A stretch of DNA of 27,219 nt, taken from IMG/VR virus record IMGVR_UViG_3300006920_000191, positions 1 to 27,219 of that record; one strand, written 5' to 3'. The notes beneath the pieces were generated by a model, which was not told the DNA's origin, made no database searches, and was given only the letters and a program-made list of their open reading frames with translations. The position numbers and the translations under genes are program-made. Position 1 is the stretch's first letter; each line of letters opens with the position of its first letter. This DNA is from a virus. Shown here in pieces: positions 1-27,219 of this stretch.

Positions 1-2962
1 CTGCAGTCATATTTGAAACGTGAGAAGAGCTATCTACATCTAAAGTATATGAATCTGAACTTATTGAAGATACAGTTTGTACTAAATTTAGTACTCTAGC
101 ATTTTGTACAGTATTTGTTATTTTTACCGTTCCTCCAAAAGTACCACCACTTGTCCAAGTGTTATGTCCTGTTGTATCAATTTTGTATCGTAGAGTCCCA
201 GAAGTTGTTATATTATTAGTAGCAGTATAAAATTCTAACTGAGTAGCTGAATTAAGCTCAGACCTACCTCCTCCAATTAATACTCTTGAAGTAGAGGTAT
301 CACTTCTTCCAGAAATCAAAGCTATTGCTTGTTCTGAATTTGAGTAATGTCTACTAGCTATTCTACTATCTTTTAAAGAGTTGTCATCAGTTGTGCTAGA
401 TATTATTATTTGAGCACCTAATGCTGGACTAACTTTATTGACTTGTAGTGTATCTCCAAAACCCCCTGTTCCTGTTACGTTTAAGTTGCCCGTAATTCCT
501 GTATATCCTCTAAGGGAAAAAGAGTCATTATTAGTATTAATTTCAAGTGGAAAAGAACCTAAATTTGCATTATAAATATATAAATTATTGTTTGTTTCTT
601 TATATATCCTCCATTTACCTGTTGCGTTATCTTGAAAATGAATTCCAGTCGCTTGACCTGCACCACTTGATTTGAGTATAATTGGTGCAGCCCCTGTACC
701 TATAAATTCTGGTGCTGATATATTTACTCCAAAACTACCTGCTCCTGTTACATCTAGGTTACCTGTTACATCAATTCCGTCTTGATTTACAGCCAAGACT
801 AAATTACCAGTTCCAACTGTACCAGCTCCACCATACCAGAAATTTGCAATAGCTCCACTTCCGAATTGATGAACATGCATCGCAGTACTTGCAGAAGCTC
901 TAATAATAGAATTATAACCAGTATTTGTAAAATCTCCTTGTATAGCTTTTGTTGAAAGTGTTCCTCCAAAAACAGTTCCATAACCATCAGGGTCAATAGA
1001 TACGTTGTCACTTGTATTTCTAGAAATTAAAGCTAGATTTAATGTATCTGCATTGTTTCTTGCAGTTAGAAAGAAAGCATTTGATAAGTTTATGTTTGCA
1101 GAATTGACTGATAATGCCCCTGTTATACTTTGACCTACACTAAAATCATTATCAATATTTTTTAAAGCTACATTACTAGGTAAACTAGCTTGAGCCAAGT
1201 TAGTAAGTTGAGAACCATCTCCTATAAATTGAGTTGCTGTTACTGTTCCTGTTACATCAACACCCTCTGAGTCAACTCTAAATCTTTCTGTACCACTAAC
1301 TAAAAATCTATGTTGTGAATTGTTTAGGAAAAATAAAACTCCACTTGTATTTTGAAAATATGTATCACTACCATCGTGGTACATTATCATATCGTTTGAC
1401 GTACCTAATCCTAAATAGTTACCGCTTCCAAAATCTGGTATAGTAACACCTGAACTAGCTGTAATTAATCCTGTTACGTCTAGATTACCTGATACTTCTA
1501 CCCCTAAACTTGACGTAGATAGTCTCTGAGCACCATAATAGTACATTTTAGCTTCTCCACTTGAACCATCAGCAAAAAAGTAGTCAGCTAAAGAACCTGA
1601 ACCATTATCTGATTGTATTCTTACATCTTTATCATTTGCAAAATTTCTTATATATAAATCACCAGTTTCGTTGTCAATTCTTGCGTTTGTTCCGTCATGA
1701 AATATTTTTAAATCATCAGAATCTCCTAGATTTAGAATACTACTATCACTTAAATATATGTCTCCTGTTACGTCTAAAGCTCCTGTTATGTCTACTCCTG
1801 TTGATTCAATTCTAAGTATCTGAGAATTTGCAATATCAAATCTATGTATTGGTGCATTGTATCTTAAATAACCCCAATAATCTCCTCCAAATATTTGATA
1901 GTTTGTATTAACACTCCCAAATTGTAGCTCTCCTCGATTAGATGATGTGGCTAATTTTACCACACCTCCAATAGTTTGACCTACGCTAAAGTTATTGTCA
2001 ACATTTGTATAAGCTAAGTTATCTAAATCTGTAATAAGTTTCCCTGAGTCTACAAATTGTCCTGCTGTATCATCCCATTTAACTAAGGACTGGTCAGTTA
2101 AAGAATCTGCTCTAGTTGCTAATACTTGTGTAGTTGCTATTTCAGATGTTGATAAAGAAGCTATTTTACCTACTGTAAATCTATCTCTAACCTCATCAAA
2201 TCCAAACCAGAAGTTTTCTCCAGTACCTCTGTCTATATCAAAACCTGAATACCCTAGAGTTACTCCACCACCTACCTCACCATCGTTTAATAAAACAACA
2301 GAGTCTTCAGCATTTATTTGACCATTAACTTGTGTAACATCCCCATCAACAAATAAATCACCAGTTACTGTAACATTACCTATTACTTGACCACCAGCTT
2401 TATCAAACTTTAAATCTAAAGCTGATTGAGTTAATGTAGATATTGGTTTATTTAAGTCTGAAGTGTTATCAACATTTCCTAAACCTACTTGTGTTTTAGT
2501 TACTGAATGAGGATTATCTGTTCTAGCTTCATGAGTATCTATATCTGATTGAACTACGCCTATGGCTGTAGCTTGGGCTGTAGAAACTGGTTTATTAGCA
2601 TCTGACGTATTATCAACATTACTTAAACCAACCTGCGTTTTAGTTACACTATGTGGGTTACTTGTATCATTTAAGTGATTAGAAATATCAGTATTAACTC
2701 CAGATATAACTGAATTTAAATGAGCTAAATCAATAATTTGTTCCCATACTACACCCGTAATAGATCCTTCAGTAGGATATGATTTAAGGTAGTATATCAC
2801 ATTATCTAATACATGATGTAATTGAAATCCTAACTTAATCTGTTTACCAGTAATAAGAGCATCTCTTTCTGTATCATTAAGTATCTTATATTTAGCATCT
2901 AAGTGTTCTGAGCTAGTTGTTGCAATACCATTTAAAAATTCTAAACTTCTACTGTTTGCCAT
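1..2962 (-). CDS. Large modular tail/head fibre protein (C-terminus outside window)
   Basis: The frame is open from an ATG at 2962 to base 1, so at least 987 residues are encoded and the C-terminus is missing. The N-terminal part (about 1-95) is unique. Two copies of the phage fibre motif NPHSVTKTQVGLxNVDNTSD follow near residues 102-121 and 150-169. The rest is a string of roughly 100-residue modules separated by DVTGNLDVTG- or ITGALDVTG-like hinges, including DLKIFHDGTNARID and QFIGDGSQLTNL motifs common in marine phage fibres. Such proteins form trimeric receptor-binding fibres, often ending in a self-cleaving S74 chaperone that would lie left of base 1. The start overlaps the upstream stop (TAATG), suggesting translational coupling. 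The fibre class is well supported. Whether it is a tail or head fibre is not. Confidence 0.85.
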   Translation of the reverse strand, partial: MANSRSLEFLNGIATTSSEHLDAKYKILNDTERDALITGKQIKLGFQLHHVLDNVIYYLKSYPTEGSITGVVWEQIIDLAHLNSVISGVNTDISNHLNDTSNPHSVTKTQVGLSNVDNTSDANKPVSTAQATAIGVVQSDIDTHEARTDNPHSVTKTQVGLGNVDNTSDLNKPISTLTQSALDLKFDKAGGQVIGNVTVTGDLFVDGDVTQVNGQINAEDSVVLLNDGEVGGGVTLGYSGFDIDRGTGENFWFGFDEVRDRFTVGKIASLSTSEIATTQVLATRADSLTDQSLVKWDDTAGQFVDSGKLITDLDNLAYTNVDNNFSVGQTIGGVVKLATSSNRGELQFGSVNTNYQIFGGDYWGYLRYNAPIHRFDIANSQILRIESTGVDITGALDVTGDIYLSDSSILNLGDSDDLKIFHDGTNARIDNETGDLYIRNFANDKDVRIQSDNGSGSLADYFFADGSSGEAKMYYYGAQRLSTSSLGVEVSGNLDVTGLITASSGVTIPDFGSGNYLGLGTSNDMIMYHDGSDTYFQNTSGVLFFLNNSQHRFLVSGTERFRVDSEGVDVTGTVTATQFIGDGSQLTNLAQASLPSNVALKNIDNDFSVGQSITGALSVNSANINLSNAFFLTARNNADTLNLALISRNTSDNVSIDPDGYGTVFGGTLSTKAIQGDFTNTGYNSIIRASASTAMHVHQFGSGAIANFWYGGAGTVGTGNLVLAVNQDGIDVTGNLDVTGAGSFGVNISAPEFIGTGAAPIILKSSGAGQATGIHFQDNATGKWRIYKETNNNLYIYNANLGSFPLEINTNNDSFSLRGYTGITGNLNVTGTGGFGDTLQVNKVSPALGAQIIISSTTDDNSLKDSRIASRHYSNSEQAIALISGRSDTSTSRVLIGGGRSELNSATQLEFYTATNNITTSGTLRYKIDTTGHNTWTSGGTFGGTVKITNTVQNARVLNLVQTVSSISSDSYTLDVDSSSHVSNMTA

Positions 2963-4350
2963 TATAGTACTGTTATTTGAAATGTTGTTGGATTTGTATA
3001 ACCTAATGTTCCTGCAAATCTTGTATATTTTGTATAATTAACTCCTGCTCCTCCAGCATCGTTAACTGTTATGCTTGTATTAGAGAAATCTGAAGTTATG
3101 TCTAAATTCAAATTACCTAAGTCTATTACAGTAAATGATCCTCCTGTAGGTACATAAAAGCTAAATTCTGCCGAACTAGATCCGGCTGGGATAGTTACTA
3201 TCCATGTGCCTGTATTAGATGTGCTTAAAAAAGCTGTATCTAACGCTCTAATTGCCGTAGATGTTGTAGGTGAGTTTCCTTCGGTTCCTACATAATGAAA
3301 CCTCTTGTATAATCCAGTCATACTGAACGTTACGTTGTCCCTTGTTGTATCTGCTTTAGCGGACTCTATTGATGAAACTGTTTCGGTGCCTCCTTTATTA
3401 TCTTGATATGTTGTTACACCTGCTAGATTATTAACTTCAACCGTCCAAGTATTAGTTCCTTGGCTTATGGTATATGCAGGAAGAATAGCGTTAGTTGGGT
3501 CTGTAGGAGTGTTAGTTGTAAAAACTATACTGTTAGATGGGCTCTTAATATTTATAATACTAATCGCACCAACAACAGGTCCAGCAACCGTCTGATCTCC
3601 ATTTCTTATAATCCCTTCATCAAGCCCAACATTAATACTTTGAGTTATAGCTGTTCCAACTTCATTTGTTGTTGTGTTTTGTCCAGAAAGAGTTGTGTTA
3701 GCTGCATCATAAACATAAGCTATAACAGTTTCAAAATTCTGAAGAACTACATAGTCAGTAAGATTAAGACCTAATGCATTTAATTCACCAATTGTTGTTC
3801 CTGCAGGAATACCTCCAACATCATATGGCATAGCTAGATTGTCATCAAGATCACTATTAAATATAACCGAGTTCTGTATATCTACAAATTCTATCTTAGT
3901 TTCATCATCACTAACTTTTAGGAATAAACCAGCCTGACCATCCTTATCATCAGGAGTGTCTGTTAATCCGTCAAAAGTATATTCCAAATTTTCACATCTA
4001 GGTGAGTCGCTATTTCTAACTACAGATGAAGAAATAATTTTAGAAGCAGTTGTATTATTTAGTATCATATCAACACTGTTAAATACTCCTGGTATTCCTG
4101 AATTTTGTACAGAAAAAGAAATAAATAAAGAGCTATCAAATGTTACACTTGATGTTCCTGAAAAAGTAGAAACAACTCCATTTAAAGAATAAGAAGAGTT
4201 ATCTGCATTCTGACCTAATGATATTGATATGACATCATTGTCAGTTGCTGAAACTCTGTAGTTAAAGATTGTTGCGCAATCAGTATCTATTTGATCAATC
4301 AAGTCAAGCTTAAAATCAGCTCCTTGTATATTAAAATTAAAATTTGCCAT
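2962..4350 (-). CDS. Beta-rich virion/fibre-associated protein
   Basis: This 462-residue protein lacks membrane segments and a signal peptide and is rich in Ser, Thr, Asn and Gly, as expected for beta-structured virion proteins. Residues about 128-157 carry the phage structural motif LTDTPDDKDGQAGLFLKVS followed by IEFVD, a linker typical of tail-fibre and adhesin proteins. The C-terminal third (from about residue 290) alternates short hydrophobic strands with Gly/Thr turns. It starts immediately after the stop of the 245-residue gene (TAA then ATG, no gap) and its stop overlaps the next ATG, so the three fibre-region genes look co-translated. The exact virion position is unknown; a head or tail appendage is inferred from context. 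Confidence 0.65.
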   Translation of the reverse strand: MANFNFNIQGADFKLDLIDQIDTDCATIFNYRVSATDNDVISISLGQNADNSSYSLNGVVSTFSGTSSVTFDSSLFISFSVQNSGIPGVFNSVDMILNNTTASKIISSSVVRNSDSPRCENLEYTFDGLTDTPDDKDGQAGLFLKVSDDETKIEFVDIQNSVIFNSDLDDNLAMPYDVGGIPAGTTIGELNALGLNLTDYVVLQNFETVIAYVYDAANTTLSGQNTTTNEVGTAITQSINVGLDEGIIRNGDQTVAGPVVGAISIINIKSPSNSIVFTTNTPTDPTNAILPAYTISQGTNTWTVEVNNLAGVTTYQDNKGGTETVSSIESAKADTTRDNVTFSMTGLYKRFHYVGTEGNSPTTSTAIRALDTAFLSTSNTGTWIVTIPAGSSSAEFSFYVPTGGSFTVIDLGNLNLDITSDFSNTSITVNDAGGAGVNYTKYTRFAGTLGYTNPTTFQITVL

Positions 4351-5088
4351 TTATCCTCTATATTCTCCTGATCCTGTGTCAGAAATTTCAAACTTGAATC
4401 CTTCTAAGACCCCCTCTATTGTTAAACTATCGCTCTTGTAAATAAATAATCCTAAATCTATATCTGCAAAAGAGATTATAGCGCCGTCGAATACTTCTTT
4501 CCCATCTAACTCTAAAACACCATACAAAGGCAGTGATAAAACTTTAAGGTTTTCAGCAGAATCTCCTTCTGGGTCAGAATACGGAGGGTTTAATTGACTA
4601 GTTAATGAAGCTCTTGTAAATATAAACTCCGCACCAACCTCCACGTCAGCTTGGCCATCACCAATTATTGATGGAGCCTCATTGATGTTATCACCAACAA
4701 TAATAGAAATTACCTGTGGTTTTGATGTAAAAGTTGATGATCCTGTGTCAGAAACAGTGAATGACATATTGCCATTAACATACCCGTTAACATTATTCGA
4801 TGGAACGTATGTTAGATCTCCAGACGATATTAATGAAGACGAAACAATGTCATTAACACTTACAGGAGATCCTGTTAGATTCAAAACCCCTTCACTAGGA
4901 AGTGATGTTATCTTTATAGACTCCAAATCATCTCCTTCCGGATCTGAATAAGGAGGAGTTGTTTCTGTTGTAAAGTTATTTAATGTAAATACATGTGCTG
5001 TATTATATGGTAATGAAAGTCTTAACCATCCAGTAGAATTTGGAGGTTGATTTGTTTTAGAGTTAATACTTATTGTTAATGTGCCCAT
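4351..5088 (-). CDS. Tandem cadherin/Ig-like repeat virion protein
   Basis: The 245-residue product consists of two copies of a roughly 100-residue module. Copy one is about residues 20-132 and copy two about 145-240. Both share PPYSDPEGD, then SLP..GVL.L, then a late SDTGS motif. The pattern resembles cadherin-like or Ig-like adhesion repeats of the tandem-95/VCBS type, where the DPEGD segment often helps bind calcium. No signal peptide is present, which suits a virion decoration or fibre protein rather than a secreted adhesin. It lies just downstream of a hairpin terminator, so its expression may be uncoupled from the portal transcript. Confidence 0.6.
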   Translation of the reverse strand: MGTLTISINSKTNQPPNSTGWLRLSLPYNTAHVFTLNNFTTETTPPYSDPEGDDLESIKITSLPSEGVLNLTGSPVSVNDIVSSSLISSGDLTYVPSNNVNGYVNGNMSFTVSDTGSSTFTSKPQVISIIVGDNINEAPSIIGDGQADVEVGAEFIFTRASLTSQLNPPYSDPEGDSAENLKVLSLPLYGVLELDGKEVFDGAIISFADIDLGLFIYKSDSLTIEGVLEGFKFEISDTGSGEYRG

Positions 5089-5104
5089 ATAATTGTGTTG
5101 TAAA

Positions 5105-5133
5105 CAAAAATAGCCTTTTTGTACGAAAAAGGC
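5105..5133 (-). terminator. Rho-independent terminator after the 449-residue fibre-like gene
   Basis: On the minus strand an 8-bp stem (GCCTTTTT/AAAAAGGC, 5-nt loop) is followed by TATTTTTG, a U-rich tail. It sits between the genes at 5165 and 5088. The tail also matches the Bacteroidota -7 box TAnnTTTG, but the nearest upstream TTG is 23 nt away, so a promoter here is only weakly supported. Confidence 0.7.
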
Positions 5134-5142
5134 ATCAATGTA

Positions 5143-5156
5143 TTATAGCTAAAATG
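5143..5156. repeat. Intergenic element TTATAGCTAAAATG, copy 1
   Basis: This 14-mer is identical to 8981-8994 and shares 12 bases with 24677-24688. Both minus-block copies lie 8-9 nt after a stop codon and 55 nt before the next start. The function is unknown; a processing or regulatory site is possible. Confidence 0.5.
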
Positions 5157-5164
5157 CATATTAA

Positions 5165-6514
5165 TTACCTCTCCTCAATAAACCATTGAGAATTCAACTC
5201 TAAAGTACAGTTAGCAGTACTTGTTATATTCTCTACCTTCCAATATAAAAAATCATTTTGAGACAATTTTTGTCCAAAGGTTCCTGAATAATATGTAACA
5301 TCTCTATTCCCAGCTAATCTATCAATAGTTCTTATCTGAGAAAATTCTGAAGTTAAAGTACCTCCACTGTTTTTAATTAACGTTATCTTATACTGATCAT
5401 CTTGCAATCCTTTTAGTACAAAGTTAAATGTTATTCTAAAGTCTTTAGGATCTGTACCTAAATGTCTAAATGAATAATTAGTATTGGAGTCAAAATGTTG
5501 TAAATCTGAATTTACAAACGTCCCTAGTATTATTTCAGATGTATTGATAGATGTTATAATAGTTTCTACTTCTACGTCTAAATCCTTTAATCCTCCAATA
5601 AATGTATTACTAACTCCTATGTTATTATCCCAATCTGAAGCTAGATTACTATAGTCTATATTTGGGGTTATGTTTGAATCTTCTGAATTAGTCACACCTC
5701 CTCTAGTGATTATACATCCTTTAAGTTGAAATGTACTTGGATTTGGAAAATTAGCTGGTTCAAAGTCACAAAAAGGTTGCAACGCTCCTAAGTCAACATT
5801 CATATCAGTCAAGAATCTTGACTCCATTGTGAATGCTGTACCTGCTTTAAATAATGGTTCAACTGTAGTATTACTTATACTTCTAGTTATTGTTGTAGTG
5901 ATTCTAAATCCACCCAACCAAGTTCCATGTAAAGTTAATGATGGCGATCCACCAAACCTACCAGTTCCAGTCTCTAGTCCTTGTCTATAATTATATATAT
6001 CTCCTAATGAGGTACAGTTATTATAATTTACCCTTACGAATTCAAAGGCATTAAATCCAGTAGCATCATAAATTTGATAAACTTTACTATTTGTTCCAGA
6101 AACTTCTATATGGTAGTCACTACCTAATATATTTCCTGAACCTATTTGTTCAGTTTCAGAAATGAACATTGTGTAATTATCAGCTGTAGATATTAATCCG
6201 CTGATATCAAAAGATGATCCCTTTAGGGTTAATCCAGTTGCAGGGACTACTATTGGTTTACTTCCTATGTCCACAATTCCGTCTAAAAAATACTCTTTTG
6301 AAGAGTCTATTTTACCACATATTGTTTCAAGAAAATTATTCTGATCAACTAAAATTCTTATTCTTGAGTTGTTTATTAAAACAGGAGACCTCTCATCATT
6401 ATATAAGTACAGTAATGAATGATCTGTGGCTACATATGTAGATCCTTCAACAATATTTAAAGGTAAAGATCTTCTTTTTCCGTAATATTGATTTTGAGTT
6501 TGCTTGAAGTCCAT
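5165..6514 (-). CDS. Beta-structured fibre/spike-like virion protein next to portal
   Basis: This 449-residue protein begins MDFKQTQNQYYGKRRS and has no transmembrane segment. Residues about 60-290 contain many short beta-strand and turn units (for example GLTLKGSSFDISG, SLTLHGTWLGGF, FQLKGCIITRGG), suggesting a beta-helix or beta-solenoid. The last 120 residues (FRITFNFVLKGL to the C-terminus) resemble a jelly-roll tip. In crAss-like phages the gene directly after the portal often encodes a head fibre or appendage, so that role is proposed here from position. It starts 15 nt after the portal stop and is followed by a terminator. A host-glycan-binding spike is an alternative. No catalytic motif is recognised. 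Confidence 0.6.
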   Translation of the reverse strand: MDFKQTQNQYYGKRRSLPLNIVEGSTYVATDHSLLYLYNDERSPVLINNSRIRILVDQNNFLETICGKIDSSKEYFLDGIVDIGSKPIVVPATGLTLKGSSFDISGLISTADNYTMFISETEQIGSGNILGSDYHIEVSGTNSKVYQIYDATGFNAFEFVRVNYNNCTSLGDIYNYRQGLETGTGRFGGSPSLTLHGTWLGGFRITTTITRSISNTTVEPLFKAGTAFTMESRFLTDMNVDLGALQPFCDFEPANFPNPSTFQLKGCIITRGGVTNSEDSNITPNIDYSNLASDWDNNIGVSNTFIGGLKDLDVEVETIITSINTSEIILGTFVNSDLQHFDSNTNYSFRHLGTDPKDFRITFNFVLKGLQDDQYKITLIKNSGGTLTSEFSQIRTIDRLAGNRDVTYYSGTFGQKLSQNDFLYWKVENITSTANCTLELNSQWFIEER

Positions 6515-6529
6515 TTGTTTTAAATTACA

Positions 6530-8926
6530 TTAAGATTTATTTACAGGTTTACTTGCTTGCTTTCTTTTTATTTCAATTTCTTTATCTTTACGAGACATGT
6601 TATCATTATGCTTTGTCATATCATTAGATAACGCCTGTTTCTTGATACCAAGTTCTTGTTCAAATTTAATAAAATCATCATCATTCTCAACACCAGCATC
6701 TCCTGATTCTTTTTGAATTCTAGATGTCTCAGCAGACAATTCAGCAATATACCTTTTAGTCTCATCCTCTTTATTGAATTTAGCAAGATCTATAGCTTTT
6801 TCTTGCTCATCAAGTATCTTGGCTTGCTCAAGAGCAGCAGCATGTTGCTTACTTTCTTCTTCAGCTTGTCTAGATTGAGATTCTTTAACCTGAGCCTCAT
6901 CTTTCTCAATTAACCTCTGAATCTCTCTAATTGAAGGAGAATTATATATCTTTATAGCAGTGGAAAAGGATAGCATTTGGTTTTGCAGACCTAACTGAAC
7001 CATTCCGTCAAGTTTTTGCTGCATTTCATTTATATCATCTTCATTACTTACATTCAATCCATACTCTTCTTCAGCAAATTCATCGCCATTGATTTCCGCA
7101 ATCTGCCTAGTCATGTCGTCAGCAATATAAGAAAACTTAAGCTCTCTTCCTTTTAATGCTATTTTAGCTGTCTCTATTAATATCTGGAAACATCTTTTTT
7201 TACAGTAGTCGTGTAATGTGAACAACTCCTCTGTTATATGGTTGGACTGGCTAACAGCTCTTTCTATTCCGCCGACAGTTTCCCTATTCTCAACTTGCCC
7301 TAAACGTTGTCTAGAAACACCTGTTATTTCGTCCATTTGTGCTTTAGCAAACTCCATCATATCGATGTGTGTTTGTATAAAATCACCAACTCTTTGTTCT
7401 AAAACTCTACCAGTAGTGTTACCTACAGCTCCAGCTAGCTTTCCTTTAGCCATTCCTTTTTGCCCCTCCTTGAAACTATCTACTACAGATATTCCGGATT
7501 TACGCGCAAAATATAACCACTTAGTCACTGACCATCCTGTAGGAACTTTAGCTAAATCTAATTCAACTATTGATCCTAGATATTTACTTAAAGCCTCGTT
7601 TACTCTGTACCAAGATATGTCGTAAAGGTATTGGAAAGGCTTTGCTCTATCCACCATTGTTACAGACTCCTGATCTCCTGAATTGTATATTTGACCAACA
7701 ATTCCACAAGAATTAAATGAAGGCTCATCTATTCTATTGTATTGAACCTCTTTTGGTTTAATCTGTAAATAAGTATCTTTACCTATTTTAACACCTTTCC
7801 ACCACTGAGGAACCCATAACCACTGAACAGTCTCACCTATAGCAGCATCTGCTATGTACTCCTCACTTCTAAACTTTACTTGTTTCTTTCCTAGTTGATC
7901 AAAGTAAGTAACCTTAGCAACTTTTTTCATTGATCTCCAGAACATTCTCAATACCCTGATGTTTCCATTAGCATCAGTATAAGTATTCTTTCCATAAGAA
8001 TTTCTATCACTAAAAATACCAGTAGATTCAATATAAGTATCCATTGACTCTCTTTCAAGTAATTTTAATCCAGCAACATCATCAATAGCCTCAGTAACAC
8101 CATCTAAGTTTTTATTACCACCACTAGACATGTTTTCATCATCAAGCTTCTTAACATCTAAGTCAGATAGGTCATTGTAAAAATGATCTTGTATTTTTCC
8201 AGGTGGCCAAAAGTCATCCAATACAATAACATCTGAGTCTTCAATTTTATTAGAAAATCCAGATCTAAGTGTGTGAACTTTTATTGGATTTAATTTTTCA
8301 AAAGAAACTCTTCCGTTTACAATGTCAAACATATATATCTCCTCACCCATAATAAGGGCATCTTTGAATCCTTGCTGAAAATGCAACTTCATATCTAATT
8401 TAGCTATGTAATGCCTCATTAGTAGGTTGGCTCTTTTTTCTCTTAAATCTTGGTAATCAAAATTAATGTAATCACCATATTTCATCAACTCTTGCTCTAG
8501 CTCTTCATCTGAAACATCTGACTGAAGCATCTCATTAAGCTTCGCTTGAACAAGTTTCATTTTATCTTCTTTAATCCTAGATATTGTATCAGGATTTGTT
8601 ATCTGAACAGACCAGTCAAATTTTCTTCTCTTTTCTTCTCCAACTAGAACGTTAACCCTAGGGGTTATTATAGGGTAGTGCTGTATTGCATTAGGTACAA
8701 AGAACTTCTCTAATCCTCCCGGATTAAGAATAAGCTTCATATCCTCAACATCTGCTCTACCATTATATAGATTAAGGTTGATTACTTTATTTTTTACTTT
8801 TCTCCTAACAGCAGAGTTGTTTAAATAACTATTGTTATCCGCCCAGTCCAAGTGCTCTTTTCTCCACACTTTTGTTTTCCTTTTAAAAGGTATTTTCTGT
8901 TTAGGGAAGTTTTTTGTTTCTGACAT
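6530..8926 (-). CDS. Portal protein (crAss-like type)
   Basis: The 798-residue protein follows the large terminase, the usual portal position. Residues 1-450 form the clip/wing part, with PIITPRVNVLVGEEKRRKFDW near 85-105. A conserved block DLAKVPTGWSVTKWLYFARK (about 457-476) is followed by VVDSFKEGQKG, and a helix-rich stem region with MDEITGVSRQRLGQVENRET lies near 531-550, a segment seen across phage portals. The C-terminus from about residue 670 is highly charged (Glu, Lys, Gln) and likely coiled coil, fitting barrel or tail-side structures. The portal forms the dodecameric DNA channel at the capsid vertex and binds TerL during packaging. A segment (457-490) is repeated in the small protein at 20954-21202. 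Confidence 0.88.
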   Translation of the reverse strand: MSETKNFPKQKIPFKRKTKVWRKEHLDWADNNSYLNNSAVRRKVKNKVINLNLYNGRADVEDMKLILNPGGLEKFFVPNAIQHYPIITPRVNVLVGEEKRRKFDWSVQITNPDTISRIKEDKMKLVQAKLNEMLQSDVSDEELEQELMKYGDYINFDYQDLREKRANLLMRHYIAKLDMKLHFQQGFKDALIMGEEIYMFDIVNGRVSFEKLNPIKVHTLRSGFSNKIEDSDVIVLDDFWPPGKIQDHFYNDLSDLDVKKLDDENMSSGGNKNLDGVTEAIDDVAGLKLLERESMDTYIESTGIFSDRNSYGKNTYTDANGNIRVLRMFWRSMKKVAKVTYFDQLGKKQVKFRSEEYIADAAIGETVQWLWVPQWWKGVKIGKDTYLQIKPKEVQYNRIDEPSFNSCGIVGQIYNSGDQESVTMVDRAKPFQYLYDISWYRVNEALSKYLGSIVELDLAKVPTGWSVTKWLYFARKSGISVVDSFKEGQKGMAKGKLAGAVGNTTGRVLEQRVGDFIQTHIDMMEFAKAQMDEITGVSRQRLGQVENRETVGGIERAVSQSNHITEELFTLHDYCKKRCFQILIETAKIALKGRELKFSYIADDMTRQIAEINGDEFAEEEYGLNVSNEDDINEMQQKLDGMVQLGLQNQMLSFSTAIKIYNSPSIREIQRLIEKDEAQVKESQSRQAEEESKQHAAALEQAKILDEQEKAIDLAKFNKEDETKRYIAELSAETSRIQKESGDAGVENDDDFIKFEQELGIKKQALSNDMTKHNDNMSRKDKEIEIKRKQASKPVNKS

Positions 8927-8980
8927 ATCTAAATTAATTATGTAAATTTAATCAATATATTTAATTTTCTTTTAATTTTC

Positions 8981-8994
8981 TTATAGCTAAAATG
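8981..8994. repeat. Intergenic element TTATAGCTAAAATG, copy 2
   Basis: Identical to 5143-5156. It sits between the TerL stop and the portal start, 55 nt upstream of the portal ATG, the same spacing as copy 1 has to its downstream gene. Confidence 0.5.
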
Positions 8995-9001
8995 ATTGAA
9001 A

Positions 9002-11344
9002 CTATATATCAAACATCTGATCATTACTTGATTGTGACATTGCCTTTTGCCAGTTATCATCTAAAAAAGGATCATCATGAAAGAATGTGGTAGCATTCTC
9101 AGTCCTTGATTCTTCGTATTTATCAGTTCTCTTAACTCTATCCTCTCTTAATATCATCACCATGTCCATTGCGGACACCCTATCTGTATTTATATCAGGA
9201 TTCCATGCAATACACTCCTTTATGTATCCGATGCTTCTAATACGTCTTAAATTAGGTATTTTTACAGATTTAGTTTCTCCAGTACTTTCATCATAAGTTT
9301 CTTCTTCATATGGAGACAACTGCCATTGTCTTTGTAGTGTCTTTCCTAATTTAATAACCTCTGCTGTAGTTCTAGTACCTTTTGACCTATTACCAAACAA
9401 ATTAGCTTTAACTATCTCCATGTCTCTTAAAATATCTGGACTATCAGCTAATAGATGTAGTGAATTGTGGTTGGAAAAGTAGGAAAATAAACCCTTCAGA
9501 TTGTTTTCGTAATTGGCTTCTGCGTTATAAAATGAAGTCAATCTTAAACATGTCTCGTAAAATTCATCAGCTAACTGTGGCCTTCCGGTGTATTCAGCTA
9601 CAATTTTATCAGTCCATAAGTCAAATACAATTATTGACGCTAAAGATCCTCCAATAGTATAGTCATTATCAATTGGATCAATTCCACAAATGTATCTATT
9701 GCGAAATACCATTCCGTCTCTATCTTTATTAGGCATTTCAAATATCTCTATAGCTCCACTAGAATCTCTACCTCCTCTTACTTTAAAAGGGAACTCTCTA
9801 ATAGGCTCTATGTCAGAGGTGTTTTTCCATTTAGTAAAACCATCTTCACCATAAGATAATGTCCCCACGTAGTGAGAGTCAGTGAATCTCTGTAGTTCTG
9901 GCATAATATCTTCAAGATAATCTCTTAAATCTGCCACAGGGAATGCTGTACCTTGTGTGCGCATTATAGCTTCTTGAGGAGTTATAGGTTCCTCAGCTTT
10001 AGTTTGCACTATTGTATTTGGATCTGATGATCCTAATTTAACCTTAGTTCTTTTCTTATTTATTTCGATAAGTGCTCCAATAACATCCGAGTTGCCGTTC
10101 TTATCCATCTTACCTCTATAATTCAAGTAAGTTCCAAAGAAGAATGCACACCTACCTTTACCATTTGTATTCTTATCAAACACGTTTGGCATAGAAAGAA
10201 TATTATAACCTGAAGAGTTGTAGAATATTTCTTCCAATCCTTCAAAGGCCCCACCCTCAACACCACCTGTTCCACCTGCCATCATGAATCCAAATGCATA
10301 TTCTGATTCTTCTACTGAAGGTCTAGCAATCTGCCAAGCTGTCAAGAAGTCAGAGAATTTCCCTGCTTCCTCCCATAACACTAATGCTCCCCTTTTTCCC
10401 CTTGCTTTCTGTGGATCATTCTTAAGGGTAACCCCCATCACCTCATTTAGTATTCCGGCCTCAACACCACGTTGATTGTCCTTATAACCCATTCTCCAAT
10501 GCATATCATTCAAGGAATCCTTCAATGATCTAACTCTTGGCCATGGTGTATGTGTTGCGCACCAGTCAATTACATTTACAAACTTATTCAGGATACCGTC
10601 CTTAGTAAGGTATTCCTTTTCATTTGCTATAGCGAATGACTTAACTTTTTCTTTTGCTTTAGTGGTGTCTCCAAGTATGAAGTTCTTGGCCATCATATTA
10701 GATGCTTTTACTGAGTAACCACAACCTCTTCTTTTAAGATTAGCCCCATGCATACCTACAGCTCTACATTGTTCTACATAATGAAAGAACCAATAATCAG
10801 CATCATAAACATAAGCAAATCCTTCAAGTCTGTCAGCCTGCTTGGTTCCTGTGATAATTTCAGCTCTAAGTAATGGTGCGTAATTTAGTTGATAGTAGTA
10901 ATTACCCGGTATCCACTCTCCATCAGCCTGCCTAACGTATCCTTCTCTACATCTTCTAGCTTCTTCAGCCCAGTGTTTATAGTAAGCGGAATTAGGATTT
11001 TTGTTTGGAAATATTTTTGTATAACACCCGTGCTTTTCAAAATGTATAGCAGCAGGCCTGAAGTAATCCATATCCTCAAGTATATGAGGCTCCGTTAAGC
11101 TTACGGCAATTCTACCGTTTGGATCTAATTTTCTTAAATGTAAGTCTGGATCTGAAGAAGCTAATGGTAGTAGTGGGTTTTCCCACCTTTCTAAGTCAGC
11201 AACTTTCTTTCTTTTAGGATCAGCTAAGTTCTGTATAAATCTAATTGAATCTATACTATCTAACAAATCTGCCTTCTCCTCTCTTCTCATGCCTTCTAGC
11301 ATGTCTTCCGTAAGTACCGTCTGTAGGTTGTTAAATCTTCTCAT
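9002..11344 (-). CDS. terL: Terminase large subunit
   Basis: This is the DNA-packaging motor ATPase/nuclease. The ATPase has an atypical Walker A region (LKRRGCGYSVKAS, about 203-215) preceded by YWFFHYVEQCRAVGMHGAN, a Walker B-like ALVLWEEAG (320-328) and a coupling motif MMAGGTGG (354-361). The RNase H-like nuclease shows D556 in ICGIDP, E613 in YENN and D727 in SAMD, the expected acidic triad. At 780 residues it is longer than most TerL proteins because of an N-terminal extension of about 180 residues, as in crAss-like phages. The start overlaps the upstream stop (TAATG). It acts at the portal vertex, cutting and translocating concatemeric DNA. Confidence 0.95.
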   Translation of the reverse strand: MRRFNNLQTVLTEDMLEGMRREEKADLLDSIDSIRFIQNLADPKRKKVADLERWENPLLPLASSDPDLHLRKLDPNGRIAVSLTEPHILEDMDYFRPAAIHFEKHGCYTKIFPNKNPNSAYYKHWAEEARRCREGYVRQADGEWIPGNYYYQLNYAPLLRAEIITGTKQADRLEGFAYVYDADYWFFHYVEQCRAVGMHGANLKRRGCGYSVKASNMMAKNFILGDTTKAKEKVKSFAIANEKEYLTKDGILNKFVNVIDWCATHTPWPRVRSLKDSLNDMHWRMGYKDNQRGVEAGILNEVMGVTLKNDPQKARGKRGALVLWEEAGKFSDFLTAWQIARPSVEESEYAFGFMMAGGTGGVEGGAFEGLEEIFYNSSGYNILSMPNVFDKNTNGKGRCAFFFGTYLNYRGKMDKNGNSDVIGALIEINKKRTKVKLGSSDPNTIVQTKAEEPITPQEAIMRTQGTAFPVADLRDYLEDIMPELQRFTDSHYVGTLSYGEDGFTKWKNTSDIEPIREFPFKVRGGRDSSGAIEIFEMPNKDRDGMVFRNRYICGIDPIDNDYTIGGSLASIIVFDLWTDKIVAEYTGRPQLADEFYETCLRLTSFYNAEANYENNLKGLFSYFSNHNSLHLLADSPDILRDMEIVKANLFGNRSKGTRTTAEVIKLGKTLQRQWQLSPYEEETYDESTGETKSVKIPNLRRIRSIGYIKECIAWNPDINTDRVSAMDMVMILREDRVKRTDKYEESRTENATTFFHDDPFLDDNWQKAMSQSSNDQMFDI

Positions 11345-11898
11345 TACATACCTGTGGTCTCAAACATTGCCATTTCCTTATTTCCTGACTGAGCTTTTAA
11401 AGCTTTCTCTTTGATAACTTCTTTCTCAATTTCATTCAAAGCTTTTACTAGACTCGGTATCTTCTGAACTGAAGCTGTTATTTTAGATATATCATGTATT
11501 GGTTTTCCTGACCTCATGTCTCTTTCTTCCATATCTATATTATCAAGGAATTTAGATATTTTTTGAACAACAAGCCTTGTGCTTTTAAGTAGTTTTGTGC
11601 TTGTGGTTACTGAAAGCTCTTCATAAAAATGCCTAGCTCTAACCAATTCTTTAGTGTTTCCTTTAAAGTTCTTTGGTAGATCTAGGAACTGTTTAACTTG
11701 ATCCATCCTTTCTTCTTCATCAAGTATATACATAAAGTCACTTCTTTCATCAGACATGTAGTATATGAATCCAAGAGTTTGTGTTGCTACAATTTTGTCT
11801 TCACTTTCGTCTGCATCCCATATATTTTTAAATGGGGTAATTAATAACGCTTGAGGACTGAACACCACAATGTTATTTTCAATTTCAAATAAATTCAT
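11344..11898 (-). CDS. Conserved protein before TerL; small-terminase candidate by position
   Basis: The 184-residue protein is mostly helical after residue 50 (DEEERMDQVKQFLDLPKNF, then a Lys/Glu-rich helix near the C-terminus). No DNA-binding motif is recognised. Its stop overlaps the TerL start by one base, and it is the first protein gene downstream of the tRNA array, 75 nt after tRNA-Cys, with no terminator between. The small terminase often sits here in tailed phages, but nothing in the sequence proves that role. The call rests on position alone. Confidence 0.5.
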   Translation of the reverse strand: MNLFEIENNIVVFSPQALLITPFKNIWDADESEDKIVATQTLGFIYYMSDERSDFMYILDEEERMDQVKQFLDLPKNFKGNTKELVRARHFYEELSVTTSTKLLKSTRLVVQKISKFLDNIDMEERDMRSGKPIHDISKITASVQKIPSLVKALNEIEKEVIKEKALKAQSGNKEMAMFETTGM

Positions 11899-11972
11899 CT
11901 CTCCGTTTTTAATAAGTTACACTAATGTTCCCTCTTTTTTAACTTGGAAACTATTCGGTGTTAATCTTCCTG

Positions 11973-12045
11973 AGACAAGAGTGAGATTCGAACTCACAAA
12001 CATTAGTTTTGCAAACTAAGACTTTAACCGTTCAGACATCTTGTC
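11973..12045 (-). tRNA. tRNA-Cys (GCA)
   Basis: Full cloverleaf on the minus strand: acceptor TCTTGTC/GACAAGA, anticodon loop TTGCAAA and T-loop TTCGAAT. The discriminator is U73, the cysteine identity base. The base after it is C, then A; CCA is not encoded. Last tRNA of the array. Confidence 0.93.
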
Positions 12046-12052
12046 ATTGTTG

Positions 12053-12124
12053 TGGCTTGAGTAAGATTTGAACTTACGTCCAACTGCGCTTCAAGCAGTC
12101 ACTCTACCCCTGAGTTACCAAGCC
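12053..12124 (-). tRNA. tRNA-Phe (GAA)
   Basis: Acceptor GGCTTGG pairs with TCAAGCC (one G-U), anticodon loop TTGAAGC, T-loop TTCAAAT, discriminator A followed by CA. Confidence 0.92.
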
Positions 12125-12130
12125 ATATTG

Positions 12131-12203
12131 TACTTCGAGATGGATTCGAACCATCGACTTCTTCCGTGTAAAGGAAGCACTCTTCTCGCTGAGTTACCGA
12201 AGC
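12131..12203 (-). tRNA. tRNA-Val (UAC)
   Basis: Acceptor GCTTCGG pairs with TCGAAGT (G-U at both ends). The anticodon stem CTTCC/GGAAG encloses loop TTTACAC. T-loop TTCGAAT. Discriminator A followed by CA. Confidence 0.92.
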
Positions 12204-12213
12204 ATTTTTATTG

Positions 12214-12286
12214 AGCTTCAAGTAGGGCTCGAACCTACGACCTATTCCTTACAAAGGAATTACTCTGCCAACTGAGTTATTGAAGC
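12214..12286 (-). tRNA. tRNA-Thr (UGU)
   Basis: Perfect acceptor GCTTCAA/TTGAAGC and anticodon stem ATTCC/GGAAT around loop TTTGTAA. The discriminator is U followed by CA. The acceptor is nearly the same as those of tRNA-Val and tRNA-Leu(UAG), hinting at shared ancestry. Confidence 0.92.
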
Positions 12287-12291
12287 ATTAG

Positions 12292-12363
12292 TAGATCTAA
12301 TAGGTCTCGAACCCATATCTCAAGGTCCGTAACCAAGCGTTCTATCCATTGAACTATAGATCT
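12292..12363 (-). tRNA. tRNA-Arg (ACG), imperfect anticodon stem
   Basis: The acceptor AGATCTA/TAGATCT is perfect and the D-arm is normal (GTTC...GAAC). The anticodon stem CTTGG/CCTTG has two U-U mismatches in the middle. Loop TTACGGA gives ACG, which would need A-to-I editing by the host to read all CGN codons except CGG. T-loop TTCGAGA. Discriminator A followed by CT. Confidence 0.82.
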
Positions 12364-12368
12364 ATTTG

Positions 12369-12440
12369 TATTGCGTGGGAGAATCGAACTCCCATTTATA
12401 GGATGAAAACCTATTATCCTAGCCGTTAGATGAACGCAAC
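12369..12440 (-). tRNA. tRNA-Glu (UUC)
   Basis: Acceptor GTTGCGT/ACGCAAT (G-U first pair), anticodon stem ATAGG/CCTAT with loop TTTTCAT, T-stem GGGAG/CTCCC, discriminator A followed by CA. Confidence 0.92.
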
Positions 12441-12446
12441 ATCTAG

Positions 12447-12520
12447 TAGACAATGATAGATTCGAACTATCCACCTCCTAGTTATCAGCCAGGTGCTCTA
12501 ACCGAATGAGCTAATTGTCT
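12447..12520 (-). tRNA. tRNA-Ile (GAU)
   Basis: Perfect acceptor AGACAAT/ATTGTCT, anticodon loop CTGATAA, T-stem GATAG/CTATC, T-loop TTCGAAT, discriminator A followed by CT. Confidence 0.93.
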
Positions 12521-12525
12521 ATTTG

Positions 12526-12598
12526 CAGTCCACAAGGGAGTTGAACCCTCAATCTTCCCCGTGACAGGGGGACGTGTTACCTACAACACCTCTGGACT
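12526..12598 (-). tRNA. tRNA-Asp (GUC)
   Basis: Anticodon stem TCCCC/GGGGA with loop CTGTCAC. The discriminator is G73, the aspartate identity base, followed by CA. Acceptor AGTCCAG/GTGGACT has a G-G mismatch at the seventh pair. Confidence 0.9.
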
Positions 12599-12604
12599 AT
12601 TTTG

Positions 12605-12694
12605 TGGGAATGGAAGGGTTCGAACCTTCAGTGGGATCTTTCGATACCTACAGAGTTACAGTCTGCTCGCTTCAGCCAGTTTGCATACACGCCC
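12605..12694 (-). tRNA. tRNA-Tyr (GUA), long variable arm
   Basis: A class II tRNA: anticodon loop CTGTAAC, a variable arm with a GAAA tetraloop (TCGAAAGATCCC core) and T-arm GAAGG/CCTTC. Acceptor GGGCGTG/CATTCCC has one mismatch. Discriminator A followed by CA. The same 12-base variable-arm core recurs in the CAU tRNA at 13807-13890. Confidence 0.9.
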
Positions 12695-12705
12695 AATTAT
12701 TATTG

Positions 12706-12787
12706 CAGAAAGAAGAGGCCCTGATCCCCAATGTATTACCATCCAATCCTTTAGCAAAGGATGCTCACCCAAGTGAGTTTACTTTCT
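12706..12787 (-). tRNA. tRNA-Ser (GCU) with non-canonical T-loop
   Basis: The anticodon arm ATCCT-TTGCTAA-AGGAT is perfect. A class II variable arm (ATG...CAT) is present. Discriminator G followed by CA, as for other serine tRNAs. The T-loop reads ATCAGGG instead of TTCRANN and the T-stem has one mismatch, so tertiary folding may be weakened. Confidence 0.7.
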
Positions 12788-12794
12788 ATTTTTG

Positions 12795-12874
12795 TACAGA
12801 TCTAGAGATTCGAACTCCAATTTACAACTCCAATTACGCTTACCAATTTAGAAAAATGGCACGGTTACATCTGC
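12795..12874 (-). tRNA. Degenerate tRNA-like gene (anticodon unclear, UCU possible)
   Basis: The T-arm (TGGAG-TTCGAAT-CTCTA), the acceptor ends (GCAGATG/GATCTGT, one mismatch) and discriminator A followed by CA are tRNA-like. The interior does not fold normally. The best anticodon arm, CCATT-TTTCTAA-ATTGG (UCU, Arg), leaves almost no D-arm and a 23-nt variable region in which AATTGGAGTT is duplicated (once overlapping the T-stem). It is probably a decayed or rearranged gene. Confidence 0.45.
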
Positions 12875-12880
12875 ATTTTG

Positions 12881-12953
12881 TGGATCTGATGAGACTCGAA
12901 CTCATATACTTCTCCTTGCAAAGGAGGTGCTGCGCCAGTTCAGCTACAAACCC
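12881..12953 (-). tRNA. tRNA-Ala (UGC)
   Basis: Acceptor GGGTTTG/CAGATCC carries the G3-U70 wobble, the defining alanine identity element. Anticodon loop TTTGCAA. T-stem ATGAG/CTCAT. Discriminator A followed by CA. The outer anticodon-stem pair is mismatched. Confidence 0.92.
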
Positions 12954-12957
12954 ATTG

Positions 12958-13030
12958 CTCTCTTGAAAAGACTCGAACTTTCAACCTAGTGATTAACAGT
13001 CACTTGCTCTGCCAATTGAGCTACAAGAGA
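12958..13030 (-). tRNA. tRNA-Asn (GUU)
   Basis: Perfect acceptor TCTCTTG/CAAGAGA and anticodon stem AGTGA/TCACT around loop CTGTTAA. Discriminator G73 as expected for Asn, followed by CA. Confidence 0.93.
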
Positions 13031-13038
13031 ATTTATTG

Positions 13039-13111
13039 TGTCCTTTGAGAGATTTGAACTCCCGACCAATTCGTTATGAGCGAACCACTCTACCAACTGA
13101 GTTAAAAGGAC
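13039..13111 (-). tRNA. tRNA-Met (CAU), elongator-like
   Basis: Perfect acceptor GTCCTTT/AAAGGAC with a G1-C72 pair, so it is not a typical bacterial initiator. Anticodon loop CTCATAA, normal D-arm (ACTC...GAGT) and 5-nt variable loop. Discriminator A followed by CA. A lysidine-modified tRNA-Ile2 cannot be excluded from sequence alone. Confidence 0.88.
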
Positions 13112-13116
13112 TATTG

Positions 13117-13199
13117 CGGAAGAAGAGAGACTCGAACTCCCAAAGCTTTAACACCCGACTGCTTTCAAAACAGCTTGACAACCAATTGTCCATTCTTCC
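13117..13199 (-). tRNA. tRNA-Ser (UGA)
   Basis: Class II tRNA with a long variable arm, perfect acceptor GGAAGAA/TTCTTCC, anticodon loop TTTGAAA and discriminator G followed by CA. Confidence 0.92.
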
Positions 13200-13203
13200 A
13201 TTG

Positions 13204-13277
13204 TACTTCAGGCAGGACTCGAACCTGCAAATTCTAGATCCTAAATCTAGCGCCTATGCCAATTCGGCTACTGAAGC
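13204..13277 (-). tRNA. tRNA-Leu (UAG) lacking the long variable arm
   Basis: The anticodon arm CTAGA-TTTAGGA-TCTAG is perfect and the D-arm (GCC...GGC, GAATTGGCA loop) looks leucine-like. The variable region is only 5 nt (AATTT), although bacterial tRNA-Leu is class II with a long arm. Acceptor GCTTCAG/CTGAAGT, discriminator A followed by CA. UAG here reads CUA/CUG; it is not an amber suppressor (that would be CUA). Confidence 0.88.
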
Positions 13278-13288
13278 AGTTATTTTTG

Positions 13289-13360
13289 TTCCCCCGGTAG
13301 GTACCGATCCTACGATCCTTCCGTTAAAAGCGGAATGCTTTGCCATTAAGCTACGAGGGA
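13289..13360 (-). tRNA. tRNA-Lys (UUU) with unusual T-loop
   Basis: Anticodon arm TTCCG-CTTTTAA-CGGAA is perfect. Acceptor TCCCTCG pairs with CGGGGGA. The T-stem GTAGG/CCTAC is intact but the loop is ATCGGTA rather than TTCGANN. Discriminator A followed by CA. Confidence 0.87.
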
Positions 13361-13437
13361 ATATCCCTCAACTTAATGAAGGTGTATTAATCTCGTTTAT
13401 GTTTACTTAATACTAACATTCTTTTAATTACTACTTG

Positions 13438-13511
13438 GGTGTTATGTGAGACTCGAACTCACAACAGCGGTACCACAAACCACCATATTAACCAGTTATA
13501 CTAATAACACC
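13438..13511 (-). tRNA. tRNA-His (GUG)
   Basis: Perfect acceptor GTGTTAT/ATAACAC, anticodon arm GTGGT-TTGTGGT-ACCGC, discriminator C73 and an encoded G at -1. G-1 and C73 are the histidine identity pair. CA follows the discriminator. Confidence 0.92.
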
Positions 13512-13518
13512 ATATTTG

Positions 13519-13604
13519 TACCCATGACTGGAATCGAACCAGTACGCTCATTACTGAACCACAGAGTTTAAGTCTGCGATGTCTACCAATTCCATCACAA
13601 AGGC
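13519..13604 (-). tRNA. tRNA-Leu (UAA)
   Basis: Class II tRNA with anticodon arm GCAGA-CTTAAAC-TCTGT, a long variable arm, a D-loop with AATTGGTAGA and discriminator A followed by CA. Acceptor GCCTTTG/CATGGGT has one mismatch. Confidence 0.91.
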
Positions 13605-13609
13605 AAATG

Positions 13610-13677
13610 CGCATCTACAAAGAGTCGAACTCTGTTCTAAGGGTTTGGAATCCTCTTGCCTCCACAGGCTTAAATGC
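13610..13677 (-). tRNA. tRNA-Trp (CCA) with minimal D-arm
   Basis: Only about 68 nt long. The acceptor GCATTTA/TAGATGC pairs fully. The D-arm is the compact hairpin GCCT-GTGG-AGGC with a 4-nt loop, and a single base replaces the usual U8-A9. Anticodon loop TTCCAAA with an A-C mismatch closing the stem. Discriminator G73 as expected for Trp, followed by CA. Confidence 0.8.
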
Positions 13678-13708
13678 ATTAGTGTTTACAGACACTCTCT
13701 GTTTTGGT

Positions 13709-13778
13709 TGCAGTAATAAGGACTTACACCTTATGACATCCATCTTCGACAACGGCGACCCATCCTGGTCCATACTGC
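13709..13778 (-). pseudogene. tRNA-like remnant
   Basis: It has an acceptor-like GCAGTAT/TTACTGC, a D-arm GACC-AGGATG-GGTC and a T-arm-like TAAGG-TGTAAGT-CCTTA. The T-loop lacks TTC and the anticodon stem (CCGTT/GATGG) encloses only six bases. Unlike every intact tRNA in the array, the discriminator is not followed by C. No amino acid can be assigned; it reads best as a decayed tRNA gene. Confidence 0.45.
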
Positions 13779-13806
13779 TGGAAAATTTATATCCTCCATT
13801 AGATAG

Positions 13807-13890
13807 TAGCGGGAGTGGGACTCGAACCCACGGGATCTTTCGACATAAGGTTATGAGCCTCACAAGCTACCAACTACTGACTACCCCGCT
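13807..13890 (-). tRNA. CAU tRNA (Met/fMet/Ile2) with a class II variable arm
   Basis: Acceptor AGCGGGG/TCCCGCT begins with a weak A1-U72 pair. The anticodon arm TGAGG-CTCATAA-CCTTA gives CAU. The variable region is 14 nt and contains TCGAAAGATCCC, identical to the variable arm of tRNA-Tyr at 12605-12694. A weak 1-72 pair would suit an initiator, but the anticodon stem lacks the three G-C pairs of initiators. Discriminator A followed by CT. Aminoacylation is uncertain: Met, fMet or lysidine-Ile. Confidence 0.8.
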
Positions 13891-13898
13891 ATAATTTG

Positions 13899-13972
13899 AG
13901 CAGATAATGGGTATCGAACCCATTCTATTCTAGCTTGGAAGGCTAGCGCACCACCACTTATGCGTTATCTGC
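13899..13972 (-). tRNA. tRNA-Gly (UCC)
   Basis: Perfect acceptor GCAGATA/TATCTGC and anticodon stem CTAGC/GCTAG around CTTCCAA. Discriminator U73, the usual glycine base, followed by CA. Confidence 0.93.
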
Positions 13973-13983
13973 TTATACTGTTG

Positions 13984-14056
13984 TTGGAATGTAAGGAATC
14001 GAACCTCAATTCTCTGCGCCAAAAGCAGATGTAATAACACATTATACCACATTCCA
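13984..14056 (-). tRNA. tRNA-Gln (UUG)
   Basis: Perfect acceptor TGGAATG/CATTCCA, anticodon arm TCTGC-TTTTGGC-GCAGA, T-loop TTCGATT, discriminator A followed by CA. Confidence 0.92.
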
Positions 14057-14127
14057 TTATTTTATAGTGATAAAGAGTTCATGATCTCTTTTTTAAACAG
14101 TCTCGCTGATAACTATAACACTTATTG

Positions 14128-14203
14128 TCTAGATGGTAGGAATCGAACCTACGATGCTCTTGTTCCCAAAACAAGTGAGTTCAGCCTCTGCTCTTGCATC
14201 TAG
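14128..14203 (-). tRNA. tRNA-Pro (UGG), first of the array
   Basis: Perfect acceptor CTAGATG/CATCTAG, anticodon arm CTTGT-TTTGGGA-ACAAG, T-arm GTAGG-TTCGATT-CCTAC, discriminator A followed by CA. It starts 17 nt after the -7 box of the array promoter. Confidence 0.92.
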
Positions 14204-14219
14204 ATTTTTTAGTAATTGA

Positions 14220-14251
14220 CAAACATACAAAAAAATAGCTCTACTGTCAAG
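14220..14251 (-). promoter_or_regulatory. Promoter of the tRNA array, overlapping a terminator
   Basis: On the minus strand CTTG (14251-14248), 20 nt and TATGTTTG (14227-14220) match the Bacteroidota sigma-factor consensus TTG-N19/20-TAnnTTTG. The -33 box sits in the loop and first stem base of the upstream terminator hairpin. Transcription would begin just before tRNA-Pro. Confidence 0.7.
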
Positions 14252-14260
14252 TAGAGCTAT
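14229..14260 (-). terminator. Strong terminator of the chaperonin operon
   Basis: An 11-bp perfect stem (ATAGCTCTACT/AGTAGAGCTAT, loop TGAC on the minus strand) is followed by a run of seven T. It ends the operon whose last gene stops at 14289. Confidence 0.9.
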
Positions 14261-14288
14261 CATTAACTTTGTATGATACTTTGTTCTA

Positions 14289-14579
14289 CTAACTACCTTC
14301 TTTTGATCTACTTAAGTCTCCTGATATTGTTATTTCTGGAGCTGTATTTGATATATTTACATCTACTGTTGGCTTAACATCTTCAGAGATTACATCTATA
14401 TCTTTAACTTCAGAAACACTATCTACTGACGGCACAACATCTGTATATGATTGAGAAACAGACCCTTTAGCTTGATTTAGCTGCTTAATAGCTCCTCTTA
14501 TTTCAATTGTTTGTGGAGCTTCTGAGGCCAGTTCCAACGCCGTGTCAATTACTTTTAATAAATTTTCTTTTAAACTCAT
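14289..14579 (-). CDS. Small acidic protein, last gene of chaperonin operon
   Basis: 96 residues with a helical first half (MSLKENLLKVIDTALELASE) and a low-complexity, Val/Ser/Asp-rich second half. No family is recognised. It starts 4 nt after the stop of the GroES-like gene and is followed by the operon terminator, so it belongs to that transcript. A structural or scaffolding role is possible but not supported by any motif. Confidence 0.6.
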   Translation of the reverse strand: MSLKENLLKVIDTALELASEAPQTIEIRGAIKQLNQAKGSVSQSYTDVVPSVDSVSEVKDIDVISEDVKPTVDVNISNTAPEITISGDLSRSKEGS

Positions 14580-14583
14580 GATC

Positions 14584-15180
14584 CTAATTTTGTTTTGCCT
14601 CTAAGGCAATTCCGTTTGTATTTGAGACATACGATATGTCTCTTTCTGTAACATAAATATACTCAACTCCTTCAATCTCCCTTACCGGAATCTCATAATG
14701 AAATTCTTTATTCAACTTCTGAGCCATAGTCTCAGTTAAGTTTCTCTTAAATTGCTCTATATTAAGAACAACTTCCCAGCCTGCAGCCACTTGATTTGCG
14801 TGTATCCCTGTCTGAAGAACTAGTTGAGTGTCTGAAAAATCTACATCTAAATCAGTATCTCCTCCTGATCCAAATGAAGCTGTGGGCAAATATAAGCCAT
14901 TATGTGTTAACTTATTTCTTCTTGCTGTTAAGAACACTCCGCTAAACATTGGTTTTATATGCTCTGGAAATGAATCCACTTCCAGAGATTTTTCATATAA
15001 AGCCTGCTTAGCATCAACTTCTTCTCCAAGGACATTGTTTGTGTCTAAAACTAATCCTGCAGAACCTCTATTTGATTTATCTCTATTGATAAAGAAATCC
15101 TTGATCCCCTCGTCACGAGCTTCATTGTTTTTTAGTTCTTCTACATTTTTAGTAACACTAGCTTCCTTGATAGTTTTCAT
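14584..15180 (-). CDS. Candidate GroES-like co-chaperonin
   Basis: 198 residues from the ATG at 15180, chosen because it directly follows the upstream stop; an upstream start at 15231 would overlap that gene by 50 bases. Residues about 71-185 align by eye with GroES. HIKPMFSGVFLTARRN matches the IRPLHDRVIVKRK strand. NGLYLPT fits the mobile-loop GGIVL tripeptide. TQLVLQTG...VAAGWEVVLN matches GEVLAVG...VKVGDIVIFN. IEGVEYIYVTERDISYV matches IDNEEVLIMSESDILAIV. The N-terminal 70 residues and the extended loop (ASFGSGGDTDLDVDF) have no GroES counterpart. T4 gp31 shows that phages can encode divergent co-chaperonins. GroEL lies 1.5 kb upstream in the same operon. The call is by eye, without a structure model. 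Confidence 0.6.
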   Translation of the reverse strand: MKTIKEASVTKNVEELKNNEARDEGIKDFFINRDKSNRGSAGLVLDTNNVLGEEVDAKQALYEKSLEVDSFPEHIKPMFSGVFLTARRNKLTHNGLYLPTASFGSGGDTDLDVDFSDTQLVLQTGIHANQVAAGWEVVLNIEQFKRNLTETMAQKLNKEFHYEIPVREIEGVEYIYVTERDISYVSNTNGIALEAKQN

Positions 15181-15181
15181 T

Positions 15182-15397
15182 TTACTTCTTTTTACTTGCA
15201 GGTGCTTTTTTATTACCTTCTGCGTCTCCATCTGTTACATTAACAGGTCTAGACTGCTTAAGCCCTTCTATCAACCCGGCAACCTGGATATACTTTTGCT
15301 CTCCTAAAAAAGAAGCAACAGCATTAAGTAACTCTCCATCAATTAAGAAAAATTGTTTTTCAACTTCAGCCTTAGGGCTTTCTACATCTTGTGTCAT
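15182..15397 (-). CDS. Small hypothetical protein
   Basis: 71 residues with a predicted amphipathic helix (LIDGELLNAVASFLGEQKYI, then QVAGLIEGLKQ) and a Lys/Ala-rich tail (KKAPASKKK). No family recognised. Its stop is followed after one base by the start of the GroES-like gene. A 67-nt AT-rich gap separates it from the upstream gene, the largest gap in this operon, without a clear promoter. Confidence 0.6.
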   Translation of the reverse strand: MTQDVESPKAEVEKQFFLIDGELLNAVASFLGEQKYIQVAGLIEGLKQSRPVNVTDGDAEGNKKAPASKKK

Positions 15398-15464
15398 AAT
15401 TTTTATTCTTTAAATTTAATAATTAAACTTCTGGCGCTAAATTAATACAATATTTTATAATAAC

Positions 15465-15728
15465 CTAGCTTTTTTTATTTTTTTTTCTATTTATTTCTGA
15501 ATATATATAATGTGATGCAAACATTTTGCATAATGAGGGTATATTGAAGTTGGTTTTTATTTTATCAAATGACCTCTTGTCAAGACCCTCTTCTATACAT
15601 AGATCTTTTGTTGTCTTACTTATAAATTCATAAGGGCTATACACTATCTCCTTGACTTCTTCAAAAGTCAACCCCTTATCTTCAGCTATCTGCTTTATTT
15701 TTATTTCATCAGCCTTATTTAACCTCAT
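15465..15728 (-). CDS. Small helical protein, possible HTH
   Basis: 87 residues beginning MRLNKADEIKIKQIAEDKGL with TFEEVKEIVYSPYEFI, a helix-turn-helix-like layout seen in several small phage proteins, and a basic C-terminus (NRKKNKKS). It starts one base after the stop of the 129-residue gene. DNA binding is an inference from helix pattern and charge only. Confidence 0.55.
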   Translation of the reverse strand: MRLNKADEIKIKQIAEDKGLTFEEVKEIVYSPYEFISKTTKDLCIEEGLDKRSFDKIKTNFNIPSLCKMFASHYIYSEINRKKNKKS

Positions 15729-15729
15729 A

Positions 15730-16119
15730 TTAATTCTTCTTTACTTCAAAACTAAATATCAAATTAAATCCATCCTCAGTCATATTAGGTATGAGTATTG
15801 GGTTTATCTTATTAGTTTTTGTTAGAACCTTTTTTTTCCTTAAGGATGTTAATAAGTTATTAAAAACCTTTTGACTCATGTTGTTTAGATCTTCTCGTAT
15901 CTTAGACCTAGTCTCAGTAGAGAATAATAATCTCTCGACAAGATCTATACTATTTACTTCCCTTGAAAGTTCGTACCTATAATATAGCATTAAAGCTAAA
16001 GCCTCTATTTCTTTCTGCCTTAATTTATGGTATGGCTTAAGAAACTCTAACCAATAATTAAATATTGATTTTTTGTCTGTGTGAATTCTTTTTATGTTTA
16101 TATTCTTTTTTAGTTCCAT
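15730..16119 (-). CDS. Putative winged-helix/HTH regulator
   Basis: 129 residues. KLRQKEIEALALMLYYRYEL and NNMSQKVFNNLLTSLRKKKV form two helix pairs like the positioning and recognition helices of a winged helix, followed by a short beta section (INPILIPN...LIFSFEV). Similar proteins recur near the capsid-gene block of Bacteroidota phages; I treat it as a possible transcriptional or replication regulator. The start lies inside the 3' end of the preceding gene (62-nt overlap). Confidence 0.6.
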   Translation of the reverse strand: MELKKNINIKRIHTDKKSIFNYWLEFLKPYHKLRQKEIEALALMLYYRYELSREVNSIDLVERLLFSTETRSKIREDLNNMSQKVFNNLLTSLRKKKVLTKTNKINPILIPNMTEDGFNLIFSFEVKKN

Positions 16120-16345
16120 AATACCTTATTTTTATTTTAAGTATATAGTGATTTGTTTTTTTCCAACCCACTATATTCGTTGTAAGAAGAAAGCCTCCTT
16201 TGGATAAAGTTTTGTTTACTGACTCAATTAAATTATGAATACCAGTAACTTTATCATCTAAATACTTTATCTCTGAGTCAACTATTTCTTTCTTTAAGAG
16301 ACTTCCCTTCCAGTTCTTTTTATCTAAAAGATCCGCAAGATTCAT
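16058..16345 (-). CDS. Small basic protein of unknown function
   Basis: 95 residues with a charged N-terminal helix (LLDKKNWKGSLLKKEIVDS), a central NLIESVNKTLS segment and a Lys/His-rich tail, which covers the 62-nt overlap with the next gene. The start overlaps the upstream stop (TAATG). No domain recognised. The basic tail may reflect the overlap rather than a selected function. Confidence 0.55.
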   Translation of the reverse strand: MNLADLLDKKNWKGSLLKKEIVDSEIKYLDDKVTGIHNLIESVNKTLSKGGFLLTTNIVGWKKTNHYILKIKIRYYGTKKEYKHKKNSHRQKINI

Positions 16346-16695
16346 TAGTTCTTGGTATTTTCTTTAAGAAACTTATCACCATATTTATCAGCATACATAT
16401 CTTCCCATTCAAATATGTCTTGAGCCTTCTCTATCTCTGTATTTCCACAAGGCACACAGTAGGTAATCTCTGCATCAGGATTTTCATCTGTCGATGGAAT
16501 AGTTACTGTTTTAAGACCTATGCTTAAGCATGTCTTGCAGTACTCTACCGTTTCACTATCGTAATTCTCTTTGCTTTTCATTTTGTTTAATAATTTAAGG
16601 TCTTGTATAATTTCAGTGTCATAAATTGGAAAAGGAGCAAAATTATTACATCCTTCCCTTCTTTTTATTTCGTTTTTTAGATTAGTATTGCACAT
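16345..16695 (-). CDS. Zinc-ribbon protein
   Basis: 116 residues with two CxxC pairs, C53-x2-C56 (EYCKTCLSIG) and C80-x2-C83 (TYCVPCGN), spaced as in a four-cysteine zinc ribbon. An acidic C-terminal segment follows (DIFEWEDMYADKYGDKF). It starts 2 nt after the GroEL stop. Such ribbons commonly mediate nucleic-acid or protein contacts in phage transcription or late-gene control. The partner is unknown. Confidence 0.6.
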   Translation of the reverse strand: MCNTNLKNEIKRREGCNNFAPFPIYDTEIIQDLKLLNKMKSKENYDSETVEYCKTCLSIGLKTVTIPSTDENPDAEITYCVPCGNTEIEKAQDIFEWEDMYADKYGDKFLKENTKN

Positions 16696-16697
16696 GC

Positions 16698-18447
<1,750 letters not shown>

Positions 18448-18448
<1 letters not shown>

Positions 18449-18630
18449 TATAAATTTTCTAATTGTTTTACTAGATACTTATTATCTTCACCTGTACTCA
18501 CGTAAGATGTACCATTTACTATAAATACTTCTATTGGGCCATTTCCAAAGTCTGCATTAAGAACTGTTCCGAATTGCCTAAGGAACTCTATAACGCTATC
18601 TTCCAGCATTACAAACATATCTTCTACCAT
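18448..18630 (-). CDS. Small acidic hypothetical protein
   Basis: 60 residues, mostly acidic, with an N-terminal helix (MLEDSVIEFLRQFG) and a beta-like middle (PIEVFIVNGTSYVSTG). Overlaps the upstream gene by 7 nt and its stop overlaps the next start. Function unknown. Confidence 0.55.
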
Positions 18631-18842
18631 TTCTTATCTGGACAATTAGTTATCAATGATCTTGTTTTTGCTGCCAATGGGCACCCACACAATCCACACG
18701 TGTCTGCATTTGTCTTATTAGGACACGCGTTACATATTGTTCTTCTTGCTGTAAACACTTCTTCATCTTTTTCACTGGATATACCTAGCTTTGATTTGAC
18801 TAGATTCTTGTATCCGTTTACTATTTCTTGAAACCTACTCAT
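18624..18842 (-). CDS. Small cysteine-rich zinc-binding protein
   Basis: 72 residues: a helical N-terminus (FQEIVNGYKNLVKSKLG), then CNACPNK (C37, C40), CGLCGCPLAAKTR (C49, C52, C54) and NCPDKKW (C67). This arrangement, ending in CP..KW, recurs in small proteins of Bacteroidota phages and is expected to bind zinc. It overlaps its neighbours on both sides. The role is unknown; adaptor or nucleic-acid binding are possibilities. Confidence 0.65.
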   Translation of the reverse strand: MSRFQEIVNGYKNLVKSKLGISSEKDEEVFTARRTICNACPNKTNADTCGLCGCPLAAKTRSLITNCPDKKW

Positions 18843-19056
18843 TACTTTCTTTTTTGAAATACCCTGTATTAGTTAAGAACTCTCTCATGCCTTTTATAAC
18901 ATCTTTACCTTCAGTAATCTCAACGCCTTTAAGAAACATTTTGTCTTTCGTAAACCTAAGGACCTCTATCATATCATCCCCTCCATTTGAAAAAATTATA
19001 GTATTCTCTTTAATATTGTCTGTTAAACCTAAAACACTCTCTTTATTTTTACTCAT
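18835..19056 (-). CDS. Hypothetical protein in chaperonin operon
   Basis: 73 residues, no membrane segment or cysteines. Strand-rich centre (NTIIFSNGGDDMIEVLRFTKD) and a helix near the end (VIKGMREFLTNTGYF). Overlaps the zinc protein gene by 8 nt. No family recognised. Confidence 0.55.
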   Translation of the reverse strand: MSKNKESVLGLTDNIKENTIIFSNGGDDMIEVLRFTKDKMFLKGVEITEGKDVIKGMREFLTNTGYFKKESNE

Positions 19057-19058
19057 AA

Positions 19059-19295
19059 TTATATATATTTATCTACTTTCATTAAAGACACTTTTAATCC
19101 TGTGTCTTTGTTTATATAAAGGATTTCATGCATATACTTAAGCATTCCGAATCCCATCTCAGTCAACTCTATCTCAATATCTTCAGCAAACTTTCTGTCC
19201 GCAATAATGAACAAATCTTCACCTTTAGTTATAATATCCATCAAGGATGTTAATTTAGACTTGAAGTTACTGTTGTTCTTCAGTACTATCGTCAT
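19059..19295 (-). CDS. Hypothetical protein in chaperonin operon
   Basis: 78 residues with mixed helix and strand (LTSLMDIITKGEDLFIIADR, then FAEDIEIELTEMGFGM). Starts within the previous gene (29-nt overlap) and is followed 2 nt later by the next. No recognisable motif. Confidence 0.55.
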   Translation of the reverse strand: MTIVLKNNSNFKSKLTSLMDIITKGEDLFIIADRKFAEDIEIELTEMGFGMLKYMHEILYINKDTGLKVSLMKVDKYI

Positions 19296-19566
19296 CTACG
19301 CTTGAGTTTATTTGATCAGTTATTTTTTTAGCTACAAATAGAGATAGATCTTTTAAAGAATCTTCAATGTCCTCTACTGAAATGCTTTTGTGCTTTAAAC
19401 CATAACCAATCCTATACTCAACAGTTTTTCTTTGTACTGATGATAATGAGCTAGCTTTATTCACTATTAATGCGTAATGCTTCAATAGGTTCTCTTTGTT
19501 TAGATTAAAGATCCTCTTTGTAGTTGGACCCATTTTAATATCTACATTATTAATACCTTCATTCAT
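19267..19566 (-). CDS. First gene of chaperonin operon, unknown function
   Basis: 99 residues, helical, with KENLLKHYALIVNKASSLSS and QRKTVEYRIGYGLKHKSI segments and an acidic tail (DDDSTEEQQ). It begins 18 nt after a strong consensus -7 box, so it leads the transcript that carries GroEL. No family recognised. Confidence 0.6.
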   Translation of the reverse strand: MNEGINNVDIKMGPTTKRIFNLNKENLLKHYALIVNKASSLSSVQRKTVEYRIGYGLKHKSISVEDIEDSLKDLSLFVAKKITDQINSSVDDDSTEEQQ

Positions 19567-19583
19567 TGTTTGATGATTTTCCT

Positions 19584-19614
19584 CAAAGATACACTAATTA
19601 TTTTAACATGCAAG
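19584..19614 (-). promoter_or_regulatory. Promoter of the GroEL operon
   Basis: On the minus strand CTTG, 19 nt, then TATCTTTG fits the Bacteroidota promoter TTG-N19/20-TAnnTTTG. It lies between the terminator of the upstream RNA (19635-19667) and the first gene at 19566, with no other gene between. Confidence 0.75.
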
Positions 19615-19634
19615 TATATTTTTCACTTTTAGGC

Positions 19635-19667
19635 AAAAAAAAACTCTACCACGTTACGCAGTAGAGT
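19635..19667 (-). terminator. Terminator of the minus-strand RNA
   Basis: Stem ACTCTAC/GTAGAGT with an 11-nt loop followed, on the minus strand, by nine T. The stem resembles the core (CTCTAC/GTAGAG) of the terminator at 14229-14260. Confidence 0.88.
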
Positions 19668-20013
19668 AATCTCTATCTAAAAAATATATTAAAACAACCT
19701 TAATTAACTTTAGTATTGTTGTCTCCTCTGGAAAAGTAAGGATATAATAATCCCTACTAGAATAGCTTAATCCCAGTGGAGAAGAGAAAATTGCTTAACT
19801 CCCCATTTTAACCTTTTAGTATTTTCTATGAATCCGTTCTACTTGACCTACTTGGGTGGCTTTACCTGCCTTATTTATCCCAACACTCATAAATACTTAA
19901 AGGTTATTTTGAACCTACCGGAGAAACCCTCAGCCTTATTTAGGCCTACCAATCCGATGTCTAAGTTCCTGCCTTTCAGCTCAGAACTGTAATAGCAAGG
20001 TAATGCTATGATT
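19635..20013 (-). ncRNA. Candidate structured non-coding RNA (about 380 nt)
   Basis: This gene-free stretch has a consensus promoter at its 5' side and a rho-independent terminator at its 3' side. The interior is full of perfect helices: ATAGCA/TGCTAT (19992-20009), AGTTC/GAACT (19964-19988), AGGTT/AACCT (19901-19916), a 9-bp AGTAAGGAT/ATCCCTACT hairpin (19735-19758) enclosed by CTCC.CTGG/CCAG.GGAG, and ACAAC/GTTGT (19694-19722). No open frame of useful length runs through it. It shows no tmRNA tRNA-like end and no RNase P core motif that I recognise. The 5' end is estimated from the promoter. Confidence 0.65.
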
Positions 20014-20018
20014 CTTGG

Positions 20019-20050
20019 CAAAGATACAAAATTGTAACTCTATATACAAA
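20019..20050 (-). promoter_or_regulatory. Promoter of the minus-strand RNA
   Basis: TTTG (20050-20047), 20 nt, TATCTTTG (20026-20019) on the minus strand is a near-perfect Bacteroidota promoter. No start codon follows for over 400 nt; the terminator at 19635-19667 comes first. Confidence 0.75.
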
Positions 20051-20077
20051 TTACAATGTCATTAATGTTTGTTATGT

Positions 20078-20317
20078 TTAAGCATTCCTTTTGTCAGCAA
20101 CCCATACAAAGGTTATCATTATGCATATTAAAGAGAACTGCATTGTACTTAGCGTTATGATTTTATCATCTTCTGTCTCTAATTCATTCTTTGAGAACGA
20201 ACTACCTATCATTATTCCAGGAAAGAACCCAAATTGAATTGATGATTTCTTCTTGAAATACAAATAAGGAGCTACTAGTATTGCCGCTATTAATGTTATT
20301 GTTGTTAATGTTACCAT
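20078..20317 (-). CDS. Small membrane protein, two TM segments
   Basis: 79 residues. Hydrophobic segments at about 3-20 (LTTITLIAAILVAPYLYF) and 58-75 (MQFSLICIMITFVWVA) with a polar acidic loop between (SKNELETEDDK). It is the last gene of the eight-gene run. Holin-like size and topology, but without context from an endolysin that role is only a guess. Confidence 0.55.
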   Translation of the reverse strand: MVTLTTITLIAAILVAPYLYFKKKSSIQFGFFPGIMIGSSFSKNELETEDDKIITLSTMQFSLICIMITFVWVADKRNA

Positions 20318-20318
20318 A

Positions 20319-20720
20319 TTATTTTATTTTTAATTTTCTTTTTTTATGTATTTTACCTTTGTTTTCTAATTGGAAAATCTGCATTTCTATTAAATTAATA
20401 CTTGACTTTAATGAGTTTAAGCTTAACTTTAATTCATCCAATGTTACTACTTTTTCTTTAACAGTATTATCTACACCAAAGTTCATACCATTGCCAGCAT
20501 TGCCAGTATTGACAAATCTATGAATACCACTACCTATTGATCCAGTATACGATCCAATAGACGAACTGCCACTAACAGTGATATCTCCAATAATATGGTT
20601 ACCACTATGTGTATGATTACCGCTAGAGTCTATGTATAAATGTTGTAGGCCGTTTAGTGTATTTGGAGATTGATTTCTATCAATCTCCATTTGACTTTCT
20701 TTTTTATAAATATCTTTCAT
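20319..20720 (-). CDS. Gly/Ser/His-rich protein with C-terminal coiled coil
   Basis: 133 residues from the ATG at 20720; a TTG 36 nt upstream is possible but less likely. The middle is repetitive and polar (SSGNHTHSGNHIIGD, then SGSSSIGSYTGSIGSG), resembling small fibre or beta-solenoid tips. The C-terminal half (VTLDELKLSLNSLKSSINLI...) has heptad spacing typical of a trimeric coiled coil, and the tail is strongly basic (HKKRKLKIK). Possibly a small structural fibre. Not recognised. Confidence 0.5.
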   Translation of the reverse strand: MKDIYKKESQMEIDRNQSPNTLNGLQHLYIDSSGNHTHSGNHIIGDITVSGSSSIGSYTGSIGSGIHRFVNTGNAGNGMNFGVDNTVKEKVVTLDELKLSLNSLKSSINLIEMQIFQLENKGKIHKKRKLKIK

Positions 20721-20748
20721 ATCTGGCAAGGTATAATAAATAATTGTA

Positions 20749-20994
20749 TTACGCAAGCAATACTTTATTTATTATTTCTTCAAAATGCTTTAGTGATTTT
20801 ACGAAGTTATCGAAATGAATTTTATCAGCTTTTTTCACCCTGAATAATGTGCTGCATATTAACTCTACTGTTATAAATTGACCAAATCCCAGGCTCTTCC
20901 TATGCGAGTCTGTACTTTTGTTATATGTAAAATTATTGTCTATTAAAACGTCCCTATATGTCTTCTTTGAATTCACCTTTCTTACTTGTGTCAT
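20749..20994 (-). CDS. Hypothetical protein
   Basis: 81 residues, basic, with TYRDVLIDNNFTYNKSTDSH and a C-terminal helix (HFDNFVKSLKHFEEIINKV). Overlaps the portal-like gene by 41 nt. Single cysteine, no motif recognised. Confidence 0.5.
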   Translation of the reverse strand: MTQVRKVNSKKTYRDVLIDNNFTYNKSTDSHRKSLGFGQFITVELICSTLFRVKKADKIHFDNFVKSLKHFEEIINKVLLA

Positions 20995-21202
20995 GTATTT
21001 CGTATTTTAGCTTTCTCCTTTTGTATAGCATTGATGGCATCTGACCCCCTTTAGTGCTGTCCACGATCATAACTCCATGAGTCTTGGCAATATTAAACCA
21101 CTGATCTAAGTTCCATCCTTCAGGAATAGCTGCTAGGTCCACCACTATAGTGTCATCTAACATTTCGTTCTTTACATTTGTATATTTATTTAATTTTTCC
21201 AT
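20954..21202 (-). CDS. Small protein homologous to a portal segment
   Basis: 82 residues. Residues about 22-54 (VDLAAIPEGWNLDQWFNIAK, then a Gly and VDSTKGGQ) match portal residues 457-489 (DLAKVPTGWSVTKWLYFARK, then VVDSFKEGQ). About 15 of 33-35 positions are identical, including both Trp, the Pro-x-Gly-Trp and VDS-x-K-x-GQ. The flanks (about 1-20 and 55-82) are unrelated to the portal and the tail is charged. It may be a decoy or assembly partner that mimics this portal part, or a leftover of a duplication that was retained. It overlaps genes on both sides. Confidence 0.6.
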   Translation of the reverse strand: MEKLNKYTNVKNEMLDDTIVVDLAAIPEGWNLDQWFNIAKTHGVMIVDSTKGGQMPSMLYKRRKLKYEIHDTSKKGEFKEDI

Positions 21203-21344
21203 TTAAAAAATCTTTACTTCTTGGCTTCACTTTAGGTAGTTTAAACATCATTGCTCTCTCTATTTCTCTTATTATTATTGCTTGAGCTTCAGCATCTCTA
21301 TTTAAGGCATCATTATAAGCTCTACTAAAACTATCCTCTTCCAT
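21186..21344 (-). CDS. Small helical protein (52 residues)
   Basis: The ATG at 21344 opens a 52-residue frame: MEEDSFSRAYNDALNRDAEA followed by a long amphipathic helix and a basic tail (KVKPRSKDFLNGKIK). It overlaps the upstream gene by 14 nt and the downstream gene by 17 nt, filling the only gap in this operon, which is why it is called. Function unknown. Confidence 0.55.
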   Translation of the reverse strand: MEEDSFSRAYNDALNRDAEAQAIIIREIERAMMFKLPKVKPRSKDFLNGKIK

Positions 21345-21573
21345 CTATAAATGATTTAGATCTTCTTTTGAATTTATGTTTACTTCCTTCATATGCTTCT
21401 TTTGGTGTTAATGGTTTCTCTAATACATATCCATCATATAGTGGATTATGATGCATTTTTATTGTGTTTTCTTCAACATCCATTACCACAAACCTGTATG
21501 ACTCTGTTACTGGCTTACTGATAGGTGTATCTAGATCTATACTAAAATCTCCTAAATCGATGTTATTGTCCAT
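21331..21573 (-). CDS. Hypothetical protein
   Basis: 80 residues with an acidic N-terminus (MDNNIDLGDFSIDLDTPIS), a strand-like centre (SYRFVVMDVEENTIKMHH) and a basic C-terminus (KHKFKRRSKSF). Overlaps neighbours on both sides. No family recognised. Confidence 0.5.
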   Translation of the reverse strand: MDNNIDLGDFSIDLDTPISKPVTESYRFVVMDVEENTIKMHHNPLYDGYVLEKPLTPKEAYEGSKHKFKRRSKSFIDGRG

Positions 21574-21704
21574 AATAAATATATAATTAATAATAAGAAT
21601 GAAGACAGTGATATTGTTCTAGGTATAAACATAGTTTCAACCCTAACATAGGTTCCCATGAAGAATAATAATGTACCCAAAAACTTATACCACCTAACCT
21701 TCAT
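21552..21704 (-). CDS. Small membrane protein (50 residues)
   Basis: ATG at 21704, 50 residues. Two hydrophobic stretches, about 7-20 (KFLGTLLFFMGTYV) and 32-48 (SLSSFLLLIIYLLWTIT), suggest a hairpin membrane protein. Overlaps the upstream stop by 11 nt and the downstream gene by 22 nt. Function unknown; small phage membrane proteins often act in lysis or superinfection exclusion. Confidence 0.5.
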   Translation of the reverse strand: MKVRWYKFLGTLLFFMGTYVRVETMFIPRTISLSSFLLLIIYLLWTITSI

Positions 21705-21975
21705 TTAACTTTCTCTTTGGATATTTTCTCTCCAAAACTATCCTAGACAATATGTTTACTGTATCAGTAAGTAAATTGACTTGATTTTCTAGTGCTATAG
21801 CTATATCTTCCAGCTCTTTATTTCTCTTCGCTAGTAATTCATTTACAGATGCATAAGGGTCTATATAGTCAGAATTCTTATGATTATCTCTAAAGAAAGC
21901 TGGTAGAGGTAAGCTCAAAGATAAATCTTCTATTTCATTATCTGTAACTGGAGTTATGTGTGTGAATTTTTCCAT
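21694..21975 (-). CDS. Coiled-coil hypothetical protein, first gene of minus block
   Basis: 93 residues from the ATG at 21975 (a TTG 15 nt upstream is also in frame). Residues about 43-80 (VNELLAKRNKELEDIAIALE and on) show heptad spacing for a coiled coil. It lies at the divergence point with the plus-strand block. Confidence 0.55.
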   Translation of the reverse strand: MEKFTHITPVTDNEIEDLSLSLPLPAFFRDNHKNSDYIDPYASVNELLAKRNKELEDIAIALENQVNLLTDTVNILSRIVLERKYPKRKLNEG

Positions 21976-22040
21976 TTTGCTAATGTACAACTTTTTTTTA
22001 AATTATTTTTCATAAAAAGAATTATTTAATTTTTTTTATA

Positions 22041-22048
22041 TATATTTG
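22041..22048 (+). promoter_or_regulatory. Possible -7 box of the plus-strand block
   Basis: TATATTTG fits TAnnTTTG 22 nt before the first plus-strand start. No TTG is present at the expected -33 position, so the call is weak. The AT-rich gap 21976-22070 is the divergence point of the two gene blocks. Confidence 0.35.
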
Positions 22049-22070
22049 TCTGAATTTAAAATATCATAAA

Positions 22071-22493
22071 ATGAAAGTACTATTAATGAAAGACTATATT
22101 GGGACAAAGAAAGTTAAAGCAAAACCTATAACAAGATCAGAGTACCTTAAGTACAGAGGCTGGGATCTTCCAGAGGGTGAGAATCCTGATGATGAGGTTT
22201 ATTTAGTAGAGTATGAGGCTGACCCATTAAGCCCTCCTAATCACCCTGATCATGAAGGTTATATCACAATGTCACCTAAACATGTATTTGAAAAATCCTA
22301 CTCACCTTCTGGTAATTATATCGATAGGTTAAAAATAGAGTTTATTGATCTGGATGACAAGATAGTTCGTTTAGAAGATGCATTATACAAGGGCCTTGCT
22401 CCTGCAACTGAAACAGACATACTTGACAAACAATTGTTATTTATGCAGAGCTATAGAGAAGTTTTGCTGGAAAGAATAGCTACTGGATCTTAG
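22071..22493 (+). CDS. Phage protein with Acb2/Tad1-like C-terminal hairpin (possible anti-defence)
   Basis: 140 residues with two parts. Residues 1-77 carry the widespread phage motif (TRSEYLKYRGWDLPEGEN, DEVYLVEYEADP, NHPDHEGYITMSPKHVFE). Residues about 84-137 (DRLKIEFIDLDDKIVRLEDAL, then DKQLLFMQSYREVLLERI) form a two-helix hairpin with the pattern R..E...L..KI..L and LL..Q...M..Y..VL..RI. That pattern is the Acb2/Tad1 hairpin or crAss001_48-related family. Some members bind cyclic nucleotide signals and block CBASS or Thoeris. Many fused proteins like this one are untested, so anti-defence activity is inference. Confidence 0.65.
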   Translation: MKVLLMKDYIGTKKVKAKPITRSEYLKYRGWDLPEGENPDDEVYLVEYEADPLSPPNHPDHEGYITMSPKHVFEKSYSPSGNYIDRLKIEFIDLDDKIVRLEDALYKGLAPATETDILDKQLLFMQSYREVLLERIATGS

Positions 22494-22520
22494 TAGTATC
22501 AATAAACATAATGCAATGAG

Positions 22521-22550
22521 ATGAGATTAAGTTCTTATCTCATTTTTTTT
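22521..22550 (+). terminator. Terminator after the hairpin-domain gene
   Basis: Stem ATGAGAT/ATCTCAT with a 9-nt loop, followed by eight T. Confidence 0.85.
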
Positions 22551-22615
22551 TATATTTTTTTTTTGGAGAAAATATAGTCGTGTGAGGGATAAATCACACT
22601 TCACCCCCTACCCTT

Positions 22616-22630
22616 CTTAAATTTTGGGAT
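22616..22630 (+). repeat. Direct repeat CTTAAATTTTGGGAT, copy 1
   Basis: A 15-base exact repeat with 22970-22984, the two copies lying near either end of the candidate RNA. Confidence 0.6.
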
Positions 22631-22969
22631 GTAGGGTATCACTTTTGTGAGGCCTATCCTGATGTGTTTATACATTGCTTTCGAGCTATGAGACACTTCA
22701 AGGTGCTAATGGATTAAGTCCCATTAGCTTAAAGTGACAGAGCAATCTGCAGATACTTGAAGGGAGGTGGAATGTACGCCACTAACACATTGGGGACACC
22801 CAACAACTATGAATGCTATTCCCTATTGACATGTGCTATGCACTAGCATCAATGGGGGATAACACAGTTGACAACAACACTAAGAGTTGGCACCACACAT
22901 CGTGAGAAGCTGTAAAAAACCTCTATGTTGTTGTAAAAACCCTTCGGGGAATCAACATTAAACACCTTG

Positions 22970-22984
22970 CTTAAATTTTGGGAT
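22970..22984 (+). repeat. Direct repeat CTTAAATTTTGGGAT, copy 2
   Basis: Exact match to 22616-22630, offset 354 bases. Confidence 0.6.
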
Positions 22985-23049
22985 AATCCAATGTCATCAG
23001 CCCTATGTCAATACTTGAAAGAGTATTTGGTTCTACTTAAATGATGTCA

Positions 23050-23080
23050 ACACTCCATGGTAGTCAAGAGTGTATTTTTA
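23050..23080 (+). terminator. Possible terminator of the 22561-23080 RNA
   Basis: Stem ACACTC/GAGTGT (12-nt loop) followed by ATTTTTAAT. The stem is short and the U-tract modest. Confidence 0.45.
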
Positions 23081-23111
23081 ATAATCTAACTAATAATCTA
23101 AAACAAATCAA

Positions 23112-23261
23112 ATGAAAAATCACATTGTAAAACCTAGAGTAGCTCAAGAAAGAACTATCATAAACACAGGAGGAATGATAACTATCATACCTAAAGGAGG
23201 AGTAATACCTTTCCAATCAAGCAATAGTAGCCATTGGTCAGCACAACCTCAATTAACATAA
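23112..23261 (+). CDS. Small hypothetical protein (49 residues)
   Basis: ATG at 23112 after an A-rich leader typical of Bacteroidota. The product, MKNHIVKPRVAQERTIINTG followed by GMITIIPKGGVIPFQSS, has no membrane segment. Its stop overlaps the next start (TAATG), which supports the call. No family recognised. Confidence 0.55.
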   Translation: MKNHIVKPRVAQERTIINTGGMITIIPKGGVIPFQSSNSSHWSAQPQLT

Positions 23262-23458
23262 TGAGAACATTTTTATTATTCATACTATGGCTATTCGTAG
23301 CCATGGTATTTAGCTTTGGACTAGCTGAAGAGTACCCTTACACAATCCATAGTGGTGTTGCATTAGTTGCATGCACTTGGATAATGTGGATGAATCATAA
23401 ACAATTAATAAGAGAGAGAAACAAGAGAGAGTGGAAAGAGTGGAAGAAGAATAACTAA
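23261..23458 (+). CDS. Small membrane protein, two TM segments
   Basis: 65 residues from the ATG at 23261, which overlaps the upstream stop. Hydrophobic segments about 2-21 (RTFLLFILWLFVAMVFSFGL) and 31-46 (SGVALVACTWIMWMNH), then a strongly charged cytoplasmic-type tail (RERNKREWKEWKKN). Role unknown. Confidence 0.6.
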   Translation: MRTFLLFILWLFVAMVFSFGLAEEYPYTIHSGVALVACTWIMWMNHKQLIRERNKREWKEWKKNN

Positions 23459-23573
23459 AGAGTTAAGCTTCACTCGCTACGCTCGTTCAGGAATCAAACT
23501 TTAGAACCCTATTTAAATTCTGCCTAACGGCAATAACATTAATTTATTAACAAATCTTTAAAAAAATAATAAG

Positions 23574-24038
23574 ATGAATCAAGTAAAAATCGTAGCAAAC
23601 AGTAAGACAGGTAGTGTAGTAACAATGAAAACAATAACAGACAAAAAGACAGGGGAAACTCGTGAGGTTGGTTCTGTTATGGTTCAATCAAGAGCTTTAT
23701 CAGGCTTATCAGCTCTTGGTAGAGTTCAAACAAGAACTGCATTCTTGACTTTAGAGCAAGATGCTTTAGAGTTCTTAGATGCTCACTTGTCAGACGGTGC
23801 TGTATTGCCTGTTCCAGGACGTATAGTTGTGCAAGAGACATTAACTCCGTACACAACTAAAGCGGGTAAAATTCAGGAGGCTAAAATCAATCCAACATCA
23901 GGTGCAATAATCACCTATCAAGGACAGCCTGTTTATAGAAACACTTATTTTAGTGAAAATGTGAACGAAATGGACGTGTTCTTGAAAGACACGCCTGTAC
24001 TAGCTAGTGCTGGCGGTGCGGAAGATGCGACTGAATAA
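23574..24038 (+). CDS. Conserved Bacteroidota-phage protein, ssDNA-binding-type candidate
   Basis: 154 residues with a beta-rich pattern: VKIVANSKTGSVVTM, VGSVMVQSRALSGLSALG, PVPGRIVVQETLTPY, and GQPVYRNTYFSENVNEMDVF, ending in an acidic tail (GGAEDATE). Similar small proteins with the GKIVVxExLxP and GQPxYRxT motifs are common in Bacteroidota phages and plasmids. A ssDNA-binding, OB-like role is sometimes suggested, and the acidic C-terminus would fit, but I see no diagnostic residue. GC content and codon choice look higher than in the neighbours, suggesting strong expression. Followed by a strong terminator. Confidence 0.6.
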   Translation: MNQVKIVANSKTGSVVTMKTITDKKTGETREVGSVMVQSRALSGLSALGRVQTRTAFLTLEQDALEFLDAHLSDGAVLPVPGRIVVQETLTPYTTKAGKIQEAKINPTSGAIITYQGQPVYRNTYFSENVNEMDVFLKDTPVLASAGGAEDATE

Positions 24039-24079
24039 TTGAACGGCAGTATGTAATCATGCTGGCTGAATGTAATCAA

Positions 24080-24109
24080 CCTAACCTCACTCTTGAGGTT
24101 GGGTTTTTT
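24080..24109 (+). terminator. Strong terminator after the ssDNA-binding-type gene
   Basis: 10-bp stem CCTAACCTCA/TGAGGTTGGG (one G-U), loop CTCT, followed by six T. Confidence 0.92.
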
Positions 24110-24118
24110 AAAGGGAGG

Positions 24119-24168
24119 AATCACATTAAATACACAGTTCAAAAAATGGTGAATCACAATAAATACAC
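24119..24168. repeat. Imperfect direct repeat AATCACAWTAAATACAC
   Basis: Two 17-base copies (24119-24135 and 24152-24168) differ at one position and are offset by 33 bases, in the gene-free stretch 24039-24450. Too few copies to call an origin. Confidence 0.45.
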
Positions 24169-24181
24169 CCTTTAACAAAAT

Positions 24182-24254
24182 GGAAGTGGAGACAGATGGT
24201 TGTGTCGCTTTGGGTAGATCCAAAGGAGATTAGGTTCGAATCCTATACACCTCT
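24182..24254 (+). tRNA. tRNA-like gene with 8-nt anticodon loop
   Basis: 73 nt with acceptor GGAAGTG/CACCTCT (one mismatch), a perfect D-arm (GACA-GATGGTTG-TGTC), anticodon stem CTTTG/CAAAG, T-loop TTCGAAT and a partly paired T-stem (TTAGG/CCTAT). The anticodon loop is 8 nt (GGTAGATC), and one extra base lies between T-stem and acceptor. No amino acid is assignable. It is the only tRNA-like element on the plus strand and may be a remnant or a frameshift-type tRNA. The rest of 24255-24450 is GTTAG-rich low-complexity sequence and a GTGAGGGATAA motif. Confidence 0.45.
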
Positions 24255-24450
24255 CTAAAGAATAAGGCTCTGTAAGGGCATAATAGTTAATTGATGTGTA
24301 AGTTGATTAGTTTGGTTAGTTAGTTGAGGAGGGAGAGGAAGAAGTTGTTTCGTGAGGGATAATCCTCCAACCCCTCTTTCAACTATAATTTCAACCTCAC
24401 TAACAATAATTACATATATATAAATAGCTAAAAAGTTAAATAAACACATT

Positions 24451-24651
24451 ATGAAAAACCAAACTAAATCAATAAAAGCTAAAAAAAGACTACCATTAAG
24501 TAGATTCTCCATACCATACAATGGTATAATAAATATCGTGTATGCAGAGAATGAATTAATGGCTGCTAATCAAGTTGTAAGTAGATATAGAAAGTACGGG
24601 ATAAAACATGATCACTATCACTATGTTGATAATAATTTATTGTACGCTTAA
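24451..24651 (+). CDS. Small basic hypothetical protein
   Basis: 66 residues, strongly basic at the start (MKNQTKSIKAKKRLPLSR) with a helix ENELMAANQVVSRYRKYG. A Lys/Arg-rich N-terminus suggests nucleic-acid contact, without proof. The leader contains TAGCTAAAAA 17 nt before the ATG. Confidence 0.5.
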   Translation: MKNQTKSIKAKKRLPLSRFSIPYNGIINIVYAENELMAANQVVSRYRKYGIKHDHYHYVDNNLLYA

Positions 24652-24676
24652 ATTAACAAAAATAGAGCTTAGCCTC

Positions 24677-24688
24677 TATAGCTAAAAT
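24677..24688 (+). repeat. Intergenic element TATAGCTAAAAT, copy 3
   Basis: Shares 12 bases with the elements at 5144-5155 and 8982-8993. Here it follows an ATAGAG/CTCTAT hairpin (24662-24679) and lies 9 nt before the next start. Confidence 0.45.
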
Positions 24689-24697
24689 CAAATAATC

Positions 24698-24949
24698 ATG
24701 AAAGAATTAACAATAACATTCTTAATAATAAATATACTATTACTTATCATATTCTATAATCCTAAACAAATTAGGATATTAGATCAAGAATATGCTGAAG
24801 AGAGAACAACTAATGGTTATTACTTATCCTTCTTATTAATATGTACCCTATTATCATTAATACCTATCTTTAATATATTTGTATCAATATTCTTAATTGG
24901 AGTAAAATATAGTAGAAATATAAAAGATTGGTGGGAAAAAAAAGTATAA
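24698..24949 (+). CDS. Small membrane protein, two TM segments
   Basis: 83 residues with hydrophobic segments about 3-20 (ELTITFLIINILLLIIFY) and 42-70 (YYLSFLLICTLLSLIPIFNI and on). A charged loop between them (KQIRILDQEYAEERTT) and a basic tail. Function unknown. Confidence 0.55.
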   Translation: MKELTITFLIINILLLIIFYNPKQIRILDQEYAEERTTNGYYLSFLLICTLLSLIPIFNIFVSIFLIGVKYSRNIKDWWEKKV

Positions 24950-25005
24950 ACAGGGGCGCTGAAAACTGAATAGAGTAAGCAATATTTATTAAACACTAAT
25001 TTATT

Positions 25006-25404
25006 ATGAAAAAAGTAATCTTATTATTGGCATTAGTCTTGTCATTTGCTATGTATTCATTTACAAGCGTAGAGTCAACAGTATTAGAAGATGTTGATCA
25101 AGTAACAGTTGTTGATAAAACAAGTGTAGTTAACTCTGAAGCAAAAGCTTTAATTAATACACTACACATTAAATCACAAGCTACCAAGAAGAAAGTTCAA
25201 TCTCCTGGGTACGTTACATTAAGTAACACTATTTTATGTACATTAGCTAATGGAGCAACAGTATATCAAAATTCTGAAGGAGATTGGTTTTATCAAGACC
25301 CACCTACAATTTCAAATTGGTTTGGAATCCAATGGGTAGAATTATCAGATCCAGTACCAATGTCTGAGAGCGATGCACAAATGGTATGTGGCTGTAATTG
25401 TTAA
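25006..25404 (+). CDS. Secreted small protein with C-terminal CGCNC
   Basis: 132 residues with a signal peptide: MKKVILLLALVLSFAMYSF, cleavage near residue 20-24. No lipobox cysteine. The mature part has a helical stretch (SEAKALINTLHIKSQATKKK) and a C-terminal domain with Trp/Tyr-rich strands (GDWFYQDPP, NWFGIQWVEL) and cysteines C78, C128, C130, C132. The cysteines could make disulfides or bind metal in the periplasm. Secreted accessory phage proteins can alter the host envelope or block superinfection; no direct evidence here. It precedes the large candidate RNA at 25405-26246. Confidence 0.6.
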   Translation: MKKVILLLALVLSFAMYSFTSVESTVLEDVDQVTVVDKTSVVNSEAKALINTLHIKSQATKKKVQSPGYVTLSNTILCTLANGATVYQNSEGDWFYQDPPTISNWFGIQWVELSDPVPMSESDAQMVCGCNC

Positions 25405-26246
25405 ATTATTAAAAATTTAAACTCTTTGATTGAAGATAAACAGACAAAAGATAATTGCCACCTTATAAGTAGGTTTGGGTCTAATTCAAGGCTAACCCAT
25501 GAAGTCTAAATTGTATCAGCATTTGTGTTTATTCCGAGATGTATAATATGAAACTAGACCTATGGATTAGGTGATGGCAGTTATTTTAAAACACCTTAAC
25601 GATGCAGATATGCACATTAAACAAGTATTATATCCTAACTGATATTTAGGCAAAGAGTTTTTAATATACAGAGACAAAACTGTTCAAAGAGGGGAAAGCA
25701 GAAATCCCTTAAACAAAAAGAAGCTTAGAGCTACATGAAATTATCCGTAAAAAATAGATGACACCTCCAAAAAGATTGGTGCTGATGTAGAAGTAACAAC
25801 AAACAGTAAAATTAAACTCTCATCCAATTGCAGGTTCTGTAAGTATGATGAATGGTCTTTACACTCAAGGTGCAACCTTGTGAGAGTTTTTAAAATATAG
25901 ATTGCTTTGGAATGCGTCTTAATATAGGTTAAACATTGAAACCTTTGTGAACAACCTCGCTTATAGAGAAATCTTGTAGGGTGGTCAATGTTCACATAAA
26001 AATACCAGTCGTGATACTGGATGTGTTGTTCCCTTGAGAAAGGAAATATTGATAAAACATGGTACTGTTAAAAGTAACAATAGGTACACAACACAAATGA
26101 GTTCTCAGCAAGTAGTTAAGAAAACAAGGTTTTTGTTAGAATTAGACCTGTATCTTATTAACTACGTGACCCTACTCTTATAAGATTTGCAGGTATGCTG
26201 CATAATAAGAAAGAGGGTGCTAATATTAATCAAACAAAACATTAAT
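25405..26246 (+). ncRNA. Candidate giant structured RNA (about 0.8 kb)
   Basis: No plausible gene lies in these 842 bases. Perfect long-range helices divide it into domains: AAACTCTTTG (25419-25428) pairs over 10 bp with CAAAGAGTTT (25651-25660); AAACTCTCA (25814-25822) with TGAGAGTTT (25881-25889); TGTGAAC (25946-25952) with GTTCACA (25990-25996); TGTGTTGT (26022-26029) with ACAACACA (26088-26095); TCTTATT (26153-26159) with AATAAGA (26204-26210). Local hairpins include CCAGT/ACTGG (26005-26020), AGGTT/AACCT (25926-25944), AAGGT-GCA-ACCTT and TGTTA/TAACA. Size and phage setting recall giant ornate RNAs such as GOLLD or ROOL, but no family motif is verified. Strand is taken from the neighbouring genes. 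Confidence 0.6.
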
Positions 26247-27071
26247 ATGAAACATAAAATACAGGTAGTATACCTACCGACAGAAGATAAGGCTTTTTTA
26301 TTTTTAAATAAGTTTGATACTTTAAAAAGATATGACGGTAGTGAAGGTATTAAAAATGGGGGGACTCATGAACCACCTTATTATAATAATCAACACCTAT
26401 ACGCCACCGTATCACAAGATGTAGAAAAACCTAAAGAGGGTGATTGGTGCTACAAGGCAGATAGAAAGTACAAAGATAATGAGGATTCTGTATTTATAGG
26501 CAAGTGTTACGAAGAATTAGGGGATTTATGGGTGAACTTTAAAGATTCTGATGGGGTATATTCTTGCTTAGTAGACAGGAAAAAAATATATAAGATAATA
26601 GCAACTACTGACCCTAAGCTTGTCTTTGTTAAACAAGAAATGCCAAGTGGTAAAGTATTAAATTCCATAACAGAACTTTCTCAATCATTTCTTAAAGAAT
26701 ATGTTGCTAATCCTGATGGAGAGTATGAAATTGAGTATGAAGTTTATTATAAAGGTAGAGAACCAGAAGATTATCAATTTACTGATAATGAAGCGGTAAA
26801 TGATTTATTTAAAAGATATAGACTCAAGATAAACCAAGACAATACTGTTAATATTACTTCTGTAGAAGAGACTTGTAAATACATTAAAAGACCAGGAGCA
26901 AGTTGTAGTTTAAATAATAACTGCACATACCCTAATTGTAAAGAGAAGATGTATAGTTTTATTGAGACTGTAAGAATAGCTAATAAAGCTATATCTGATT
27001 ATTTAGACGACAATGAGATTATAGGAAGAAAGTTTTTACTAAAGGATGATTGGATTAAAGAAAACTTATAA
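26247..27071 (+). CDS. Conserved Bacteroidota-phage hypothetical protein
   Basis: 274 residues from the ATG at 26247 (MKHKIQVVYLPTEDKAFLF), preferred over upstream non-ATG codons that would run into the structured RNA region. Contains HLYATVSQDVEKPKEGDWCY, YKIIATTDPKL, SFLKEYVANPDGEYEIEYEV, INQDNTVNITSVEE and a C-terminal DDWIKENL, a set of motifs repeated in many phages of gut and aquatic Bacteroidota. Five cysteines (CKYI, CSLNNNCTYPNC) in the C-terminal third may bind metal. No function is established for the family as far as I know. Confidence 0.7.
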   Translation: MKHKIQVVYLPTEDKAFLFLNKFDTLKRYDGSEGIKNGGTHEPPYYNNQHLYATVSQDVEKPKEGDWCYKADRKYKDNEDSVFIGKCYEELGDLWVNFKDSDGVYSCLVDRKKIYKIIATTDPKLVFVKQEMPSGKVLNSITELSQSFLKEYVANPDGEYEIEYEVYYKGREPEDYQFTDNEAVNDLFKRYRLKINQDNTVNITSVEETCKYIKRPGASCSLNNNCTYPNCKEKMYSFIETVRIANKAISDYLDDNEIIGRKFLLKDDWIKENL

Positions 27072-27087
27072 ATAAAAACAAAACATC

Positions 27088-27219
27088 ATGAAAAATTTAA
27101 ACACCATAGTATCATATATCAACTTAATTGTTGGTTTATTTATTATTTACACTGTTATTAATATAAATGCATCTATAAATGATGTTAAAAGAACAGTGGT
27201 AAATGAGACCAAAAGAGTA
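27088..27219 (+). CDS. Membrane-anchored small protein (3' end outside window)
   Basis: Begins ATG at 27088, 17 nt after the preceding stop, and is open to the window end (44 codons). One hydrophobic segment about residues 7-27 (IVSYINLIVGLFIIYTVINI), then a polar part (NDVKRTVVNETKRV). Probably a bitopic inner-membrane protein. Confidence 0.5.
   Translation, partial: MKNLNTIVSYINLIVGLFIIYTVININASINDVKRTVVNETKRV

Follow-up and report, generated by a model that had tools for sequence, protein, structure and literature searches.

Large tRNA arrays in crAss-like and other phages

Large blocks of tRNA genes are already known in crAss-like phages: gut relatives of the phage considered here carry arrays of 16-24 tRNAs near the terminase, one of them with 20/20 isotypes. 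The closest known case, the uncultured gut phage cr111_1 (MT774387; Crassvirales, Steigviridae, Lahndsivirus rarus), contains 24 tRNAs by ARAGORN, also covering 20/20 isotypes, in a single array upstream of the GroEL, terminase and portal genes. Two marine flavophages, the Cellulophaga phages phi4:1 (Lightbulbvirus) and Calle (Callevirus), have 18-24 tRNAs, and the tRNA cluster of Xanthomonas phage XacN1 covers all 20 amino acids (PMC5852040). A viral tRNA gene cluster was defined in a 2019 survey by at least 15 tRNAs and at least 2 per kb; eight of the clusters counted there have the full set of 20 isotypes (PMC6409571).

The array described here lies in a viral DNA of 27,219 nucleotides (hereafter the window) and likewise names all 20 amino acids. 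It differs from that of cr111_1 in its single Arg tRNA (UCU in cr111_1, whose set further includes Ile-GAU together with Ile-UAU and a pair each of Lys and Glu tRNAs) and in its place, directly before the terminase operon rather than upstream of GroEL. Several tRNAs of phi4:1 are 77-85% identical to those of the window, phi4:1 shares a short-variable-loop Leu-UAG and Calle an atypical Trp; however, both phages belong to other families with another gene order, and both carry Arg-ACG as well as Arg-UCU. XacN1 and the other viral clusters belong to phages unrelated to this one, and XacN1 has genes for tRNA processing, among them one for a CCA enzyme, that are not seen in the window.

A fragment of a marine crAss-like phage

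The window represents part of the genome of a marine crAss-like (Crassvirales) phage, a relative of the gut crAssphages. The terminase is 41-44% identical to Crassvirales terminases over 94-99% of its length, the terminase and portal pair by which Crassvirales are recognised is found with the PHROG models for both proteins, and the GroEL-terminase-portal synteny is held in common with Crassvirales. Neither a large phage-encoded RNA polymerase nor crAss-like capsid genes were identified in this 27-kb fragment, the only contig of its record. The relevant protein genes are:

16698..18293, minus strand: GroEL, upstream of the array; also upstream of the terminase in other Crassvirales
11344..11898, minus strand: 184-aa gene, function unassigned, where a terminase small subunit would lie; the protein gene next downstream of the array
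9002..11344, minus strand: terminase large subunit, crAss-like
6530..8926, minus strand: portal protein

The isolated marine crAss-like Cellulophaga phage phi14:2 (Crassvirales, Akihdevirus balticus) shows the same GroEL ... terminase-portal order, but its terminase is 33% identical to that of the window and the two stretches scanned (72.4/100.4 kb, terminase region included) contain a tmRNA instead of any tRNA gene. GroEL proved uninformative as a host marker, its matches being mixed MAGs that indicate no host.

Composition of the array

A sequence-only reading of this DNA had described 23 well-formed tRNA genes on the minus strand and two degenerate elements, and had proposed an ARAGORN run as a check. 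ARAGORN reports 21 tRNA genes, all on the minus strand, between 11972 and 14203 (2.23 kb), a number and density that place the locus among viral tRNA gene clusters as defined in the survey. The array is real: 200 dinucleotide-preserving shuffles of the window gave 0 tRNAs with ARAGORN, which rules out a chance or artefactual origin. A whole-window scan with Rfam RF00005 recovered 20 tRNAs at 29 bits or more, including Pro at 29.9 bits, and a local scan added Ser-UGA at 37.7 bits and placed Trp, at 26.9 bits, under the cut-off. The elements are, in the order of transcription:

14127..14203, minus: tRNA-Pro(UGG); ARAGORN, Rfam 29.9 bits
14060..14118, minus: tRNA-like remnant without recognisable anticodon arm; no ARAGORN or Rfam match
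13983..14056, minus: tRNA-Gln(UUG); ARAGORN, Rfam
13898..13972, minus: tRNA-Gly(UCC); ARAGORN, Rfam
13806..13890, minus: initiator-like tRNA-Met(CAU), extra GTCGAAAGAT hairpin in variable region, weak D-arm; ARAGORN, Rfam 38.2 bits
13709..13778, minus: cloverleaf-like element, 6-nt anticodon-position loop, non-standard T-loop TGTAAGT; z -1.28, not a recognised tRNA
13610..13677, minus: tRNA-Trp(CCA), short D-loop; under Rfam cut-off, but conserved
13518..13604, minus: tRNA-Leu(UAA), long variable arm; ARAGORN, Rfam
13437..13510, minus: tRNA-His(GUG); ARAGORN, Rfam
13288..13360, minus: tRNA-Lys(UUU); ARAGORN, Rfam
13203..13277, minus: tRNA-Leu(UAG), short (class I) variable loop; ARAGORN, Rfam
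13116..13199, minus: tRNA-Ser(UGA); ARAGORN, Rfam local scan; ~80-86% identical to same-slot copies in relatives
13038..13111, minus: tRNA(CAU), elongator Met or Ile2; ARAGORN, Rfam
12957..13030, minus: tRNA-Asn(GUU); ARAGORN, Rfam
12880..12953, minus: tRNA-Ala(UGC); ARAGORN, Rfam
12795..12874, minus: tRNA remnant with intact acceptor and T-arm around a degenerate middle; z -0.14
12706..12787, minus: degenerate tRNA-Ser(GCU), anticodon and variable arms well formed, T-loop non-standard; missed by ARAGORN and Rfam
12604..12694, minus: tRNA-Tyr(GUA), long variable arm; ARAGORN, Rfam
12525..12598, minus: tRNA-Asp(GUC); ARAGORN, Rfam
12446..12520, minus: tRNA-Ile(GAU); ARAGORN, Rfam
12368..12440, minus: tRNA-Glu(UUC); ARAGORN, Rfam
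12291..12363, minus: tRNA-Arg(ACG), sole Arg tRNA; ARAGORN, Rfam
12213..12286, minus: tRNA-Thr(UGU); ARAGORN, Rfam
12130..12203, minus: tRNA-Val(UAC); ARAGORN, Rfam
12052..12124, minus: tRNA-Phe(GAA); ARAGORN, Rfam
11972..12045, minus: tRNA-Cys(GCA); ARAGORN, Rfam

The Trp-CCA gene is credible despite its sub-threshold score because (i) a 91% identical copy, itself scoring 25.7 bits, is present in Tenacibaculum phage Gundel_1, with compensatory changes at pairs 1-72 (G-C/A-U) and 28-42 (A-U/C-G), and (ii) a tRNA-Trp is annotated at the corresponding position in Cellulophaga phage Calle_2. For the Ser-GCU element a class II fold with a flawless anticodon arm can be drawn, but the T-loop reads ATCAGGG, and the element was reported neither by ARAGORN nor by Rfam at E up to 10. 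When viral contigs were scanned with patterns for the Trp and Ser tRNAs, only Gundel_1 and two known relatives were matched. The tally is therefore 21 standard genes, one atypical but conserved (Trp) and one degenerate (Ser-GCU); the count of 23 well-formed genes was overstated. With 19 isotypes by ARAGORN plus Trp, coverage of 20/20 amino acids holds, as in the all-isotype clusters of the survey, the Trp isotype resting on a sub-threshold gene. The identity bases described earlier (His G-1/C73; G73 in Asp, Asn, Ser and Trp; U73 in Cys and Gly) are visible, and there are three tRNA-like remnants (12795-12874, 13709-13778 and 14060-14118) rather than two.

Several candidate peculiarities were discarded. 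The class I Leu-UAG is not unique, short-variable-loop Leu tRNAs being also found in phi4:1, Gundel_1, cr111_1 and one Bacteroidota genome, and the encoded N73-C-A ends resemble partial ends in Bacteroidota genomes and other Bacteroidota phages. A hidden Arg-UCU at 12795-12874 was rejected: an anticodon-like TTTCTAA loop can be drawn, the remainder having no tRNA fold. Homology of 13709-13778 to leader RNAs of relatives is unsupported by alignment, and a phage search found no homologue. Plus-strand open reading frames over the array (12574-12966, 13036-13410 and 13607-13894) are antisense to the tRNAs and were not counted as genes.

With three decayed elements and a degenerate Ser gene, part of the array seems to be only weakly selected.

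Decoding capacity and dependence on the host

Counting amino acids overstates the completeness of the set, and a codon check reveals what the host must still supply. The window contains 219 Arg codons, 205 of them AGA/AGG (94%; 37 per 1000), for which no reader is encoded in the window; Arg-ACG reads at most 13 of the 219. AUA is used 245 times (44 per 1000), and 142 ATG codons put internal AUG at up to 25.5 per 1000 (all AUG counted). For the CAU tRNA at 13038..13111, C4-G69 and C32 favour Ile2 over elongator Met. Two CAU tRNAs cannot cover initiator, elongator and AUA reader at once, and therefore either AUA or internal AUG is unserved in the window. As 21/21 ARAGORN genes lack an encoded CCA, these tRNAs are predicted to need the CCA enzyme of the host. 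No aminoacyl synthetase was found among the window proteins checked.

The sequence-only reading had proposed a translation supply independent of host tRNA pools. All 20 isotypes are indeed named, yet not every sense codon used in the window is readable, and with CCA not encoded and no synthetase among the window proteins checked we consider full independence highly improbable. The rest of the genome, which lies outside the window, could carry the missing tRNAs. Most of the phage's own Arg codons being unreadable by the array, it supplements the tRNAs of the host and does not replace them.

Could the array instead make up for codons used more often by the phage than by its host, a tendency shown by XacN1 (PMC5852040)? 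Most anticodons have U34 or G34, fitting an AT-rich phage, and a codon comparison shows many codon families served. However, it also shows the dominant AGA/AGG codons unread by the only Arg tRNA; one tRNA per isotype is not a targeted supply, and relatives with 0-4 tRNAs also use mostly AGA/AGG in their terminase genes. Codon compensation is thus an unlikely main role.

Phage tRNAs are documented to take the place of host tRNAs that are lost in the course of infection (PMC11555353, PMC10264068). Evasion of specific anticodon nucleases through altered anticodon loops is considered somewhat less likely than codon compensation. Of the loops, 7/20 differ from those of both proxy Bacteroidota genomes, mostly by 1-2 positions (e.g. 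Phe G37), whereas 13/20 match a loop of a proxy, including Lys, Tyr, Asn, Asp and His, isotypes attacked by known nucleases. The proxies are not the true host, and the comparison with them gives no consistent, positive sign of nuclease-resistant loops.

A probable leader slot behind a conserved element

Upstream of the array lies a composite element:

14222..14261, minus strand: terminator hairpin (12 bp, followed by a U-run) bearing a TTGACA box (14250-14245) at the apex, 17-nt spacer, TATGTT box (14227-14222); present before the same gene in relatives

The same arrangement, a terminator hairpin whose apex carries TTGACA, with TATATT 17 nt further on, was found in 49 relatives, whose terminases are mostly 75-87% identical to that of the window. 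The hairpin covaries (95.5% of cells paired, both sides changed in 6/11 pairs); the promoter is putative, from its consensus match. In the relatives the element stands 8-755 nt before the gene preceding the terminase and the slot holds 0-4 tRNAs, versus a leader of 2323 nt and ~23 tRNAs here. No terminator was found between the array and the 184-aa gene except a tRNA T-arm. A conserved element followed by so variable a slot indicates that the tRNAs are probably leader cargo of the packaging operon.

Such variation among these phages could also mark a recombination hotspot that gains and loses tRNA genes under little selection, the high number here being transient, and the three remnants, the degenerate Ser gene and the patchy similarity to flavophages of other families fit this. 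Against it, ARAGORN accepts 21/23 genes, nearly one per isotype, and Trp carries compensatory changes relative to Gundel_1; we regard a neutral hotspot as improbable.

We favour, with a probability of about 60%, a crAss-like phage tRNA cluster that occupies the packaging operon's 5' leader slot and tops up a falling or strained tRNA pool, host tRNAs still being needed. Flanked on one side by the terminator hairpin with its promoter-like element and on the other by the operon's first gene, the array would be part of a single transcript running from the element through the tRNAs and the 184-aa gene to terminase and portal. Host RNase P, 3'-end enzymes and CCA-adding enzyme would release the tRNAs, which may then top up the pool while structural proteins are made. 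Replacement of tRNAs lost to host nucleases would be likelier than codon matching. Rescue from tRNA loss is experimentally known in other systems (PMC11555353).

More tentatively, the slot may be a cargo site: tRNAs, or other structured RNAs in tRNA-poor relatives, would make up the leading portion of the packaging mRNA, and their excision would determine where its 5' end falls or when terminase and portal are expressed. The candidate structured RNAs of tRNA-poor relatives include a pseudoknot-like family without Rfam match.

The locus extends large tRNA arrays to a marine branch of the crAss-like phages, and its useful addition is one of position, the slot behind a conserved element. As this slot, itself conserved, is filled with anything from 0 to ~23 tRNAs, these phages form a natural series, and why phages gain tRNAs therefore becomes testable by comparison.

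Results

The tRNA genes of the array

At 11972-14203, ARAGORN called 21 minus-strand tRNA genes; in 200 shuffled windows with dinucleotide content preserved it called none. The Rfam tRNA model (cut-off 29 bits) gave 20 matches at or above cut-off in a scan of the whole window, Ser-UGA being added by a local scan at 37.7 bits. The remaining elements are less regular:

13610-13677, minus strand: Trp-CCA, 26.9 bits in the local scan
12706-12787, minus strand: Ser-GCU, with a good anticodon arm, a long variable arm and the T-loop ATCAGGG
12795-12874: tRNA-like remnant
13709-13778: tRNA-like remnant
14060-14118: tRNA-like remnant

The Trp-CCA copy in Tenacibaculum phage Gundel_1 is 91% identical and itself scores 25.7 bits. 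When the two sequences are compared side by side, pairs 1-72 (G-C to A-U) and 28-42 (A-U to C-G) change on both sides, so the fold is conserved; a tRNA-Trp is annotated at the corresponding position in Cellulophaga phage Calle_2. Ser-GCU was reported by neither ARAGORN nor Rfam. Thus, 21 standard genes together with an atypical but conserved one (Trp) name all 20 isotypes, the 23rd being degenerate. The sequence-only reading, which had counted 23 well-formed tRNAs for all 20 amino acids and two degenerate elements, was right on the isotypes but overstated the well-formed genes, and there are three remnants besides Ser-GCU.

The initiator-like tRNA (13806-13890) has a GTCGAAAGAT hairpin inserted in its variable region, and the Tyr tRNA (12604-12694) contains a near-identical stretch, a resemblance that suggests exchange between tRNA genes. 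Plus-strand ORFs antisense to the tRNAs (12574-12966, 13036-13410 and 13607-13894) are prone to being mis-annotated as proteins.

Codon coverage

Codon counts over 26 ORFs of the window (5578 codons) show that 205 of the 219 Arg codons are AGA or AGG, and the sole Arg tRNA has the anticodon ACG; AUA accounts for 245 of the 417 Ile codons. Two tRNAs carry CAU. That at 13806 is initiator-like, with phage and bacterial initiators as its nearest matches. In the second, at 13038, C4-G69 and C32 match the presumed Ile2 of Bacteroidota genomes, where most presumed elongator Met have G4 (classes that we assigned with E. coli Ile2 and Met sequences as guides), but the overall identity of this tRNA favours neither class decisively. 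Whichever it is, AUA or internal AUG is without a reader in the window. Because of these gaps, and because CCA is not encoded in any of the 21 genes called by ARAGORN, the proposed independence from host tRNA pools is not supported by the contents of the window.

The conserved element and the leader slot

A terminase search in viral contigs yielded 65 relatives, in 49 of which a conserved element and, ahead of terminase, the beginning of the 184-aa gene could both be located. The element is a terminator hairpin with TTGACA at its apex, followed after 17 nt by TATATT (TATGTT in the window), a putative promoter recognised by its match to the consensus; at 14222-14261 (minus strand), terminator and promoter-like element are fused into one. 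Across 20 distinct sequences, 95.5% of hairpin pair cells are standard and 6 of 11 pairs show two-sided changes; the covariation score is reached by neither partner-sliding nor shuffling controls. Most of the scanned relatives have no other element of this kind than that preceding the terminase operon.

Element and start codon lie 8-755 nt apart in the 49 relatives versus 2323 nt in the window, and the slot holds 0-4 tRNAs versus about 23. Among the relatives, two long records, of 90.6 and 98.4 kb, contain a total of one and two tRNA matches, respectively. Atypical tRNAs in relatives can escape ARAGORN; a covariance search of 20 relatives added one gene above cut-off. The stretch from the array to the 184-aa gene yielded no terminator apart from a tRNA T-arm. 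From their position, the tRNAs would be cargo in the packaging operon's leader.

The tRNA-less leaders of relatives contain other structured RNAs. Terminase-operon leaders of contigs L033, L037 (9241-9370), L039 (9250-9370) and L056 (7965-8020) have up to two tandem copies of a small RNA (CAAC, outer stem, inner stem, loop GTTGTAAAA), whose stem pairing is kept despite sequence change and whose loop could form a pseudoknot with CAAC; Rfam gives no match above cut-off in these four. A second element, GGGC(A)TCGCTACC ... GGGACA followed by a 10-12 bp hairpin, sits between tRNAs or in their stead in L003, L004, L007, L019, L026 and L051, with no Rfam match at gathering score. A tight tRNA cluster with some low-scoring members in a Bacteroidota genome (G022 contig 3, 448578-450042) is possibly a prophage or mobile array.

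Discussion

The window, a virus record of 27 kb, is the sole contig of its assembly. GroEL lies upstream of the array, and the large downstream ORFs encode the terminase large subunit and the portal protein. Its terminase is 41-44% identical to those of Crassvirales phages over 94-99% of its length. The marine crAss-like isolate phi14:2 has the same order (GroEL, small genes, terminase, portal) and a terminase and GroEL 33-35% identical to the window's. The two stretches scanned, which add up to 72.4 of its 100.4 kb and include the terminase region, contain no tRNA genes. The gut members cr85_1, cr126_1 and cr111_1 have arrays immediately upstream of the GroEL-terminase-portal block, that of cr111_1 comprising 24 tRNAs and 20/20 isotypes (ARAGORN); cr111_1 and cr85_1 possess Arg-UCU and Ile-UAU, whereas the window has Arg-ACG only. 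Since published Crassvirales isolates have 0 to 24 tRNAs (PMC10569736) and a survey of viral genomes found eight clusters that cover 20 of 20 isotypes (PMC6409571), the array, like that of cr111_1, belongs to a known type. An 82-aa ORF (20954-21202) is similar to an internal portion of the portal protein (38% across 53 aa), and the contig L069 (CAJYBF010000016.1), binned as a Mollicutes MAG with a GroEL 67% identical to the window's, is probably a misbinned phage relative.

Phage tRNAs counter host tRNA loss in the case of retron-Eco7 and PrrC (PMC11555353), and anticodon-loop changes have been proposed in mycobacteriophages (PMC10264068). Here, 13 of 20 anticodon loops also occur in one of two Bacteroidota genomes used as proxies, which may differ from the true host, and the others differ slightly; protection would thus need tRNA amount or timing rather than resistant loops. 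With one tRNA per isotype and a rare-codon Arg tRNA retained, general replacement fits better than codon matching, and frequent gain and loss agrees with the presence of decayed members and with tRNA numbers that range between 0 and about 23.
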